A stretch of 64,000 nt of DNA, from the NCBI GenBank assembly GCA_017546205.1, contig JAFYXJ010000014.1, positions 1-64,000 on the forward strand, given 5' to 3'. A model generated the notes under the pieces. The model searched no databases, was not told where the DNA came from, and worked only from the letters and a program-made list of their open reading frames with translations. The DNA comes from Clostridia bacterium (GTDB taxonomy: Bacteria; Bacillota; Clostridia; Monoglobales; Monoglobaceae). This document shows, in pieces, positions 1-64,000 of this stretch. The first letter of the stretch is position 1, and every line of letters starts with the position of its first letter. The translations under genes were made by a program, and so were the position numbers.

Positions 1-1
1 C

Positions 2-472
2 ACAGCAGTTAATAATCTTCTTTGTGAAGCAAACAGCGAAGGTCTTTTCATCACAGCCTTTGAAGGTGTTTTAGACCTTGTAACAGGCGAATTTACTTTT
101 GTTAATGCAGGTCACGAAATGCCCTTTATCTATAAGGCGGGCGGTGATTTTGAGCCTTACAAGATTCGTGCAGGCTTTGTTCTTGCAGGTATGGAAAATA
201 TGAAATACCGTGCTGGCACAATGCAACTTGATGTAGGCGATAGAATATTCCAGTACACAGATGGTGTAACCGAGGCTACAAATATAAATAACGAGCTTTA
301 CGGGATGGATAGGCTCGGTGAAATACTTAATAAAGTTAAAAACGGAACTCCGCACGAAATTCTTCCTGCAGTTAAGAAGGATATTGATGAATTTGTGGGC
401 GAAGCACCGCAGTTTGATGATATTACAATGCTTTGTCTTGAATACAAAGAAAGAATGGAGGATGCCGAGTGA
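2..472 (+). CDS. PP2C/SpoIIE-type serine phosphatase, C-terminal part (5' end outside window)
   Basis: The open frame enters from the left edge, so only the last 156 residues are visible. They read as the C-terminal half of a PP2C-like SpoIIE/RsbU phosphatase domain: a 'FVNAGHEMPF' segment, a 'YTDGVTEATN' segment with the metal-binding Asp-Gly pair, and a terminal 'FDDITMLCLEY' with the second conserved Asp pair. Such enzymes dephosphorylate a STAS anti-anti-sigma factor to release a partner-switch kinase. The sensor or membrane part, if any, lies upstream. The stop overlaps the GTG start of the next gene by 4 nt (GTGA), implying translational coupling to the RsbW-like gene. Its real substrate is unknown. 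Confidence 0.85.
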   Translation, partial: TAVNNLLCEANSEGLFITAFEGVLDLVTGEFTFVNAGHEMPFIYKAGGDFEPYKIRAGFVLAGMENMKYRAGTMQLDVGDRIFQYTDGVTEATNINNELYGMDRLGEILNKVKNGTPHEILPAVKKDIDEFVGEAPQFDDITMLCLEYKERMEDAE

Positions 473-879
473 AAGAATTAAATATTGCCGCAACAGTTGA
501 AAACATTGCGACCGTTACGGACTTTGTGAACGAGCAGCTTGAAGCCCTGGATTGCCCCATGAAAGCACAGATGCAGATCGACATCGCCATCGACGAGCTT
601 TTCGGAAACATCGCCCATTATGCATACAATCCCGAAATCGGTCAGGCGACCGTGCGGATTGAAGTGGTGGAAGACCCCTTAAGCGTTGTTATTACTTTCA
701 TTGATAACGGCGTGCCTTACGATCCCCTTGCAAAAGCCGATCCCGACACAACCCTTTCCGCAGAGGAAAGAGACATCGGTGGTCTTGGTATCTACATGGT
801 AAAGAAGTCTATGGACGACATTGCCTATGAATACAAAGACGGACACAACATTTTGAAAATCAAAAAGAATCTGAATTAA
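469..879 (+). CDS. RsbW/SpoIIAB-like ATP-binding protein (anti-sigma kinase-type HATPase)
   Basis: A 136-residue protein with the GHKL/HATPase fold of partner-switch kinases. The N-box helix contains Glu43 and Asn47 (IDELFGNIAHYAY), the G1 box is D79-N80-G81, and a G2 glycine lid is at 104-107 (GGLG). In RsbW/SpoIIAB-type proteins this fold binds ATP and phosphorylates a STAS partner while sequestering a sigma factor. GTG start with GGAGG upstream, overlapping the preceding phosphatase stop. No STAS gene or sigma gene is next to it; instead an ABC importer follows 15 nt downstream, so its target may be unusual. The ATP-binding residues are all present, unlike in the related domain fused to the ABC ATPase downstream. 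Confidence 0.85.
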   Translation: MKELNIAATVENIATVTDFVNEQLEALDCPMKAQMQIDIAIDELFGNIAHYAYNPEIGQATVRIEVVEDPLSVVITFIDNGVPYDPLAKADPDTTLSAEERDIGGLGIYMVKKSMDDIAYEYKDGHNILKIKKNLN

Positions 880-894
880 AAGGAGATTTGAATT

Positions 895-1728
895 ATGAAA
901 AACTTTAAGAAACTTTTGGCAGTCCTCTTGGCAGGACTTATGCTCCTCTCCCTCGCCGCTTGCGGTGGGAAGAAAGATGAAGCATCGTGGAAGTTTGGTA
1001 TGCTGTCTTCCGCAAACAACTACAGCAACTATCTTGACCATCTTTCTGAAGCACACGGGGCTGAAAAAACGGGTGCAGAACTTGTAATGTTTGATAATCT
1101 CAATGCGGCAGTGATGGCTTTGAACAAAAACGATGTAGCCACATTGTTTGTCGATAAGGCATCCGGTGATTATATTGCTGCGCATAACATAGATTTCGTT
1201 TTCGTAGAGGAAAGCTTGTACCCCACAACCAATGATTACTCTATGATGACATTGGATACCAACAAAGAAGTTTATGATATTCTCAACAATGTCATTAAGG
1301 ATATGAAAGCAGACGGCACGCTTGACACGCTTATTGCAAATGAGTTGACTGCATATATCAACAGTGATCCGGTCGCAAAAGACCTTCCTCGCTTCGATGG
1401 TGCAATTACTATTAAAGTTGCTGTAACGGGCGATGTTCCTCCCATGGACTTTGTTGCCGCTGACGGCAAGGCTGCAGGTTTTAATGTTGCTCTGCTTACT
1501 GAGATTGCAAACCGTGCCCAGGTGAATTTTGACCTTGTTCAGGTTGACAGCGCAGCAAGAGCAACAGCTCTTTCTACCGGAAAGGTTGATGTAGTGTTCT
1601 GGGCAAAGAATTTCCCTTGTTCTGTGTGTGATGATGCAATTTGGGAAGAAGAAGTTGAAGGTACACTTATTACCGAAAGCTATTTCTCTTCCCCTGTAGG
1701 TCATGTAATGCCCAAATCCGACAAGTAA
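895..1728 (+). CDS. Extracellular solute-binding lipoprotein, circularly permuted SBP_bac_3 fold
   Basis: A 277-residue lipoprotein: signal peptide with a LAAC lipobox (Cys23), so it should be anchored outside the membrane. The mature protein reads in the wrong order for an amino-acid binding protein. Residues about 30-160 resemble the second lobe and the usual C-terminal end (AVMALNKNDVATLFVD, then the KADGTLDTLI helix). Residues about 170-277 resemble the usual N-terminus (VAVTGDVPPMDF..GKAAGFNVAL) and end at the hinge strand (ITESYFSS). The order is therefore lobe 2 then lobe 1. A CSVC pair lies where canonical proteins carry a TpER-like turn. RBS AAAAGGAG. A paralogue follows the ABC genes at 3549. 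Ligand unknown. Confidence 0.85.
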   Translation: MKNFKKLLAVLLAGLMLLSLAACGGKKDEASWKFGMLSSANNYSNYLDHLSEAHGAEKTGAELVMFDNLNAAVMALNKNDVATLFVDKASGDYIAAHNIDFVFVEESLYPTTNDYSMMTLDTNKEVYDILNNVIKDMKADGTLDTLIANELTAYINSDPVAKDLPRFDGAITIKVAVTGDVPPMDFVAADGKAAGFNVALLTEIANRAQVNFDLVQVDSAARATALSTGKVDVVFWAKNFPCSVCDDAIWEEEVEGTLITESYFSSPVGHVMPKSDK

Positions 1729-1764
1729 TCTCATACACAAAACGAGTAAAGGAAGATTATAGCC

Positions 1765-2436
1765 ATGTTTCAAAAGTTTTATGATCTTCTCATAGCCGGC
1801 GGAGCCTGGCTGACGATTTTGGAAGGACTTTGGGCAACCGTTCAGATTTCCTTTCTCGCCCTCGTTTTAGGCACGCTCCTCGGTGCAGGAGTTTGTGCTA
1901 TGAGAAGAAGCAAACACAAAATTTTAAGTATCCCTGCAAGTCTTTACATAGCGGTGCTTCGTGGCTCACCCGTACTGATGCTCTTAATGCTTTTCTATTA
2001 TGTAGTATTTGCAAAAAGTGATGTGGATGCCCTTGTGGTAGCCATTATCACCTTCGGTCTGAACACGGCGGCATATATCGCAGAGCTGATGCGCTCGGCG
2101 CTTGATGCCACCGACAAAGGACAGGTGGAAGCCATGCGTACACTTGGCTTTTCGGGATTTGCGGCGTTCCGCTACGTTACACTTCCGCAGGCGGCAGAAA
2201 TTGCAAAGCCTGTGTATCAGTCCACCATCATCAACCTTATTCAGTGGACGAGCGTGGTGGGCTACGTAACCATTACCGACCTAACGAGAGTTATTAACAA
2301 CATTTCCGCAAGGACAATGCAGCCACTCTTTATGATTATCGTCGGTATGATTATCTATCTCGGACTGTCCTATTTGGTAACGGGTATCTTCGCCCTGTCT
2401 GACATAATCAAGAAAAGAAAGGCAGGTGCAAAGTAA
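1765..2436 (+). CDS. Amino-acid-type ABC transporter permease (HisM/GlnP family)
   Basis: A 223-residue integral membrane protein of the polar amino-acid permease family, the usual length. It has an N-terminal 'LEGLWATVQISFLAL' segment, several hydrophobic spans and the cytoplasmic EAA loop that contacts the ATPase (EAMRTLGFSGFAAFRYVTLP, residues about 118-137). It should form the channel of an importer with the ATPase encoded immediately downstream, whose ATG overlaps this stop by 1 nt. RBS AAAGGAAG precedes the ATG. Only one permease gene is present, so it probably acts as a homodimer. The flanking binding proteins suggest an amino acid or related small polar ligand, but specificity cannot be read from the sequence. 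Confidence 0.9.
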   Translation: MFQKFYDLLIAGGAWLTILEGLWATVQISFLALVLGTLLGAGVCAMRRSKHKILSIPASLYIAVLRGSPVLMLLMLFYYVVFAKSDVDALVVAIITFGLNTAAYIAELMRSALDATDKGQVEAMRTLGFSGFAAFRYVTLPQAAEIAKPVYQSTIINLIQWTSVVGYVTITDLTRVINNISARTMQPLFMIIVGMIIYLGLSYLVTGIFALSDIIKKRKAGAK

Positions 2437-3527
2437 TGAGCTTAATTGAAGTAAAAGGACTTTGCAAGTCTTTCGGTAATCTTGAAGTCTTAAAGGACGT
2501 CAGCTTTAGCGTTGACGAAGGCGAGGTCGTTGTGATCATCGGCGGCTCCGGCTGCGGAAAGAGCGTAACGCTCCGCAGCATTGAGCTTTTGGAAAAACCC
2601 GATAAAGGTCAGATTTTCGTGGGCGGCAGAGAGATCACCGCCAAGGGTGCGGACATTGACTCCATTCGCCGTGAGATGGGTATGGTGTATCAGAGCTTTA
2701 ATCTGTTCTCTCACATGAACATTGAGGAAAATATGATACTCGCTCCCACAAAGCTGCTCAAAATGCCCCGTGAAGAAGCGATTGCAAAAGCAAAAGACCT
2801 CTTAAAACAGGTCGGTCTCTTGGATAAGCTCCACGCAATGCCTGCAAATCTTTCGGGCGGTCAGAAGCAGAGAGTAGCAATCGCAAGATGCCTTATGATG
2901 GAGCCGAAGATTATGCTTTTTGACGAGCCGACGTCGGCACTTGACCCCACAATGGTCGGTGAGGTTCTTGCCACTATGCGTATGCTTGCCAAAAAGGGCA
3001 TGACAATGATTATCGTTACCCACGAAATGAACTTCGCCAAAGAGATTGGCAGCCGTATTATGTTCCTTGCCGACAAGGGCGTTTACGAGCAAGGTACACC
3101 TGCGCAAGTTTTCGACAACCCCAAAAAGGAAAAGACCATTGCTTTCATTAAGAAGCTGAAGTTTATCTCCATGCACATAGACCACCGTGATTTTGACCTT
3201 ATGGAGCTTCACGGTAACATCACTACTTTTGGCGAGCGTTACGGACTTGGTTCTAAAGCGGCATACCGCCTGCAGCTCTGCGCCGAGGAACTCATCTATG
3301 AAATGTTCAAGTGTGCAGATAACGAAATCGACACCGACCTTTCGATTGAGTATTCCGAAAGCGAAAAGTGCATACGGCTTAACATTGATGCGAAAGGCAA
3401 AGAGTATAATCCCTTTGCTCTTTCCGAGGATGACGAGCCGATGGGCGTTATGATCGTTAAGAGAACGTCACAAAATTACAACCATTCCTACGAGAACGGC
3501 ACAAACAAAATCAGTATTGAAATTTAA
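2436..3527 (+). CDS. ABC transporter ATPase (GlnQ/HisP type) fused to a degenerate RsbW-like HATPase domain
   Basis: Residues 1-246 form a complete polar amino-acid importer ATPase: Walker A GGSGCGKS (36-43), Q-loop near 86, signature LSGGQ (139-143), Walker B ending at Glu164, H-loop His196. GlnQ-type proteins normally stop here. This one continues for about 117 residues (247-363) with a domain that lines up with RsbW-like HATPases, including the one at 469-879: a helix LQLCAEELIYEMF in the N-box position, IDAKGKEYNPF in the G1 position, and MGVMIVKR in the G2 position. The N-box Asn, the DNG of G1 and the glycine lid are missing, so ATP binding there is doubtful; a protein-binding or sensing role is my inference. 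No stop or frameshift separates the parts. Confidence 0.9.
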   Translation: MSLIEVKGLCKSFGNLEVLKDVSFSVDEGEVVVIIGGSGCGKSVTLRSIELLEKPDKGQIFVGGREITAKGADIDSIRREMGMVYQSFNLFSHMNIEENMILAPTKLLKMPREEAIAKAKDLLKQVGLLDKLHAMPANLSGGQKQRVAIARCLMMEPKIMLFDEPTSALDPTMVGEVLATMRMLAKKGMTMIIVTHEMNFAKEIGSRIMFLADKGVYEQGTPAQVFDNPKKEKTIAFIKKLKFISMHIDHRDFDLMELHGNITTFGERYGLGSKAAYRLQLCAEELIYEMFKCADNEIDTDLSIEYSESEKCIRLNIDAKGKEYNPFALSEDDEPMGVMIVKRTSQNYNHSYENGTNKISIEI

Positions 3528-3548
3528 TTTATTTGGAGGTATTCAAAA

Positions 3549-4376
3549 ATGAAAAGATTTTTAGCAATTATTTTGGCAGGGCTTATGATTCTTTCTTTCT
3601 CCTCTTGCGGTGGTAAGGATGAGAATGTAATTAAAGTTGGAGCACTTGAGGGAAGTGGTATCGACAATGTGCTATCAGAAGAACACAACGCACACTCGTC
3701 AAAAGGAAACAGCGGTGTATCTAATAGAACAATTCAGATTGTAAATTATAGCAATCTTTCTTCTGCACTTATGGATTTGGAAAGCGGCAAGATAGATAGT
3801 ATTGGACATGACGTGTGTACCGCTAAGTACATTGCTGCCCGTAATAACAAAATTGCTGTGGTCGAACAACCCGATAAAATAATTAATTATTCTATGATGA
3901 CAATGGACTCCAATAAAGAAGTCTATGACATTCTCAATAACGCCATCAAGGATATGAAGGCAGACGGCACTCTTGACAGTCTTATTGAAAACGAGCTGAA
4001 AGCATATATCGAAAATGATCCCGAACCCAAGGATCTGCCTCACTTTGAAGGCGCACAAACAATCAAAATTGGCGTAACAGGTGATCTTCCTCCTATGGAC
4101 TTTGTAGCGGCTAACGGCAAAGCAGCAGGCTTCAATATTGCTTTGCTTACCGAAATTGCAAACAGAGCAAAGGTAAACTTTGAGCTTGTTCAGATTGATG
4201 CAGGTGCAAGAGCAATGGCTTTGTCAAGTGGCAAGATAGATGCGGCATTCTGGACAAAATATATTACCTGTGATATTTGTAATTCAGCAGGTGCGGAAAA
4301 AATTGACGGAAACCTTATAACCGAAAGCTATTTTTCTTCTACGGGTTCAATAATCCAACTCAAATCCGATAAGTAA
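3549..4376 (+). CDS. Second circularly permuted SBP_bac_3-type solute-binding lipoprotein
   Basis: A 275-residue paralogue of the lipoprotein at 895-1728. The signal peptide ends in an SFSSC lipobox (Cys20). It has the same reversed lobe order: lobe-2-like segment (VIKVGALEGSGIDNVL..), the terminal KADGTLDSLI helix, then the lobe-1 start (IGVTGDLPPMDF..AAGFNIALLTEIANRA) and the hinge strand ITESYFSS at the end. Similarity to the first copy is high from about residue 115 onward and low in the first 100 residues, so the lobe-2-like part has diverged most. A CDIC pair sits at the equivalent of CSVC in the first copy. RBS TTGGAGG. The two copies bracket the permease and ATPase, suggesting duplication and two inputs into one transporter. 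Confidence 0.83.
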   Translation: MKRFLAIILAGLMILSFSSCGGKDENVIKVGALEGSGIDNVLSEEHNAHSSKGNSGVSNRTIQIVNYSNLSSALMDLESGKIDSIGHDVCTAKYIAARNNKIAVVEQPDKIINYSMMTMDSNKEVYDILNNAIKDMKADGTLDSLIENELKAYIENDPEPKDLPHFEGAQTIKIGVTGDLPPMDFVAANGKAAGFNIALLTEIANRAKVNFELVQIDAGARAMALSSGKIDAAFWTKYITCDICNSAGAEKIDGNLITESYFSSTGSIIQLKSDK

Positions 4377-4393
4377 TCGAAACACCGAATCGC

Positions 4394-4415
4394 AGGGGAT
4401 GTGTACGCATCCCCT
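4394..4415 (+). other. Hairpin after the second binding protein
   Basis: An 8-bp perfect stem (AGGGGATG / CATCCCCT) with a 6-nt loop lies 17 nt after the stop of the binding-protein gene. It is followed by A/T-rich sequence but no real T tract, so it is either a weak terminator or a 3' mRNA-stabilising hairpin between the ABC genes and the small open frame at 4473. Confidence 0.5.
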
Positions 4416-4472
4416 CGATAAAATAAATTTGCTGTATATACTTTGTACTTGAAAGAACGGAGGGGTTTTACT

Positions 4473-4622
4473 ATGAACAAAATAAGCAGAAAAATATTAT
4501 CATTTGGCATTACTTTGTGTATATTGCTTTCCGTTTTTTCGGGAGTGGTATTTGCAAAGGATAACGCAACAAGAATTGAAGTTGCAACAATATTTTACAG
4601 ATTTGTTAAAGCAAATAAGTAA
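4473..4622 (+). CDS. 49-residue secreted micro-protein, probable SLH-domain remnant
   Basis: A short open frame with a good ribosome site (AACGGAGGGG, 7-8 nt before ATG). Residues 1-28 look like a signal peptide (basic start, hydrophobic core, cleavage near VFA-K). The rest ends in ATRIEVATIFYRFVKANK, which matches the closing segment of an S-layer homology domain (typically 'ATRAEFATML.RF'). Everything between a signal peptide and the end of an SLH domain is missing, so it looks like the two ends of a former SLH protein joined by deletion. It could still be translated and secreted. It is followed at once by a terminator. I cannot assign a function. Confidence 0.5.
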   Translation: MNKISRKILSFGITLCILLSVFSGVVFAKDNATRIEVATIFYRFVKANK

Positions 4623-4628
4623 ATAAAA

Positions 4629-4665
4629 AAGCTTCCGGGAGTAATATCTCGGAGGCTTGTTTTGT
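4629..4665 (+). terminator. Intrinsic terminator after the left-edge ABC locus
   Basis: An 11-bp stem (with T-G and G-T pairs) formed by AAGCTTCCGGG and CTCGGAGGCTT, then TGTTTTGT. It lies 6 nt after the micro-ORF stop and closes the transcription unit that starts left of the window. Confidence 0.65.
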
Positions 4666-4689
4666 AAATATCAATTTTCCACAAAGCAC

Positions 4690-4718
4690 TTGAAATATTT
4701 GCTCATCTGTGGTATCAT
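4690..4718 (+). promoter_or_regulatory. Sigma-A promoter of the RNA element before the MATE gene
   Basis: TTGAAA (4690-4695), a 17-nt spacer and TATCAT (4713-4718). Transcription should start near 4725, directly at the structured element described next. Confidence 0.65.
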
Positions 4719-4724
4719 TACAAT

Positions 4725-4856
4725 TAAGGTTGTAGAAAACGGCATTGTGCCGTTTTAGCCATTTTCAAGCTGGAAACTTGAAAACTACACCTAACTGCAG
4801 TGGAATAAAATGAAAAATCCCCGAAAGCCTTGAAAAATCAGGGCTTTCGGGGTTTC
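4725..4856 (+). ncRNA. Structured leader or small RNA: closed multi-hairpin element with terminator
   Basis: Right after the promoter the sequence folds into an outer stem (AGG.TGTAG 4727-4735 with CTACACCT 4785-4792, one bulged T) that encloses two hairpins. One is a perfect 9-bp AAAACGGCA/TGCCGTTTT stem with a 3-nt loop (4736-4756), the other an 8-bp TTTTCAAG/CTTGAAAA stem (4762-4784). About 25 nt later comes an 11-bp CCCCGAAAGCC/GGCTTTCGGGG terminator hairpin (4819-4852) and TTTCTT. The MATE start codon is 45 nt further on. This is the layout of a riboswitch-like attenuator or of a free-standing small RNA of about 130 nt. It does not match a riboswitch class I know. Confidence 0.5.
4819..4856 (+). 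terminator. Terminator/attenuator hairpin upstream of the MATE gene
   Basis: A perfect 11-bp stem CCCCGAAAGCC/GGCTTTCGGGG (4819-4829, 4842-4852) with a 12-nt loop, followed by TTTCTT. It sits between the cloverleaf-like RNA and the MATE coding region, so it can either end a small RNA or attenuate transcription of the exporter. Confidence 0.65.
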
Positions 4857-4901
4857 TTAAAATAACGACGGAGAAAGTCGCTCTATGGAGAGGGTGCGGT
4901 T

Positions 4902-6242
4902 ATGGGGACTAAGGTTACCTTTTATAAAAAATTATTTGCCATTGTGATACCCATTGCGTTTCAGCAGTTTATGCTGGCTTTGGTTACGGCATCGGATTCC
5001 TTGATGCTGGGAAAAGTGTCTCAGGACGCTTTGTCGGCGGTATCTCTTGCGGGACAAATCAGTTTTGTGGAAAACTTGTTTCTGCTGGCAATGGGCATTG
5101 GATTTTCCACCCTTGCCGCTCAATATTGGGGAAAAGAAGATAAGGATACCGTGGAGAAATTGTTTGCCTATGTAGTGAAAGCAACGGTTGGAATTGCATC
5201 TGTATTTTTTCTGGCAGGTTTGTTTTTTCCGAAATTTTTAATGGGCCTGTTCACACGTGATTCGGTGCTGATTGCAAAAGGTGCTGTCTATCTTCGCACC
5301 GTTGCTCCGGCATATTTGCTGACAGGTATTTCCCAGATGTTTTTGTGTTCTTTGAAGAATACGGGACGGGCAGGGAAAGTAGGGCTGATCAGTTCGGTTT
5401 GTCTGTGTCTGAATATTCTGCTGAATGCTATTTTGATATTTGGATTGTGGGGAATGCCCCGTTTGGAGATTGCCGGTGCGGCAATTGCGACGGTGGTGAC
5501 CCGTGCGTTGGAGATGCTTTGGAGCGGATGGGAGTCTGTTTGTAAAGACGGGGCACGGCTTCGGGTTCGATACATAAAACGGAATGATGCTCTTTTGAAA
5601 AAAGATTTCTGGCAGTATGCTGTCCCTATCCTTGGAAACCAACTTGTGTGGGGTGTGGGATTTACCATGTATTCGGTGATTATGGGGCATCTGGGTAGTG
5701 ATGCGGTGGCTGCAAACGCAGTTTCTGATATTGCGAAAAACCTGATTATTTGTTTCAGTCTTGGTATTGCCAACGGGGCAGGGATTCTGGTAGGGAACGA
5801 GCTAGGGGCAAATCGACTTGAGACGGCAAAAGCGTATGGAAAACGGCTTTGCAATCTTGCGTTGGTCAGTGGTGTGTGTTCGGCAGTCTTGTTATTGGCG
5901 GTCAGTCCTTTCTTGTTTCGGTTTGTTTCCATCAGCGAAACTGCGGCGGGATATCTGCAGGCGATGCTCTTGATGTGTACCTATAACCTGATTGCGAAAT
6001 CGGTAAATTGCACCGCTATATTGGGGATTTTGTGTGCCGGCGGCGATGCACGGTTTGGTATCCGCTGTGATTTCACCTTTATGTGGTGTCTGACTGTTCC
6101 TTTGGGATTGTTGGCGGCATTTGTGTTTCATCTGCCGGTGCTCTGGGTTTATTTTATTGTGAATCTGGATGAGGTTCTCAAACTTTTTGCCGTTGCCCGT
6201 CGGGTGCGCAGTTATGTTTGGGTGAGAAATTTAACCAGATAA
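4902..6242 (+). CDS. MATE family efflux transporter
   Basis: A 446-residue polytopic membrane protein with about 12 hydrophobic spans and the MATE N-terminal pattern (IVIPIAFQQFMLALVTASDSLMLG), plus the repeated half (PILGNQLVWGVGFTMYSVIMG, about residues 240-260). MATE proteins export cationic drugs or metabolites by Na+ or H+ antiport. ATG with GGAGAGGG upstream. It is a single gene, preceded by a possible attenuator RNA at 4725-4856 and followed by a thiamin operon with its own promoter. Substrate cannot be predicted; the leader might sense it. Confidence 0.9.
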   Translation: MGTKVTFYKKLFAIVIPIAFQQFMLALVTASDSLMLGKVSQDALSAVSLAGQISFVENLFLLAMGIGFSTLAAQYWGKEDKDTVEKLFAYVVKATVGIASVFFLAGLFFPKFLMGLFTRDSVLIAKGAVYLRTVAPAYLLTGISQMFLCSLKNTGRAGKVGLISSVCLCLNILLNAILIFGLWGMPRLEIAGAAIATVVTRALEMLWSGWESVCKDGARLRVRYIKRNDALLKKDFWQYAVPILGNQLVWGVGFTMYSVIMGHLGSDAVAANAVSDIAKNLIICFSLGIANGAGILVGNELGANRLETAKAYGKRLCNLALVSGVCSAVLLLAVSPFLFRFVSISETAAGYLQAMLLMCTYNLIAKSVNCTAILGILCAGGDARFGIRCDFTFMWCLTVPLGLLAAFVFHLPVLWVYFIVNLDEVLKLFAVARRVRSYVWVRNLTR

Positions 6243-6245
6243 GTC

Positions 6246-6274
6246 TTGATTTTTGGAAAAACCTGTGTTATGAT
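6246..6274 (+). promoter_or_regulatory. Sigma-A promoter of the thiamin operon
   Basis: TTGATT (6246-6251), 17-nt spacer, TATGAT (6269-6274), about 15 nt upstream of the TPP aptamer. The -35 lies immediately after the MATE stop codon. Confidence 0.75.
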
Positions 6275-6287
6275 GTAGAAAAGTGAA

Positions 6288-6380
6288 TAGAAGCGGGAGC
6301 TTGTAGTACAGGCTGAGAGGAAGGTGTGACCTTCGACCGAGAACCTGATTTGGATAATGCCAACGTAGGGATGCCTGAAC
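6288..6380 (+). promoter_or_regulatory. TPP riboswitch aptamer (THI element)
   Basis: Carries the diagnostic TPP-aptamer segments in order: GGCTGAGAGG (6311-6320), a variable P3 hairpin (GAAGGT/ACCTTC), ACCGAGAACCTGAT, then TTGGATAATGCCAA and CGTAGGGA (to 6371). It binds thiamin pyrophosphate and precedes thiW-thiM-cytX-thiE-thiD, all thiamin genes. The expression platform is the terminator at 6411-6440. Confidence 0.93.
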
Positions 6381-6410
6381 GAAAGTTTTGGGAAAGTAAT
6401 GCGTAGAATG

Positions 6411-6440
6411 GAAGTTGCCAAATCGGCGACTTCTTTTTTT
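6411..6440 (+). terminator. TPP-riboswitch terminator (expression platform)
   Basis: A 9-bp stem GAAGTTGCC/GGCGACTTC with one wobble pair, a 5-nt loop and a run of seven T, about 40 nt after the aptamer. It should form when TPP is bound and stop transcription before thiW. Between it and the thiW ATG (6441-6611) there is a further 170 nt of leader with TPP-like motifs and a small open frame; see findings. Confidence 0.85.
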
Positions 6441-6611
6441 GTTTGCAAGGAGGTGAAATTTGTATCCGAGAGAATCGGACGGATATCTGGCGAGCGCCTT
6501 TTGTCTTGTAGTTTGCGATGGGAACCCGTGTTTCGGGGTGAGAGGAGAAAATGGATTCTCGACCGAACAAGGTATATGCCTTGTACCATAACAAGAAAAG
6601 AGGAATTTCAA

Positions 6612-7325
6612 ATGAAAAAAACAAAAAACTTACTCAAAATGGTTGTACTATCCATGCTGATTGCCCTTGGGGTGGTGATATCCCCCATACTCAGAGTCGA
6701 GGGAATGTGTCCGATGGCGCATTTTATCAATATTGTATGCTCGGTGTTTCTGGGACCTTGGTATTCGCTACTGTGTGCTACGCTGATAGGTGTCATCCGG
6801 ATGGCAACTATGGCAATACCGCCTATTGCCTTGACGGGTGCAATATTCGGTGCTTTTCTGTCAGGGGTTTTTTATCGGCTGTCAAAAGGGAAAATCATCT
6901 TTGCGGTGCTTGGCGAAATCATTGGAACCGGAATCATCGGTGCCATTGTATCGTATCCTGTTATGAATTTTATTTGGGGAAAGGAAGGACTTAGTTGGTT
7001 GTTTTATGTTCCGTCGTTTATTTGCGGGACCCTTATTGGTGGCAGTATCGCGTACGTATTTTTACGCAAACTTGCAGATAACGGAATGCTTACCAAAATA
7101 CAGGCAAAACTTTCTTCCAGATGCTATTCGGACAAGAGTACCTTGCTTTCCAATACCTTAACCATTGCATCGTTTGGGGCAATCCTGTTTGTGGTTATTG
7201 AAATCGCATCCGGTATCTTTACTCTTACATCGCCGATATTCGATATTTTGCCGTACGCTTCTCTGATTTTATGTGTGTTTACAGCAATACTATATTACAT
7301 TTTCAAGAAGGTGAAACAAGAATGA
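6612..7325 (+). CDS. thiW: Thiamin-precursor (thiazole) ECF transporter S-component ThiW
   Basis: A 237-residue membrane protein. Its first 170 residues match the ThiW family pattern (LIALGVVISPILRVEGMCPM, then AHFINIVCSVFLGPWYSL). ThiW is the substrate-binding S-component that imports hydroxyethylthiazole through the shared ECF energising module. The reading frame extends upstream to 6399, but that stretch overlaps the riboswitch and terminator, so the ATG at 6612 (AAGAGGAA ribosome site) is chosen. The C-terminal third adds two more hydrophobic spans beyond the usual ThiW length. Regulated by the TPP riboswitch. The stop overlaps the thiM start (ATGA). Confidence 0.85.
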   Translation: MKKTKNLLKMVVLSMLIALGVVISPILRVEGMCPMAHFINIVCSVFLGPWYSLLCATLIGVIRMATMAIPPIALTGAIFGAFLSGVFYRLSKGKIIFAVLGEIIGTGIIGAIVSYPVMNFIWGKEGLSWLFYVPSFICGTLIGGSIAYVFLRKLADNGMLTKIQAKLSSRCYSDKSTLLSNTLTIASFGAILFVVIEIASGIFTLTSPIFDILPYASLILCVFTAILYYIFKKVKQE

Positions 7326-8119
7326 TAAATAAAATCTGCAATATTCGGGAGGGTGTTTTGAAACAACAACCTCTGATTCATTGCATTACAAATCCAATTT
7401 CCATCAACCAATGTGCAAATGCCATTCTTTCCCTTGGAGCAAAACCCATCATGGCAGAACATCCGGAAGAAGTTTGTGAAATCACCGATACCGCAGATGC
7501 CCTGATGCTAAACATTGGTAATATTACAGATGCAAGGATGAAATCCATGATGCTGGCGTTGCAATGTGCAAAAAACAAAGGAATTCCGGTCTTGCTGGAT
7601 GCTGTCGGGATTGCGTGTTCCGGATTCAGGAGAACGTATGTTTTGAATCTTTTGAACACATCTGTGCCCTTTGTTATAAAGGGAAATTATTCTGAAATTA
7701 TGGCACTATATCATGCAGAATATGTTTCGTCGGGCGTAGACGCAGATGATTCCGTCGATGTATGTCATATTACCCAAACAGCAACAGAACTTTCCCGAAA
7801 GTATCAGACGGTGATTCTTGCCACAGGGCAAACGGATGTTATCACAGACGGGAAAAGAATGGTACATGTTCAAAATGGGACGCCGGAACTTGCCTCCGTT
7901 ACCGGAACAGGGTGTATGCTTGGGGCGGTATGCTCTGCATTTATGACATCGGCAAGGCCTATGGAGGGGGCGATAGCTGCTTGTGTGTATCTTGGAATAT
8001 GTGGAGAGTTGGCAAAAACCGAGAAAGGCAACGGCAGTTTTATGGTGAACCTGATGGACAAGATTTCAATTCTTGACAAAGAAACGATTGCAAAGCACAT
8101 GAAGATGGAGGAAAAGTAA
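7322..8119 (+). CDS. thiM: Hydroxyethylthiazole kinase ThiM
   Basis: A 265-residue ribokinase-like enzyme that phosphorylates 4-methyl-5-(2-hydroxyethyl)thiazole with ATP for thiamin salvage. Visible family segments: CITNPISINQCANAIL near residue 21, GAKPIMAEHPEE, NIGNI, LLDAVGIACSGFR, VIKGNYSEI and the ATP/anion-hole motif TGTGCMLGAV near 195 with the catalytic Cys. The ATG overlaps the thiW stop by 4 nt, so the upstream in-frame extension is rejected. It pairs functionally with ThiW, which imports its substrate. Confidence 0.95.
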   Translation: MINKICNIREGVLKQQPLIHCITNPISINQCANAILSLGAKPIMAEHPEEVCEITDTADALMLNIGNITDARMKSMMLALQCAKNKGIPVLLDAVGIACSGFRRTYVLNLLNTSVPFVIKGNYSEIMALYHAEYVSSGVDADDSVDVCHITQTATELSRKYQTVILATGQTDVITDGKRMVHVQNGTPELASVTGTGCMLGAVCSAFMTSARPMEGAIAACVYLGICGELAKTEKGNGSFMVNLMDKISILDKETIAKHMKMEEK

Positions 8120-9304
8120 ATGAAAGAAAAACGGACCTCAGTTTTTGAAAACGGATTAATTTGGTTTGGCGCCGCAGTATCGATTGCAGAAATTATGACG
8201 GGAACCTATTTTGCACCGTTGGGTTTTGTCCGAGGACTTTTTGCAGTCTTGATTGGACATGGAATTGGTTGTATCATGCTTTTCCTTGCCGGACTTATTG
8301 GCGGGAAAACCCGTAAAAGTTCCATGGAAACGGCAAAAGCAAGTTTTGGACATAAGGGAGCACTGTTTTTTGCCATTGTGAACATCGTTCAACTTGTTGG
8401 TTGGACCGGTATCATGATTTACGACGGTTCTCTTGCGGCAAACAATATTTTTAACATAGGTAGGCTAGTTTGGTGTATGATTATCGGCGGACTTATTACC
8501 TTGTGGATTATGATTGGTATTAAAAATCTTGGGAAGGTGAATATCGTTGCAATGTTTGCGCTTCTTGTTCTGACCGTTGTACTTAGTTTTATTATTTTTG
8601 GAGAGAAAACAATACAGAATATCGACAGTAATATGATAACCTTTGGAGCTGCGGTTGAATTGTCTGTTGCAATGCCCCTTTCTTGGTTGCCTCTTATCAG
8701 CGACTACACAAGAGATGCGGAGAGCCCTGTGCGGGCAACAGCCGTTAGCGCAATCACATACGGTGTTGTCAGTGGTTTTATGTACATTATTGGCATGGGC
8801 GCAGCAATGTTTACCGCAGAAAGTGATATTGCACAGATTATGGTGAAAGCAGGACTGGGTATCGCAGGACTTGGCATCGTTGTTTTTTCGACGGTTACTA
8901 CAACATTTCTTGATGCATATTCTGCAGGTGTTTCAGCCGAGGCAATATCTCCAAAAGTCAACAGCAAATGGTTGGCTGTTGCGGTTACGGGAATTGGTAC
9001 TGCGGGAGCCATATTTTTTCCTATCACGGATATGACCGAATTTTTATATTTCATAGGTTCGGTGTTTGCCCCCATGATAGCCATTCAGATTGCTGAATTT
9101 TATTTGTTAAAAAGATGTGCAGAAAACCAGAAGTTCAGTATCAGAAACATGATTATCTGGTTCGTTGGATTTGTTATTTACAGATTTTTTATGCGTGTTG
9201 ATCTCATTGTCGGGAGCACATTGCTCGATGTGGTTATAACCATAATCATCTGTATTATAGTAGATTTTGCCTGGCAGAGGAGGAAACATAATGAAAGAGT
9301 TTGA
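8120..9304 (+). CDS. cytX: Hydroxymethylpyrimidine permease CytX (NCS1 family)
   Basis: A 394-residue polytopic membrane protein of the NCS1 nucleobase-cation symporter family, of the CytX subgroup found in TPP-riboswitch operons. Features: an N-terminal LIWFGAAVSIAEIMTGTYF segment and about 10-12 hydrophobic spans including PLSWLPLISDYTRDAESP around residues 187-204. It probably imports the pyrimidine moiety (HMP) used by ThiD. The ATG follows the thiM stop directly, with GGAGG 9-14 nt upstream, and the end overlaps thiE by 14 nt. Confidence 0.88.
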   Translation: MKEKRTSVFENGLIWFGAAVSIAEIMTGTYFAPLGFVRGLFAVLIGHGIGCIMLFLAGLIGGKTRKSSMETAKASFGHKGALFFAIVNIVQLVGWTGIMIYDGSLAANNIFNIGRLVWCMIIGGLITLWIMIGIKNLGKVNIVAMFALLVLTVVLSFIIFGEKTIQNIDSNMITFGAAVELSVAMPLSWLPLISDYTRDAESPVRATAVSAITYGVVSGFMYIIGMGAAMFTAESDIAQIMVKAGLGIAGLGIVVFSTVTTTFLDAYSAGVSAEAISPKVNSKWLAVAVTGIGTAGAIFFPITDMTEFLYFIGSVFAPMIAIQIAEFYLLKRCAENQKFSIRNMIIWFVGFVIYRFFMRVDLIVGSTLLDVVITIIICIIVDFAWQRRKHNERV

Positions 9305-9932
9305 TACGCAGTTATATTTTATTACCGATAGTACGGGTTACTCCAGGAAAGAATTCCTATATCGTGTTGAGCAGGCGCTTTCAGGCGGTGCAACCATGGT
9401 TCAACTTCGAGAAAAAGACAAATCCACACGGGAGTATGTGGAACTTGCCAAGGAGGTTCACAGACTTGCGAAAAAATATCATGTTCCCCTTATCATTGAT
9501 GACAGAGTAGATGTTGCGCTTGCTGTGAATGCTGAGGGCGTTCATGTGGGGCAATGTGATATGCCTGTGGCAATGGCAAGAAAACTTATGGGCGACGATA
9601 AGATTATAGGGGCAACTGCCAAAACTGTCGGACAAGCAAAGGAGGCATACCAACAAGGTGCGGACTATCTTGGGGTTGGTGCAATTTACCCTACCACGAC
9701 AAAAGTCAAGACTGTGCTGACATCGGTTGAAACCTTAAACGATATTTGCCATGCAGTTCCTATTCCTGTCAATGCCATTGGGGGACTGAATAAGGAAAAC
9801 ATAGAAATCCTTAAGGGAATACCGATTGCGGGAATTTGTGTGGTATCCGCCATTATGAAAGCGGAAAATCCTCAAGAAGAGGCAGACGTTTTAAGACAAG
9901 CTATTGAATCTATAAAGGGAGGGATAGTATGA
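9291..9932 (+). CDS. thiE: Thiamin-phosphate synthase ThiE
   Basis: A 213-residue TIM-barrel enzyme that joins HMP pyrophosphate and thiazole phosphate into thiamin phosphate. Characteristic segments: ATMVQLREKDKSTREY, LIIDDRVDVALAV, EGVHVGQCDMP, YLGVGAIYPTTTKV and VNAIGGLNKENI. The ATG at 9291 has AGAGGAGG 7-8 nt upstream and lies inside the cytX end, so it is preferred over the longer frame. It ends 4 nt into thiD (ATGA overlap). Confidence 0.95.
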   Translation: MKEFDTQLYFITDSTGYSRKEFLYRVEQALSGGATMVQLREKDKSTREYVELAKEVHRLAKKYHVPLIIDDRVDVALAVNAEGVHVGQCDMPVAMARKLMGDDKIIGATAKTVGQAKEAYQQGADYLGVGAIYPTTTKVKTVLTSVETLNDICHAVPIPVNAIGGLNKENIEILKGIPIAGICVVSAIMKAENPQEEADVLRQAIESIKGGIV

Positions 9933-10732
9933 AAACAGTTTTGACGGTTGCGGGATCCGATTCCTCTGGAGGTGCGGGGATTCAGGCGGATTTAAAAACC
10001 TTTCTGGCAAACGGCGTGTATGGCATGAGTGCAATTACCGCATTGACGGCACAAAATACCATGGGCGTCAGGTCAGTCTTGGAAGTAACGCCGCAATTTT
10101 TGCAACAACAACTGGAGGCGGTATTTGAAGATATCCCTCCTGATGCGGTTAAGGTCGGGATGGTGCCGACGGCAGAGTTGATAGAGACCTTTTCGGCTTG
10201 CCTGAAACAATGGGAAGCTCCCAATCTGGTTATAGACCCTGTCATGGTGTCGACCAGCGGATCATCATTGATACAACGAGATGCGGTGGAGGTTCTAAAG
10301 AGAGAGCTCTTTCCGATTGCGACAGTGATTACCCCGAATATTCCTGAGGCGGAGCGGCTGACAGGGAAAACAATACGTACATCGGAGGATATGTGCGAGG
10401 CAGCAAAACAATTGGGGGATCAATGGGGGTGCGGAGTTCTGGTCAAGGGCGGACATTTGCTGTGGGATGCCAATGATGTTTTATACTGTCATGAAAAAGT
10501 GCGATGGTTTCAGGGGAAACGAATTGCAAACAATAACACTCACGGAACAGGATGCACCCTTTCCTCGGCAATTGCGGCCAATCTTGCCAAGGGGATATCT
10601 TTGGAAGAAGCTGTTGTAAACGCAAAGGATTATATAAGTGGTGCCTTGTCTGCAATGCTGAATCTGGGGAACGGTTCCGGGCCTTTGCATCATGGATTTT
10701 CTGTTGTGGGATTCCACCAAAATAGTGATTGA
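9929..10732 (+). CDS. thiD: Hydroxymethylpyrimidine/phosphomethylpyrimidine kinase ThiD
   Basis: A 267-residue ribokinase-fold enzyme performing both phosphorylations of HMP. It starts with the signature VAGSDSSGGAGIQADLKTF, has VKVGMVPTAELI, the DPVMVSTSG substrate loop and the ATP/anion-hole NNTHGTGCTLSSAI near residue 200. Last gene of the thiamin operon; translation is coupled to thiE by a 4-nt overlap. No thiC, thiG, thiH or thiL is in the window, so this operon by itself supports salvage of both halves of thiamin. Its stop codon lies within the promoter of the following MFS gene. Confidence 0.95.
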   Translation: MKTVLTVAGSDSSGGAGIQADLKTFLANGVYGMSAITALTAQNTMGVRSVLEVTPQFLQQQLEAVFEDIPPDAVKVGMVPTAELIETFSACLKQWEAPNLVIDPVMVSTSGSSLIQRDAVEVLKRELFPIATVITPNIPEAERLTGKTIRTSEDMCEAAKQLGDQWGCGVLVKGGHLLWDANDVLYCHEKVRWFQGKRIANNNTHGTGCTLSSAIAANLAKGISLEEAVVNAKDYISGALSAMLNLGNGSGPLHHGFSVVGFHQNSD

Positions 10733-10757
10733 AAAGGCGAGAGCACTGTGGTATACT
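10729..10757 (+). promoter_or_regulatory. Promoter of the MFS gene, overlapping the thiD stop
   Basis: TTGAAA (10729-10734), 17-nt spacer, TATACT (10752-10757). It makes the transporter transcriptionally independent of the TPP-controlled operon. Confidence 0.65.
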
Positions 10758-10790
10758 ACTTGCAGTTGACAAAAACTGAGGTGGCGTTGT

Positions 10791-11963
10791 ATGTATTCAC
10801 TTTTATTGGCAGTTATATATCTGGCATTTATCAGTTTGGGCCTTCCCGACTCTCTGCTTGGCTCCGGATGGCCGGTGATGCAGGGTGTGCTGGAGGTTCC
10901 CGTTTCTTATGCGGGGATTATTTCTATGATTATTTGCGGGGGAACCATTGTTTCCAGCCTTTCCTCCAATTTTTTGACACAGAAACTGAATACCGGATTG
11001 GTAACGGCATTCAGCGCGGCATTGTCTGCACTTTCCCTGTTTGGATTTTCGGTGGCGGACTCTTTTTGGGAACTTTGTTTCTGGGCGGTTCCCTATGGTC
11101 TTTCTGCAGGGGCGATTGATGCTGCAATGAATAACTATGTGGCAATTCACTATTCTTCCAAAACCATGAGTTGGCTTCATGCGTCCTGGGGGGTGGGTGT
11201 GACCATCAGTCCGTACATTATGGGATTTTGTCTCTCTCATCAGTATGGGTGGAATATGGGATACCGCAGCGTGTTTTTTATCCAACTGCTTCTTGCGTGC
11301 ATGACCTTTTTGGCACTTCCCTTATGGGACAAGAGAAATAAGGCGACCGAGGGGGAGAAGACACCCAAACAAGTAACGCTGAAATCTGTGTTGAAAATCA
11401 GCGGCGTTCCGTACATATTGCTGGCGTTTTTCGGATTCTGTGCATTGGAGTCTACTGCGGGACTTTGGGCAAGCAGTTACATGGTGGGTGCACGGAGCGT
11501 AGATCCGGAAACGGCGGCTCGGTTTGCGGCATTGTTTTATCTTGGAGAAACGGCGGGAAGATTTTTGAATGGATTTGTGGCAGACCGCTATGGAGATAAG
11601 ACCATGATACAGGTCGGTATCTGGACTATGCTTGTGGGGGTAGTCATGATTCTATTGCCCATTTCGGATAACACCGTGGCACTTGCGGGATTGATTGTGG
11701 TGGGGCTTGGCGCCGCACCGGTTTATCCTTGCATCATCCATGCGACGCCGTTAAATTTCGGTGAGGAAAACTCTCAGGCGTTGGTGGGAATCCAGATGGC
11801 ATCAGCCTATGTTGGCAGTACCTTTATGCCTCCGTTGTTCGGAATATTGGCACAATATCTTCATATTGGATGGTATCCGGTCTATCTGGGAGCCCTTGTA
11901 TTGCTGATGTTGATGTCTACGGGATGCCTGAATCGCTGTTTGGAACAAAATGGTGAAGAATAG
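10791..11963 (+). CDS. Major facilitator superfamily transporter
   Basis: A 390-residue protein with about 12 hydrophobic spans and an MFS layout, including LGLPDSLLGSGWPVM near the start, a loop between spans 6 and 7 rich in Lys/Glu (about residues 185-200) and LYLGETAGRFLNGFVADRYG after the middle. It resembles the FucP/sugar-type group of MFS proteins but the substrate cannot be assigned. ATG with GAGGTGG upstream; own promoter at 10729-10757. It has no clear partner gene: thiamin genes precede it and alaS follows with its own promoter. Confidence 0.82.
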   Translation: MYSLLLAVIYLAFISLGLPDSLLGSGWPVMQGVLEVPVSYAGIISMIICGGTIVSSLSSNFLTQKLNTGLVTAFSAALSALSLFGFSVADSFWELCFWAVPYGLSAGAIDAAMNNYVAIHYSSKTMSWLHASWGVGVTISPYIMGFCLSHQYGWNMGYRSVFFIQLLLACMTFLALPLWDKRNKATEGEKTPKQVTLKSVLKISGVPYILLAFFGFCALESTAGLWASSYMVGARSVDPETAARFAALFYLGETAGRFLNGFVADRYGDKTMIQVGIWTMLVGVVMILLPISDNTVALAGLIVVGLGAAPVYPCIIHATPLNFGEENSQALVGIQMASAYVGSTFMPPLFGILAQYLHIGWYPVYLGALVLLMLMSTGCLNRCLEQNGEE

Positions 11964-11965
11964 AC

Positions 11966-11994
11966 TTGACGGAAACGACCAATTTTGCTATAAT
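11966..11994 (+). promoter_or_regulatory. Promoter of alaS
   Basis: TTGACG (11966-11971), 17-nt spacer and a consensus TATAAT (11989-11994), immediately after the MFS stop. The leader is about 45 nt, too short for a T-box. Confidence 0.82.
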
Positions 11995-12045
11995 GAGCAG
12001 ATGAAATCATAGAACTGGTATTTACCGATAAAAGAGGGATGAACT

Positions 12046-14679
12046 ATGGAAAAATTAGGTTTGAATGAAATCCGAGAGAGATACCTTTCTTTCTTTGAAA
12101 GCAAAGAACATTTACGACTGCCGTCCTTTCCCCTGGTACCCCAGGGTGACGCCAGCCTTTTGCTGATTAATGCAGGTATGGCACCTTTGAAACCCTACTT
12201 CCTGGGAAAGGAAACACCGCCCAGAAAGCGGGTAACCACCTGCCAGAAGTGTATCCGTACACCGGATATTGAATGCGTGGGACAGACTGCCCGTCACGGC
12301 ACATTTTTTGAGATGCTGGGCAACTTCTCCTTTGGAGATTACTTTAAGACAGAGGTAACCAAGTGGGCGTGGGAATTTATTACTGAAGTATTGGAGATTC
12401 CCAAAGACCGTCTCTGGGTCAGCGTTTATGAAGAAGATAAAGAAACTGTGGAACTGTGGACCAAGAATGTAGGGGTAGACCCTGAACGGATTGTCTTTTT
12501 GGGAAAAGAAGACAACTTCTGGGAAATTGGTACCGGTCCCTGCGGTCCTTGTTCTGAAATTTATTTTGACCGTGGTGAAGAATTTGGCTGCGGAAGTCCT
12601 GATTGTGCCGTTGGCTGTGAGTGTGATCGTTACGTAGAGTTCTGGAATCTGGTATTTACCCAGTTTGACAAGGATGAGAACGGCAACTATAACCGCCTTG
12701 CACACCCCAACATTGATACCGGTATGGGATTGGAGCGTATGGCGTGCATTATGCAGGGCGTAACCTCTATTTTTGAGGTAGATACCATTCGTAAGATTCT
12801 GGATACTGCTGCAGAAATGGCAAAAGTGGACTATGGTAAGGATAAGAAAACGGATATTTCTCTTCGTGTCATCACTGACCATATCCGTAGCACGGTATTT
12901 TTGGTATCAGACGGCGTTCTTCCTTCCAATGAGGGAAGAGGCTATGTTTTGAGACGACTCCTGCGCAGAGCGGCAAGACACGGCAAACTGCTGGGTATTG
13001 AAGGCGCATTCCTTTACAAACTGGCAGCAGTGGTTGCACAAGAGAGCAAGAGCGCATATCCTGAACTGGAACGCAACTTTACTTATATTGAGAAAGTTAT
13101 CAAGACCGAGGAAGAACGGTTTGCCGGCACGGTAGACCAGGGACTTGCCATCCTGAATGAATATATGGATGCTGTAAAAGCTGAAGGAAAGACAGAACTT
13201 TCCGGTGAGCAGGCGTTCAAGTTGAATGACACCTATGGGTTCCCCATTGATCTGACCCGTGAAATCGTAGCGGAGCATGGTCTGGGGGTTGACCTTGATG
13301 GATTCAAAGCGTTGATGGATGAACAGAAAAAGCGTGCCCGTACCGCTCGTGGCGACATGGAAGATGCAGCATGGGAAGAAGACATCTTTGCTGTCATTGA
13401 GGGAAATACTGTATTTAATGGTTATGACAACGACGAAGTTGCAGGTAAGATACTGGGTATTGGCAAAGATAATGTGCTTGTTGATAACGCGGAGGCAGGC
13501 GACGAGGTTATTTTGGTGCTTGATACCACTGCATTCTATGCAGAAAGCGGCGGTCAGGTTGGTGACAGCGGTGAGATTGTTGCACAGAATGCGGTTGTCA
13601 AGATTGTTGACACCAAGAAGAAAAACGGAAAATTCCTGCACAAGGGTGTTGTGGAATCCGGCATCATTCAAACCGGAGATAGCGTAACAGCGAAGATTGA
13701 TGTTGTACGCCGTAGCGCGATTCGCAGAAACCACTCTGTGGTACACTTGCTGCAGGCGGCTCTTAAGAGTGTGTTGGGTGACCATGTGGCACAGGCAGGT
13801 TCTTATGTGTCGGAAGACAGAATGCGTTTTGACTTCTCTCACTTTGAAGCAATGACGCAGGAAGAACTTGCAAAGGCAGAAGCACTGGTCAATGAGCAGA
13901 TTCTCAATGATCTTTCCATTGACTGCTTTGAAAAATCTTTGGATGAAGCCCGTGAAATGGGTGCAGTTGCATTGTTCAGCGAAAAATACGGTGCAACAGT
14001 ACGTGTGGTTAAGATGGGGGATTACAGCATTGAACTTTGTGGCGGTACCCATGCATCCTCTACCGGCAAACTGGGACTTTTCAAGATTTTGTCAGAGAGC
14101 GGTGTGGCTGCCGGTGTACGCCGTATTGAAGGCGTGACCGGAATGGGTGTTCTGAAGGTTCTGGAAGAAAAAGATGCATTGATCCAGAAGACCGCACAGA
14201 CCTTGAAAACCAGTCCCAAAGAACTTGCAAACAAAGCAGAAGGTTTGATGGAAGAACTGAAAGAGAGCAAGCGTGAAATTGACAGCCTGAAGAGCAAGAT
14301 GGCAAAGGATGCCATTGGCGACGTTCTGGATGGGGCTGAGACCGTTGGGGAAACTCTGGTTGTTGCCAAACTGATGGGCGACGGCATGGATATGAATACC
14401 TTGCGTGAAATTGGAGATACCCTAAAGAGTAAAGAAAATAATGCAGTTATCGTTCTTGCATCCAAAGACGGAGCAAAAGTCAACATTATCTCCATGGCAA
14501 CGGCTGAGGCTGTTTCCAAGGGTGCACATGCCGGAAAGATCATTTCCGAAGTTGCCAAGACCATGGGCGGCGGAGGCGGCGGTAAGCCGGAATCTGCACA
14601 GGCAGGTGGTAAAGACTCCTCTAAAGCAGAAGAGGCGCTTGCCAAGGTTCTGTCGTTGGTAAAAGAACAGTTGCAGTAA
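12046..14679 (+). CDS. alaS: Alanyl-tRNA synthetase
   Basis: 877 residues, the normal length for bacterial AlaRS. Order: class II aminoacylation core (FFESKEHLRLPSFPLVP at the start, then INAGMAPLKPYFLG and TCQKCIRTPDI), tRNA-recognition region, editing domain with HSVVHLLQAAL near residue 565 and the zinc-binding CGGTHASSTG near 666, and a C-terminal DHHA1-type domain with the glycine run GGGGGGKPESAQAGG. It charges tRNA-Ala and clears Ser/Gly mischarges. Preceded by a strong promoter; a GAGGG ribosome site. Followed after 13 nt by the HIT gene, likely co-transcribed. Confidence 0.98.
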   Translation: MEKLGLNEIRERYLSFFESKEHLRLPSFPLVPQGDASLLLINAGMAPLKPYFLGKETPPRKRVTTCQKCIRTPDIECVGQTARHGTFFEMLGNFSFGDYFKTEVTKWAWEFITEVLEIPKDRLWVSVYEEDKETVELWTKNVGVDPERIVFLGKEDNFWEIGTGPCGPCSEIYFDRGEEFGCGSPDCAVGCECDRYVEFWNLVFTQFDKDENGNYNRLAHPNIDTGMGLERMACIMQGVTSIFEVDTIRKILDTAAEMAKVDYGKDKKTDISLRVITDHIRSTVFLVSDGVLPSNEGRGYVLRRLLRRAARHGKLLGIEGAFLYKLAAVVAQESKSAYPELERNFTYIEKVIKTEEERFAGTVDQGLAILNEYMDAVKAEGKTELSGEQAFKLNDTYGFPIDLTREIVAEHGLGVDLDGFKALMDEQKKRARTARGDMEDAAWEEDIFAVIEGNTVFNGYDNDEVAGKILGIGKDNVLVDNAEAGDEVILVLDTTAFYAESGGQVGDSGEIVAQNAVVKIVDTKKKNGKFLHKGVVESGIIQTGDSVTAKIDVVRRSAIRRNHSVVHLLQAALKSVLGDHVAQAGSYVSEDRMRFDFSHFEAMTQEELAKAEALVNEQILNDLSIDCFEKSLDEAREMGAVALFSEKYGATVRVVKMGDYSIELCGGTHASSTGKLGLFKILSESGVAAGVRRIEGVTGMGVLKVLEEKDALIQKTAQTLKTSPKELANKAEGLMEELKESKREIDSLKSKMAKDAIGDVLDGAETVGETLVVAKLMGDGMDMNTLREIGDTLKSKENNAVIVLASKDGAKVNIISMATAEAVSKGAHAGKIISEVAKTMGGGGGGKPESAQAGGKDSSKAEEALAKVLSLVKEQLQ

Positions 14680-14692
14680 GGAGGAATCTTTG

Positions 14693-15034
14693 ATGGATTG
14701 TTTGTTCTGTAAAATTGCGGCAGGAGAAATTCCCTCTACCAAAGTATATGAGGATGAACTGGTGTACGGATTTCTGGATATTGAGCCTCAGGCACCGGTG
14801 CATATCATTTTGATTCCCAAGGAACATATTCCTTCTGCAAATGCACTTTGCAGTGAGAATTGCGGTGTGGTTGGACATATTTTTGCAGTTGCGGCAAAGC
14901 TGGCTGAGGAACAGGGCTTTTCTGAGAAAGGCTACCGGATAGTTAATAACTGCGGTGAAGACGGCGGACAGACAGTACAACACCTGCATTTTCATCTTCT
15001 GGCAGGCAGAAACCTGGGTTGGCCTCCGGGTTAA
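14693..15034 (+). CDS. HIT family nucleotide-binding protein (HinT-like)
   Basis: A 113-residue histidine-triad hydrolase/transferase. It starts CLFCKIAAGEIP and ends with the active-site triad QHLHFHLLAG (HxHxH, residues about 98-103). HinT-type proteins hydrolyse nucleoside phosphoramidates, including aminoacyl-adenylates, which fits its position just after alaS. A TTG at 14690 is possible, but ATG 14693 is 8 nt after AAGGAGG and is chosen. A strong terminator follows. Confidence 0.93.
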   Translation: MDCLFCKIAAGEIPSTKVYEDELVYGFLDIEPQAPVHIILIPKEHIPSANALCSENCGVVGHIFAVAAKLAEEQGFSEKGYRIVNNCGEDGGQTVQHLHFHLLAGRNLGWPPG

Positions 15035-15048
15035 GTTTATGAAACAGG

Positions 15049-15082
15049 AGCGGGACGGTCATTGCAGACTGTCTCGCTTTTT
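15049..15082 (+). terminator. Terminator of alaS-hinT
   Basis: A 12-bp stem AGCGGGACGGTC/GACTGTCTCGCT with two wobbles, 6-nt loop, then TTTTTAT. Confidence 0.85.
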
Positions 15083-15085
15083 ATA

Positions 15086-15115
15086 TTGCATTTTATTGGA
15101 AAAGTATGATATACT
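15086..15115 (+). promoter_or_regulatory. Promoter of the ymfF-ymfH-lgt unit
   Basis: TTGCAT (15086-15091), 18-nt spacer, TATACT (15110-15115), 24 nt before the ymfF ATG and just behind the preceding terminator. Confidence 0.65.
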
Positions 15116-15138
15116 AAAAAAGAAAAGGAGTGAATTTG

Positions 15139-16398
15139 ATGCAGACCAAGAAACTTTGTCAGGGCGTGGATCTTCGTGCGATTTCAAACCCTAAATTCAA
15201 AACCAATACATTAAGTGTGTTTTTCCATATACCCTTAAAAAGGGAAACGGTGACCATGGCGGCACTTTTGCCATCTGTGCTGAAGCGGGGATGCGAAAAA
15301 TATCCGGAGTTCAAACTTATGACCAGACACCTTGCAGACCTCTACAGTGCCGGATGCGGTGTAGGCGTCAGAACCAAAGGCGATGGAGAAATTCTTTACT
15401 TTACTATGGATTACATTGCAGACCGGTATATTGGCGAAAACCTGACTGCCAAGGTAACGGAATTTTTAAGTGAACTGATTTTCTCTCCCTTGGTTCAGGA
15501 CGGAGGTTTTTTGCCGGAATATGTAGAAAGCGAAAAGACGAATCTGCGCAACGCAATCTTAGGATTGATTAACGATAAAAAAGAATATGCCGATGTAAAA
15601 TGTCGGGAAGCCATGTTTGGGAAAGATGGTTACGGCATGTTTGAGGCAGGCTATGCAGAGGATTTAGACGAGATTACGCCACAGAAGTTGTATGCGTTCT
15701 ATCAGGATGTGATTCAGAATGCCAAAGTGGACATTTTTGTTGGCGGAACAGTAACAGAAACGGATTTAGCTTGTGTTGCTGAGATTCTTGGTGAGAAGTG
15801 TTCGGATAGAGAAGCGTCTTTTGTGCCCACCATTTGGGCAAGGCATGACCGAACGGAGGTTCAGCAGATTACCGAATCCATGCAGACGGCACAGAGCAAA
15901 CTTTCCATCGGACTTAAGTGCGGAGTAGACCCGACGACAGAAGAGTATTACGCCCTGATGCTGGGAAGTTGTATTTTTGGAGGAAGTCCTTTTTCCAAGT
16001 TGTTCAACAATGTTCGGGAGAAGTTAAGCCTTGCTTATTATGCGGCATGCCGTACCGATCGGTTAAAAAGTGTGATGATGATCAGTTCCGGTATTGAAAC
16101 AGGGAACTTTCAAAAGGCGTATGATGAAATTCTGGTTCAGCTGGAAAAGATGAAACAGGGTGAAATCAGTCAGGAAGAGTTGGAAGCTGCAAAGAAATAT
16201 CTTGCCAGTGGGTTGATTGCTATGTATGATAATATGCGTGTTCTGGAGGATTATTATCTCAGTCAAGCAATTATGGGACAGCACCAGACGCCGGAAGAAT
16301 TGATTAAAAATTTGTCCGCCGTTACCATAGACCGGATTCAGGCTGTGATGAAGAATCTGCAAGTGGATACGGTGTATTTCCTGAAAGGGGAGGTGTGA
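15139..16398 (+). CDS. ymfF: M16-family peptidase-like protein YmfF (no zinc motif)
   Basis: A 419-residue protein with the two-halves layout of M16 peptidases but without the HxxEH zinc motif, so it should be the non-catalytic partner of the next gene. Recognisable parts: FKTNTLSVFFHIPL in the first strand region, the Leu/Glu-rich middle, and the C-terminal half with FGGSPFSKLFNNVREKLSLAYYA, the M16 substrate-binding region. In Bacillus the ymfF/ymfH pair has been linked to 5-aminopentanol modification of elongation factor P. ATG at 15139 is 8 nt after AAGGAG; a GTG 9 nt upstream is less well placed. ymfH follows after 3 nt. Confidence 0.82.
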   Translation: MQTKKLCQGVDLRAISNPKFKTNTLSVFFHIPLKRETVTMAALLPSVLKRGCEKYPEFKLMTRHLADLYSAGCGVGVRTKGDGEILYFTMDYIADRYIGENLTAKVTEFLSELIFSPLVQDGGFLPEYVESEKTNLRNAILGLINDKKEYADVKCREAMFGKDGYGMFEAGYAEDLDEITPQKLYAFYQDVIQNAKVDIFVGGTVTETDLACVAEILGEKCSDREASFVPTIWARHDRTEVQQITESMQTAQSKLSIGLKCGVDPTTEEYYALMLGSCIFGGSPFSKLFNNVREKLSLAYYAACRTDRLKSVMMISSGIETGNFQKAYDEILVQLEKMKQGEISQEELEAAKKYLASGLIAMYDNMRVLEDYYLSQAIMGQHQTPEELIKNLSAVTIDRIQAVMKNLQVDTVYFLKGEV

Positions 16399-16401
16399 CA
16401 G

Positions 16402-17697
16402 ATGGAGATGAACAGATACTATCAGGAACAATTGCAGGAGGAAATGCAATGTGCAGTCCATCCAAGCGGACTTAGGGTATATGTATTTCCCAAAAAGGGA
16501 TTTCAGAAATACTATGCCATCTATGGTACTGAGTATGGATCGATTGATAGCGTATTTCAGGTTCCCGGAGAGGATGCCATGATCAAGGTTCCGGACGGAA
16601 TTGCCCATTATCTGGAACATAAAATGTTTGAGGAAGAAGACGGCGGAGATGCGTTCCAACGATTTGCCCTCACCGGCGCCAACAGTAATGCTTTTACCAG
16701 TTTTGATATGACCGCGTATCTGTTTTCCTGTACGGATCGGTTTTATGAAAATCTGGATATCCTTTTGGACTTTGTGAATTGTCCTTGTTTTACCGAGGAA
16801 AATGTCGCAAAGGAGCAGGGTATCATCGGTCAGGAAATCAAAATGTATGAGGATGATCCGGAATGGAGGGTGTTCTTCAATACCCTGACGGCGTTATTTC
16901 ACAATAATCCGGTGAAAATTGATATTGCCGGAACGGTAGAAAGTATTGCTCAAATTACGCCGGAACTCTTATATCGTTGTTATCACACTTTCTATAATCC
17001 TGCCAATATGGTTTTGGTTTTGGTGGGAGATGTGGATATGGAAACAGCCATGTCCTATGTAGATAAGCATGTGGATGCAAGCCGGAATTTGGGACAGATA
17101 CCCAGAGAAGAAGTTGTTGAACCCCGGGAAAGGGTGCAGGAGAGAATTTCACAAAAACTGGTGGTTTCCCAACCTTTGTTCCGGATAGGATTTAAGGATT
17201 GCAATATGGATCTGGACGCCGAAGCCATGATGAAAAAGGAACTGGCAACCGAGGTGATTCTGGATGCAGTATTTGGCAGATGCAGTGACTTATATCATCA
17301 ATTATACGAAAGCGGTTTCATTGACAGCACCTTTGACGCAGAGGCAGATTTATCTAAGCGGTATGGATTCAGCTTGCTAGGCGGAGAGAGCAAGGATCCT
17401 GAGGCGGTTTATGCCAAAATTAAGGAGCGGCTTGCGGAATTGATGGAAACGGGAATTCCGGCTGAAGATATCGCTCGTTCCAAAAAGAAATTGAAATCTT
17501 CTCACATCCGCATCTTTAACAGTGTGGAGAGGATGGGCAACACCTTTATCCGTCAGATATTCTCAGGCTATAATCCCCTTTCTGCAGGTGATGCGCTGAA
17601 TGCCTTGACCGAACAGGAAATCAATGACAGACTGCGGGAACACTTTGCGGTGGATAACTGTGTGCTTTCGGTTGTTTATCCCATGGACGAAGAATAG
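16402..17697 (+). CDS. ymfH: M16-family zinc peptidase YmfH
   Basis: A 431-residue M16 metallopeptidase. The inverted zinc motif HxxEH is present as HYLEH (about residues 70-74), followed by the downstream glutamate region ENVAKEQGIIGQEIKMYEDDP that supplies the third ligand. It has a typical C-terminal half. Together with the preceding motif-less YmfF it should form an active/inactive heterodimer. Reported role of the pair in Bacillus: EF-P modification, with proteolysis as the biochemical activity expected from the family. Ribosome site GGGGAGG. lgt starts 12 nt after the stop. Confidence 0.88.
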   Translation: MEMNRYYQEQLQEEMQCAVHPSGLRVYVFPKKGFQKYYAIYGTEYGSIDSVFQVPGEDAMIKVPDGIAHYLEHKMFEEEDGGDAFQRFALTGANSNAFTSFDMTAYLFSCTDRFYENLDILLDFVNCPCFTEENVAKEQGIIGQEIKMYEDDPEWRVFFNTLTALFHNNPVKIDIAGTVESIAQITPELLYRCYHTFYNPANMVLVLVGDVDMETAMSYVDKHVDASRNLGQIPREEVVEPRERVQERISQKLVVSQPLFRIGFKDCNMDLDAEAMMKKELATEVILDAVFGRCSDLYHQLYESGFIDSTFDAEADLSKRYGFSLLGGESKDPEAVYAKIKERLAELMETGIPAEDIARSKKKLKSSHIRIFNSVERMGNTFIRQIFSGYNPLSAGDALNALTEQEINDRLREHFAVDNCVLSVVYPMDEE

Positions 17698-17709
17698 GAA
17701 GTGATAGCG

Positions 17710-18498
17710 ATGATGAACCATATTTCATTTCCCGGACTGGGACTTTCCTTCTCGGTAAGTCGGGTGGCATTTGAAATTTTTGGCATTTCGGTTTACTGGT
17801 ACGGCATCCTGATTGCATTGGGACTTTCCCTTGCACTGTTATATGGTTTTCGGGAAAGCAAACGGGTTGGATTGAGCGGAGATGATTTGCTTAACATGAT
17901 TCTGATTGCGGTGCCGGTTGCTATTGTTTGTGCAAGAACGTATTATGTTATCTTCAGCTGGCAGGATTACAAAGATAATCTGTGGTCGGTGTTGGATATC
18001 CGTGGCGGAGGAATTGCAATCTACGGTGCCATTATCGGGATTTGCGGAGTGATTCTTTGCTATTGTAAGGCGAAAAAGTTGTCTATTGGAAAAGTATTGG
18101 ATATCCTTGCTGTCGGACTTTTGATTGGGCAGGCGATCGGCCGTTGGGGGAACTTTATCAATGGTGAGGCCTTTGGCGGATTTACGACTCTGCCATGGGC
18201 AATGACGATAAAACAGGTTGCATACAGCGTTCATCCTACTTTTCTTTATGAATCGATATGGAATTGCGGAGGACTTATCCTCTTGCTGTTCTATAAGAAA
18301 ATCAAGGAGTTTGACGGCGAACTGTTCTCTGCCTACCTTGCATGGTATGGACTTGGAAGAGTATGGATTGAGGGGCTGCGTGCAGACTCCCTCTACATAG
18401 GAGATTTCAGAGTATCGCAATTGTTGGCAGGAGCCACATTGATACTTGGAATTGTACTTATCCTTTATGGAAGAATCCGACGTGCCAAAATAAAATAA
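17710..18498 (+). CDS. lgt: Prolipoprotein diacylglyceryl transferase
   Basis: A 262-residue membrane enzyme that transfers diacylglycerol from phosphatidylglycerol to the lipobox Cys of prolipoproteins; the lipoproteins at 895 and 3549 are among its expected clients. Signature regions: YWYGILIALGLSLALLYG, RGGGIAIYGAIIG, and GQAIGRWGNFINGEAFGG with the essential Arg/Asn, about 7 spans. ATG 17710 lies 8 nt after AGGAAG; GTG 17701 is an alternative. Ends in a strong terminator. Confidence 0.95.
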   Translation: MMNHISFPGLGLSFSVSRVAFEIFGISVYWYGILIALGLSLALLYGFRESKRVGLSGDDLLNMILIAVPVAIVCARTYYVIFSWQDYKDNLWSVLDIRGGGIAIYGAIIGICGVILCYCKAKKLSIGKVLDILAVGLLIGQAIGRWGNFINGEAFGGFTTLPWAMTIKQVAYSVHPTFLYESIWNCGGLILLLFYKKIKEFDGELFSAYLAWYGLGRVWIEGLRADSLYIGDFRVSQLLAGATLILGIVLILYGRIRRAKIK

Positions 18499-18509
18499 AA
18501 ATAAACAAG

Positions 18510-18557
18510 AAAGACCTTGAGGAATGGAAATAATCCATTCTTTGAGGTCTTTTTTTG
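18510..18557 (+). terminator. Terminator after lgt
   Basis: A 19-bp stem with a few wobbles (AAAGACCTTGAGGAATGGA with TCCATTCTTTGAGGTCTTT), short loop, then TTTTTTT. The stretch 18558-18770 that follows is A/T- and purine-rich and shows no gene or clear structure to me. Confidence 0.9.
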
Positions 18558-18770
18558 TTTTGAAAAAAACAAACTCCTTTTTTGGATAAAACTGCCGATG
18601 GATTTTCACCAATGCTGTAAAAAACTGTGGGCAAAGGTCAAAGGTTGAAAAAATGGGAAAAATGAGAAAAAAGAGGTGCAAAAATAAGGATATTTTGCGG
18701 GATAAAAACGAATGGAGAAACAATTGGAAAGAATTTGTAAAAAAAATTTAATATTTTTTCAAAAAAAGTC

Positions 18771-18799
18771 TTGCAATCTTTATAGAAATGGGGTACAAT
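18771..18799 (+). promoter_or_regulatory. Promoter of the mraZ division/cell-wall cluster
   Basis: TTGCAA (18771-18776), 17-nt spacer, TACAAT (18794-18799), about 100 nt upstream of mraZ and directly before the MraZ-type repeats. Confidence 0.75.
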
Positions 18800-18808
18800 G
18801 AGAGAGAA

Positions 18809-18842
18809 GTGGGGCAAAGTGGTGCTGAGTGCATCAAAGTGG
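18809..18842 (+). promoter_or_regulatory. MraZ operator: four GTGG-type repeats at 10-nt spacing
   Basis: GTGG at 18809, GTGG at 18819, GTGC at 18829 and GTGG at 18839, in exact 10-nt phase just downstream of the -10 box. GTGG(G/T) repeats one helical turn apart are the known binding site of the MraZ repressor, so autoregulation of the cluster is expected. One of the four repeats is degenerate. Confidence 0.8.
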
Positions 18843-18904
18843 GTTAAAAATGACCCTAAAACAACTATTTTTGCCCATTTGAAATCAAAAAGGAGGTGAC
18901 GGCG

Positions 18905-19330
18905 ATGTTTACAGGCGAATATGACCAGACTTTGGACAGTAAGGGCAGAGTGAATATTCCTTCCAAGTTCCGGCAGGAACTGGGTGAGACATTCGTCGTT
19001 GCCAAAGGTTTGGAAAACTGTGTTAAGATTTATCCACAGGTAGAATGGGAACGATTCCAAAATGTTCTTCGCAGTCAGCCGTCAAGCAAACGGCGGGGTT
19101 TGGAGCGTTTTTTCTTTAGCGGAGCAGAAGAACGCAGTATTGATGGACAAGGCCGAGTATTGATTTCGCCCAAAATGAGAGAATATGCCAATCTTACGGA
19201 TGAGATTGTTGTTATCGGGGTTTCTGATACGGTGGAAATCTGGAATCGCAATGACTGGAATGAATATATGAACCGTCCTGAGTTCAGCGCAGAAGCCATT
19301 GCAGAAACCATGGAGGAGCTGGAAATCTAA
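18905..19330 (+). CDS. mraZ: Transcriptional regulator MraZ
   Basis: A 141-residue protein with two SpoVT/AbrB-type DNA-binding repeats: residues about 1-50 (FTGEYDQTLDSKGRVNIPSKFR) and about 75-120 (AEERSIDGQGRVLISPKMREY). MraZ binds the GTGG repeats in its own leader and represses the dcw cluster. ATG 18905 has AGGAGG 9-10 nt upstream; a GTG at 18896 abuts that site and is less likely. The stop overlaps the rsmH start (TAATG). Confidence 0.95.
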   Translation: MFTGEYDQTLDSKGRVNIPSKFRQELGETFVVAKGLENCVKIYPQVEWERFQNVLRSQPSSKRRGLERFFFSGAEERSIDGQGRVLISPKMREYANLTDEIVVIGVSDTVEIWNRNDWNEYMNRPEFSAEAIAETMEELEI

Positions 19331-20265
19331 TGGCATTTCATCATATTTCGGTTTTGCTGAAAGAAAGTGTCGATGCACTGAAGATTCGTCCGGACGGTGT
19401 TTATGCTGACGGAACCTTGGGCGGCGGCGGACATAGTGCCATGGTGTGCGGTAACTTGTCGGAGCAAGGAACCTTGATTGGAATTGACCGGGATACCGTT
19501 GCCCTGCAGGCCGCAGGAGAGAGGCTCCGTGGATTTGAGTGCAAAAAGCATCTGGTACACAGAAATTTTTTTGAAATCAAAGATATTCTTGCGGAACTTG
19601 GAATAGACGGTCTTGATGGCGCTATTTTAGATCTGGGCGTTTCTTCACCTCAATTGGATGATGCTCAGCGGGGATTCAGCTATCACCAGACGGCGAGGCT
19701 GGATATGCGGATGGATCGGGATGCAGGGCTGGATGCATGGCAGGTGGTCAATACCTATGAGGAAAGTCATCTTGCGGACATTATCTTTCGGTATGGAGAA
19801 GAACGGTATGCCAGAAGAATTGCAGCTGCCATTGTTGAGACCAGAAAAAAGAAACCTATTGAAACTACCACGGAACTTTCCGATGTGATAAAAAATGCGT
19901 TTCCTCCGGCGCAACGGTATGGGGACAAGCATCCCGCAAAACGGACCTTTCAGGCAATCCGGATTGAAGTCAATCAGGAATTGGAAGGATTGGATACAGC
20001 TGTGCGGGATTTTGTTCAGGTGTTGAATAAGGGCGGAAGATTGGCAATTATCACGTTTCATTCGTTGGAAGACCGCATTGTTAAAAATGTATTTGCTGAT
20101 TTGGCAAAGGGGTGTGAGTGCCCCAAGGATTTTCCGGTTTGTGTTTGCGGGAAACAGCCGCAGGTAAAATTAATTACCAGAAAGCCTGTGATTGCAGGCA
20201 AAGAAGAATTACAGGATAATAACCGAGCCCATAGTGCAAAACTTCGGGTGATAGAAAAATTATAG
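19330..20265 (+). CDS. rsmH: 16S rRNA (cytosine1402-N4)-methyltransferase RsmH
   Basis: A 311-residue SAM-dependent methyltransferase. The SAM-binding motif is at residues about 27-39 (DGTLGGGGHSAMV); then DLGVSSPQLDDAQRGFSY, RMDRDAGLDAWQVVN, and the C-terminal FHSLEDRIVKNVFADLA and NNRAHSAKLRVIEK. It methylates C1402 in the ribosomal P site. Conserved second gene of the division cluster. The ATG overlaps the mraZ stop. Confidence 0.97.
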   Translation: MAFHHISVLLKESVDALKIRPDGVYADGTLGGGGHSAMVCGNLSEQGTLIGIDRDTVALQAAGERLRGFECKKHLVHRNFFEIKDILAELGIDGLDGAILDLGVSSPQLDDAQRGFSYHQTARLDMRMDRDAGLDAWQVVNTYEESHLADIIFRYGEERYARRIAAAIVETRKKKPIETTTELSDVIKNAFPPAQRYGDKHPAKRTFQAIRIEVNQELEGLDTAVRDFVQVLNKGGRLAIITFHSLEDRIVKNVFADLAKGCECPKDFPVCVCGKQPQVKLITRKPVIAGKEELQDNNRAHSAKLRVIEKL

Positions 20266-20281
20266 AAGGGAAGAACTGCCG

Positions 20282-20878
20282 ATGCCTACACAGACACCTG
20301 TCAGAAGAAGCACAACTGCATATAGAGAACGGCCTGTTACCGGCAGTTATGACCGCTACAACGGATACGGACAGGGACGGCAGAGTACCGCCCGTGTTTA
20401 TGATTTTCCCATAACCTATCCGGACAGAATTCCGGTACAGCCCCGCAAAAAGGAGACGGTGCAGGAGGCTTCCAAACAGAAGCGGAAAGGGATTCAGGTT
20501 CATAGAGGGAATCTTTTGAAGACGTTTATGAGAATTTTTCTGGTGGTTGGCTTATGTATGTTGATGCTGTATCGATATGCCACCATTTTGGAATATTCCA
20601 ATCAGATTGATGATTTGCAGACACAGATTTCAGCCATCAGTGCAAAAAATCAGTCGTTGCAAACAAAACTTGATAGAGGACTGGAGTTAAGTGTACTGGA
20701 GGAGTATGCGACCGGTCAGTTGGGAATGATTCGCCCGGACAATTCCCAAATGTTTTATATTGATATGCAACTCAGCGACGTTGCAAAGGGCGAGGCTTCC
20801 GTAATCAGCAGTGAGGCAAAATCGGCGCTTCAGGGTGCTCCCGGTGCTTTGGTTCATGCGTTACGGGTATTAAAATAA
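20282..20878 (+). CDS. ftsL: FtsL-like division protein
   Basis: A 198-residue bitopic membrane protein: a long basic, Arg/Tyr-rich cytoplasmic tail (1-80), one membrane span at about 82-100 (MRIFLVVGLCMLMLYRYA), and an extracytoplasmic coiled coil (about 105-150, QIDDLQTQISAISAKNQSLQTK) followed by a low-complexity Ala/Ser tail. This matches FtsL/DivIC-type septum proteins that hold FtsQ/DivIB and the division PBP together. Sequence identity is low as usual for FtsL, so the name rests on topology and position between rsmH and the PBP gene. Confidence 0.8.
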   Translation: MPTQTPVRRSTTAYRERPVTGSYDRYNGYGQGRQSTARVYDFPITYPDRIPVQPRKKETVQEASKQKRKGIQVHRGNLLKTFMRIFLVVGLCMLMLYRYATILEYSNQIDDLQTQISAISAKNQSLQTKLDRGLELSVLEEYATGQLGMIRPDNSQMFYIDMQLSDVAKGEASVISSEAKSALQGAPGALVHALRVLK

Positions 20879-20927
20879 CAGTTGTTTGCATATACTTCAA
20901 AACGAGGCAACGATGTTTGAGAGAAGG

Positions 20928-20959
20928 ATAGCGGGGATTTCTGACAGAAACTCCGCTAT
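20928..20959 (+). other. Strong hairpin between ftsL and the PBP gene
   Basis: ATAGCGGGG pairs with CTCCGCTAT, with TTTCT/AGAAA continuing after a bulged A. There is no T tract after it, so it is not a normal terminator; an RNA-processing or translation-control site before the PBP gene is possible. Confidence 0.5.
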
Positions 20960-20997
20960 TTATGTCTATAAAGTCTGATGAAAGGAAGAAACCGGTC

Positions 20998-23226
20998 ATG
21001 AAGCAAAGCCGACTGATACAAAAACGAAGAATTATGCTTGTTCTCACCATAATGGTGGTGATATTCAGTGCATTGTTGGTGCGGACTGCATGGGTGCAGA
21101 TTATTAACGGGGAAGAACTTTCCCGTAAGGCGTTGGAACAGCAGACCAGCGATAATACAGTAAGTGCAAAACGGGGAAATATCTTTGACCGGAATTATAA
21201 GGTGCTTGCGGGGAATACTACAGTAGAGACCATCAGTATTACGCCGGAGAATATCCGCAACAGCATCAAAGATAAAGGATTAAGTGTTGGTCGGATTGCA
21301 GAACAAATTGCTGAGATTCTTGGGTTAAAGCCGGAAACGGTGGAAACAAAGATTGAAAAGCAGAGCAGTTTTGAATATTTGAAAAAGAAAGTGGATAAGG
21401 ATATTGCGGATGAACTGCGTTTGTATATGGAGGAAACCGGTGTCCGTGGTATCAGTTTTGTAGAAGATGTCAAGCGGTTTTACCCTTATAACAATCTTGC
21501 GTCTCATGTAATCGGCTTTGTAGGAGATGATAATCAGGGATTGGAAGGCGTAGAAAGTATTTATGATGATGAGTTGAGCGGAGTCCCCGGACGGGTGATT
21601 ACCGGACGGCAGTCAACCGGTCTGGATGTGTCTTCTTCCTATGAAAGTTATATTGCGGCACAAGATGGTGCCAGTGTTGTGCTGACCATTGATGAGGTTA
21701 TCCAAAGCTATGTGGAAAAGCATCTGGAACATGCCAGAATTATCAATGAGTTGGAAGTGGGTGCTGCGGCAATTGTGATGGATGTCAATACCGGTGAAAT
21801 TCTTGCCATGAGTTCCAAACCGGATTACGATTTGAATCAGCCCTTTGCCATTACCGATGCCATTCGGGCGCAGCACGAGAATATTGATGAAGAACTGGCA
21901 TCTTTGGAGGGTAGTGAATACAATGCCCGTTTGACTGAAGTGGTGCAGGGTGTCCGCAGAAACAAAGCGGTGGTGGATTCCTATGAACCGGGTTCTACCT
22001 TCAAGTCGGTGGTAGCATCCGTTGCGTTGGAAACCGGAGCATGTACTTTGGAAGACACCTTTACCTGCGGTGGTTCCTATAAGGTTCTGGATCGGAGCAT
22101 CAACTGTGCCAACCGGAACGGACATGGACATCAGACCTTCCAGGAGGCGGTGCAGAATTCCTGCAACCCGGCGTTCATTCAGATTGGTGCAAAAATAGGG
22201 AAAAGCCGGTTTTTGACCGGAGCGCGCGCCTTTGGATTTTTTGAAAAAACCGGCATTGAACTTCCCGGTGAGGCGGCAGGTCTTGGTTTTACTACCAACA
22301 GTTTTACGGAACTTGACCTTGCGACTTCATCCTTCGGACAGTCGGTAACCGTGACGCCGCTCCAGATGATTACTGCCATCAGTGCTGTTGCCAATGGAGG
22401 AAAACTTTACAAACCGCACTTGATTAAGGAAATCGTCAACTCGGATCGTGTGGTTATTAAAAAGACGGAACCCCAAATGGTGCGTCAGGTAATTTCAGAG
22501 GAAACCAGCAATAAAATGAGGACGATTTTGGAATCCGTTGTTTCTAAAGGCGGCGGTAAAAACGCATACATTGCCGGCTACCGCATTGCAGGGAAAACAG
22601 GAACATCCGAGAAGATTCCTCGTGGTAATGGTAAATACATTGCATCGTTTTTGTCCTTTGCTCCGGCAGATGATCCCCAGATTGCGTGCCTTGTTATTCT
22701 GGATCAACCACCGGTGGGTAACGTATATTACGGCGGAACCATTGCGGCTCCGGTTGTGAAAAATATTATGGAAGAAACCCTTAGGTATCTGGAAGTGGAA
22801 CCTCGATATAACGAAGATGAAAAAGCTTATGTAGACATTGAACTTCCTGATATTTCAGGAAAATCCCGTCAAGAGGCAACCGATATTTTAAAGGAAGCTG
22901 GTTTTTCCATCCGGTTCAAAGGAAAAGGCGACCGGATTATTGACCAAATTCCCAAAGCGCATACCAGACTCAGCGCCGGATCTACCGTTGTGGCTTATCT
23001 TGAGGGGACAACGGCAGAACGCTCGGTGACAGTACCCAATGTCGTCGGGGAAACGGCATCTTCTGCGTCGGCAGTTCTTCGCGGGGCAGGGTTGAATGCG
23101 AGAATTCGGGGCGTTCCCGGAGAAGGCGGTGCTATTTGTGCATCTCAATCTCCTGAAGCAGGAGCTATTGTAGAACCCGGAACGGTGATTACCGTGAACT
23201 TTAAATATCAGGGTGCGATAGAATAA
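20998..23226 (+). CDS. Class B penicillin-binding protein with two PASTA domains (SpoVD/FtsI type)
   Basis: A 742-residue transpeptidase. One N-terminal span (about 10-30), a PBP dimerisation domain starting at SAKRGNIFDRNYKVLAGNT, and a transpeptidase domain with SxxK in YEPGSTFKSV, SxN in NSCNPAF and KTG in AGKTGTSEK. Two C-terminal PASTA domains follow (about 615-680 and 682-740). It cross-links septal peptidoglycan; by position it is the division PBP or the spore-cortex SpoVD, which share this layout. The ATG at 20998 has AAAGGAAG 9 nt upstream; an in-frame ATG at 20962 lacks a ribosome site and sits at the edge of a hairpin. Confidence 0.93.
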   Translation: MKQSRLIQKRRIMLVLTIMVVIFSALLVRTAWVQIINGEELSRKALEQQTSDNTVSAKRGNIFDRNYKVLAGNTTVETISITPENIRNSIKDKGLSVGRIAEQIAEILGLKPETVETKIEKQSSFEYLKKKVDKDIADELRLYMEETGVRGISFVEDVKRFYPYNNLASHVIGFVGDDNQGLEGVESIYDDELSGVPGRVITGRQSTGLDVSSSYESYIAAQDGASVVLTIDEVIQSYVEKHLEHARIINELEVGAAAIVMDVNTGEILAMSSKPDYDLNQPFAITDAIRAQHENIDEELASLEGSEYNARLTEVVQGVRRNKAVVDSYEPGSTFKSVVASVALETGACTLEDTFTCGGSYKVLDRSINCANRNGHGHQTFQEAVQNSCNPAFIQIGAKIGKSRFLTGARAFGFFEKTGIELPGEAAGLGFTTNSFTELDLATSSFGQSVTVTPLQMITAISAVANGGKLYKPHLIKEIVNSDRVVIKKTEPQMVRQVISEETSNKMRTILESVVSKGGGKNAYIAGYRIAGKTGTSEKIPRGNGKYIASFLSFAPADDPQIACLVILDQPPVGNVYYGGTIAAPVVKNIMEETLRYLEVEPRYNEDEKAYVDIELPDISGKSRQEATDILKEAGFSIRFKGKGDRIIDQIPKAHTRLSAGSTVVAYLEGTTAERSVTVPNVVGETASSASAVLRGAGLNARIRGVPGEGGAICASQSPEAGAIVEPGTVITVNFKYQGAIE

Positions 23227-23247
23227 AACGGAAGTGAGGAAACACAG

Positions 23248-24717
23248 ATGAATCTTTCGGAATTACTGAAGCATATTGAGGTAACTAGTATCGACGGTAC
23301 TGAACGGATGGAAATTACAGGATTGGCATTCGATTCCCGTGCAGTAAAGCCGGGTAATCTGTTTGTGTGCATTTCGGGTTTTCAGACAGATGGACATCAG
23401 TTTGCAAAAGGGGCGGTGGAAAACGGTGCCATTGCTGTTGTGGCAGAACGGGAACTTGAAGATGTGGGGGTTACCTGCATTCGGGTAGAGAACAGCCGTC
23501 TTGCCCTTGCAAAATTGGCGGCGGCATTTTATGGAAACCCCGACCAAAAGTTTTGCCTGATTGGCATTACCGGGACCAACGGGAAAACCACCACCAGTTA
23601 TCTGATAAAATCTGTTTTGGAAGCCATGGGCAAAAAAGTAGGTCTGATTGGTACCAACCAGAATATGATTGGCACAGAAGTAATTCCTACCCACCATACA
23701 ACGCCGGATTCTTTGGAGTTGATGCGTTTGTTTGCGATGATGGCAGACAAGGGTGCTGAATATGTGGTGATGGAGGTATCCTCTCATTCGTTGGCGCTGG
23801 ACCGTGTAGCGGCGTGTTCGTTTGATGTGGGAGGATTTACTAATATTACTCAAGACCATCTGGATTTTCATAATACAATGGAGGAATACTTGTCGGCAAA
23901 AAGCATTTTATTCCGGTATGCAAAAGCCGGAGCTGTCAACATGGATGATGATGCGGCAAACTATCTTCTGGAACATGCTACCTGCGACGCTATGCTGACT
24001 TACGGTATTGAGGAGCATGCTGACATGCAGGCATCTCAGGTGGAATTGAAAGAAAATGGCGTAAAATTCAATCTTTCCTATGAAGGAAAAGAATATGATG
24101 TGGAATTGGGCATTCCGGGAAAATTTTCGGTTTACAATGCTATGACCGCACTTTCTTGTCTTGCAGCAGCGGGAATTTCTATGGAAGATGCTGTCCGCTA
24201 TCTGAAAGTTGCAAGAGGTGTTAAGGGCAGAGTGGAAATGGTGGAAACCGGTCGGGATTACAGCGTTATCATTGACTATGCTCATACACCGGACGGTCTT
24301 TTGAATGTGATTTCCACCATTCGAGGGTTTGCAAAAGGCCGGATTTTGGTAGTGTTTGGATGCGGCGGTGACCGTGACCGAACCAAACGGCCTGAGATGG
24401 GAAAAATTGCGGCGGAACTTGCAGACCTTGCCATTGTGACCAGTGATAATCCCCGCTCGGAAAATCCGGATGCCATCATTGCGGATATTCTGGAGGGGGT
24501 CAAAGAAGCAAATGGTGAATATGTGGTAGTACCCAATCGGTTTGAAGCCATTGAATATGCTTTGGACCATGCACAAAAGGACGATATTGTTCTTCTGGCA
24601 GGAAAAGGTCATGAAACCTATCAGATTCTGGCAGACCGAACCATTTCTTTTGATGAAAGGGAAATTGTCCACAAACTTTTGCATAATCAGGGGGAATCAC
24701 GATGGAGTGGATTCTAA
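23248..24717 (+). CDS. murE: UDP-MurNAc-tripeptide synthetase MurE (meso-DAP adding)
   Basis: 489 residues, typical Mur ligase length. ATP loop GITGTNGKTTTSYL near 108-121, HHTTPDSLEL and NITQDHLDFHNTMEEY in the central domain, and in the C-terminal domain SDNPRSENPDAI, the DNPR motif of enzymes that add meso-diaminopimelate. It converts UDP-MurNAc-L-Ala-D-Glu to the tripeptide in the cytoplasm. This implies meso-DAP in the wall. Overlaps murF by 16 nt. Confidence 0.97.
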   Translation: MNLSELLKHIEVTSIDGTERMEITGLAFDSRAVKPGNLFVCISGFQTDGHQFAKGAVENGAIAVVAERELEDVGVTCIRVENSRLALAKLAAAFYGNPDQKFCLIGITGTNGKTTTSYLIKSVLEAMGKKVGLIGTNQNMIGTEVIPTHHTTPDSLELMRLFAMMADKGAEYVVMEVSSHSLALDRVAACSFDVGGFTNITQDHLDFHNTMEEYLSAKSILFRYAKAGAVNMDDDAANYLLEHATCDAMLTYGIEEHADMQASQVELKENGVKFNLSYEGKEYDVELGIPGKFSVYNAMTALSCLAAAGISMEDAVRYLKVARGVKGRVEMVETGRDYSVIIDYAHTPDGLLNVISTIRGFAKGRILVVFGCGGDRDRTKRPEMGKIAAELADLAIVTSDNPRSENPDAIIADILEGVKEANGEYVVVPNRFEAIEYALDHAQKDDIVLLAGKGHETYQILADRTISFDEREIVHKLLHNQGESRWSGF

Positions 24718-26084
24718 ATATCAGGCGTGCCGCCAGAGCCATGGGCGGCGAAATACATAACTGTGACGGCGACGAATTGATTCAAGCGGTGTCTACTGAT
24801 ACCCGCAAGATTGCAAGCGGTGCCTTGTTCTTTGCCTTGAGCGGAGAGCGGTTTGATGGCCATAAATTTGTTCCCGATGCAGTAGCGGCAGGTGCTGTTT
24901 GCTGTGTGGTTTCCAGAGATGCAGAAAGCTTTGGTTCTCTTCCGGTGATTGTGGTGGAGGATACCCACAAGGCATTGAGAGATCTTGCCGAGGCATATCG
25001 AAAACGGTTTCAGGTTCCTGTGGTAGGAATTACCGGAAGCGTAGGGAAAACGTCCACCAAAGAAATGATTGCATCAGTATTGGGAGAAAACTTCAGGACC
25101 CATGTTACCAAAGGAAATTTTAATAATGAAATCGGACTTCCGCTGACGGTATTTGATTTGCAGGAAGAAGATGAGATGATGGTTCTGGAAATGGGGATGA
25201 GTAACTTCGGCGAAATTTCCAGATTGACCAAAATTGCCAAACCGGACACAGCGGTGATTACCAATATCGGGGTGTCACATATTGAGCATCTGGGAAGCCG
25301 TGAGGGAATCCGTCAGGCAAAATTTGAGATTATGGAAGGATTGCAGATGGATGGAACCGTCATTCTGAACGGGGATGACGATTTGCTGTGGGAGGCACGG
25401 GGTGACATTGAGTTTGAAACCTTGTACTTTGGTATCCACAACAAGAACTGCGACCTTTGTGTCAGCGAAATCCGTTCTTTTTCCGACGGCAGTGAATTTA
25501 CCTGCAAAATTGACGGAGAGATGCAGAAGTTTTCTATTGGCGTTCCGGGAGAACATCATGTATACAATGCATTGGCAGCAATTCTGGTGGGTATGAAATA
25601 CAATATCGGGGTTGGTGATATCAAGGCGGGAATTCGTAAATTCTCTCCCAGCGGACTTCGGCAAACCTTGATTGAATATCCCAATTACAAAGTTATCCGT
25701 GACTGCTATAACGCAAGTCCGGCATCTATGAAATCGGGATTGGAGGTACTCTCTCTTACCGAAACAACCGGAAGACGGGTGGCATGTCTTGCAGACATGT
25801 TGGAACTGGGGGCAATTTCTCAGAAAGCACATCTGGCGGTGGGAAAACTTGCGGTTAAGTACGGTGTCGAATGTTTGATTACTGTAGGCCAAGAAGCAAA
25901 AATGATTGCACAGGGTGCTATAGAGGAGGGTATGAATCCTGCTGATATTCATCAATTTGAAACCAATGCTGAACTGATAGAAAAATTGGCGGTGGTTCTG
26001 AGAAAACAGGATTTGATTCTGGTGAAAGGTTCTCGGGGCATGCGGCTGGAGGAAATTGCAGATGCCATTGGAGAAATGGCTTAA
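24702..26084 (+). CDS. murF: UDP-MurNAc-tripeptide-D-Ala-D-Ala ligase MurF
   Basis: 460 residues. N-terminal substrate domain (AVSTDTRKIASGALFFALSG), ATP loop VVGITGSVGKTSTKEMI near residues 107-123, NFNNEIGLPLTVF, and NITNIGVSHIEHLGS-like central segment, then DCYNASPASMKSGL in the C-terminal domain. It adds D-Ala-D-Ala to the nucleotide tripeptide. The start lies inside the end of murE, indicating translational coupling. Confidence 0.97.
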   Translation: MEWILNIRRAARAMGGEIHNCDGDELIQAVSTDTRKIASGALFFALSGERFDGHKFVPDAVAAGAVCCVVSRDAESFGSLPVIVVEDTHKALRDLAEAYRKRFQVPVVGITGSVGKTSTKEMIASVLGENFRTHVTKGNFNNEIGLPLTVFDLQEEDEMMVLEMGMSNFGEISRLTKIAKPDTAVITNIGVSHIEHLGSREGIRQAKFEIMEGLQMDGTVILNGDDDLLWEARGDIEFETLYFGIHNKNCDLCVSEIRSFSDGSEFTCKIDGEMQKFSIGVPGEHHVYNALAAILVGMKYNIGVGDIKAGIRKFSPSGLRQTLIEYPNYKVIRDCYNASPASMKSGLEVLSLTETTGRRVACLADMLELGAISQKAHLAVGKLAVKYGVECLITVGQEAKMIAQGAIEEGMNPADIHQFETNAELIEKLAVVLRKQDLILVKGSRGMRLEEIADAIGEMA

Positions 26085-26099
26085 ACGGAGGAATCGTTA

Positions 26100-27086
26100 A
26101 TGTTGAGTTTAGGAATTACACTGATACTTTCATTTGTTATTGCGGTTCTGTGTGGAAAATGGTTAATTCCGGTTCTGCACCGACTGAAATTTGGACAGGA
26201 GATTCGGGATGAGGGCCCAAAATGGCATGAAAAAAAATCCGGAACCCCAACCATGGGAGGATTTATCTTTATTTCCGGAATTATAGGTTCGTTGCTTTTG
26301 GTTTGCGTAGGACTTTTCTTTCTGGGAGGGGAAACACCCAATTTTACCGACCTTTCCATTATGCTTCTCATGATGCTTGCTTATGCCGCAATTGGATTTG
26401 TGGATGATTATATCAAGGTGATTCTGAAACGGAATCTGGGATTGACTGCAGGACAAAAATTCTTTTTGCAAATGCTGGTTGCAGCGGTCTTTCTTTCCTG
26501 GGCAGTTCTGGGGGGACATATTACAACTCTGATTCAAATTCCTTTTACCTCGATTCAATGGGAAATGGGATGGATGTTTATTCCCTTTGGTGTGTTGGTC
26601 ATTCTGGCAAGTGTCAACAGCGTCAATCTGACGGATGGACTAGACGGACTTGCTGCATCAGTAACTCTGCCGGTAGCATTGTTTTTCTTACTGATTTCCA
26701 CGGTGAGAGGGGTTACAGACTTTGCAGTGGCATTGTTTGCCACAGCGTTGCTTGGCGGTCTTCTGGGATTTTTGGTGTATAACAAATATCCTGCCAAGGT
26801 TTTTATGGGGGACACTGGTTCTCTTTGTCTTGGTGGCGCGGTCTGTGCCATGGCAATTCTGACAGAACAACCCCTTACACTTTTGGTGGTAGGGTTTGTG
26901 TATGTGATGGAATCTCTTTCGGTTATTATGCAGGTGACATCCTTTAAGTTGACCGGAAAACGTATTTTTAAGATGAGCCCCATCCATCATCATTTTGAGA
27001 TGTGCGGATGGAAAGAAACAAAAATTGTAGCGGTCTTTACGCTGGTAACTGTAGTGCTTTGTGCGCTGATGTTCTTCCTCGGTTAA
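26100..27086 (+). CDS. mraY: Phospho-MurNAc-pentapeptide transferase MraY
   Basis: A 328-residue membrane enzyme with about 10 spans that makes lipid I from UDP-MurNAc-pentapeptide and undecaprenyl phosphate. Conserved catalytic loops: FVDDYIKV (DD pair near residue 100), NSVNLTDGLDGLA near 176-188, FMGDTGSLCLGG, and SPIHHHFEMCGW near the end. EGPKWHEKKSGTPTMGG lies in the first cytoplasmic loop. GGAGG ribosome site. murD, usually next, is absent. Confidence 0.97.
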   Translation: MLSLGITLILSFVIAVLCGKWLIPVLHRLKFGQEIRDEGPKWHEKKSGTPTMGGFIFISGIIGSLLLVCVGLFFLGGETPNFTDLSIMLLMMLAYAAIGFVDDYIKVILKRNLGLTAGQKFFLQMLVAAVFLSWAVLGGHITTLIQIPFTSIQWEMGWMFIPFGVLVILASVNSVNLTDGLDGLAASVTLPVALFFLLISTVRGVTDFAVALFATALLGGLLGFLVYNKYPAKVFMGDTGSLCLGGAVCAMAILTEQPLTLLVVGFVYVMESLSVIMQVTSFKLTGKRIFKMSPIHHHFEMCGWKETKIVAVFTLVTVVLCALMFFLG

Positions 27087-27108
27087 AGACCCGGAAAGGA
27101 ACGAATTC

Positions 27109-28278
27109 ATGACAAACCGAACTTCTCGCCATTATGGGCAAAATTCACGGGGAAAAGGTCCCCGCAGTATTCCCAAAGATTGGGAGCGTCCTGTCAAAGG
27201 AGAAATGGACTATACATTTTTGCTGGCGGTAGGGCTTTTGATGGCATTTGGATTGGTCATGCTTTTCAGTGCCGGTAGTGCCAGAGCCCTTGCGAATTTC
27301 GGGGACAGTCTCTGGTACTTCAAGCAACAACTTAAAGGCGTTGTTTTTGGACTGGTATTGATGTTTGTTTTCTCTAATTTTGATTATCACAAACTAGGAA
27401 AATGGGCAATGCTGCTTCTTGCAGGAAGTGCATTTCTTTTGTTCTTGGTTATTCTCCCCGGGGTGGGAACCACTATCAATGGTGCAACCCGTTGGCTGTT
27501 TGGCTTTCAGCCGTCAGAGATTGCAAAATTTGCCATTATCTTGTATTTTGCATTTAGTTTATCCAAAAATTATCATAAACTATCGGATTTTCGGTACGGT
27601 CTGTGCCCTTATCTGGGGATTCTGCTCGTGTTTATTTTGCTTCTTATGTTGGAACCCCATTTTTCCTGTATCGTTCTTATGGGATTGACCTCGGTCCTCC
27701 TTTTGTTTGTGGCAGGTGCAAAAATTAAGCATTTCGTCTGGTTGAGCGTGCCTGCAGTTTTGGGTGTTATCGGCTTGATTATCGCAGAACCTTACCGCAT
27801 GAAACGAATCATCTCCTTTATGGATCCTTTTGCTGATGCACAGGGAGCAGGCTTCCAGATTGTGCAGTCTCTCTATGCTATTGGTTCTGGCGGAATTTTT
27901 GGCGTTGGGTTGGGACAGAGCCGGCAAAAATATCTTGCACTTCCAGAGCCGCAGAATGACTTTATTTTCTCGGTACTTGCTGAGGAATTGGGACTTTTGG
28001 GTGCGGCAATTTTGATTGGACTCTTTATTTTCCTGATTGTACGGGGAATTAAAATTGCAGTGAAAGCACCGGACTTATTTGGTACTCTTCTGGTAACCGG
28101 TATTGTAGGTATTATTGCTTTTCAGGCAATGATTAATATTGCGGTGGTAACCGCGTCCATTCCCGTTACGGGAATGCCCCTTCCGTTTTTTAGTTTCGGA
28201 AGTACGGCACTGACCATCACCCTTGCGGAGATGGGTATTGTGCTGAATGTATCAAGGCAGATTAAAAAACCTCTTTAA
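27109..28278 (+). CDS. ftsW: SEDS peptidoglycan glycosyltransferase FtsW/SpoVE
   Basis: A 389-residue polytopic protein of the SEDS family, which polymerises lipid II. After a basic N-terminal tail it shows FSAGSARALANFG, NGATRWLFGFQPSEIAKFAII, GAGFQIVQSLYAIGSGGIFGVGLGQS, LPEPQNDFIFSVLAEELGL and PVTGMPLPFFSFGSTALT, the FtsW/SpoVE consensus loops. It should partner the class B PBP at 20998. A second SEDS gene is at 46581. Confidence 0.93.
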   Translation: MTNRTSRHYGQNSRGKGPRSIPKDWERPVKGEMDYTFLLAVGLLMAFGLVMLFSAGSARALANFGDSLWYFKQQLKGVVFGLVLMFVFSNFDYHKLGKWAMLLLAGSAFLLFLVILPGVGTTINGATRWLFGFQPSEIAKFAIILYFAFSLSKNYHKLSDFRYGLCPYLGILLVFILLLMLEPHFSCIVLMGLTSVLLLFVAGAKIKHFVWLSVPAVLGVIGLIIAEPYRMKRIISFMDPFADAQGAGFQIVQSLYAIGSGGIFGVGLGQSRQKYLALPEPQNDFIFSVLAEELGLLGAAILIGLFIFLIVRGIKIAVKAPDLFGTLLVTGIVGIIAFQAMINIAVVTASIPVTGMPLPFFSFGSTALTITLAEMGIVLNVSRQIKKPL

Positions 28279-28308
28279 GTTCAGGAGGAAAGAAAGGCGG
28301 CATCAACC

Positions 28309-29421
28309 ATGCGTTTGTTATTTGCAGGGGGAGGAACGGCGGGACACATCAATCCGGCGTTGGCGTTGGCAAACTATTTTTCTGCAAAAGACGGGGCAGA
28401 AATTCGCTTTGTAGGTACCAAAGAAGGGTTGGAAACCAGCCTGGTTCCCGATGCAGGATATCCTCTTGACTTTATTCGGGTGCATGGGTTCAGACGAAGT
28501 CTTACATGGGAGAATTTGAAAAATCTGGCAGAGCTTCCTTTTGCGGTCAGTGCCGCTGATAAAATCATTAGAAATTTCTGTCCCGATGCAGTTATCGGTA
28601 CCGGAGGATATGTTTGCGGACCGGTTCTCTATGCCGCTGCAAAACGGGGAATTCCTACCATGGTGCATGAATCCAATGCCTTTCCGGGTATTACCACAAA
28701 ATTATTGTCATCTTATGTAGATACCGTTGCATTGGGAGTGGAAGATGCAAGTTTTTATCTTCCCAAAGCAAAACACATTCTGGTAACAGGAACACCAATC
28801 CGACCCTCACTTCTTGAGGGAAACGAATTTGAGGCACGGAGAATGCTGAAATTGGACTCTCGTCCTTTTATTGTCTGTTTTGGCGGAAGCCTGGGTGCCA
28901 GAGATTTTAACCGTACGTTGGTAGACTGGATTTGCAAAACAGCAAAAAAAGAAACATATCAGATTATGATGGGAACCGGAAAGTTACATCAATTTGAGGA
29001 AGTAAAGAAACGGTTTCAGGAACATGGTGTTGATATGGATACACTTTCCAATGTAACCGTTTGTGAATATATTTATGATATGAACATTGTCATGCAGGCG
29101 GCAGATATTGTGGTCAGCCGTGCCGGGGCAAGTACCTTGTGTGAGTTGACTGCATTGGGGAAACCCTCTGTGCTGGTTCCATCTCCTTATGTGACCGACA
29201 ATCATCAGGAACATAACGCCCGTGCTTTAGAACGGGGTGGTGCTGCCAAGGTGATTGTGGAATCGGATTTCACGCCGGAACGGCTGGAGAAAACCCTGGC
29301 TGCTATGACGGCCCAAAAAGAGACTCTAGTATCTATGAAGCGGTCGGCAATTGCGATGGGGCATACCGATGCAACCCAACAATTGTATCGGGAAACCAAG
29401 CGCCTGATGGGAATTGAATAA
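28309..29421 (+). CDS. murG: UDP-GlcNAc:lipid I GlcNAc transferase MurG
   Basis: A 370-residue GT28 glycosyltransferase making lipid II on the inner face of the membrane. Gly-rich acceptor loop AGGGTAGHINPALALA at the start, GTGGYVCGPVLYAA and HESNAFPGITTKLLS in the N-domain, and VCFGGSLGARDFNRT plus SRAGASTLCELTALGKPSVLVPSP in the UDP-GlcNAc-binding C-domain. AGGAGG ribosome site. Confidence 0.97.
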   Translation: MRLLFAGGGTAGHINPALALANYFSAKDGAEIRFVGTKEGLETSLVPDAGYPLDFIRVHGFRRSLTWENLKNLAELPFAVSAADKIIRNFCPDAVIGTGGYVCGPVLYAAAKRGIPTMVHESNAFPGITTKLLSSYVDTVALGVEDASFYLPKAKHILVTGTPIRPSLLEGNEFEARRMLKLDSRPFIVCFGGSLGARDFNRTLVDWICKTAKKETYQIMMGTGKLHQFEEVKKRFQEHGVDMDTLSNVTVCEYIYDMNIVMQAADIVVSRAGASTLCELTALGKPSVLVPSPYVTDNHQEHNARALERGGAAKVIVESDFTPERLEKTLAAMTAQKETLVSMKRSAIAMGHTDATQQLYRETKRLMGIE

Positions 29422-29438
29422 AAATGGACAGAATCGGG

Positions 29439-29496
29439 CAAGCACTCTTTTTTCATCTTACCATACAATAGGGTATAGATGTAGGAGGTGCTTGTT
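29439..29496 (+). promoter_or_regulatory. Folded leader covering the murA ribosome site
   Basis: Outer arms CAAGCACTC (29439-29447) and GAGGTGCTTG (29485-29494) can pair, with an inner stem CATCT.TACC / GGTA.AGATG. The right arm overlaps the end of the AGGAGG site (29483-29488) and sits just before the GTG start at 29497. This could hold the ribosome site closed. Confidence 0.4.
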
Positions 29497-30747
29497 GTGC
29501 GTAGACTTGCTATATACGGTGGGAGACCCCTGCAGGGAGAACTTAAAGTGCAGGGAGCAAAGAATGCGGCACTCCCCATCCTTGCGGCAACACTCTTGAC
29601 CGATGAGGATTGTGAGATTGCCAATTGTCCGGATTTGACAGATGTACATGCCGCTATTGAAATTTTACAAAGTCTGGGCGCCCGTGTTTCATATGACGGC
29701 AGCACAGCGAGAATCTCGCCGTCCGGAATCAGACATTGCGAAATTTGTGAGGAACTTACTCTGAAAATGCGGTCATCCATTATGTTTTTGGGACCTATGC
29801 TCCGGCGTTGTTCAACTGCCAGCATCGGTTATCCCGGCGGATGTGCATTAGGGGAAAGACCGATCAATCTTCACATTCAAGCCCTGAAACGGCTGGGAGT
29901 AGAAATTGCCGAAGATGAATTTGGTATTCGTGCAAAAATTCAAAAATTTCAGCCCCGGATTTTGACGTTGGCATTTCCAAGTGTTGGAGCAACCGAAAAT
30001 ATTATGATGTTTTGCGCTGTGTCTCAAGGGGAAACGCTGATTTATCATCCGGCAAGGGAACCGGAAATTGTGGATTTGCAGAATTTCCTTAATGCTATGG
30101 GTGCTGATATTCAGGGAGCAGGAGGGGATGTCATTCACATACGCGGTGTTGCAAAGCTTCACGGCGCAAGATATGTCGTGATGCCGGACCGGATTGCGGC
30201 GGCAACTTACGCCTGCGGTGTGGTAGCCTGCGGAGGAGATATTTTGCTTAAAAACGCTGTGGCGGGACATCTGCCGGTATTTCTGGATTGCTTGCGGAAT
30301 ATGGGGGCAGAAGTTATCTATGAACCTGACAGCATTGGCATCCGAATGCATGGGAGACCCTTTGCGGTAGGACATATCCGTACAGAACCCTATCCTGGCT
30401 TTCCTACGGATATTCAGCCATTGATGATGGCGGCAACGCTAAAAGCAAGAGGAACAACTGCCTTTACAGAAACTATTTTTGAAAATCGGCTATGCCATGT
30501 CAATGAGTTTCTGAAAATGGGAGCAGAGATTGAGACGGAAAACTGTACGGCGGTTGTCCGTGGGGTGAGCAATCTTTCGGGAACAACAGTACATGCCTCG
30601 GATTTAAGGGGAGGTGCGGCACTTGCCATTGCGGCATTGAGTGCTTGTGGTCGGTCCGATATTGAGGGGCTTTGTTATATCGAACGGGGTTATGAAAAAT
30701 TTGTACCGTCTCTGCGGGCGTTGGGCGGAGATGTGGAAGAAGTTTAG
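29497..30747 (+). CDS. murA: UDP-GlcNAc 1-carboxyvinyltransferase MurA
   Basis: 416 residues, normal for MurA, the first committed step of peptidoglycan synthesis (enolpyruvyl transfer from PEP). Landmarks: GRPLQGELKVQGAKNAALP at the start, the fosfomycin-target loop YPGGCALGERPINLH with the catalytic Cys near residue 112, PEIVDLQNFLNAMGA, GFPTDIQPLMMA and the closing DLRGGAALAIAALSA. GTG start 29497 is 8 nt after AGGAGG; the GTG at 29488 overlaps that site. Here it sits between murG and ftsQ. Confidence 0.96.
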   Translation: MRRLAIYGGRPLQGELKVQGAKNAALPILAATLLTDEDCEIANCPDLTDVHAAIEILQSLGARVSYDGSTARISPSGIRHCEICEELTLKMRSSIMFLGPMLRRCSTASIGYPGGCALGERPINLHIQALKRLGVEIAEDEFGIRAKIQKFQPRILTLAFPSVGATENIMMFCAVSQGETLIYHPAREPEIVDLQNFLNAMGADIQGAGGDVIHIRGVAKLHGARYVVMPDRIAAATYACGVVACGGDILLKNAVAGHLPVFLDCLRNMGAEVIYEPDSIGIRMHGRPFAVGHIRTEPYPGFPTDIQPLMMAATLKARGTTAFTETIFENRLCHVNEFLKMGAEIETENCTAVVRGVSNLSGTTVHASDLRGGAALAIAALSACGRSDIEGLCYIERGYEKFVPSLRALGGDVEEV

Positions 30748-30769
30748 ATACAGATAAAGGAGAAAAGTT

Positions 30770-31822
30770 ATGAGACGGAGAAAGCAAAGGATGAATCTGA
30801 AACTGAAAATGGTGCTTACGTTTTTGTTGGTACTTTGTTTAGGTACTGGAATCGGTGCCATGTTTACTCCTGTTTTTCATATCAGTGAAGTACTCTGTGA
30901 AGGAATTGTGAGAATCCCGCCGGAAGAGATTTTTGCCGTAACGGGAGATATCAAAGGTAAAAATATCTTTGCTGTTTCCCTCTCGGACATTCAAAGCCGG
31001 GTTAAAGAAATTCCGATGGTGGAACGCTTGAAAATTCAACGGGTATTTCCGGATAAGATTAAGATTATCGTAGAAGAGTGTATTCCGGCCGGGTATATTC
31101 TGACCGATGATCAGTGTGTGGTTGCGGACTTAGAGGGGAAAGTTCTGGAAATTATTACGGACGAACGGGTGGATGCCATGGTGAAAACCTATTCCCCAAA
31201 AGAACCGCCCAAAAAAGAAGAAACGAAAGAAGGCGAGCCTGTACCTACCCCTTCAGCCACACCGGCACCCACGGCGGTGCCGCAGGTGGAAGAAGATGAA
31301 ATGCAGAGTCTTGCAGAGGGGGATTTGCAGAGTTTGCGGGGATATTCCGTACCTTTGATATTGGGAATTCAGTTACACAAACCGGAAATAGGAAAAAAGG
31401 TAGAAAGCAAGGACAAGGAATCTCTGGAACGAGCCTTTTCCATTCTTCTGGATCTGGAAAAAGCCGGACTGCTTTCCAGAGCAACTTACCTTGATTTAAG
31501 AGATTGGGAAGATGTGACCTTAATGATAGAAAATCGGTTGGAAATCCAACTGGGGGCACCGGAGAATATGGAATACCGCAGTGCATTTTTGGCAGAGGTT
31601 ATCAACAATAAGATGTCTTCCACCGAACATGCCATTATGGACTACCGCAAACCGGATATTTATGTCCGGCAGCCGGAAGATGGCTTAGAACGGGTAAAAC
31701 CATCCGCGTCTCCCACACCTACAGCAGGAAAAAATCCGAAAAAAACCACGGCACCGACGGCAACATTTGCGCCAACTTCAGTGCCGGAATCGGCAACGGT
31801 TCTTGATATGGACGAAGAATAA
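30770..31822 (+). CDS. ftsQ: Division protein FtsQ/DivIB with unusual Pro-rich insert
   Basis: A 350-residue bitopic protein: short basic cytoplasmic tail, one span (about 13-34), an FtsQ-type POTRA domain (about 38-108, FHISEVLCEGIVRIPPEEIF then KIQRVFPDKIKIIVEE) and a beta domain. Between them or within the beta domain is a charged, Pro/Thr-rich stretch (about 140-185, with PTPSATPAPTAVPQ), and the C-terminus ends in another Thr/Pro/Ala-rich tail (about 305-345). DivIB/FtsQ links FtsL/DivIC and the septal synthase. The two low-complexity segments are not usual for the family. Position before ftsZ supports the call. Confidence 0.88.
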   Translation: MRRRKQRMNLKLKMVLTFLLVLCLGTGIGAMFTPVFHISEVLCEGIVRIPPEEIFAVTGDIKGKNIFAVSLSDIQSRVKEIPMVERLKIQRVFPDKIKIIVEECIPAGYILTDDQCVVADLEGKVLEIITDERVDAMVKTYSPKEPPKKEETKEGEPVPTPSATPAPTAVPQVEEDEMQSLAEGDLQSLRGYSVPLILGIQLHKPEIGKKVESKDKESLERAFSILLDLEKAGLLSRATYLDLRDWEDVTLMIENRLEIQLGAPENMEYRSAFLAEVINNKMSSTEHAIMDYRKPDIYVRQPEDGLERVKPSASPTPTAGKNPKKTTAPTATFAPTSVPESATVLDMDEE

Positions 31823-31875
31823 AAAAGGGATTGTAACAGAACTGTAATAAAATTTTAATTTTTTTATAAAAATAC

Positions 31876-31903
31876 TTTACAAAATAAAATTTCATGGTAT
31901 AAT
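31876..31903 (+). promoter_or_regulatory. Promoter of ftsZ
   Basis: TTTACA (31876-31881), 16-nt spacer and a consensus TATAAT (31898-31903), in the 153-nt gap between ftsQ and ftsZ. It gives ftsZ its own transcript. Confidence 0.72.
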
Positions 31904-31975
31904 GATAGTATTGAAAATTGTGTATCTTTTTACAGAGAGTTTGAGAAGGTGCGTTAAGATTAAGGAGGAACTAGA

Positions 31976-33121
31976 GTGTTTCAGTTTGATACGGAGAATG
32001 TAAATCCCGCAAAAATTAAAGTAATCGGTGTCGGCGGCGGTGGTAACAACGCTGTCAACCGTATGATCGATGCACAGGTGAAGTGCGTAGAATTTATTGC
32101 TGTCAATACGGACAAGCAGGACCTGACATTGTCTTCTGCTTCCCAGAAGATTCAAATTGGTGAGAAGATTACCAAAGGACTGGGCGCAGGTGCAAATCCT
32201 GAAATCGGCCTTAAGGCTGCTGAAGAGAGTCGTGACGAGATTGCGCAGGCAATCAATGGCGCAGACATGGTATTTGTCACTGCCGGCATGGGTGGCGGTA
32301 CCGGTACCGGTGCAGCTCCCGTTGTTGCGGAAATCGCAAAGGAAATGGGCGTTCTGACTGTTGGTATTGTTACCAAGCCTTTCTTCTTTGAGGGAAAAGT
32401 TCGTGCAAAGAACAGCGATGAGGGTATTAAAAACCTGATGAACGCAGTAGATACTCTGGTGGTAATTCCCAATGACAAATTGCTGGAGATTGCGGAGAAC
32501 CGCACTCCTATGCTGGAATCTTTCCGGATGGCAGACGATATTCTTCGTCAAGGCGTACAGGGTATTACCGATTTGATTTCCCGTCCCGGTTTGATCAGTC
32601 TGGACTTTGCGGATATCAAGACCATTATGAAAGATACCGGCTTTGCACACATGGGTATCGGCAGTGCAAGCGGAGAAACCCGTGCAGAGGAAGCTGCGAA
32701 GAAAGCAATACATAGTCCTCTGCTGGAAACCAGCATTGAAGGTGCAACCGGCGTTATTCTTAATGTTACCGGCGGTAAGGATATGGGTATTCTGGAAGTT
32801 AAGACTGCAGCTGAGTTGGTAGAAGAAGCAGCTGATAAGGATGCAAATATCATCATTGGTGCGATTATTGACGAGACCATGGGTGATGAGATTCAAGTAA
32901 CCGTTATTGCAACCGGCTTTAAGGGAAATGTTCCCAATCCCGGTCAGGATGACAACTCCTTTACAAGCCTGTTGGGACGGCTTGCCAACAACGGCGGTGC
33001 AACCGCATCTCCGGCAGTTTCTCGCCCGGTAGAAAAGGTTCCGTCTTCCAATCTGTTCAGCAGATTTGGTGAAGATGATGGTATTGACGTTCCGGTTTTC
33101 CTCCGCAATCGCAATAATTAA
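31976..33121 (+). CDS. ftsZ: Cell division GTPase FtsZ
   Basis: 381 residues. Tubulin-like GTPase that forms the Z ring. [14 protein letters not shown] near residue 17, the tubulin signature [11 protein letters not shown] near 105-115, T7 loop region [20 protein letters not shown], a short variable linker (about 325-365) and the conserved C-terminal peptide [11 protein letters not shown] that binds FtsA/SepF-type anchors. GTG start preceded by AAGGAGG. A strong terminator follows. Confidence 0.98.
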
Positions 33122-33135
33122 AATGAGAAAGAGAA

Positions 33136-33168
33136 AACCCAAAATGGGATTCCCATTTTGGGTTTTTT
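33136..33168 (+). terminator. Terminator after ftsZ
   Basis: A near-perfect palindrome AACCCAAAATGGG/CCCATTTTGGGTT with a 3-nt loop, followed by TTTT. It ends the division/cell-wall cluster. Confidence 0.92.
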
Positions 33169-33181
33169 ATAGGTAAAACAT

Positions 33182-34423
33182 ATGTCAAATTATCAACGAA
33201 CCAAAAAATCCTGTTATTTTGCATACCTTGCCATGTCCTCGGTGTTCTCGTTGCCACCCGTCTTATTTATGACCTTTCGGGAGATGTATGGTATTTCCTA
33301 TACCTTGCTTGGAACCTTGGTGCTGGTCAATTTTTGTACCCAACTTGCCATTGATTTGATTTTTACTTTTTTCACAAGGTATTTTTCGGTGCAAAAGACG
33401 GTCAGGGTTATGCCGTTATTGACGGCTCTTGGACTGTTGATTTATGCCCTGTCACCCAAACTGTTTCCTGATCATGTATATATCGGATTGTTGTTGGGAA
33501 CAGTTATTTTCTCGGTGGCGGCAGGTTTGTGTGAGGTGTTGCTTAGCCCTGTTGTTGCAGCACTTCCATCTGAAAACCCGGAACGGGATATGAGTATGCT
33601 GCACTCGTTGTATGCGTGGGGCGTTGTCAGCGTGGTACTAGTCAGTACACTATTCCTTGCCATCTTCGGGAATCACAACTGGATGTATTTGACTCTGTTT
33701 TTGGCGATATTTCCCCTTGTGGCGTGCTATCTATTTTGTACTTCACCCATTCCGCCTATGGATTTGGGGGACAAACCTGAGGAGAATCACCATAGCCATC
33801 GTCGGTGGGGACTTGCCCTTTGTGTCGGTTGTATTTTTTTGGGAAGCGCAGCCGAGAATGTGATGACCAACTGGATTTCCGGATACATGGAAAAAGCGCT
33901 GCATATTTCCAAGGTGTACGGAGATATTTTTGGTATGGCAGCATTTGCAGTCTTTTTGGGCATGGGAAGAACGATCTATGCCAAATACGGCAAACATATA
34001 TTGAAAAGTCTGATGTTGGGTATGGCAGGCGCTGTGGTATGCTATGTGATTGCAGGAATCAGCAATTTGGGTTTTGTCGCTCTGCTTGCGTGTGTGTTAA
34101 ATGGATTGGCAACCTCCATGCTCTGGCCGGGCACGCTGATTTTAATGGAAGAGAAAATTCCCCATCCGGGCGTTGCCGCCTATGCACTGATGGCAGCAGG
34201 CGGAGATTTTGGAGCCTCCATTGCACCCCAACTTATGGGGATTGTGGTAGACAAAGTTTCTTTGTCGAATTGGGCATCACAACTGGGGAACCGGTGGATG
34301 CTGACCACTGACCAGATTGGCATGAAAACAGGAATGCTGGTTGCGGCGCTATTTCCTCTGGTTGGGGTTGTTTTACTGATTGTAATGAAAAATTATTTTG
34401 CAAAACAAAAAAGTTCGCAGTAA
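33182..34423 (+). CDS. MFS transporter, sugar-type
   Basis: A 413-residue protein with about 12 hydrophobic spans and an MFS layout (span-1 SSVFSLPPVLFMTFREMYG; a central loop with GDKPEENHHSHRR at about 195-208; second half starting VGCIFLGSAAENVM). It looks like the FucP/sugar-permease group. The ATG lacks a clear ribosome site (only AGGT), so expression may be weak or the start uncertain. It lies alone behind the ftsZ terminator and converges on the hydrolase gene; the stop codon falls inside the shared terminator. Substrate unknown; a sugar released by the neighbouring hydrolase is a speculative possibility. Confidence 0.8.
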   Translation: MSNYQRTKKSCYFAYLAMSSVFSLPPVLFMTFREMYGISYTLLGTLVLVNFCTQLAIDLIFTFFTRYFSVQKTVRVMPLLTALGLLIYALSPKLFPDHVYIGLLLGTVIFSVAAGLCEVLLSPVVAALPSENPERDMSMLHSLYAWGVVSVVLVSTLFLAIFGNHNWMYLTLFLAIFPLVACYLFCTSPIPPMDLGDKPEENHHSHRRWGLALCVGCIFLGSAAENVMTNWISGYMEKALHISKVYGDIFGMAAFAVFLGMGRTIYAKYGKHILKSLMLGMAGAVVCYVIAGISNLGFVALLACVLNGLATSMLWPGTLILMEEKIPHPGVAAYALMAAGGDFGASIAPQLMGIVVDKVSLSNWASQLGNRWMLTTDQIGMKTGMLVAALFPLVGVVLLIVMKNYFAKQKSSQ

Positions 34424-34440
34424 ATTACTGCGAACTTTTT
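34406..34440. terminator. Bidirectional terminator between convergent genes
   Basis: AAAAAGTTCGCAGT and ACTGCGAACTTTTT form a 14-bp stem around a 5-nt loop, with A and T tracts on both sides, serving the MFS gene (+) and the hydrolase-like gene (-). The MFS stop codon lies in the loop. Confidence 0.9.
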
Positions 34441-34441
34441 G

Positions 34442-36010
34442 CTATTCCGCTACGCCTGCGGCCCTGGCTCCGCCAAACTCACCATTGGCATCGGCAAACC
34501 CAAAAGCATACAGTTTTCCTTCCACATGGAATCGAATCCGTATGGGCTTATTGTTCAAACTTGTTACAGAAAAATTCTCAAATTCCAGTTTTTGATTGGT
34601 GCTGTCACCGCAAAACGGATTGGATACTGCCAAAACTGTTCCGTCTGCATCCAGAAGCTCTGCTTGTACAAAGCCATCTGCATTTATGTGCAGAGTTTCT
34701 TTCCCGTGGAATATCAGCTTCCGTGTAAGCAAACTGCCTTTCCCGTTGAGGGAAACGAATCCATCGCGACGCATTTTAGCAAGACCTGTTGCGGCATTGT
34801 GATAGGGACCCGGAATGATATGGGGATCTTTGTCTGCAGCCGTAGATGCAAAGGCGGGGTCACCTGCAAAGCCTGCGTAATAAATCCATAACTCATCTCC
34901 GTGAATGATAACCGCACCGCCGGTAGATTGTACATATCCTCTGTCCCAGGTGCCTTCTCCCATAGAGGATGGAATGGCACTCTTTCTGCAAGGGCGGGAG
35001 AAGTGATATCCGTCACGGCTATACATAAACTGCAGGTCGGTAATCTTAGGTACACCATACCGATTGGTGATATCGTTTTCAGGACCGTACATAATCTGGA
35101 AGAATCCAAGCATCAAGCTTTCATAGCCAACTGCATCCACATTATAAAGCTGAGGTCTAAAATTGATATAAGGATGCTCCTTATCCCATTCATCAATCGT
35201 CAGCCACAAGGGGGCTTCTTCATCCTTCCATGCTGCACCGTCCAAGTAATTGTCACATTCTCGATATCGACGCATTCTGGATTTTCCCCATCCAGCACGG
35301 ATGCTGTACACCCACTTTTTGCGGAAAGGATTATAAAACATGGTGCTTTTATCACCTGTTTTAGAGGTCAGGCGAAAATCTCTGAAATGGATACCATCAT
35401 GGGATACTGCAACCACACAGCCTGCACCACCCAAAGCATTCCATTCACCGCCGGGGCAGCGAAGCAACAGTTTATATCGCTCGTCTTTCGGTCCATCATT
35501 ATCAATCCATACTGTGGTTGTATCTGCACACAGATAGTTCACATCATTGAGATGGTCGTTGTCAAAATCGTATCCTTGAAAATCAAAGATTTTATTGGTT
35601 CCCGGAACGACACCTACGTCTGGGCGTTCCCAATGAATGCCGTCTGTTGAGGTAGCATAGGAAAGGGTTCCGTACCAGCCGGCATGATACCACATTTTAT
35701 AAATTTTATCCTGCTCATCGTACCATACGCCACCGCTTAAGGGCGCAGCACCGGGTGCGGAAATCATTTCCCATGGTTTTTCCGCCTTCAAAACAGGGTT
35801 CCCCTCAAATTTTTTGGGTTGATGGTATTCTGTCTCTAAATCTGTTTCTTCGACCAGAAAACGGTCAACAAACAACTGTCTTCCCACCGTAACATCGATC
35901 ACATCGGGAGGATTTTTCAAATAGGGTACGGTAGAGTCATCGGGGTTTCCGTCATTGGGCAATGCCATAAAGTTGTCCTCTAAGATAATATTGTTATAGA
36001 GCTTTTCCAT
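34442..36010 (-). CDS. Glycoside-hydrolase-like beta-propeller protein (GH32/43/130-type fold)
   Basis: A 522-residue cytoplasmic protein with no signal peptide. It has repeated propeller-like segments of the form 'Y.S.DG.HW/F' (YATSTDGIHWERPDVG near 115-130, VAVSHDGIHFRDFRL near 200-214, FMYSRDGYHFSRP near 325-337) and Trp/Tyr-rich blades (IYKMWYHAGWYG, WVYSIRAGWG). Such repeats are typical of five-bladed-propeller glycoside hydrolases related to GH32/GH43/GH130 and of uncharacterised relatives. The last 100 residues look like a beta-sandwich. I cannot pick catalytic acids with certainty or name the substrate. ATG with AAGGAAG. It follows an ABC transporter by 60 nt on the same strand and is probably co-transcribed. 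Confidence 0.72.
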   Translation of the reverse strand: MEKLYNNIILEDNFMALPNDGNPDDSTVPYLKNPPDVIDVTVGRQLFVDRFLVEETDLETEYHQPKKFEGNPVLKAEKPWEMISAPGAAPLSGGVWYDEQDKIYKMWYHAGWYGTLSYATSTDGIHWERPDVGVVPGTNKIFDFQGYDFDNDHLNDVNYLCADTTTVWIDNDGPKDERYKLLLRCPGGEWNALGGAGCVVAVSHDGIHFRDFRLTSKTGDKSTMFYNPFRKKWVYSIRAGWGKSRMRRYRECDNYLDGAAWKDEEAPLWLTIDEWDKEHPYINFRPQLYNVDAVGYESLMLGFFQIMYGPENDITNRYGVPKITDLQFMYSRDGYHFSRPCRKSAIPSSMGEGTWDRGYVQSTGGAVIIHGDELWIYYAGFAGDPAFASTAADKDPHIIPGPYHNAATGLAKMRRDGFVSLNGKGSLLTRKLIFHGKETLHINADGFVQAELLDADGTVLAVSNPFCGDSTNQKLEFENFSVTSLNNKPIRIRFHVEGKLYAFGFADANGEFGGARAAGVAE

Positions 36011-36070
36011 TGCTTTTCTTCCTTTTTCTTTTTTATTTATTTTTATTTATTGAAACAAGGCAGGATGAAT

Positions 36071-37921
36071 TCAATCCATATAACTTGCGGAGGAGACGTT
36101 ATCGTTGAGACTTTTTAACTGATAGAAGGTGCCTTTCTTTGCCATCAATTCTTCAAAAGTTCCGCATTCCACACATCTGCCACCATCCATAACAACAATT
36201 TTATCGGCGTTGCGGATGGTGGAAAGCCGGTGTGCAACAATAAAGGTGGTCTTTCCTTGAATCAAATGGTTGATGGCGCTTTGCACATGATATTCAGAGA
36301 TATTGTCAAGCGCGGAAGTTGCCTCGTCCAGAATCAGAATTTTGGGGCTACGAATTAATGCACGGGCTATGGCAATACGCTGTTTCTGACCGCCTGAAAG
36401 ATTGGCGCCGTTTTCGCCAACCGGTGTATCCAAGCCTAATGGTAGCTGATTGGTAAACTCATCAATGTTGGCAAGATGTACCACCTCTTGCAGTCGTTCT
36501 TCGCTAATGTCTGTCAGACCGTACATAATGTTTTCTCGGATGGAGCCGGCAAACAAAATGCTGTTTTGGGGCACAACCGAGAGGAATTGACGATAATTGG
36601 TCAAATTCAGCGCATCAATGGGCTTTCCGTCAATTTTCAGTGTTCCTTGGGTCGGTTTCAGGAAACCGATAATCATATTCATGATGGTAGTCTTTCCGCT
36701 GCCGGATGCACCAACAAAAGCAACGCACTCTCCCGGTTCCACGGATAGCGAGAAGTCCTTAATCATATCTCTCTCGGCATTGGGATATCGATAGGAAACA
36801 TGTTCAAACTGCACCGTTCCATGCACAAACCGAAGCGGTATCTTTCCGCTGTTGTTTTCAATGTCATTGGAAAGTATAATTTCCGATGCCGATTGGATGG
36901 AATCCACCCCTTTGGCAAGGTTGGGATAGATGTTAATCAATCCTTGCAGATTGTTGGAGATGCTGGAAAAATAGGTTTGATACAGAACAATGTCTCCTAC
37001 ATCAATGTTTCCGTTCCATGCAAGAAAGGCCGTAAAGAAAAGACAAATGGCGCTCATAACCTGACTGACTACCCAGGAAACTGAGCCGAAATAGGCGTTG
37101 ACGCGATCCAGAATTAAACCCTGATCCCGTAGTTTTTGAATATTCTTTTCCAGAACAGCAATTTCGGTATTTTCCAGACCGTGTGCTTTGGTTACCGGAA
37201 TCATATCGATCATACTAGAAATTTTGGCAGAAATATTTTCGTTTTCTGCACGAAATTTTCGGTTAGAGTCCGACATGCTGTGACGGAAGAAATAGACAAC
37301 CGATACGTTCACCGGAATCATAATTGCAAAAAATAAGGTTACGGTCAGGCTCTTGCTGATTGCCACACCAATCGAAACCAGAATGCCGATGATGGCGGGA
37401 ATGACACTTTTGACGAAATGGGTGTTCAAAAATTCAATGGCATCAATGTCCCTTAGAAACTTGGATTGAATTCGTCCGCTTTCAATCTCTTTATGATAGG
37501 TCAAAGATAAATGCTGAAGTTTTTTCACAAGCGTGTTCCGGAATCCTGCGCTGATGGTGCGGAGCATCCGGTCAGTGTATTTGGAGTAAAGGACATGTGT
37601 AGGGATGTTTTGAAACAGAAGGACTGCCAGAAGGATGGCATAAATAAAAAGTTTTCTGGATGCGTCAGCCCCTCCGTCGGCAACGGCATTGATAACCTCT
37701 GCCGTAACTATGGGAATTACATAAATCGGCGAATTTTTAATGATAAATAAGACTGTGGACAAAAGCAAACCGCCGTAATGCTGACGAATCAGCCGTCTGT
37801 AAACACCGGAAGATTTCTTTTTCTGCCCGTCACCCGCACTTTCCTGAAACAACTGTTCATAATCCGGAATGTGATTTTTTGTAAATTCATGCTTTTCTTT
37901 TTTCGGTTTTTGATGTTCCAT
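36071..37921 (-). CDS. ABC exporter, fused membrane and ATPase domains
   Basis: 616 residues. A charged N-terminal tail (1-40), six spans (about 50-320) and a nucleotide-binding domain with Walker A GASGSGKTT near 404, Q-loop VVPQNSILFAGSI, signature NLSGGQKQR near 507, Walker B ILILDEATSALD and H-loop VAHRLS. This is the half-transporter layout of type IV exporters (lipid, peptide or drug), which act as dimers; only one gene is present, so a homodimer is likely. Ribosome site GAGGTGAT; own promoter just upstream. It is followed by a cytoplasmic glycoside-hydrolase-like gene. Substrate unknown. Confidence 0.9.
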   Translation of the reverse strand: MEHQKPKKEKHEFTKNHIPDYEQLFQESAGDGQKKKSSGVYRRLIRQHYGGLLLSTVLFIIKNSPIYVIPIVTAEVINAVADGGADASRKLFIYAILLAVLLFQNIPTHVLYSKYTDRMLRTISAGFRNTLVKKLQHLSLTYHKEIESGRIQSKFLRDIDAIEFLNTHFVKSVIPAIIGILVSIGVAISKSLTVTLFFAIMIPVNVSVVYFFRHSMSDSNRKFRAENENISAKISSMIDMIPVTKAHGLENTEIAVLEKNIQKLRDQGLILDRVNAYFGSVSWVVSQVMSAICLFFTAFLAWNGNIDVGDIVLYQTYFSSISNNLQGLINIYPNLAKGVDSIQSASEIILSNDIENNSGKIPLRFVHGTVQFEHVSYRYPNAERDMIKDFSLSVEPGECVAFVGASGSGKTTIMNMIIGFLKPTQGTLKIDGKPIDALNLTNYRQFLSVVPQNSILFAGSIRENIMYGLTDISEERLQEVVHLANIDEFTNQLPLGLDTPVGENGANLSGGQKQRIAIARALIRSPKILILDEATSALDNISEYHVQSAINHLIQGKTTFIVAHRLSTIRNADKIVVMDGGRCVECGTFEELMAKKGTFYQLKSLNDNVSSASYMD

Positions 37922-37983
37922 ACATCCATCACCTCAAAGATATCAAAATTGGGAATGCCGAGAGCATTCATTAATTTTTCACC

Positions 37984-38011
37984 ATCATAGCATGTTTGAG
38001 ATATTTGTCAA
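37984..38011 (-). promoter_or_regulatory. Promoter of the ABC exporter/hydrolase operon
   Basis: Read on the minus strand: TTGACA (38011-38006), 16-nt spacer, TATGAT (37989-37984), in the gap after sigF. A small 6-bp hairpin (GAATGC/GCATTC) lies between it and the gene. Confidence 0.72.
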
Positions 38012-38032
38012 CCCCTTTTCCCAAAAAACAGA

Positions 38033-38791
38033 TTACAATTTGGTTTCAGACAATGCCGTTTCTTCTAACATCCGTTTTCGCATCTGTAAAAGGATTTTTT
38101 TCTCAATACGGGAGACTTGCACCTGAGAAATACCCAATACCTGAGCGACCTGTGACTGGGTTTTGTGTTTGAAATACCGGAGTTGTATCAATTGCCGGTC
38201 CCGCTGGGAAAATTCTGAGAGTACCTGGCGTAGTGCAACCCGATCGGTTATTTCGGTTGCATAATCCCGTCCGCACTCCAAACGGTCAATCAGCGCAAGT
38301 CCGTCACGGTTTTCGTGTTCCGGTACCGCGTAAAGAGATTCCGGTCTGGCACCGGCATCAAGCGCCGCAACCAGTTCGGCAGAAGAAAGATTTAATTGCT
38401 CTGCAATTTCGCTTACTCCCGGTTCGGTTCCGGTTTTTAAGGTCAGTTCTTCCCGGATACGCATGGCTTTGGCAGCTGTTTCCTTCAGGGAACGGCTGAC
38501 TTTGATAATGCCGTCGTCCCGTAAAAAACGTTTGATTTCTCCTAAAATCATAGGAACGGCATAGGTGGAGAATTTTACCCCAAAGGAGAGGTCAAAATTT
38601 TGCACCGCTTTCAAAAGACCAATACATCCAATCTGAAACAAATCTTCTGTTTCATATCCCCGTCCTGTAAAACGACGGACCACACTATGTACCAAGGGGG
38701 TGTTTTGCGTAATTAATTGTTCCCGTGCAGTTTGGTTGCCGGATGCAGACAGTATCAGCAGTTCTTCATTGGTTTTAACAATATCAGACAT
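38033..38791 (-). CDS. sigF: Sporulation sigma factor SigF (SpoIIAC)
   Basis: A 252-residue sigma-70 family factor of the SigB/SigF/SigG type, which directs forespore transcription. Region 2 contains [19 protein letters not shown] and [22 protein letters not shown]; region 3 [12 protein letters not shown]; region 4 ends in a helix-turn-helix [27 protein letters not shown] 38791 is chosen because it overlaps the spoIIAB stop by 8 nt (ATGTCTGA), implying coupling; a TTG 15 nt upstream also exists. Third gene of the classic spoIIAA-spoIIAB-sigF operon. Confidence 0.94.
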
Positions 38792-39215
38792 AGATCGTTG
38801 TCCCAATTCGTTTGGTCATGGTAACCGAGGTGCCACGCCCTACTTCGGATTCTACTTCAAGGGTGTCCATAAAACTTTCCATTACTGTAAATCCCATACC
38901 GCTTCGGTCTTCGTCATCGGTACCGGAATATAAAGGCTGCATGGCAAGCTCAATATTGGGAATACCTTTTCCGGTGTCTATCACCGTGACGGTGACTTCC
39001 CTGCCGGAAAGCCGACAGATTAGTTCCACAGAACCTTTTGCGTTGGCATATCCGTGAACAATGGAATTGGTAACCGCTTCAGATACGGCAGTTTTAATAT
39101 CAGAAAGTTCCTCCAGAGTTGGGTCCAGTTGGGCAACAAACACCCCTACAGCAGCACGGGCGAAGGCCTCGTTCTGGCTTTTGGATGGAAACTCCAATTT
39201 CATGTAATTTTCCAT
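38784..39215 (-). CDS. spoIIAB: Anti-sigma F factor / kinase SpoIIAB
   Basis: A 143-residue HATPase. N-box [12 protein letters not shown] near residue 45-56, G1 DTGKGIPN near 82-89, G2 region [12 protein letters not shown] near 101-112. It binds SigF and phosphorylates SpoIIAA. AAAGGAG ribosome site, 15 nt after the spoIIAA stop. A useful intact reference for the two other HATPase domains in the left-edge locus (469-879 and 3174-3524). Confidence 0.95.
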
Positions 39216-39230
39216 GATTTTACTCCTTTC

Positions 39231-39536
39231 TCAGCCACATTCTACAATTTTTTTTAATCCGGACAGTTCCAGAACTTTGTCCACCTGAGGCTGGGGACGG
39301 ATAATCATGGTCTTTCCCCCCCGTGCCTGAATCTGTTTGTATCGTCCGATTATCATTCCGATTCCGGAACTGTCCATAAAGGTTACATTTCCTAAATCCA
39401 GAATCAGGTTTTTGGTATGAGTTCGTATAATTTCTCTGTCAATATCGGTGCGAAGTTCGGTAGCACAACTCTGGTCAAGCTCCCCGTCGGGTTTTACCAC
39501 CAGCGTTGTGCCGATGGATTCCATACGAAGTTTCAT
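39231..39536 (-). CDS. spoIIAA: Anti-sigma F factor antagonist SpoIIAA (STAS domain)
   Basis: A 101-residue STAS-domain protein. The conserved loop VTFMDSSGIGMIIGRYKQ carries the phosphorylatable serine (Ser56 by alignment with Ser58 of Bacillus SpoIIAA). When dephosphorylated by SpoIIE it frees SigF from SpoIIAB. The open frame extends far upstream, but ATG at 39536 has AAGGAGG 6-7 nt before it and the length is right. I could not identify a convincing sigma-H promoter in 39537-39688, although one is expected. Confidence 0.95.
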   Translation of the reverse strand: MKLRMESIGTTLVVKPDGELDQSCATELRTDIDREIIRTHTKNLILDLGNVTFMDSSGIGMIIGRYKQIQARGGKTMIIRPQPQVDKVLELSGLKKIVECG

Positions 39537-39618
39537 AAGGTTCCTCCTTACTTTTTTTGTTCTTGTCTTTATCCTAACATAGAAAAAGTATTTCCCATTT
39601 ATTTCCGAACAAAAAAAA

Positions 39619-39648
39619 TTGACAAAAAGCAATTTGGATTTGCATAAT
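39619..39648 (+). promoter_or_regulatory. Promoter of comF-like gene
   Basis: TTGACA (39619-39624), 18-nt spacer, CATAAT (39643-39648), 40 nt before the ATG and divergent from the sigF operon. Confidence 0.6.
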
Positions 39649-39688
39649 AAAAGAAAAAGAGTTAAAATAAGACAAAAGAGGTGATAGG

Positions 39689-40420
39689 ATGCCAAATCTG
39701 GTTCAATGGGTTGCAAACTTTTTCTTTCCGCCCAAGTGTATTTTCTGCAGAGAGGTTTTACCCATTTCTGTTCTTCGTGAGGCGTCTGTCTGCGGAGATT
39801 GTGAACGGACGTTGCCTTATACTGTGGCACAGCGTCGATGTAAAAGTTGCGGACGACCGATGAAAGGAAAGTATGTGCATTGCAGTATGTGCCGTAACCA
39901 TCCGGGTAAACCATTTGTAAAAATCAGTTCTGCATATTTCTATCGGGGACGGGTTAAAACTGCTATTGTACGTTTTAAGAAAGAGACTTACCGCGGTTAC
40001 GCCGAGGTGTTTGCACGCCATTTGACATCTGTGATTGCTTATGACTGTCCGGGAATTTCTTTTGATGCCGTGGTATCAGCACCGCCAAGAAAAATGCGGA
40101 TGCAGATTCATGGATATGATCAGGCCGAAACACTGGCAAGAGAACTGGGAAAGCGGATGGGGATACCCTATATCCCTTACGGGTTACAACAGAAAGAAAG
40201 CAGGAAAAAGCAAAGTTCTCTTTCTGCATTGGAGCGGTGGAACAATGCAGAAGACAATGTTAAAGTGTCTTCCAAACCAGAATGGAAAGGGAAAACCATA
40301 TTGTTGGTAGATGATGTCTGCACAACAGGGGCGACCTTGTACGCATCGGCGCGGGCACTTAAAGATGCGGGCGTGTCGGCAGTCTATTGTGCGGTGGCGG
40401 CAAGCACAGAAAAAGCATAG
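39689..40420 (+). CDS. ComF family phosphoribosyltransferase-like protein
   Basis: A 243-residue ComFC-type protein. The N-terminal part has four Cys pairs (CIFC, CGDC, CKSC, CSMC within residues 15-70), a zinc-ribbon-like region, and the C-terminal part has the PRTase PRPP loop ILLVDDVCTTGATL near 206-219. ComF proteins assist DNA uptake in competent bacteria and are widespread beyond them. No other competence gene is near. ATG with AGAGGTG; faces away from spoIIAA. The promoter of pth overlaps its end. Confidence 0.9.
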   Translation: MPNLVQWVANFFFPPKCIFCREVLPISVLREASVCGDCERTLPYTVAQRRCKSCGRPMKGKYVHCSMCRNHPGKPFVKISSAYFYRGRVKTAIVRFKKETYRGYAEVFARHLTSVIAYDCPGISFDAVVSAPPRKMRMQIHGYDQAETLARELGKRMGIPYIPYGLQQKESRKKQSSLSALERWNNAEDNVKVSSKPEWKGKTILLVDDVCTTGATLYASARALKDAGVSAVYCAVAASTEKA

Positions 40421-40427
40421 GTTTTTC

Positions 40428-40456
40428 TTGCAGATTTTTGAAATCCGTGCTATACT
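40428..40456 (+). promoter_or_regulatory. Promoter of pth-mfd
   Basis: TTGCAG (40428-40433), 17-nt spacer, TATACT (40451-40456), starting 8 nt after the comF stop codon and 28 nt before the pth ATG. Confidence 0.7.
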
Positions 40457-40483
40457 TGAGAAAAAAGAAAAGGTGGCGAGACG

Positions 40484-41047
40484 ATGTATCTGATTGTAGG
40501 GTTAGGAAATCCCGGACGGGAATATGTAGATACCCGACACAATATGGGATTTGCGGCGGCAGATGCTATCTGCGCCAAATACGGCATTGCGTTGAATAAA
40601 GAAAAGTTCCGTTCCATCTGGGGAGAGGGCAGAATCGGCGGAGAAAAGGTGTTGGTTGTGAAGCCCCAAACTTACATGAATCTTAGCGGAGAGTCGGTGC
40701 GGGAACTTTGTGATTGGTTTAAACTGGAACCGGAGGTTGTGATCGTGATTTATGATGACATTTCTCTTCCGGTGGGTAAACTACGGATTCGAGAAAAAGG
40801 AAGTGCCGGCGGCCATAATGGCATCAAGAATATCATTTATCAATTGAAAAGCGAGGTTTTTCCCCGTATTAAAATCGGAGTAGGGGCACCTACGCATCCG
40901 GATTATGATATGAAAGATTTTGTTCTTGGGAAATTTTCGGAAGAAGAAAAGAAAACCATGATTGAGACTGTAATCAAGGTAGCGGATGCGGTGGAGGAAA
41001 TGATTCTGCACGGTGCAAAGTCTGCCATGAATCAGTATAACGGGTAA
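40484..41047 (+). CDS. pth: Peptidyl-tRNA hydrolase
   Basis: 187 residues, the standard Pth length. Catalytic region GLGNPGREYVDTRHNMGF with the active-site His at about 20 and Asn10; also KPQTYMNLSGESV and DDISLPVGKLRIREKGSAGGHNG. It recycles peptidyl-tRNAs released by stalled ribosomes. mfd begins 5 nt after the stop, a pairing common in Firmicutes. Confidence 0.97.
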   Translation: MYLIVGLGNPGREYVDTRHNMGFAAADAICAKYGIALNKEKFRSIWGEGRIGGEKVLVVKPQTYMNLSGESVRELCDWFKLEPEVVIVIYDDISLPVGKLRIREKGSAGGHNGIKNIIYQLKSEVFPRIKIGVGAPTHPDYDMKDFVLGKFSEEEKKTMIETVIKVADAVEEMILHGAKSAMNQYNG

Positions 41048-41052
41048 TCACT

Positions 41053-44000
41053 ATGGATGTTTATTTGCAGATGCTTTCTGAACTGGCTGAATTTGAAGAA
41101 CTGATTCAGGATGTGAAAAACAAAAAGACGCCAATCAATGTATTGGGTGTGTCAGACTCTGTCAAGGCACACCTTATTTCGTGTGTCCTGAAAACCATGA
41201 AGACCGGCGGCCTGATTGTTACCCCTGATGGGGAAAGTGCAAAAAACTTATATGAAGATTTACGGTTCTTTTACGGAGAAAGAACCTATTTGTATCCTGC
41301 TACCGATTTGTTGTTTTATGATGTGGAGGCAAAGGGCCAGGATGTAACCAGACAGCGGCTTAGAGCGCTTCGCCGCTTCAATGAGGAAGAACCGTGCTGC
41401 GTGATTACCACACCTGGTGGACTTATGAGTATTGCTCCTCCTAAGGGTGCATACGGAAAAGATGCTATTCACCTTGTGGAGGGTGATGAAGCGAACCTTG
41501 ACGACCTTGCTCAAAAATTGACCTATTTGGGATACCGCCGTGAAAGTCTGGTAGAGGGTCCCGGTCAATTCAGCATACGTGGAGGAATTTTGGATATTTA
41601 TCCGTGTGACGGGCAGGAGGATAATCCCATCCGCATTGAATTTTTTGATACCGAGGTGGACTCCATCCGCCTATTTGATGCGGAAACCCAACGTACGGTC
41701 AAACGGTTGGAGCGGGTTTCCGTATATCCGGCAAGAGAACTTCTGCTTACGCCTGAACAACGGGAAAAATTAGCAGAAAAGTTGGAAAAACTGATAGAAA
41801 AACAAGGGGGCTCCCAACGGGAGGAGCGACTTTTATCCACTTTGAAGCGAGATGCAGAACGGTTGCATCAGGGGATGATATTCCCGTCATTGGATAAATA
41901 TATTCCTTTGATTTACGGCAAGGAATTACCGTCTTTGCTGGACTACTGTAAAGAAAATACGGTGGTTTTTTGGGATGAACCGGCGCGGATTTTTGAAACT
42001 GCAAAAGTGGAAGAACTTCGACAAAAAGAGGAATTGGTTGATTTTGCAGAACGGGGAGTTTTATATGACGGAGGTGCCAATTATGGAATGCCGTACCGCA
42101 CGGCAGTTGGCAAACTGACTAAGGGGACATTTTTGGGACTAAGCGGAATTTCCCATGGTACTCCCGACTACCGTCCTGTAAGAACTCATGCCATGACCAC
42201 CAAAGGGATGAATGGATTTCAAGGGAAACTGGAGTTTCTTTGCGATACTCTGAAATTTTATCAGCAAAATATTTATCGCACAGTTATTCTGGCTGGGTCT
42301 TCGGTACGGGCAAGGAATCTGGTTCTCAGGTTGGAAGATGCGGGTATTCGGTGTTCCTATCAGGAGCAACTAAGTCAATTACCCAATCCTGGTGGGGTGG
42401 TGGTTACCTCCGGAAGCATCAGCCGAGGCTTCTCCTATCCCCTGAATCGGATCGCAGTCATCGGTGATCGGGAGATTTTTGGCGGAGAGAAGAAAAAACG
42501 ACGCCGTCTCCACGGGAAAAAGCAGGGGGATAAGATTTCCAATTTCACCGAACTGAACCCAGGTGATTTTGTGGTGCACCAGAATCACGGTATTGGACAG
42601 TATACCGGCATTGAACAGCTAACCGTTGAGGGTGTGCGAAAAGATTATTTGAAAATTCAATATAAAGGCACCGATGTTTTATATGTGCCCACAGACCAAC
42701 TGGATATGGTGTTTAAGCATACCGCCAAAGACGGAGGGAGAATCAAACTTAACAAATTAGGCGGCGTGGAATGGGGACGTACCAAAGAACGGGTAAAAGC
42801 GGCGGCATCAGATATGGCGAAAAAACTGATTTCCCTCTATGCCCAGCGGACCCAGATTCCGGGGATTGCTTTTGAAAAAGATACCGAATGGCAGCGGGAG
42901 TTTGAGGCGGCGTTCCCCTATGAGGAAACAGGGGATCAACTTCGCAGCATTGATGAGGTTAAGGGGGATATGGAACAACCTCATCCCATGGACAGACTTC
43001 TTTGTGGAGATGTGGGATACGGAAAAACCGAAGTGGCAATGCGCGCTGCGTTCAAGGCAGTCATGAGCGGGTATCAGGTGGCGTATCTGGTGCCTACCAC
43101 CATTCTGGCGTCTCAGCATTACCAGAATTTCAAACAGAGAATGATGGCATACCCCATTCGGGTAGAGATGTTGTCCCGGTTTACTCCGCCGTCAGTACAG
43201 AAGGCGGTCATAAAGGGGCTGGAAACCGGAGAGGTGGATGTGGTGATCGGGACCCATAAACTTTTGAGCAAAAATGTCAATTTTAGAAAACTGGGGCTTT
43301 TGGTGATTGATGAAGAACAGCGGTTTGGCGTAGCACACAAGGAAAAACTGAAAGAACTTCGCAAAGAGGTGGATGTACTGACCTTGTCCGCAACACCCAT
43401 TCCCCGTACCCTCCACATGAGTCTGAGTGGAATCCGGGATATGAGTGTTCTGAATGAACCGCCGGGAGAACGGTATCCGGTGGCAACCTATGTCATGGAA
43501 TATGATGAACATGTCATACGGGAAGCAGTGCTTCGGGAGATGGAACGGGGCGGTCAGGTATACTATCTTTTCAATCGGGTAGAGGGCATTTACAAAACGG
43601 CAAATCATATTGCGGAAATGGTGCCCAATGCCAGAGTTGCTGTCGCCCACGGTAAAATGAATGAGAAAGAACTGGAAGAGATTATGATGTCGGTAGCAGA
43701 GGGAGATGTGGATGTTCTGGTATGCACCACCATCATAGAAACCGGTTTGGATATTGCCAATGTCAATACGATTATTATTGAAAATGCAGACCGTTTGGGG
43801 CTTGCACAGCTGTATCAGCTAAGAGGCAGAGTGGGACGGTCTAACCGTCTGGCGTATGCATATCTCACATTCCGGCGGAATAAAATGCTTACCGAGGAAG
43901 CGGAAAAACGGCTTCTTGCCATTAAAGAGTTTACCGAATTTGGATCCGGCTTTAAAATTGCCATGCGGGATCTGGAGATTCGGGGGACGGGAAACCTGAT

Positions 44001-44613
44001 TGGTGCCGAACAAAGCGGACACATGGAAGCGGTGGGATATGAAATGTATTGTACCCTTTTGGAACAAGCTGTACGGGAAGAACAGGGGAAAGCACCGGAA
44101 AAGAAAACCGAAACCCAGATTGATCTTCCCATTTCTGCATTCATTCCGGAATCCTATATTGAAAGTCACAATCAACGCATTGGAGCCTATAAACGGATTG
44201 CTTCCATCAGCAATCAGGAGGAACTGTATGATGCTTATGATGAGATTGAAGACCGGTATGGTACGGTGCCTGTTGAGGTGGAGAATATTATGCGGATTGC
44301 CATGCTGAAAGGAATGGCGCAAAAAGCCGGCATTTCGGATGTAACCGGAAGCAATGAGCAGATTGTATTTCGGTTTGATATTGGAAATCTTCCGGATATG
44401 GCAAGGCTGATTGGTGAAATTGCCAAACGGCCAAGGGAACTATTTCTTCCCAATCCCAACAATCCGAAACTGCATTTAAAACTTGCAAAACCTAAGCCAG
44501 GCAAGGAAAATGGGTATTTTTCTGCCATTTTGGATGTGCTTGATTTGTTCCAAAAAGAGGATGAGGATTGTGAACGGAATGTTAATAATGCACAAGATGA
44601 TAAAAAAGTTTGA
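41053..44613 (+). CDS. mfd: Transcription-repair coupling factor Mfd
   Basis: 1186 residues, full length. UvrB-homology region at the N-terminus, RNA-polymerase-interaction domain around 490-560 (GDFVVHQNHGIGQYTGIE then DYLKIQYKGTDVLYVP), and RecG-like translocase motifs: Walker A LCGDVGYGKTEVAMRAAF, Walker B variant VIDEEQRFGV, LSATPIPRTLHMSL and QLRGRVGRS. The C-terminal regulatory domain is present. It removes RNA polymerase stalled at DNA lesions and recruits UvrA. The ATG has no clear ribosome site, so translation is probably coupled to pth. Confidence 0.97.
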   Translation: MDVYLQMLSELAEFEELIQDVKNKKTPINVLGVSDSVKAHLISCVLKTMKTGGLIVTPDGESAKNLYEDLRFFYGERTYLYPATDLLFYDVEAKGQDVTRQRLRALRRFNEEEPCCVITTPGGLMSIAPPKGAYGKDAIHLVEGDEANLDDLAQKLTYLGYRRESLVEGPGQFSIRGGILDIYPCDGQEDNPIRIEFFDTEVDSIRLFDAETQRTVKRLERVSVYPARELLLTPEQREKLAEKLEKLIEKQGGSQREERLLSTLKRDAERLHQGMIFPSLDKYIPLIYGKELPSLLDYCKENTVVFWDEPARIFETAKVEELRQKEELVDFAERGVLYDGGANYGMPYRTAVGKLTKGTFLGLSGISHGTPDYRPVRTHAMTTKGMNGFQGKLEFLCDTLKFYQQNIYRTVILAGSSVRARNLVLRLEDAGIRCSYQEQLSQLPNPGGVVVTSGSISRGFSYPLNRIAVIGDREIFGGEKKKRRRLHGKKQGDKISNFTELNPGDFVVHQNHGIGQYTGIEQLTVEGVRKDYLKIQYKGTDVLYVPTDQLDMVFKHTAKDGGRIKLNKLGGVEWGRTKERVKAAASDMAKKLISLYAQRTQIPGIAFEKDTEWQREFEAAFPYEETGDQLRSIDEVKGDMEQPHPMDRLLCGDVGYGKTEVAMRAAFKAVMSGYQVAYLVPTTILASQHYQNFKQRMMAYPIRVEMLSRFTPPSVQKAVIKGLETGEVDVVIGTHKLLSKNVNFRKLGLLVIDEEQRFGVAHKEKLKELRKEVDVLTLSATPIPRTLHMSLSGIRDMSVLNEPPGERYPVATYVMEYDEHVIREAVLREMERGGQVYYLFNRVEGIYKTANHIAEMVPNARVAVAHGKMNEKELEEIMMSVAEGDVDVLVCTTIIETGLDIANVNTIIIENADRLGLAQLYQLRGRVGRSNRLAYAYLTFRRNKMLTEEAEKRLLAIKEFTEFGSGFKIAMRDLEIRGTGNLIGAEQSGHMEAVGYEMYCTLLEQAVREEQGKAPEKKTETQIDLPISAFIPESYIESHNQRIGAYKRIASISNQEELYDAYDEIEDRYGTVPVEVENIMRIAMLKGMAQKAGISDVTGSNEQIVFRFDIGNLPDMARLIGEIAKRPRELFLPNPNNPKLHLKLAKPKPGKENGYFSAILDVLDLFQKEDEDCERNVNNAQDDKKV

Positions 44614-44692
44614 AAAAGTACTGGAAAAATTCAGAGAAGTAGTGTATACTGTTGGCAAAGATATTAGAATGTATTAAAGGAGCGAAGAAAAC

Positions 44693-46024
44693 GTGGAAAA
44701 CGAAAACAAAGAATTTCAGGGTTCCGTAGAGGAGACGGAACTGCAAGAAAAAGTCCGTCAGGATGTCAGCGAGAAAATCGCAGAAGCGGCGGCAGAAGTG
44801 CAGGACGAAATTGACGAGGCCGTTGCAAATGAAGCAACGGAAGAAATCAATGAGGAAACTGATTTGGAAGCTGATGAAAATGCTGAAGAATTGGCTGAAC
44901 TTGATGGTGCTGACTACGAGGAAGAAGAGGTTATCGTTAAGGAACCGAAGATTATTTCTATGAAGTTGAGTAGTCTTGTGATGTCTTTCATCAGTACCGC
45001 TGTAATCGGCGCATTGATTCTTCTGTTTGGTATGCAGATCCCCAAGTGGGTGGAAGCAATGCCGGAAGGTAAAACCGTTGCAACTGTTGACGGAACCCAG
45101 ATTACTGATTTGGATATGAATTACTACATCTATATTGCTGCAATGGAATATTTTCAGGAAAAATCCGATGATTTGAGCAAAAGCCCGGCGGAATATGACT
45201 GGAGTCAGGAAGTTGAAGGCAAAACTGCAGAAGAAATTGTAAAAGAAAATGCCCTTGAAATGGCAGTAGAAGAAGTTCTTTTGATGAATGCCGGTGACAA
45301 GAATCAGGTAGAGTTTAACGAAGATGACGCACGGAAAACTGCGCAGGCACAGAATGACCAGATGATTTCCATGTATGGGGAAGAACTGGTTGTCCTCAAT
45401 GCAAAGAGACAGGCGTTGAATTCTTTGAAACAGTATAGCCGTAAGGTAGTACAGGCAATCCACATGCAAGCAGTGGAAAGTGATATGAAGGCAAATCCGG
45501 ACAAATACTATCCGGAAGATAAGTCTGTTTTGGCACAATATAGCACCGATCAGTCTGCAACCTATAAGCAGATTATGATTAAGAAGGATACTACCTTGGA
45601 AGATGAGGCTTTGAAGGCTGCATCCAATGCGGAAAAACGTGCGAAGGCAGAGGAAGTATTGGCGAAACTCAACAGCGGTGAAGATTTTGATGCCGTGATG
45701 GCAGATGCCAATGAAGATAAGGCACAGCCTGCAGATGGTTACACCATTGAAAAGTATTCTGCATTCCTGGGAGATGAAGAAAAAGCGGCTTTGACTCTGG
45801 CTGCGGACAGTTACAGTGAGATTATTGAAACTGAGGATGGTTACCACATCGTGAAGAGAGTGGCAGGCCCCATGGAACTGAATGCTTACTGGAAAGATAC
45901 TGCAAAGATTAAAGTCAAAGCAAGAAAAATTAAGAAGATTTCTTTGAAAGAATTATTGCAGGGCATCGATACTGCAACCGACGAATTCGAGCGGGTTTAC
46001 GCAGAGATGCAGAACGCACAATAG
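44693..46024 (+). CDS. Membrane-anchored parvulin-type foldase (PrsA/SurA-like) with acidic cytoplasmic tail
   Basis: 443 residues. A strongly acidic N-terminal tail (about 1-88, dominated by Glu/Asp/Ala), one membrane span at about 98-120 (MSFISTAVIGALILLFGMQIP) with no lipobox, then an extracytoplasmic part with a SurA-N-like helical region (about 130-285) and a parvulin rotamase-type domain (about 290-405; KQIMIKKDTTLEDEA, LNSGEDFDAVMADANED, DGYHIVKRV). By family it helps fold secreted proteins. The long cytoplasmic acidic tail replaces the usual lipoprotein signal. GTG start with AAAGGAG. Terminator follows. Confidence 0.82.
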   Translation: MENENKEFQGSVEETELQEKVRQDVSEKIAEAAAEVQDEIDEAVANEATEEINEETDLEADENAEELAELDGADYEEEEVIVKEPKIISMKLSSLVMSFISTAVIGALILLFGMQIPKWVEAMPEGKTVATVDGTQITDLDMNYYIYIAAMEYFQEKSDDLSKSPAEYDWSQEVEGKTAEEIVKENALEMAVEEVLLMNAGDKNQVEFNEDDARKTAQAQNDQMISMYGEELVVLNAKRQALNSLKQYSRKVVQAIHMQAVESDMKANPDKYYPEDKSVLAQYSTDQSATYKQIMIKKDTTLEDEALKAASNAEKRAKAEEVLAKLNSGEDFDAVMADANEDKAQPADGYTIEKYSAFLGDEEKAALTLAADSYSEIIETEDGYHIVKRVAGPMELNAYWKDTAKIKVKARKIKKISLKELLQGIDTATDEFERVYAEMQNAQ

Positions 46025-46032
46025 TAAATATG

Positions 46033-46070
46033 ACGCCGATTACAACACGATGTAATCGGCGTTTGACTTT
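46033..46070 (+). terminator. Terminator after the foldase gene
   Basis: A perfect 12-bp stem ACGCCGATTACA/TGTAATCGGCGT with a 6-nt loop, then TTGACTTTTT. The T tract is shared with the -35 box of the next promoter. Confidence 0.88.
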
Positions 46071-46091
46071 TTATGGAAACTGGCGTATAAT
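46063..46091 (+). promoter_or_regulatory. Promoter of the FHA-SEDS-PBP operon, overlapping a terminator
   Basis: TTGACT (46063-46068), 17-nt spacer, consensus TATAAT (46086-46091). The -35 element lies directly in the terminator tail. Confidence 0.82.
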
Positions 46092-46113
46092 AAAAAGGTC
46101 AGGAGGGATGGTT

Positions 46114-46566
46114 ATGACTTTTTATACGCTGTTATCTTCGATTTTCAGTTATTTTTTTACGATTATTATTTATTTGTTTATTTTCGGGGTTATTCGTTTG
46201 ATTTATCTGGATGTAAAAAAGATGAGTCGGTTTGAGGATGAAAGTGTCAATGTCAGCGGTCTGGAAACGGCAGCTCTTCGTACCATGCTCAGCCGAAGCC
46301 ATGCAGAATCTGAACTGAAAAAACGTTACATGATTTACGGACATGCTATGATTGGCAGAAACAAAAGTTGTGATATTACCTTGCGTGAAAAATATATTTC
46401 CGGTGAGCATGTTCGCATCTGGCATGAAGATGGGGAATGGTATCTGGAGGATCTGGGAAGCCGGAATGGTACCATCATCAATGGCCAGCGGATTCGCAAT
46501 ACAGTAATTCTGGATGCACAGGACCAGATTACTTTGGGTGAACTGCACTTTGTGTTTGAACTGTAA
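46114..46566 (+). CDS. FHA-domain membrane protein
   Basis: A 150-residue protein with an N-terminal membrane span (about 8-27, SIFSYFFTIIIYLFIFGVIRL) and a cytoplasmic FHA domain (about 70-150) with the phosphothreonine-binding signature: MIGRNKSCDITL, then YISGEHVRIW, then DLGSRNGTIINGQRI (conserved Gly-Arg, Ser, His, Asn-Gly all present). Reading the phosphorylation state of a partner is the expected role. ATG 46114 is 6-7 nt after AGGAGG; ATG 46108 abuts that site. Followed by SEDS and PBP genes, so it probably regulates that synthase pair. Confidence 0.9.
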   Translation: MTFYTLLSSIFSYFFTIIIYLFIFGVIRLIYLDVKKMSRFEDESVNVSGLETAALRTMLSRSHAESELKKRYMIYGHAMIGRNKSCDITLREKYISGEHVRIWHEDGEWYLEDLGSRNGTIINGQRIRNTVILDAQDQITLGELHFVFEL

Positions 46567-46580
46567 AGGAGGTATGCTCC

Positions 46581-47825
46581 ATGACCAGATTCCGTGGATT
46601 GAATTATCGTCGGCCGGCATATCTGCTGATGCTGATGAACCTGCTGGGGTTCGGTTTGCTGTTTGTTAAAAACGGCTATAACCTTAATATGCTGTATGTG
46701 GGAGCAGGCCTTCTGGGGCTGTTTATTTTCATTTATTCCATCATTGTTCTTTGCAATATGGGAGACAAGTTTATTGTGTTGATGGCGTGTATGCTGATTA
46801 CCATCGGCGTTCTGCTTTTGTGTAGATTGAATTTGGAATTTGGTATCAAACAGATTATTTGGGTTGCTGTGGGGGGCGTGGTGTTCTTTGCCTCGTACCT
46901 CATATATTATCACATCCGTTTCTGGCATAAACTCTGGATGTTTTATGGTATTCTGGGAACAGGATTGTTCCTTGCCACATTGATACTGGGCACAACGGTC
47001 AATGGTTCCAGAAACTGGATTACTTTTGGGGGATTCAGTTTTCAGCCGTCAGAAATCACCAAGATACTGTTTATTATGCTGCTTGCCTGCTATTATTCCG
47101 GGGCATGGGAAAAACCATTGGGCAGAATTACGCCCAAATGGATGACGCTGCTGATTACCTATCTGTTTATTGGATTTTTAGTTTTACAACGGGACTGGGG
47201 AACCATTCTGGTTCTGTTTGCCATTTATCTGTTTATGATTTATGTGTACGAGAAAACCTACGGATTTCTTTTGATGAATCTGGGCGCTGCATCTTTGGTT
47301 GCAGTGCTGGGGTATCGGTTTTTATACCATATTCAGGTGCGTGTCAGCACCTGGATGGACCCTTGGGCAGATATCTCCAACAAGGGATACCAGATTACCC
47401 AATCTTTATTTGCCATTGCATCGGGAAACTATTTCGGCAGAGGATTGGGAAATGGGTCTCCGGGATATATTCCGGAGGTGCATTCCGACTTTATTTTTGC
47501 GGCAGTGTGTGAGGAGATGGGCGTTTTTGGCGGTGCCGCCATTATTATTCTATTCTTCTTGATTGCATACCGCTGTTTCAAGATTGCCATTACGGCAACC
47601 GAGCCCTATGATAAAGCAGTTTGTCTGGGGTTGACTTTGATGTTTGCCATACAGACCTTTATTATCGTAGGTGGTGTGATCAAAATGATTCCGCTTACCG
47701 GCATTACCTTGCCTTTTGTCAGTTATGGAGGTACTTCCATTGTAGTAAATTTTATTTCTCTTGGCATTATTCAGGCAATTTCTGCCAAGGAGGAACGACG
47801 GGGAGGTGGCAAAGGTGGCAAATAA
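46581..47825 (+). CDS. SEDS glycosyltransferase, FtsW/RodA/SpoVE family (second copy)
   Basis: A 414-residue polytopic SEDS protein: VNGSRNWITFGGFSFQPSEITKILF, QRDWGTILVLFAIYLFMIY, NKGYQITQSLFAIASGNYFGRGLGNG, EVHSDFIFAAVCEEMGVFGG and PLTGITLPFVSYGGTSIVVN. It polymerises lipid II with the class B PBP encoded next, whose start overlaps its end by 11 nt. Whether it serves elongation or sporulation cannot be decided here. Strong ribosome site AAAGGAGGT. Confidence 0.92.
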   Translation: MTRFRGLNYRRPAYLLMLMNLLGFGLLFVKNGYNLNMLYVGAGLLGLFIFIYSIIVLCNMGDKFIVLMACMLITIGVLLLCRLNLEFGIKQIIWVAVGGVVFFASYLIYYHIRFWHKLWMFYGILGTGLFLATLILGTTVNGSRNWITFGGFSFQPSEITKILFIMLLACYYSGAWEKPLGRITPKWMTLLITYLFIGFLVLQRDWGTILVLFAIYLFMIYVYEKTYGFLLMNLGAASLVAVLGYRFLYHIQVRVSTWMDPWADISNKGYQITQSLFAIASGNYFGRGLGNGSPGYIPEVHSDFIFAAVCEEMGVFGGAAIIILFFLIAYRCFKIAITATEPYDKAVCLGLTLMFAIQTFIIVGGVIKMIPLTGITLPFVSYGGTSIVVNFISLGIIQAISAKEERRGGGKGGK

Positions 47826-49242
47826 AAAGAAACCCGCAGAACAGCCTGAAATGATAAAAAAAGGGTATTCGGCCAATCGACGGATGATTCATGTACTGGT
47901 TGCGGTCTGTCTGATGTTTTTGTCACTGGTAACCTATCTCCTCTATTTCAATATGTTTGAGGCAAGAGAGGTTGCTGCCAATCCATACAACAAACGGCAA
48001 TGGGAAGATGAACGGTTTGTGAAGCGGGGCAATATCTATGACCGCGACGGTGTTCTTTTGGCAGAAACGGTGGTAGATGGTGACAACCGTACCCGACGGT
48101 ATCCAAAGGGAAACCTTTATAGTCATGTGATTGGCTACTATTCCAGAGTGTACGGGAAAAGCCAGTTGGAAATGGCGTATGACAAAGAACTTCTGGGACA
48201 CGGGGATATTACCATCAATTTCAATGAACTCCGCTCCGGATATGACTTGAATCTGACCATTGACCACGATCTGCAGCAGTATGCATACAGCCAGCTTTCC
48301 GGCAGGAATGGTGCCATTGTGGCATTGGAACCTGCCACCGGGAAAGTACTATGTATGGTGAGTTACCCGGATTTTTCGCCGAATGCAAAAACTCTGGAAC
48401 AGAATTGGTCTGCCATTGTGGAGAGGGAGGACTCTCCTCTTCTGGCGCGGGCAACTCAAGGTTTGTATGCACCCGGTTCCACTTATAAAATTGCTACCGC
48501 CGCAGCTGCGTATGAAAGCGGAAGAATGGCGGAAACTTTTCAGGACACCGGCGTCTTCGAACAGGATGGAATGAAAGTTGCCAACTATGGGGAGAAAGCG
48601 TACGGAGAACTGGGATTAAAGCGTGGGTTTGAACTTTCCAGCAATTTTGTTTTTTGTACATTGGGATATGAAATGGGCGCCCAAAAGGTGCTGAAAAAAG
48701 CAGAAGATTTTGGTATTAATCAAGGATTTTCCTTTGATATTGCTACAAGTAAAAGTCGGATTGAGTATAAAAAAATGGTGGATGCGGACAGCGCATTGGT
48801 TTCCATTGGGCAGGGACAGCTGTTGATGACACCGCTCCATGTAGCCATGATGGGGGCTTCGGTTGCAAATAAGGGAAAGATGATGCAACCCTATCTGGTA
48901 AATTCTATCACTACCGCATCCGGAGTGACCCTTGCAACCACCCGACCGTCGATGGCATATCAGCCTATGAATCAGGAATGTGCACTTTATCTGGATGAAC
49001 TGATGCGGGGAGTGGTAGCCAACGGAACAGGAACCGGTGCACGGATTTCCGGTATTACGGTAGCGGGGAAAACGGGGACGGCAGAGAATGAAACCAACAA
49101 GGACCATGCATGGTTTGTGGGATATGCTCCGGCGGAAGATCCCAAAATTGCCGTTGCGGTTCTTTTGGAATATGACGGTGGTGCGGGCGGTTCCAACGCA
49201 GCACCCATTGCCCGTCGAGTGATGCAAAAATATTTACAATAG
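47815..49242 (+). CDS. Class B penicillin-binding transpeptidase (PbpA type)
   Basis: 475 residues. A basic cytoplasmic start, one span at about 30-48, a short dimerisation domain (VKRGNIYDRDGVLLAET) and a transpeptidase domain with SxxK APGSTYKIATA near 223-226, SxN in SSNFVFC and KTG in AGKTGTAENE. It lacks PASTA domains and resembles the PbpA proteins that sit beside RodA/FtsW in actinobacterial operons. GTG 47815 lies 8 nt after GGGGAGG; GTG 47806 overlaps that site. It should form a synthase with the preceding SEDS protein. Confidence 0.93.
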   Translation: MANKKKPAEQPEMIKKGYSANRRMIHVLVAVCLMFLSLVTYLLYFNMFEAREVAANPYNKRQWEDERFVKRGNIYDRDGVLLAETVVDGDNRTRRYPKGNLYSHVIGYYSRVYGKSQLEMAYDKELLGHGDITINFNELRSGYDLNLTIDHDLQQYAYSQLSGRNGAIVALEPATGKVLCMVSYPDFSPNAKTLEQNWSAIVEREDSPLLARATQGLYAPGSTYKIATAAAAYESGRMAETFQDTGVFEQDGMKVANYGEKAYGELGLKRGFELSSNFVFCTLGYEMGAQKVLKKAEDFGINQGFSFDIATSKSRIEYKKMVDADSALVSIGQGQLLMTPLHVAMMGASVANKGKMMQPYLVNSITTASGVTLATTRPSMAYQPMNQECALYLDELMRGVVANGTGTGARISGITVAGKTGTAENETNKDHAWFVGYAPAEDPKIAVAVLLEYDGGAGGSNAAPIARRVMQKYLQ

Positions 49243-49263
49243 TAAAATCAGGACTTGCAAAAT

Positions 49264-49328
49264 AAAAAAAAGCGAGCATAAACATATCTTGTAGAATGAC
49301 AGGAGGTGTTTGTATGCTTGCTTTTTTT
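49264..49328 (+). promoter_or_regulatory. sigK: Long inverted repeat enclosing the sigK ribosome site and start codon
   Basis: Left arm AAAAAAAGCGAGCATA (ending at 49280) and right arm TATGCTTGCTTTTTTT (49313-49328) pair over 16 bp with one wobble. AACA/TGTT adds four pairs after a small bulge. The AGGAGG site (49301-49306) is in the loop and the ATG (49314-49316) is in the stem. It also has terminator shape for the preceding PBP operon. Confidence 0.6.
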
Positions 49329-50000
49329 ATGCAATGTTTGCAGTCGGTGACGCTTCTGCTTTCCTATGTGGCAAACGGTAATGCCTTTCCCAAACCATTG
49401 TCTGCCGCAGAAGAACGGGAATGTTTGAAACGGTTTGCTCAGGGAGATATGGAAGCAAGAAATACACTGATAGAGCACAATCTCAGACTTGTGGCGCACA
49501 TTGCAAAAAAATATTTAGGATGTGGGCAGGAACAGGAAGAACTGCTTTCGGTGGGAACCATTGGATTGATTAAAGGAATCACCAGTTTCAATCCGGAAAA
49601 AGGAACCCGCCTTGCAACCTATGCGGCAAGATGTGTGGACAATGAAATCCTGATGTTACTTCGTGCCAAAAAGAAGGAGCAGGGGGATGTGTCCCTAAAC
49701 GAATCCATCGGGACTGATAAAGAGGGGAATCAGATCATGCTGATGGATGTTCTGGCAGGAGATAATGAGGATATTTTTGATGAAATCCACACCGGAATAG
49801 AGGTGCGTAAACTGTACCGAAATCTCAAGAACGAACTGGATGAACGAGAGCAGGAGGTGGTGATTCTCCGATATGGATTGTTAGACGGGAATTGCATACC
49901 GCAAAGAGAAATTGCTAAGCGTTTAAAAATTTCCCGTTCTTATGTTTCGCGTATTGAAAAAAAAGCTGTACAAAAATTACGGAAAGGAATTGTGGAGTAA
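49314..50000 (+). CDS. sigK: Mother-cell sporulation sigma factor SigK (uninterrupted)
   Basis: 228 residues. The hydrophobic pro-sequence LAFFMQCLQSVTLLLSYVANG at the start, then FPKPLSAAEERECLKRFAQGD, region 2 LIEHNLRLVAHIAKKYLG and GTIGLIKGITSFNPEKGTRLATYA, DVSLNESIGTDKEGNQI, and a region-4 helix-turn-helix PQREIAKRLKISRSYVSRIEKKAV. This pattern matches SigK/SigE; the N-terminus and the DKEGN segment favour SigK. The gene is contiguous, with no skin-type insertion. The pro-sequence implies proteolytic activation in the mother cell. ATG 49314 has AGGAGGTG 7-8 nt upstream, inside a strong hairpin. Confidence 0.92.
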   Translation: MLAFFMQCLQSVTLLLSYVANGNAFPKPLSAAEERECLKRFAQGDMEARNTLIEHNLRLVAHIAKKYLGCGQEQEELLSVGTIGLIKGITSFNPEKGTRLATYAARCVDNEILMLLRAKKKEQGDVSLNESIGTDKEGNQIMLMDVLAGDNEDIFDEIHTGIEVRKLYRNLKNELDEREQEVVILRYGLLDGNCIPQREIAKRLKISRSYVSRIEKKAVQKLRKGIVE

Positions 50001-50006
50001 GTCCAA

Positions 50007-50035
50007 TTGCATAATTTCTTAAAATCGGTTACAAT
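50007..50035 (+). promoter_or_regulatory. Promoter of the VIT-like gene
   Basis: TTGCAT (50007-50012), 17-nt spacer, TACAAT (50030-50035), 33 nt upstream of the ATG. Confidence 0.65.
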
Positions 50036-50068
50036 ACAAGATATACCAATGAGACGGGGGAGTCCTTC

Positions 50069-52015
50069 ATGAATTTGTTGAATCAAATCATCATCGATGG
50101 TAAAATCTGTCTGGATTATGCCTTTTTGTCTGCAGAATATCAGTTTGCATTTGCTGATGCCGAGTCCAAAGGCGTTCGGTACTTTTTCCCTGTGCCGGAG
50201 GGTGGACAGGTGACAGGTTTGCAACTGATGGATGATGAGGGAAGATTGATGCGTGGGGAGATTTCTTCTCTGCGTGAGGAATCTCTGAAAGATGCAGGGC
50301 TTTCGTTGGTGAGAATCAGCCCGTGTCTTTACTGTCTGACGATTCATCAAAAAATGCAGGTTTGCAGAGTGTTGGTGCAAATGCTGCTTCCTCTCAAAAG
50401 ACAAGGAAATCAGGTGCGGTTTGTATTCCCCTCCGGTATGGAAACCGGAAAACTATGGGGAGAGAAAAATCGGTGTCGGATACAGATGAATCTGGAACTG
50501 GAATCCGGTCAGGCGTCATCTTTGCATCATGCGGTTGCGTGTACCCAGCAGGGTATTTCTGCAGAATTTGAGTCCGGAGCGGATTTTGTACTGGATATGA
50601 CACAACCATTGCGTCAATCTACCGCGTTGATTCAGGAAAATCGGGATGAGACGGTAGGGATTTACCGACTTTGCCCTAAAATGATTACAGAATATCGGAA
50701 AAACAGTTATAAGCGTGTGATGTTATTGCTGGACACCACCGGAACAGCGGATGAAAAAAGGTTTGCGCAAGTCCGGGAACTTTTTTTGCGAATTTTGCAG
50801 GCATTGCCGGGGGATATGGTGGTTCAGGCAATTTTTGCCGGAGCCCCGAGGAGCCTGATACTTCCCAGTTTTATGTCGGTGGGCGAAACCCTGACGCAGA
50901 TTTTGTTTCAGGCACTTAAGGTATGCCCCCGGGGCGGAAATTTACGGGAGATGCTGGAAAACCTGCCCGAAGATGCCGATGAAGAGACATTGGTCATTCT
51001 GGTTTCCTCCGGTCTGTCAAGAGAATTGTATCGTCCCTTAAATAGCAGGATTCCCATTCACTTATTTACGGTGGGCACGGTGGAAGAAACACCCCTTGCG
51101 GAATTCTGGAACCAGACCGGAACGGGAACCCATCACCATTGCTATCCGGGAGAAAATCTTACCCAACGAACCCGTGACAGGGTGAACTGGCTGTTCTCTT
51201 GTTGCTCTCAAGTGGACGTTATTCCACAGGATGCGGTGGTACAGGAATGGTATATGCTGAATCGGGACTTGGCCGCAGACGGATATATGGATGTAGCAAT
51301 TCGGTTTTTCGGGGCACCGCCCCAGACCTTTTTGTTACGGCACCGGAATCAGGATAAAGAATATATCACGACAGAAACCATAACGGTGTATTCCCATCTG
51401 CCAATGGCATCCCAGTTGTTTGCATCGGCAAAAGTCCGGCAACTGACATGGTTGCTTTCCAAAGTGGATGTAAGCTCAGTTCCGGCAATCAAAGAAGAAA
51501 TTGAAAAGATTGCAATCTCTTATGGGATATTGTCATCAGAGACCATGTTTGCACTGGCTTGTCAGGGTGAAAGAATCGCTGTGCCCGCCCATCTGGTGCT
51601 GGCACCGGTGGAGGATGTACGCCCTACGGTATTCGGGGAAAGAATAAGAACGGAGAAACTGTCCATAGAGCAGAAAAAAGATTGTATGGCGGTGCTGTTA
51701 AGTGCCTTGCATGTGGATGGTTCGGTCTGTGAAAGACAGATTGCAGACAAGGAATTGCGAAAACTTTGTACGGCATGGGCGATCATTGGATTTGCTATTC
51801 TGGAAGACAGTGTACCGGATTTCATCACGGAAAAGGCGGTAGCATACCTGCATGGGTGGACTCCAGATGGTATCCTCGGGGAACTTTATCAGACACGAGA
51901 AACGCTGATGCAGTTTCTTCATGACCGCCGGCAAAGATATGTAGAGTTATGGGCAGACGTAACCCAACCGGATTCTGTGGTTTCTGCAGTAAAATTGTTA
52001 ATAAAGATGACCTAA
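50069..52015 (+). CDS. VIT/VWA-like protein with degenerate metal site
   Basis: A 648-residue cytoplasmic protein with no signal peptide. The N-terminal 150 residues are beta-rich and resemble a vault/inter-alpha-trypsin (VIT) domain (FADAESKGVRYFFPVPEGGQVTG). Residues about 225-390 look like a von Willebrand A domain (KRVMLLLDTTGTADEKRF, then LVILVSSGLSRELY), but the DxSxS metal motif is DTTGT, so metal-dependent adhesion is doubtful. A segment IEKIAISYGILSSETMFALAC near 485-505 matches the conserved 'LS..Y.l.S.yTsf.aV' motif after the VWA of VIT proteins. The C-terminal 130 residues are unassigned. Function unknown; it lies between sigK and queH and has its own promoter. Confidence 0.6.
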   Translation: MNLLNQIIIDGKICLDYAFLSAEYQFAFADAESKGVRYFFPVPEGGQVTGLQLMDDEGRLMRGEISSLREESLKDAGLSLVRISPCLYCLTIHQKMQVCRVLVQMLLPLKRQGNQVRFVFPSGMETGKLWGEKNRCRIQMNLELESGQASSLHHAVACTQQGISAEFESGADFVLDMTQPLRQSTALIQENRDETVGIYRLCPKMITEYRKNSYKRVMLLLDTTGTADEKRFAQVRELFLRILQALPGDMVVQAIFAGAPRSLILPSFMSVGETLTQILFQALKVCPRGGNLREMLENLPEDADEETLVILVSSGLSRELYRPLNSRIPIHLFTVGTVEETPLAEFWNQTGTGTHHHCYPGENLTQRTRDRVNWLFSCCSQVDVIPQDAVVQEWYMLNRDLAADGYMDVAIRFFGAPPQTFLLRHRNQDKEYITTETITVYSHLPMASQLFASAKVRQLTWLLSKVDVSSVPAIKEEIEKIAISYGILSSETMFALACQGERIAVPAHLVLAPVEDVRPTVFGERIRTEKLSIEQKKDCMAVLLSALHVDGSVCERQIADKELRKLCTAWAIIGFAILEDSVPDFITEKAVAYLHGWTPDGILGELYQTRETLMQFLHDRRQRYVELWADVTQPDSVVSAVKLLIKMT

Positions 52016-52037
52016 GGCGATGCCTTAGGTCATCTTT
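52005..52037. terminator. Bidirectional terminator between VIT-like gene and queH
   Basis: GATGACCTAAGGC/GCCTTAGGTCATC, a perfect 13-bp stem with a 3-nt loop, A-rich on the left and TTTTT on the right. The VIT-like stop codon lies within it. Confidence 0.92.
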
Positions 52038-52638
52038 TTGAATAAATGCATCCGCAATAATCTTGTCGGTATAGTCCGTATTCGCAGGAAAGTTCAATGG
52101 AACGCTTATAGCCCTCTTTCTTTTTAAAATCTGCTGGCAGATGGGGAACCCCGTATTCCAATGCCAATTTCTCTCCAATGGCGTTCAACACTTCTGCATT
52201 TTTCAAGGGACTGATGCTCAGGGTGGTGGTGAAATAGTCAAACCCTAATTCTTTTGCAGCTTTGGCTGCGGCAGATAGGCGTAATTCATAGCAGGCAAAG
52301 CAACGAGCACCACCCTCCGGGACTGCCTCCAGTCCTTTTGCGATGGAAGTAAAGGCATCGACGTCCCAGTCGCAGTCCAGAAAGGATACAGGATGTTTGT
52401 ACTTGCCTTGGTCAATCAAACGGATTTGCTCGGCTTTGCGGTGTTCGTATTCTTCTTCTGGTGCAATGTTGGGATTATAATATAAAACCGTGATGGCAAA
52501 ATAACTGCTCAGGTATTCCAGAACATAACTGCTGCAGGGGGCACAGCAACTGTGCAATAAGAGACGAGGAACGGAATCATCTTTTTGGATGGTCTCCAGA
52601 ATCCTTTCCAGTTCTTTTTGATAATTTCTCTTTTGCAT
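52030..52638 (-). CDS. queH: Epoxyqueuosine reductase QueH
   Basis: A 202-residue protein of the DUF208/QueH family, which reduces epoxyqueuosine to queuosine in tRNA as a non-homologous alternative to QueG. The Cys pattern is present: LHSCCAPCSSYVLEYL near 37-52, the ARCFACYELRL pair near 122-132 and a terminal QDYCGCIYS. YYNPNIAPEEEYEHRKAEQ follows the first motif. ATG 52638 has AAGGAGG 8-9 nt upstream; a longer frame exists but is not needed. No other queuosine gene is obvious, apart from a neighbouring ECF S-component. Confidence 0.94.
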   Translation of the reverse strand: MQKRNYQKELERILETIQKDDSVPRLLLHSCCAPCSSYVLEYLSSYFAITVLYYNPNIAPEEEYEHRKAEQIRLIDQGKYKHPVSFLDCDWDVDAFTSIAKGLEAVPEGGARCFACYELRLSAAAKAAKELGFDYFTTTLSISPLKNAEVLNAIGEKLALEYGVPHLPADFKKKEGYKRSIELSCEYGLYRQDYCGCIYSKR

Positions 52639-52661
52639 AAGCCACCCTCCTTTTTGAATCC

Positions 52662-52691
52662 AGTATAGCATAAAAAAGTGCAGAAATGCAA
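52662..52691 (-). promoter_or_regulatory. Promoter of queH
   Basis: Read on the minus strand: TTGCAT (52691-52686), 18-nt spacer, TATACT (52667-52662), divergent from the tRNA promoter. Confidence 0.68.
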
Positions 52692-52718
52692 GGAAATAAA
52701 AATTTTTTAAAAAAAGGC

Positions 52719-52747
52719 TTGCATTTTTAATAGAACCGTGCTATAAT
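52719..52747 (+). promoter_or_regulatory. Promoter of tRNA-Arg
   Basis: TTGCAT (52719-52724), 17-nt spacer, consensus TATAAT (52742-52747), 20 nt before the tRNA. Confidence 0.82.
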
Positions 52748-52766
52748 AACCAAGTTCGTTACATTT

Positions 52767-52843
<77 letters not shown>

Positions 52844-52846
52844 AAT

Positions 52847-52878
52847 AAAAAAGCAAGCCTTTTCGGCTTGCTTTTTTT
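52847..52878. terminator. Terminator of tRNA-Arg, also facing the minus-strand gene
   Basis: AAAAAGCAAGCC/GGCTTGCTTTTT stem with a short TTTTC loop and T7 on the right and A run on the left, so it can serve the tRNA (+) and the convergent ECF gene (-). Confidence 0.9.
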
Positions 52879-52883
52879 GTATG

Positions 52884-53441
52884 CTATTTTTTTGTTATCC
52901 AGATGGAGGGCAGAGGTGAGATTGCTCTTGCCTGTACCAATGCAAATCCAACGCCGCAGGCAATGATGTAATCAATGATGTCGTGAATCAATGTACCAAG
53001 ACCTGTCACATAAAAAGCGGTAACCAGCATGGGGGTTCCCTCAGCTGCAGGTGTGAAACCCAGAACCAGGAAAAGATACACCACGAGACTTTCTAATACT
53101 GCGTGAAGGATGGCGGTCACAATGCCGATGATAACCAGGTTGTAGCGTTTTTGAATCATCCATGCACCAACCAGTGCAAAAACCACATGGGATGCAGCAC
53201 GGATAGCAACCACCAATGGGGTAGTAAACAAAAATCCCAGGGTGGTGCCGATGGCAGTAAAGAGAGCCGCCCAAGGTGAAATGAACATTGCAATAAAAAT
53301 GGGAACATGTGCCATAATGGTAGCAGTAAATGCCGGTGGCAGAGTTACCCGAAGAAAACTGAAATATACGGGGATAATAATCCCGATTGCGATTAAAAGA
53401 GCAGTTAATACAATGTCTTTGGTACGAATGTTTGTATTCAT
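52884..53441 (-). CDS. ECF transporter S-component, vitamin importer (possibly niacin type)
   Basis: A 185-residue membrane protein with about six spans and the short size of energy-coupling-factor S-components. It begins MNTNIRTKDIVLTALLIAIG and contains AHVPIFIAMFISPWAALFTAIGTTLGF, a pattern I associate with the NiaX-like niacin group, although queuosine or other vitamin S-components cannot be excluded. The S-component binds the vitamin and docks on shared EcfA/EcfT, which are not in the window. GAGGAGGG ribosome site, short leader without a riboswitch. Confidence 0.7.
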   Translation of the reverse strand: MNTNIRTKDIVLTALLIAIGIIIPVYFSFLRVTLPPAFTATIMAHVPIFIAMFISPWAALFTAIGTTLGFLFTTPLVVAIRAASHVVFALVGAWMIQKRYNLVIIGIVTAILHAVLESLVVYLFLVLGFTPAAEGTPMLVTAFYVTGLGTLIHDIIDYIIACGVGFALVQARAISPLPSIWITKK

Positions 53442-53472
53442 GAAAAACCCTCCTCAAATGATTTTCCATTCT

Positions 53473-53501
53473 ATGATAGCACAGTTGGTGATTTTTGTCA
53501 A
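53473..53501 (-). promoter_or_regulatory. Promoter of the ECF S-component gene
   Basis: Read on the minus strand: TTGACA (53501-53496), 17-nt spacer, TATCAT (53478-53473). The leader is only about 25 nt. Confidence 0.78.
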
Positions 53502-53553
53502 ATAAAAGACCGGAAGAGGGTGAATTTTTTAACAATGAATTGCAGAAAAATAC

Positions 53554-53582
53554 TTGATAATTTTGGAAGTTTGGGGTACAAT
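53554..53582 (+). promoter_or_regulatory. Promoter of pgk
   Basis: TTGATA (53554-53559), 17-nt spacer, TACAAT (53577-53582). A short CCCCG/CGGGG hairpin lies in the leader at about 53614-53627. Confidence 0.72.
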
Positions 53583-53659
53583 GTTGAATGGATAGAAAAC
53601 TGTCATAGAATTAGCCCCGATTCGGGGAGTTAACATAATTATCTTTGGAGGTAATTTCC

Positions 53660-54850
53660 ATGAACAAGAAAACTGTAGATGACATTCAGGTACAAGGCAA
53701 AAAAGTATTGGTTCGTTGTGACTTTAATGTTCCTATTAAGGAAGGAAAAATCACCGATGAAACCAGAATTGTAGGGGCACTCCCCACCATCAAAAAACTG
53801 ATTGCAGATGGTGCAAAGGTTATCCTTTGTTCTCACATGGGTAAGCCCAAGGGTGAACCCAAGCCGGAACTTTCTCTGGCACCTGTTGCAGCTCGTCTGT
53901 CTGAGCATCTGGGCAAAGAGGTTGTTTTTGCTGCAGATGATACCGTAGTTGGCGACAATGCAAAGGCTGCAGTTGCTGCTATGAAAGACGGCGATGTTGT
54001 TCTTCTGGAAAACACCAGATACCGTGCAGAAGAAACCAAGAACGGCGAAGCACTCAGCAAGGAACTGGCTTCTTTGGCAGATGTTTTTGTAAATGACGCA
54101 TTTGGTACTGCCCACAGAGCACACTGCTCCAATGTAGGTGTAACGCAGTATATTGATACTGCAGTTGGCGGATACCTGATCAATAAAGAAATCGAGTATT
54201 TGGGTAATGCTGTGAATAATCCGGTAAGACCTTTGGTTGCTGTACTGGGTGGTTCCATGGTATCCTCCAAGATTTCTGTTATCAATAACTTGCTTGAAAA
54301 GGTTGACACCCTGATCATCGGCGGCGGTATGGCATATACCTTTATGAAGGCGCTGGGCGAAGAAGTCGGCGATTCTCTGCTGGAAGCAGATTACCTTGAC
54401 TATGCAAAAGAAATGATGCAAAAGGCAGAAGAAAAGGGCGTAAAACTCTTGATCCCTGTAGATACTGTTGTTGCAAAAGATTTTGACAACGATGCAGAAA
54501 GCAAGACCGTTGAACGCGGTGGCATCGAAAAGGGCTGGCAGGGTCTTGATATCGGTGCAAAGACCGTAGAACTTTACAAAGATGCGTTGAAAGATGCAAA
54601 AACCGTTGTATGGAACGGACCTATGGGCGTATTTGAAATGCCCAACTTTGCAAAGGGTACCAATGCAATCGCTATGATGCTGGCTGACCTGGATGCAACC
54701 ACCATCATTGGCGGCGGCGACAGCGTGGCAGCAGTGAATCAGGCCGGTCTGGGCGACAAGATGAGTCACATTTCTACCGGTGGCGGTGCTTCTCTGGAAT
54801 TCTTAGAGGACAAAGATCTTCCCGGTATTGTAGCACTTAACGATAAATAA
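53660..54850 (+). CDS. pgk: Phosphoglycerate kinase
   Basis: 396 residues, standard length. [16 protein letters not shown] near the start, [43 protein letters not shown], and the nucleotide-binding end [18 protein letters not shown] and GGGDSVAAV. It makes ATP from 1,3-bisphosphoglycerate. ATG with TTGGAGG. It leads a pgk-tpiA-gpmI set; gap is not in the window. Confidence 0.98.
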
Positions 54851-54862
54851 TATGGGCAGAAA

Positions 54863-54939
54863 AGAACCGAACTACCAAATGCACACAGCGTTCGGCTCTA
54901 TTATGCCTAGCAGAAAAGACCGAATACTTTCGGTCTTTT
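54863..54939 (+). terminator. Two consecutive hairpins between pgk and tpiA
   Basis: First stem AGAACCGAAC/GTTCGGCTCT (54863-54899, one mismatch); second AAAAGACCGAA/TTCGGTCTTTT (54914-54939, perfect 11 bp, 4-nt loop, four T). The second has terminator shape and should reduce read-through into tpiA or set differential mRNA levels. The tpiA ATG is 26 nt further on. Confidence 0.65.
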
Positions 54940-54965
54940 GCCATGAAGAAGAAAGGAAAAGAATT

Positions 54966-55718
54966 ATGAGAAAGAAGATTATTGCAGGAAACTGGAAAAT
55001 GAACAAAACTCCGTCCGAGGCAAAGGCTTTGGTTGCGGAAATGATTGATAAAGTAGCAAATGCTGCATGTGACGTTGTGGTATGTCCTACCGCAATTTGT
55101 ATTCCTGGTGTACTGGACGCTGTTCAGGGCAGCAACATCAAGGTTGGTGCACAGAATGTTCACTTTAAAGAAAGCGGTGCCTATACCGGCGAGCTGGCAG
55201 GTAATATGTTGAAGGAAATCGGGGTAGACTATGTTATCATTGGTCACTCTGAGCGCCGTCAGTATTTCGGTGAAACCGACGAGACTGTTAATCTGAGAAC
55301 CAAAGCGGCAATTGCTGCAGGTGTTACTCCGATTGTTTGCGTGGGCGAGAGCCTTCTGGAGAGAGAGCAGGGTATCACTGCTGAAACTGTATGCCGCCAG
55401 ACCAAGGTTGCATTCTTGGAAATCTCTGCAGACGATGCAAAAAATGTTGTGATTGCATATGAGCCGGTTTGGGCAATCGGTACCGGTAAAACTGCAACTG
55501 CAGATCAGGCAGATGAGGTTTGCGGCATTATCCGTGACACCATCAAAGACCTTTATGGTGCTGAGGTTGCTGATGCAATTCGTATCCAGTACGGCGGCAG
55601 CATGAATGCGGCAAATGCAGAAGAACTCCTGGCAAAACCCAACATTGATGGCGGTCTGATTGGCGGCGCAAGCCTGAAAGCAGAGGACTTCTCTGTGATT
55701 GTTGCTGCTGCAAAATAA
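54966..55718 (+). CDS. tpiA: Triosephosphate isomerase
   Basis: 250 residues. IIAGNWKMNKTPSEA with the catalytic Lys, VIIGHSERRQYFGETD with the catalytic His, and AYEPVWAIGTGKTATADQA with the catalytic Glu and loop 6; IQYGGSMNAANAEEL and GLIGGASL close the phosphate site. Start at the ATG before RKKIIAG, with AAAGGAAAAG upstream; the longer frame runs through the preceding hairpins. Confidence 0.98.
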   Translation: MRKKIIAGNWKMNKTPSEAKALVAEMIDKVANAACDVVVCPTAICIPGVLDAVQGSNIKVGAQNVHFKESGAYTGELAGNMLKEIGVDYVIIGHSERRQYFGETDETVNLRTKAAIAAGVTPIVCVGESLLEREQGITAETVCRQTKVAFLEISADDAKNVVIAYEPVWAIGTGKTATADQADEVCGIIRDTIKDLYGAEVADAIRIQYGGSMNAANAEELLAKPNIDGGLIGGASLKAEDFSVIVAAAK

Positions 55719-55737
55719 CCCGAAAAGGAAGAGACGG

Positions 55738-57264
55738 ATGAATAAAAAACCTTATGCTTTGATTATTATGGATGGGTATGGTGTGAATGAACGGCACGAA
55801 GGAAATGCCATCTATTCTGCCAACACCCCCAACATGGACAGATATCTTGAGACCTGTCCCAATACCGTGATTCATGCATCCGGTATGGATGTAGGTCTTC
55901 CTGATGGTCAGATGGGCAACTCCGAGGTTGGACACACCAACATCGGTGCCGGAAGAATCGTGTATCAGGAATTGACCCGTATCACAAAATCCATTGACGA
56001 CGGGGACTTTTTCAAAAACTCCACTTTGCTTGCGGCAATGGAAAATTGTAAAAAGAATGACAGTGCCCTGCACCTGATGGGATTGCTCTCCGACGGCGGT
56101 GTGCACAGCCATAACAAGCACCTTTACGGACTTTTGAAGATGGCAAAGGAAAACGGCATTGACAAGGTGCATGTGCATTGTTTCCTTGATGGCCGTGATG
56201 TTCCGCCCTCTTCCGGTGCAGACTTTGTAGAAGAACTGGTCAGCAAAGTCCGTGAAATCGGCGTGGGTGACATTGCAACTGTGATGGGAAGATACTACGC
56301 AATGGACCGTGACAACCGTTGGGAACGTGTGCAAAAAGCATACGATGCAATGGTTCTGGGTCAGGGTAACACCTGCGACTCTGCGGTTACGGCAGTAAAA
56401 GCAAGTTACAACGAAGGTGTGACGGATGAATTTGTGATTCCTACTGTGATCACCAAAGATGGTGTGCCCGCAGGCATGATTCAGGAAAAGGATTCCGTTG
56501 TATTCTTCAACTTCCGCCCTGACCGTGCAAGAGAGATTACCCGTACGCTGGTGGATCCGGACTTTAACGGATTTGACCGGAAGTATTTTGAAACCTGTTA
56601 TGTTTGCATGACCCAGTATGATGCATCCATGCCCAATGTGGAGGTTGCATTCAAACCGGAATCTTTGACCAACACCTTTGGCGAGTATATCAGCCGCAAG
56701 GGATTGCGCCAACTCCGGATTGCAGAAACTGAGAAATATGCACATGTTACCTTCTTCTTTAATGGCGGTGTGGAGAATGTGTATGACGGCGAGGACAGAG
56801 CGCTGATCAATTCTCCCAAGGTTGCAACCTATGATTTGCAGCCGGAAATGAGTGCACCGGAAGTATGCGAAGAGGTAGTAAACCGCATCAAGAGCGGTGA
56901 GTATGATGTGATTGTACTCAACTTTGCAAACTGTGATATGGTTGGTCATACCGGTGTATTTGATGCTGCTGTCAAAGCGGTGGAGACCGTTGACACCTGT
57001 CTTGGTAAGGTGGTAGACGCCATCGAAAGTATGGGCGGTGTGGCATTGATTACTGCCGACCACGGAAACGCAGACCAGATGGTGGATTATGAAGACGGCG
57101 GTGCGTTTACCGCTCACACCACCAATGTGGTTCCGCTGGTATTGATTGGTAAGAATGACGCCAAATTAAAGACCGGACGTCTTGCAGATCTGGCACCTAC
57201 TATGCTGGACTTGATGGGACTGGAGAAACCGGAAGAGATGACCGGCGAAAGCCTGCTTGGCTAA
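55738..57264 (+). CDS. gpmI: 2,3-bisphosphoglycerate-independent phosphoglycerate mutase
   Basis: 508 residues, an alkaline-phosphatase-superfamily enzyme with two Mn ions. ALIIMDGYGVN at the start, LPDGQMGNSEVGHTNIGAG with the phosphorylated serine, FLDGRDVPPSSG, VMGRYYAMDRDNRWERV, FNFRPDRAREITR and near the end ADHGNADQM and GGAFTAHTTNVVPL. It interconverts 3- and 2-phosphoglycerate. GGAAGAG ribosome site; the gene follows tpiA by 19 nt. Eno is not adjacent. Confidence 0.98.
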   Translation: MNKKPYALIIMDGYGVNERHEGNAIYSANTPNMDRYLETCPNTVIHASGMDVGLPDGQMGNSEVGHTNIGAGRIVYQELTRITKSIDDGDFFKNSTLLAAMENCKKNDSALHLMGLLSDGGVHSHNKHLYGLLKMAKENGIDKVHVHCFLDGRDVPPSSGADFVEELVSKVREIGVGDIATVMGRYYAMDRDNRWERVQKAYDAMVLGQGNTCDSAVTAVKASYNEGVTDEFVIPTVITKDGVPAGMIQEKDSVVFFNFRPDRAREITRTLVDPDFNGFDRKYFETCYVCMTQYDASMPNVEVAFKPESLTNTFGEYISRKGLRQLRIAETEKYAHVTFFFNGGVENVYDGEDRALINSPKVATYDLQPEMSAPEVCEEVVNRIKSGEYDVIVLNFANCDMVGHTGVFDAAVKAVETVDTCLGKVVDAIESMGGVALITADHGNADQMVDYEDGGAFTAHTTNVVPLVLIGKNDAKLKTGRLADLAPTMLDLMGLEKPEEMTGESLLG

Positions 57265-57278
57265 AAAATGAAAATTTG

Positions 57279-57310
57279 CACCCTGAACTGTATGGTTCGG
57301 GGTGTTTTTT
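57279..57310 (+). terminator. Terminator after gpmI
   Basis: CACCCTGAAC/GTTCGGGGTG, a 10-bp stem with one wobble, 6-nt loop and TTTTTT. Confidence 0.9.
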
Positions 57311-57320
57311 CATAAAAACC

Positions 57321-57349
57321 TTGTGTGGATGGAAAAGTTGTGATATAAT
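57321..57349 (+). promoter_or_regulatory. Promoter of the DUF512-der-plsY-gpsA operon
   Basis: TTGTGT (57321-57326), 17-nt spacer, consensus TATAAT (57344-57349), 65 nt before the first ATG. Confidence 0.75.
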
Positions 57350-57413
57350 AATTTTAATTTATCAGGAAAAGGTAGCGAGACTGATTGATACAAACAAAAA
57401 GGAGGTGGCAGAG

Positions 57414-58685
57414 ATGGTGCGTATTGCATCGGTGGATTCCGGTAGTCTGGCGGAAGAGGCAGGCATTCAGGTAGGAGATGAACTCCTTGCGGTAAACGGA
57501 ACTGAAATTCATGATTATCTGGATTACATGTATGCATCTTGTCAGGAAGAGGCAGAACTGTTGTTGAAAGACAGAGTGGTGACCATTCTCAACGAAGATT
57601 ATATGCCGTTGGGTATCGGTTTTGAAAGTCTTTTGATTGATGAACCCCGTTCCTGTCATAACAAATGCATTTTTTGCTTTATTGACCAACTGCCCCGAGG
57701 CATGCGGGAAACCTGCTACTTCAAAGACGATGACTACCGACTTTCCTTTTTGCAGGGGAATTATGTCAGCCTGACCAACATGACTCAGGCGGATGTGGAT
57801 CGTATCATCCGATATCATCTTCCCCGTATTAACATTTCGGTGCATACTATGAGCCCTGACCTCCGCGTGAAGATGCTTCACAACAAGCGGGCGGGAGAAG
57901 TGCTGGATTACCTGCGCCAGTTTACAGAATCAGGTCTTTTGGTGAATGCTCAGATTGTGCTTTGCCCGGATTGGAATGACGGAGAGGAACTGGATTTCAC
58001 CCTACAGAAATTAGGTGAACTTGGAGAAAATATCGAAAGTATCTCAGTGGTTCCGGTAGGTATGACCGACCATCGGGAGGGGTTGGAAACGCTACGGGGA
58101 TTTGATAAGGAAAGTTCCCATCAGGTACTCAATCAGTTGGAACGGTGGCAACAGAAGTTTCTGGACACCTTGGGCACCCGTCTGGTTTATGCCGGTGATG
58201 AATTTTACCTAATGGCAGAACTGCCCTTTCCGGATTACGAGGCGTATGAGGATTTTCCCCAGATAGAAAACGGAGTGGGGCTGTGTGCCTCTCTTCTTTG
58301 GGAGTTTGAGCAGGCACTTTCAGATACCAGAAAACGCCGGCCTAAAAAGAAAAAGACTATGGCGACCGGAAAAAGTGTGTACCCGTTCATGCAAACATTG
58401 ATTGGGAATCTGGAGGGTGACCGGATTGGGATTTATCCCATTGAAAATCGGTTCTTTGGTGAGAAAATCACGGTGACCGGATTGATTACCGGACAAGACC
58501 TGATTGCCCAGTTGCAAGGAAAAGAACTGGGAGAGGAACTGTTAATTTCCTCTGCTATGCTTCGGCATGACGGGGACATGTTTTTGGATAATACCACCTT
58601 GGAAGAGGTGGAAAAAGTGTTAGGCATCAAAGTGAGAACGGTCAGAAATGACGGGTATGAACTTTTAGACGCATTGTTAAAGTAA
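57414..58685 (+). CDS. DUF512 radical-SAM protein with PDZ domain
   Basis: 423 residues. An N-terminal PDZ-like segment (about 1-60, VDSGSLAEEAGIQVGDELLAVNGTEI), then the radical-SAM iron-sulfur motif CHNKCIFC (CX3CX2C, about 79-86) followed by FIDQLPRGMR, and the DUF512 C-terminal domain (from about 200, VPVGMTDHREGL). No characterised reaction is known to me for this family. It is regularly found directly before der in Clostridia, as here, which hints at a role linked to ribosome or membrane biogenesis. ATG chosen at AAGGAGGTG; a longer frame upstream has no ribosome site. Confidence 0.88.
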   Translation: MVRIASVDSGSLAEEAGIQVGDELLAVNGTEIHDYLDYMYASCQEEAELLLKDRVVTILNEDYMPLGIGFESLLIDEPRSCHNKCIFCFIDQLPRGMRETCYFKDDDYRLSFLQGNYVSLTNMTQADVDRIIRYHLPRINISVHTMSPDLRVKMLHNKRAGEVLDYLRQFTESGLLVNAQIVLCPDWNDGEELDFTLQKLGELGENIESISVVPVGMTDHREGLETLRGFDKESSHQVLNQLERWQQKFLDTLGTRLVYAGDEFYLMAELPFPDYEAYEDFPQIENGVGLCASLLWEFEQALSDTRKRRPKKKKTMATGKSVYPFMQTLIGNLEGDRIGIYPIENRFFGEKITVTGLITGQDLIAQLQGKELGEELLISSAMLRHDGDMFLDNTTLEEVEKVLGIKVRTVRNDGYELLDALLK

Positions 58686-58698
58686 AAGGAGTGGTAGG

Positions 58699-60024
58699 AT
58701 GAAACCGGTTATTGCAGTAGTGGGACGGCCCAATGTGGGGAAATCCACGTTATTTAATAAAATTGCAGGACAGCGCATATCCATTGTAGAAGATACACCG
58801 GGGGTAACACGGGATCGTATTTATGCTGAGGCAGAATGGTGCGGACGGGAGTTTACCATGATTGACACCGGCGGTATTGAGCCGGACAGCAAGGATATTA
58901 TTCTCTCCCAGATGCGGGAACAAGCCAATATGGCAATTGACATGGCGGATGTTATCCTGTTTATGGTGAATGTGAAAGAGGGAATGACCGCCGCTGATAA
59001 AGAGGTTGCGGCAATGCTCCAGAAATGTGGAAGACCGGTCCTTCTGGTGTGCAACAAGGTAGACAATCCGGGGAATCCCCCCATGGAAATGTATGAATTT
59101 TATAATCTGGGCATCGGGGAGCCGTTTCCCGTCTCATCCATTCACGGATTGGGTGTGGGAGACTTGTTGGATGAAGTAGTTTCCTATTTTCCACCGGCGG
59201 AGGAAACCGAAGAAGAGGAATCGGTGATTCATGTTGCGGTGGTTGGAAAACCCAATGCGGGAAAATCTTCTTTGATTAACCGGATTTTAGGAGAAACCCG
59301 TGTGATTGTCAGCGATGTTGCGGGAACCACTCGTGATGCCATTGACAGCAGTTATGAAAAAGATGGACAAAAGTATGTATTTATTGATACTGCCGGTATG
59401 AGAAAACGGGGCAAGATTGATGAAAATGTAGAACGTTACAGCGTTGCCCGTGCGTTGGGTGCGGTGGACAGAGCCGATGTTTGTCTGATTCTGATTGATG
59501 CCACCGAAGGAATTACTGAGCAGGACACCAAGATTGCAGGCTATGTGCATGATCAGGGTAAGGCAAGTATTGTTGTGGTGAACAAGTGGGATTTGGTGGA
59601 GAAAGAAACCAATACCATGAAAAACTTCCGTGACAGAGTCAAAGAGGGTTTGAATTTTATGATGTATGCCCCCTCAATGTATATTTCTGCAAAGACGGGA
59701 CAGCGTGTGGATGGTCTGTTTGAGGGAATTCAGGCAGTGTTGCAGGAAAACAGCAAGCGGATTTCCACCGGACTTTTGAATGATGTTATCAATGAGGCAA
59801 TTGCCATGGTACAACCGCCGTCAGACAAGGGAAAACGGCTGAAGATATACTATGCAACCCAGGCGGGGGTGAAACCTCCTACCTTTGTTCTGTTTGTCAA
59901 CAATGCAGAGCTGGCGCATTACTCATATATTCGGTATCTGGAAAACCAACTACGTGCCAAATTTGGGTTTGAAGGAACACCCATCAAGTTTATTGTTCGG
60001 GAGAAAAATAAGAAGGATTCATAA
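58699..60024 (+). CDS. der: Ribosome-assembly GTPase Der (EngA)
   Basis: 441 residues with two tandem G domains: GRPNVGKSTLFNKI near residue 9 and GKPNAGKSSLINRI near 183; DTPGVTRDR, DTGGIE, NKVD in the first, DVAGTTRDAID, DTAGMRKRGK and NKWD in the second; a C-terminal KH-like domain. It acts in 50S subunit maturation. 13 nt after the DUF512 gene. Confidence 0.97.
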   Translation: MKPVIAVVGRPNVGKSTLFNKIAGQRISIVEDTPGVTRDRIYAEAEWCGREFTMIDTGGIEPDSKDIILSQMREQANMAIDMADVILFMVNVKEGMTAADKEVAAMLQKCGRPVLLVCNKVDNPGNPPMEMYEFYNLGIGEPFPVSSIHGLGVGDLLDEVVSYFPPAEETEEEESVIHVAVVGKPNAGKSSLINRILGETRVIVSDVAGTTRDAIDSSYEKDGQKYVFIDTAGMRKRGKIDENVERYSVARALGAVDRADVCLILIDATEGITEQDTKIAGYVHDQGKASIVVVNKWDLVEKETNTMKNFRDRVKEGLNFMMYAPSMYISAKTGQRVDGLFEGIQAVLQENSKRISTGLLNDVINEAIAMVQPPSDKGKRLKIYYATQAGVKPPTFVLFVNNAELAHYSYIRYLENQLRAKFGFEGTPIKFIVREKNKKDS

Positions 60025-60038
60025 AAAGGAGAATGGCA

Positions 60039-60668
60039 ATGGAATGGATTTGGATTTTAACGGCTACCATTTTGGCGTACCTGATCGGGAGTATCAGTAC
60101 GGCAATTCTGGTTGGAAGATTGATTGCAGGTGAGGATATCCGCAGTCACGGAAGCGGGAATGCCGGTGCAACCAACGCGCTGAGAACTTACGGAAAAAAA
60201 GCGGCGCTTCTGGTACTTTTGGGAGATGTGCTCAAAGCCGTGGTTGCCGTCGGTGTTGCGTACCTTATACGGACGCTTGCGGATGTGGATGAAGAACTGT
60301 GGCGGCCCATGTTGTATCTGGCAACATTAGGAGCTGTGTTGGGTCATAATTTTCCGGTGTATTTTCAGTTCCGTGGTGGAAAAGGAGTACTGGTTTCTAC
60401 CGTTTCTATTTTGTTTGTAGACTGGAGAATTGGTCTTTTGGTTATCGCTATTGCTCTTTTGACTATGGTGATCTGGAGGTTTGTCTCTTTGGGAAGTATG
60501 CTGGGAGCAGTTTCGTACTTGGTATTGAGTCTTTGCTTTCATTGGGGAGACTGGCTTTTGTTGTTGCAAGCGGTTCTTCTTTCCGGATTGCTGATTTATA
60601 TGCACAGAACCAACATCAAACGGTTGCTCAGCGGTACCGAGAGTAAACTGGGACAGAAAAAGAACTAG
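60039..60668 (+). CDS. plsY: Acyl-phosphate glycerol-3-phosphate acyltransferase PlsY
   Basis: A 209-residue membrane enzyme with about five to seven spans that makes lysophosphatidate from acyl-phosphate and glycerol 3-phosphate. Motifs: IGSISTAILVGRL, HGSGNAGATNALR, and GHNFPVYFQFRGGKGV. ATG 60039 is 7 nt after AAGGAG; ATG 60033 is too close to it. gpsA next door supplies its substrate. Confidence 0.95.
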   Translation: MEWIWILTATILAYLIGSISTAILVGRLIAGEDIRSHGSGNAGATNALRTYGKKAALLVLLGDVLKAVVAVGVAYLIRTLADVDEELWRPMLYLATLGAVLGHNFPVYFQFRGGKGVLVSTVSILFVDWRIGLLVIAIALLTMVIWRFVSLGSMLGAVSYLVLSLCFHWGDWLLLLQAVLLSGLLIYMHRTNIKRLLSGTESKLGQKKN

Positions 60669-60682
60669 GAGGAGTCCGCATT

Positions 60683-61696
60683 ATGGCAAAAGTAAGCGTA
60701 ATAGGTTCCGGTAGCTGGGGTACGGCTGTTGCAGTCATGCTTGCGGAAAACGGTCATCAGGTGACCCTTTGGTCATATTTTCAGGAAGAAAGCGAGAATC
60801 TGCGCATTCACAAGGAAAATCAGGCATTTCTGCCCGGAGTCAGGATTCCGGATACTGTAAATTATACATGTAAGTTTGAGGATTGTGTGCCGGCAGATTT
60901 GGTGATTTGTGCATCTCCGTCTCATGCCATGCGAAAAATTGCACAAGGCTTAAAGTCGGTTCTGCCGGAGGGACAGATTGTTCTGAATATTTCCAAAGGA
61001 TTGGAAGAAGACAGCCTGAAAACACTTTCTCAGGTATTGGAGGAGGAACTCCCTCATTGCCGGATTGCGGTTATGTCGGGACCCAGCCATGCGGAAGAGG
61101 TTTCCAGACGGATGCCCACCACCAATGTGGTTGCAGCAGAAACAGAGGAAATTGCCAATCGTATTCAGGATATTGTTATGAATGAACGATTCCGGATTTA
61201 TACCAACCCTGATATTCTTGGCGTGGAACTGGGAGGTTCTTTGAAAAATGTCATTGCGTTATGCGCAGGCGTGCTGGACGGATTGGGCCTTGGGGATAAC
61301 ACCAAGGCGGCACTGATTACCCGTGGCATTGTGGAAATGGCGCGTTTGGGCGTTGCCATGGGTGCCAGAGAAGAGACTTTTCACGGGCTTTCCGGTATGG
61401 GGGATTTGATTGTAACCTGTACCAGTATGCATTCCAGAAACCGCCGTGCAGGTATTCTGATAGGACAGGGAAAAACGGTAGAGGAAGCACAGCAGGAGGT
61501 AAAAATGGTGGTGGAGGGTGTAAAATCCTGTCGTGCCGCTTTTGCCTTGGCAAAAAAAATGGGTGTGGAAATGCCTATCGTGGAACAGGCGTATCAGGTG
61601 TTGTTCCAGAACCTTTCTCCCAAAGATGCCATCAGTAACCTGATGCTTCGGGAAAAGAAACACGAAAGTGAGCAAGCGTTCTTAACAAAAGATTAG
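60683..61696 (+). CDS. gpsA: Glycerol-3-phosphate dehydrogenase [NAD(P)+]
   Basis: 337 residues. NAD(P)-binding VIGSGSWGTAVAVMLAENG, ISKGLEEDSLKTLSQVLEEE, MSGPSHAEEVSRRMPT, LGGSLKNVIALCAGVLDGLGLGDNTKAAL with the catalytic Lys, and FHGLSGMGDLIVTCTS. It reduces dihydroxyacetone phosphate (product of TpiA nearby) to glycerol 3-phosphate for PlsY. AGGAGGAG ribosome site. Confidence 0.97.
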   Translation: MAKVSVIGSGSWGTAVAVMLAENGHQVTLWSYFQEESENLRIHKENQAFLPGVRIPDTVNYTCKFEDCVPADLVICASPSHAMRKIAQGLKSVLPEGQIVLNISKGLEEDSLKTLSQVLEEELPHCRIAVMSGPSHAEEVSRRMPTTNVVAAETEEIANRIQDIVMNERFRIYTNPDILGVELGGSLKNVIALCAGVLDGLGLGDNTKAALITRGIVEMARLGVAMGAREETFHGLSGMGDLIVTCTSMHSRNRRAGILIGQGKTVEEAQQEVKMVVEGVKSCRAAFALAKKMGVEMPIVEQAYQVLFQNLSPKDAISNLMLREKKHESEQAFLTKD

Positions 61697-61714
61697 AAAA
61701 GAGGCATCTCAAGT

Positions 61715-64000
61715 ATGAAAAACAAAAAATCTGTCATTATTTTAATGCTGCTGGTAACAGCAGCATTCCTTTCTTTTTCGGTCTATGCTACGGAGTCAAA
61801 TGAAATTGTAACGGGCATGTATGAACAGTTGGAATATACTCTGGTAGGAGAAGAGATTACCATTACCGGCTGTGATGTAGATGTAACTGGAGATATTACG
61901 ATTCCAGGTTTTATTCAGATAGGAGAAGATAGTTACCCGGTCACTGCAATTGCTAAGTCCGCATTTTATCAACAGACGGGAATCACTGGGATTTCTATGC
62001 AGAGTGGTATTACAAAAATTGGTGAAAACGCTTTTGAGGGATGTACTCGCCTAAGCTGGATTGGGTTTCCGGAGACAGGGCTTACAGAGATTCCTGCATA
62101 TCTGTGTTATGGCTGTGAAAACCTTCGGACAATTTCCATACCCCATGATGTACAAGTGATTGGAGATAGAGCTTTTGCTTATTGTAATCTTACGGAAGTT
62201 TATGTTCCCAAAAGTTTGAAGATAATTGGCTATGGGGCATTTGAATCTTATAGCAATAAAAGGAATGTCTATATTGAGGATTTGGAGGCATGGTGTCTTA
62301 TTGAGCATGGAGATGCCTATTCCAATCCTTTGAACAGCCTTGCCAAGCCTGCGCATGGAACTTTGTGGCTGGATGGAGAGGTTGTACGGGAACTGATGAT
62401 TCCCTGCACAGAGGCTATCACTAAAATCGGGCAGGGGGCGTTTGCCGGTTGCGGAAGCATCGTTGCGGTAACCGTACCGGATACTGTTTCTGTGATTGAA
62501 TCGTCTGCGTTTTCGGATTGTTGGAGGTTGCAACAGATACGCATAGAGGGGGAATTGTCCCAAATCGGATATAGTGCTTTTTTAGGATGTTCCTCGTTAT
62601 CGTCTATAGAAATTCCGGCAGGTGTCAGTAAGATTGAAAGCAGTACATTTGGGGAATGTACTTCACTGACATCTGTACTGATTCCGTCGAGTGTAACAGA
62701 AATTGAGGCCTCCGCTTTTTCAGGTTGCAGTTCTCTTTCGATGATTACGATTCCGAAAGGAGTGACTAAAATTGGGTATTCTGCTTTTCAAAGGTGTTCC
62801 TCTCTTACAGAGATTACCATTCCTGTATCAGTCACGGAAATTGGAGCATATGCATTTTACAAATGTGATAGCTTACAGGAACTCTATATCGACGAAGGCG
62901 TGACGCACATAGGGGAAGGCGCATTTGGAAATTGCACCGCTTTGACTTCTGTAACCATTCCCAAAAGTGTAATCTATATGGAGGAATACCTGTTTAAGGG
63001 ATGTTCTGGAATATATAGGATTTACGCTCCGGTTTCGTGGAAGGACAAGGGGAACTTATGGTCATATTCTATGGATGCAAAGGTCCGGTACTATTGCACG
63101 ATTACTTATACTGGGAAGTATGAGGATATCGACACGGTGCTTTATGGTGAGGACGCGAAATTACCGGTACTACAGGGCTCGGTAAGTGAGCATTATGCCT
63201 TTGTCAATCAGACGAAACAAAGGAAATGGGATGGCAAAGATGTCACGGAAGATATGAATATTTTGGTGCATATAGAAACAAACCGATATACCGTATACTA
63301 TCAGGGAGATTACAATAAAGCAGAGACTGTGTGGCATGGAGAAACCATCAGTTTGCCGGAAAATCCGGAAGGCGGGCGGTATGTTTTCCTTGTAGATGGG
63401 GAACCGTGGAGCGGGGGAAAAATCACCGGTGATGTCACGGTTGAAGTTTCTACCATATGGAATATTTATACGGTGACTTATGTTGGAGAGTACGAGGGAA
63501 CAGCAGAAGTCAAACATGGTGACGACGTTTATTTTCCGGGAAGCCCGACTGGATATACATATATATTTACCGTAGATGGTGAGGTATGGGATGGCAATGG
63601 GGTGACAAAAGATACCATAGTCACCGTCACGAAAATACTTAATACCTATACCATAACCTATGTGGGCGATTACAGTGGACGCGATACAGTGACCCATGGA
63701 GAGAGTGCAGTGCTTCCTGAAAGTCCTGTGGGATATACTTATATTTTTACAGTAGATGGAAGTCCATGGAACGGGGAGAAAATTTACCACAATATAACGG
63801 TGAGAGTTACCAAGAAGGTTAATACCTATACGGTAACTTTTGTTGGAGATTATAGTGGAAGTGTTTCGGTACCTTATGGCGGATACGTTATAATTCCCCC
63901 AAATCCAACCTATTGTACCTATACCTTTATGGTAGACGGAAAGGTGTGGGACGGGAGAGATATAACGGATCATGTGACAGTGACAGTAATCAGAACCATC
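61715..64000 (+). CDS. Secreted BspA-like leucine-rich-repeat surface protein (3' end outside window)
   Basis: The frame is open from this ATG to the right edge, 762 residues so far. Residues 1-25 are a signal peptide. A short beta region follows, then from about residue 80 to 440 BspA-type leucine-rich repeats of the form 'I..IG..AF..C.SL..I.IP..V' (for example TKIGENAFEGCTRL, TEIEASAFSGCSSL, TKIGYSAFQRCSSL). After that come tandem 60-residue repeats beginning near 63095, each with YTVTYVGDYSG.., FTVDG..W.G and a closing VTVTV strand, similar to Listeria-type B repeats. Such proteins mediate binding to host or other bacteria. No anchor is visible yet; it probably lies past the edge. Weak ribosome site (AAGAGG at 10 nt). 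Confidence 0.88.
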   Translation, partial: MKNKKSVIILMLLVTAAFLSFSVYATESNEIVTGMYEQLEYTLVGEEITITGCDVDVTGDITIPGFIQIGEDSYPVTAIAKSAFYQQTGITGISMQSGITKIGENAFEGCTRLSWIGFPETGLTEIPAYLCYGCENLRTISIPHDVQVIGDRAFAYCNLTEVYVPKSLKIIGYGAFESYSNKRNVYIEDLEAWCLIEHGDAYSNPLNSLAKPAHGTLWLDGEVVRELMIPCTEAITKIGQGAFAGCGSIVAVTVPDTVSVIESSAFSDCWRLQQIRIEGELSQIGYSAFLGCSSLSSIEIPAGVSKIESSTFGECTSLTSVLIPSSVTEIEASAFSGCSSLSMITIPKGVTKIGYSAFQRCSSLTEITIPVSVTEIGAYAFYKCDSLQELYIDEGVTHIGEGAFGNCTALTSVTIPKSVIYMEEYLFKGCSGIYRIYAPVSWKDKGNLWSYSMDAKVRYYCTITYTGKYEDIDTVLYGEDAKLPVLQGSVSEHYAFVNQTKQRKWDGKDVTEDMNILVHIETNRYTVYYQGDYNKAETVWHGETISLPENPEGGRYVFLVDGEPWSGGKITGDVTVEVSTIWNIYTVTYVGEYEGTAEVKHGDDVYFPGSPTGYTYIFTVDGEVWDGNGVTKDTIVTVTKILNTYTITYVGDYSGRDTVTHGESAVLPESPVGYTYIFTVDGSPWNGEKIYHNITVRVTKKVNTYTVTFVGDYSGSVSVPYGGYVIIPPNPTYCTYTFMVDGKVWDGRDITDHVTVTVIRTI
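63095..64000 (+). repeat. Five tandem 60-codon repeats in the surface protein
   Basis: Repeat starts near 63095, 63287, 63464, 63644 and 63824. The last three steps are exactly 180 nt. Shared core: YTVTYVG(D/E)Y at the start, a HG(D/E) turn, P.SP.GYTYIFTVDG in the middle and W.G...T..V.VTK at the end. The first two copies are more diverged. Confidence 0.85.

Follow-up and report, generated by a model that had tools for sequence, protein, structure and literature searches.

Natural circular permutation in two SBP_bac_3 lipoproteins of a clostridial ABC importer locus

Canonical binding proteins of the SBP_bac_3 family run from lobe 1 through a hinge into lobe 2 and end in lobe 1. Two lipoproteins encoded near one end of a Clostridia contig (JAFYXJ010000014.1, of which positions 1 to 64,000 are here called the window) seem to break this rule. 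An initial annotation, made from the sequence, placed them at 895..1728 and 3549..4376 on the forward strand, put the segment that usually ends such a protein first and the one that usually starts it second, and took the pair for true circular permutants and not truncations. Are they intact proteins, how did the order arise, and what do they do in this locus?

Lipoprotein 1 (895..1728, + strand; P0001; 277 aa) and lipoprotein 2 (3549..4376, + strand; P0002; 275 aa) are 57% identical, and each has a lipobox that can be read by eye (Cys23 and Cys20, respectively), which in lipoprotein 1 belongs to a signal peptide. Both match the Pfam profile SBP_bac_3 (PF00497) at 61.6 and 65.7 bits, well over the cut-off of 26.4. 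In each the match is split into two stretches, and the start of the profile maps to the C-terminal half: residues 173-235 of lipoprotein 1 and 172-240 of lipoprotein 2. Alignment with the solved chain 6svf_A gives the same swapped order, query residues 174-235 matching chain residues 13-74 and query residues 58-148 matching 136-224.

HMMs for three separate segments (the N-terminal part of lobe 1, L1N; lobe 2, L2; the C-terminal part of lobe 1, L1C) define the order directly. They were built from nine rows, the two window lipoproteins among them, and matched both proteins at E values from 5e-19 to 2e-36. Lipoprotein 1 comprises L2 at residues 31-108 (985-1218), L1C at 113-156 (1231-1362), a joining linker (1363-1407), and L1N with the hinge strand at 172-277 (1408-1725); lipoprotein 2 comprises L2 at 26-110 (3624-3878), L1C at 113-155 (3885-4013), and L1N at 170-275 (4056-4373). 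The order is thus L2-L1C-L1N, and neither protein gave HMM hits in the canonical order L1N-L2-L1C. The same HMMs called the canonical order in 17 other ORFs, so the swapped order is not forced by the method. Restoring the canonical order in silico turned the Pfam match of lipoprotein 2 into a single stretch (profile positions 1-127 of 132, 68.1 bits); re-ordered lipoprotein 1 reached only 63.8 bits and still matched in two stretches.

Each segment occurs once per chain, the ancestral C- and N-termini are bridged by 14-15 residues, and both chains break at the exit of hinge strand 1. The model of lipoprotein 1 (like all models here, a prediction from an alignment of permuted sequences) is one compact two-lobed fold, pLDDT 84.3 and pTM 0.83: a single domain, not two independent incomplete ones. 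The initial call of permutation over truncation therefore stands on complete segments, joined termini, the position of the break, and one predicted domain, and we regard both proteins as almost certainly natural circular permutants of a two-lobed SBP_bac_3 protein. Two details of that call need correction. Neither chain opens with the motif ALxxGxVD as written (P0001 has ALNKNDVAT, P0002 DLESGKID, in that first part), and the chains do not stop at ITESYFSS but run 11 residues further, as far as the hinge strand extends.

Is the order peculiar to this genome? A contig scan of genomes with lipoprotein 1 alone as query found no relative. A second, targeted scan, with an alignment of 13 permuted proteins as query, found the order L2-L1C-L1N in 80 of its 80 best loci (79 single, one tandem). 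The permease is fused to the permuted protein in 15 of these and follows directly in 65, and an ABC ATPase lies downstream in 74. Isolates and one complete chromosome are among the loci with a permuted protein, which rules out an assembly artefact. Homologues of the same order, for which the initial annotation had suggested a search, are therefore present in many genomes; the permutation is larger and more recurrent than was stated there, and the window pair belongs to an unusual gene set.

Other searches set the pair in wider context. Lipoprotein 1 found matches in 63 of 148 relative genomes at E <=1e-3, mostly partial or in canonical order, and the best match outside its own genome (genome G137) reached E 1.8e-12 at 29% identity. 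A profile of both window proteins, at E <=1e-15, found only their own genome in sets of 38 genomes from the family and 51 from the order. In a search of the class (391 genomes), at least 37 genomes held a one-frame match to the permuted profile, starting at or before profile position 33 and ending at or after position 258 of 264, a count in which not every frame was opened and to which a canonical tandem can contribute a like span. A search of the phylum (398 genomes) matched 19 genomes at E <=1e-40, six with such a span, two in the same class; it used another profile and a stricter E, and its rates are not comparable with those for the class.

Arrays of two to four lobe-2/lobe-1 units fused to permeases also exist, and the exit of hinge 1 is joined by two further cut points: hinge 2, and a site inside lobe 2 (the unit of L236). 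Counts bearing on double anchoring were made with a crude lipobox pattern, which misses some evident cases: it picks out 9 of the 22 permuted fusions to a permease and 9 of the 11 array fusions (one of the 11 a truncated gene copy). GlnPQ-type SBD1-SBD2-permease fusions (6h30) resemble these relatives in carrying family-3 binding domains, with tandem lobes, on a permease. The GlnPQ domains have the canonical lobe order, whereas the permuted fusions begin with lobe 2 and place the N-terminal part of lobe 1 last, before the permease.

Between the two window lipoproteins, also on the + strand, lie genes for an ABC importer. The 223-aa permease (1765..2436) is of GlnP/HisM type (PF00528, 61.2 bits) and more specifically HEQRo-type (TIGR01726, 76.8 bits versus a cut-off of 42.2); its best-scoring relative among those seen is the permease part of the binding-protein-array-permease fusion in G137 (42% identity). 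The following 363-aa protein (2436-3527) starts with a GlnQ-like ABC ATPase domain (2436..3161; PF00005, ABC_tran, 128.8 bits), which scores 273.2 bits against the GlnQ model, under the equivalog cut-off of 379; its best-scoring relatives among those seen, leading only narrowly, are the ATPases of genomes G333 and G137 (57% identity). Taken whole, the locus is very probably best explained by the lipoproteins being permuted receptors of the importer encoded between them. That they are importer components is likewise highly probable; a HEQRo-type permease and a GlnQ-like ATPase beside the binding protein are features of importers of polar amino acids, with amino-acid transport a putative function here.

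The ATPase has an unusual C-terminus, a degenerate RsbW/HATPase_c_2-type domain (3162..3524, + strand). Profile-profile comparison with RsbW-like proteins recognizes it clearly (probability 97.4, E 9.1e-12); a single-sequence Pfam match stays at 18.2 bits, below the cut-off of 27.4. The N box, DxG, and GxG lid are the ATP-binding motifs of RsbW/SpoIIAB kinases. Here the GGLG lid is absent and the N-box Asn is replaced by Glu. Aligned ATPase C-terminal domains lack the lid in 19 of 19 cases and, read by eye, keep the N-box Asn in 2. Upstream of lipoprotein 1, on the same strand, are a SpoIIE-type PP2C phosphatase, present as its C-terminal part only (2..472; PF07228, 110.4 bits, profile positions 46-191 of 192) because the contig, whose base 1 is also that of the window, begins inside the gene, and an RsbW/SpoIIAB-like HATPase_c_2 protein (469..879; PF13581, 75.2 bits) in whose alignments N box, DNG, and GGLG are intact.

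Partner switching among SpoIIE, RsbW, and STAS proteins governs sigma factors of the general stress response and sporulation. In the window a SpoIIE phosphatase and an RsbW-like protein with intact motifs adjoin an ABC importer whose ATPase bears a degenerate RsbW-type copy. The gene set might be mainly a sensor, in which receptors and importer report ligand to the SpoIIE/RsbW switch through the degenerate domain, with transport secondary. Loci related to the window set do recur, and in all 18 with the ATPase fusion (17 plus the window) lobe 2 comes first in the binding protein, although at L203 no segment but the final one of lobe 1 passed, and L216 has its first lobe 2 on a separate ORF. The stretch read encodes SpoIIE at 7 of the 18 and an RsbW-like protein at 5, and a STAS protein lies at one; loss of the ATP lid in every aligned C-terminal domain fits as well. 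However, the stretch read holds no SpoIIE at the other 11 loci (some on short contigs), STAS was found at only 1 of 6 loci with selected neighbours scanned (17 neighbour proteins), and a dead domain could merely dimerise or inhibit in trans. Moreover, the RsbW-type ATPase domain is absent from all ORFs of the 80 best loci, so most permuted binding proteins work without it. A mainly sensory role for the gene set is possible but rather doubtful.

In canonical proteins the Arg of the T-x-E-R motif holds the ligand carboxylate, and an Asp in lobe 2 lies near the ligand amino group. The Asp (D87) is invariant in alignment A1. In place of the motif GMTxTxER, lipoprotein 1 has a loop with a CxxC (C242 and C245; 1618..1629, + strand), matched in lipoprotein 2 at 4269..4280 (+ strand). 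The Arg is apparently absent, read by hand from alignment A4 as Glu in P0001 and Lys in P0002 across an uncertain loop, which is poorly predicted in the lipoprotein 1 model (mature residues 218-230, pLDDT <50). The Arg is invariant in 34 aligned permuted relatives, and most permuted relatives keep the amino-acid motif GMTxTxxR; a ligand-motif pattern missed 4 of 80 proteins, three of which (L106, L146, and L161) show the motif by eye, L115 being the fourth. The window pair, then, seems to have lost the canonical Arg for carboxylate binding, which makes an ordinary alpha-amino acid, held in the usual manner, an improbable ligand.

The apparent loss of the Arg, in a pocket loop that is not confidently predicted, could also be a sign of decay. 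Each lipoprotein would then be two half-domains of a tandem binding protein, lobe 2 from one copy and lobe 1 from the following copy, that fail to fold with each other: a non-binding remnant, decayed or domain-swapping. GlnPQ offers a precedent for such a span, since residues 97-327 of chain 6h30_A match positions 24-259 of the permuted profile and can be read as lobe 2 of SBD1 plus lobe 1 of SBD2. The window nevertheless has two intact copies, 57% identical, that conserve the lobe-2 Asp and the CxxC; the predicted fold has a pTM of 0.83 and an end-to-end structural match (see below); and the 80 best relatives are all intact, with a permease fused or following, and the Arg is invariant in the 34 relatives aligned. 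We consider decay very improbable. Domain swapping is seen in crystals of TmArgBP, and a domain-swapped dimer may be an alternative form of the window lipoproteins.

Natural permutants remain the favoured reading. After structural re-alignment, the lipoprotein 1 model shares the chain topology of the glycine betaine binder OpuAC from end to end (5nxx_C: Z 13.7, rmsd 3.9, 219 residues, model 1..255 on chain 9..262). Among the 50 entries listed, the four for OpuAC align over 213-219 residues (Z 12.2-13.7) and the other 46, canonical amino-acid-binding proteins included, over 165-187. The Z lead is small (13.7 versus 12.2 for the best LysR domain), and the rmsd exceeds that of most shorter matches. 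Foldseek alone ranked an OpuAC chain only 46th, with rmsd above 5 in 48 of its 50 listed rows; re-alignment is clearer. The model of a Roseburia hominis relative (L118; pLDDT 93.3, pTM 0.86) behaves likewise: OpuAC entries again give the longest alignments (200-210 of 243 residues), and their lead in Z is again small (12.5 versus 11.5, with one OpuAC entry at 10.9). Its residues 2-89 superimpose on residues 104-187 (domain 2) of TmArgBP at 46% identity. That the lipoproteins simply belong to the OpuAC family, whose own topology they would share without any new permutation, is highly improbable even though both models, once re-aligned, match OpuAC best, given that Pfam assigns both lipoproteins to SBP_bac_3 and to no OpuAC family at E <=1, that no OpuAC is among the 39 solved chains with a sequence match, and that the relatives mostly keep GMTxTxxR.

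How did the order arise? A tree test rejected a single origin of the lobe-2-first order (p-AU 3e-61; 33 of 52 rows), and nine changes of lobe order fall on the tree; the L236 unit counts as lobe-2-first among the nine and was left out of the single-origin test. A clade uniting the window pair with the array lineage withstands the test (p 0.105) but is absent from the free tree; for the three type-B rows, a single clade is a borderline case (p 0.054). The placement of the window pair is unsafe because it sits on a long branch. Permutation likely proceeded by duplication of tandem lobes and subsequent trimming, for which the permease-fused arrays of two to four units could represent intermediates. 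Tentatively, and aware that it may well be wrong in part, we propose repeated permutation of SBP_bac_3 proteins in Clostridia, at no fewer than three cut points and by way of permease arrays; one branch would be a transporter-sensor, its permuted receptor driving an ABC importer whose ATPase carries the dead RsbW-type domain and feeding SpoIIE/RsbW/STAS, and the window pocket would be rebuilt around the CxxC.

In this architecture, the chain starts at the entry of lobe 2, passes through hinge 2 into lobe 1 to form its last strand and helices, crosses a short linker between the ancestral C- and N-termini, completes lobe 1, and ends with hinge strand 1. Lobe 2 then carries the N-terminal lipid anchor, and lobe 1 the free C-terminus. 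Presumably the lobes close on ligand as usual. Because the termini lie on different lobes, one end of the chain would relay closure to the anchor and, in fused relatives, the other end would relay it to the permease. That such mechanical coupling is the advantage of permutation seems rather unlikely, if conceivable. The new termini might also matter for docking on the permease, as the initial annotation suggested.

Permutation has precedents in other binding proteins. The two-lobed OpuAC of B. subtilis and other glycine-betaine binders (2b4l, 5nxx) provide the whole-chain top match but differ from the window lipoproteins in sequence family and ligand; OpuAC itself is presumably the permuted member among these binders. 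Published circular-permutation relations of glycine-betaine-binding proteins extend to 2b4l (PMC2395249). According to PMC4990184, TpMglB-2 (Tp0684; "Type Ic / Cluster Bc"), which has relatives among Gram-positive gut bacteria, is likewise a natural permutant of a lipid-anchored binding protein and binds ligand, but it belongs to a Type I sugar-binding family and is permuted elsewhere, within the N lobe. (TpMglB-2 is absent among the 50 re-alignment matches listed for lipoprotein 1, an absence that excludes nothing.) Engineered cpLAO-BP lysine sensors, derived from the lysine/arginine/ornithine-binding protein, have the same layout, as described in PMC5087393: they are permuted at a link between lobes, their termini lie on different lobes, and they bind lysine, albeit with an affinity some 36-fold below that of the native protein; these, however, are man-made, with a (GGS)4 linker. 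Natural permutation is therefore already known in other binding-protein families; for SBP_bac_3, no earlier report was found in the open-access literature on binding-protein permutation.

Circular permutation of binding proteins is a standard trick of biosensor engineering and a classic topic of fold evolution. Here, a single sequence family offers many natural members with and without the permutation, including several cut points, arrays, and permease fusions, some in cultured isolates. This natural set makes the effects of permutation on affinity, closure, and docking, along with an origin by duplication and trimming, directly testable. Permuted binding proteins may also be misread in profile searches as two broken matches. 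Finally, should the gene link to SpoIIE and RsbW prove functional, nutrient uptake would have a new route to regulation; were the transporter-sensor reading true, an ABC importer would be talking to sigma-factor control.

The two lipoprotein genes reported in the initial annotation, 895-1728 and 3549-4376, are present, and both products are family-3 solute-binding proteins (Pfam SBP_bac_3, 61.6 and 65.7 bits, respectively; cut-off 26.4). In each, the Pfam match is split in two, with the profile start falling in the C-terminal half. A single solved chain, 6svf_A, reveals the same inversion: query residues 174-235 align to chain residues 13-74, and 58-148 to 136-224. Segment HMMs for lobe 2 (L2) and the C- and N-terminal parts of lobe 1 (L1C and L1N) give the order L2-L1C-L1N in both proteins, every segment once. 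All three comparisons thus return a non-canonical order, and the proposed circular permutation stands, as does its break point: in both proteins the chain is broken at the exit of hinge strand 1. The L1C-L1N joint comprises 14-15 residues in each. Rearranged in silico, lipoprotein 2 matches the profile in a single stretch (positions 1-127 of 132); no single stretch was obtained for rearranged lipoprotein 1, perhaps because of its unusual loop. The pair's own sub-family was seen in one genome only, a draft estimated to be 74% complete.

Mature lipoprotein 1 was modelled from an alignment of 35 permuted sequences (mean pLDDT 84.3, pTM 0.83); pLDDT falls below 50 at residues 1-4 and 218-230. After re-alignment with VIA-align, the top four entries are the glycine-betaine-binding protein OpuAC (Z 12.2-13.7, rmsd 3.8-4.4), aligned over 213-219 of 255 residues, essentially the entire model. 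The 46 other listed entries, which include canonical amino-acid-binding proteins (Z 11.3-11.8) and LysR effector domains (Z at most 12.2), align over 165-187 residues (Z 11.3-12.2). OpuAC leads in Z by a small margin, and for this model the number of aligned residues says more; Foldseek alone ranked an OpuAC chain only 46th. A second model, of the Roseburia hominis relative L118 (pLDDT 93.3, pTM 0.86), places OpuAC structure 2b4l first (Z 12.5, 208 of 243 residues, rmsd 4.9); OpuAC entries cover 200-210 residues, and full-length entries from other families 159-177 (Z at most 11.5). Residues 2-89 of this model match the isolated domain 2 of TmArgBP (its residues 104-187) at 46% identity, so the canonical second lobe forms the N-terminus of the L118 protein. 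Both models derive from permuted sequences, and domain swapping may be the alternative arrangement.

Permuted relatives mostly retain the GMTxTxxR amino-acid motif and the lobe-2 Asp; the motif Arg is invariant in 34 rows. At this position the window pair, read by hand, has Glu or Lys, and both proteins share a CxxC in a loop that the model does not resolve. These residues make ordinary alpha-amino-acid binding by the pair doubtful.

A genome-contig scan that took 13 aligned permuted proteins as its query found at least 567 relatives. The best 80, a sample biased by the permuted query, all have the L2-L1C-L1N order (79 single units, one tandem). The binding protein is fused to a permease in 15 and followed by a permease gene in 65; an ABC ATPase gene lies downstream in 74, and none within range in six. 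Isolates and one complete chromosome occur among these 80, which come from Lachnospiraceae, Oscillospiraceae, Ruminococcus, Blautia, Roseburia and the like, plus one metagenome bin labelled Bacteroides (L129). Across all collected loci, a likewise biased sample, segment matches occur in 173 different ORFs: 109 are L2-L1C-L1N; 23 are L1C-L1N-L2, cut at hinge 2 (type B; L041, L047, L077, L078, L080, and L217-L234); 21 are canonical; nine are arrays of several units; and ten are partial or irregular. The last ORF, L236:1419-2246, has its cut within lobe 2: it begins with lobe-2 profile positions 29-70 and finishes with positions 1-30. By their segment order, type B and L236 represent further natural cut points. 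Separately, residues 381-613 of a 615-residue protein (L044:7186-9030) form a lobe-2-first unit; its first part differs, and by eye resembles a sugar-binding protein. One Lachnospira genome encodes permuted and canonical permease fusions close together (L155:5851-7434 and 8295-9926), a natural side-by-side comparison of the two.

For phylogeny, the segments of 52 units were cut out and rejoined in canonical order. The three main lobe orders require nine changes on the resulting tree, and a single clade for all lobe-2-first rows is rejected (p-AU 3e-61). On this sequence evidence, permutation arose on more than one occasion. The data do not reject a clade made up of the array lineage and the window pair (p 0.105). 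The three type-B rows occupy two places, one inside a starred group with canonical proteins, but the test against placing them in one clade is no more than borderline (p 0.054). Permease-fused arrays comprise two to four L2-L1 units, and the window's own genome carries one with four, running off the contig end (L162, G000:C9:1-3264). Such tandem arrays are plausible intermediates toward permutation.

At its start, which is the contig end, the window cuts into a SpoIIE phosphatase gene (110.4 bits). Next come the genes for an RsbW-like protein (75.2 bits), lipoprotein 1, a permease, an ABC ATPase (2436-3527), and lipoprotein 2. The ATPase carries an extra, degenerate C-terminal domain of the RsbW/HATPase_c_2 type (profile comparison with RsbW-like proteins: probability 97.4, E 9.1e-12, 115 columns). 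By eye, none of 19 such domains in an alignment has the ATP lid and its GGLG, and only two retain the N-box Asn, so kinase activity is not expected. Of 391 genomes searched for the domain, 38 matched at E ≤1e-4, part of them through other HATPase proteins. Sixteen stretches and three earlier loci were read; once L202 (truncated contig) and L162 (domain absent) are taken out of these 19, the other 17 have the ATPase fusion, 18 with the window. All 18 encode lobe-2-first binding proteins, with L1C often under threshold, only the last lobe-1 segment passing in L203, and the first lobe 2 of L216 in a separate ORF. Seven of the 18 stretches include SpoIIE and five an RsbW-like protein; one of 17 neighbour proteins scanned at six fusion loci contains a STAS domain. 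By bit score, the window permease and ATPase (the latter by a small margin) are closest to counterparts in genomes G137 and G333, whose loci combine SpoIIE, an RsbW-like protein, arrays, and the ATPase fusion. The extra domain was found in no ORF at the loci of the best 80 scan relatives, which speaks against a general role. A signalling function would be an idea drawn from gene neighbourhood and domain relationship.

At L212:9823-11043, a SpoIIE-RsbW gene and a permuted array flank a gene that joins STAS to an APH-type kinase domain. MATE transporters bearing HATPase_c_2 at the C-terminus (L201:12602-14341 and L215:18627-19901) adjoin SpoIIE/RsbW/permuted-protein loci; a plain MATE gene (4902-6242) follows the window's gene set. 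A tiny ORF (4473-4622, 49 residues) encodes a signal peptide, and its end may resemble the tail of an S-layer homology domain. A TPP riboswitch (6286-6388, 61.5 bits) precedes an apparent thiamine salvage set (6399-9304), of which the permease (8120-9304, PF02133) is the only profile-tested member.

Three published sources place these proteins among known permutants. Circular-permutation relations are described among glycine-betaine-binding proteins, 2b4l included (PMC2395249), and TpMglB-2 ("Type Ic") is a natural circular permutant of a binding protein (PMC4990184); natural permutation is common to both, whereas the family here is SBP_bac_3. In the lysine/arginine/ornithine-binding protein the permutation between lobes was engineered (PMC5087393), whereas here it is natural. 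Searches of an open-access library turned up no account of SBP_bac_3 proteins being permuted in nature. Since natural cases are known elsewhere, the SBP_bac_3 proteins are a variant of a known phenomenon: permutation of binding proteins as such is not new, and in SBP_bac_3 its natural occurrence is widespread and recurrent.
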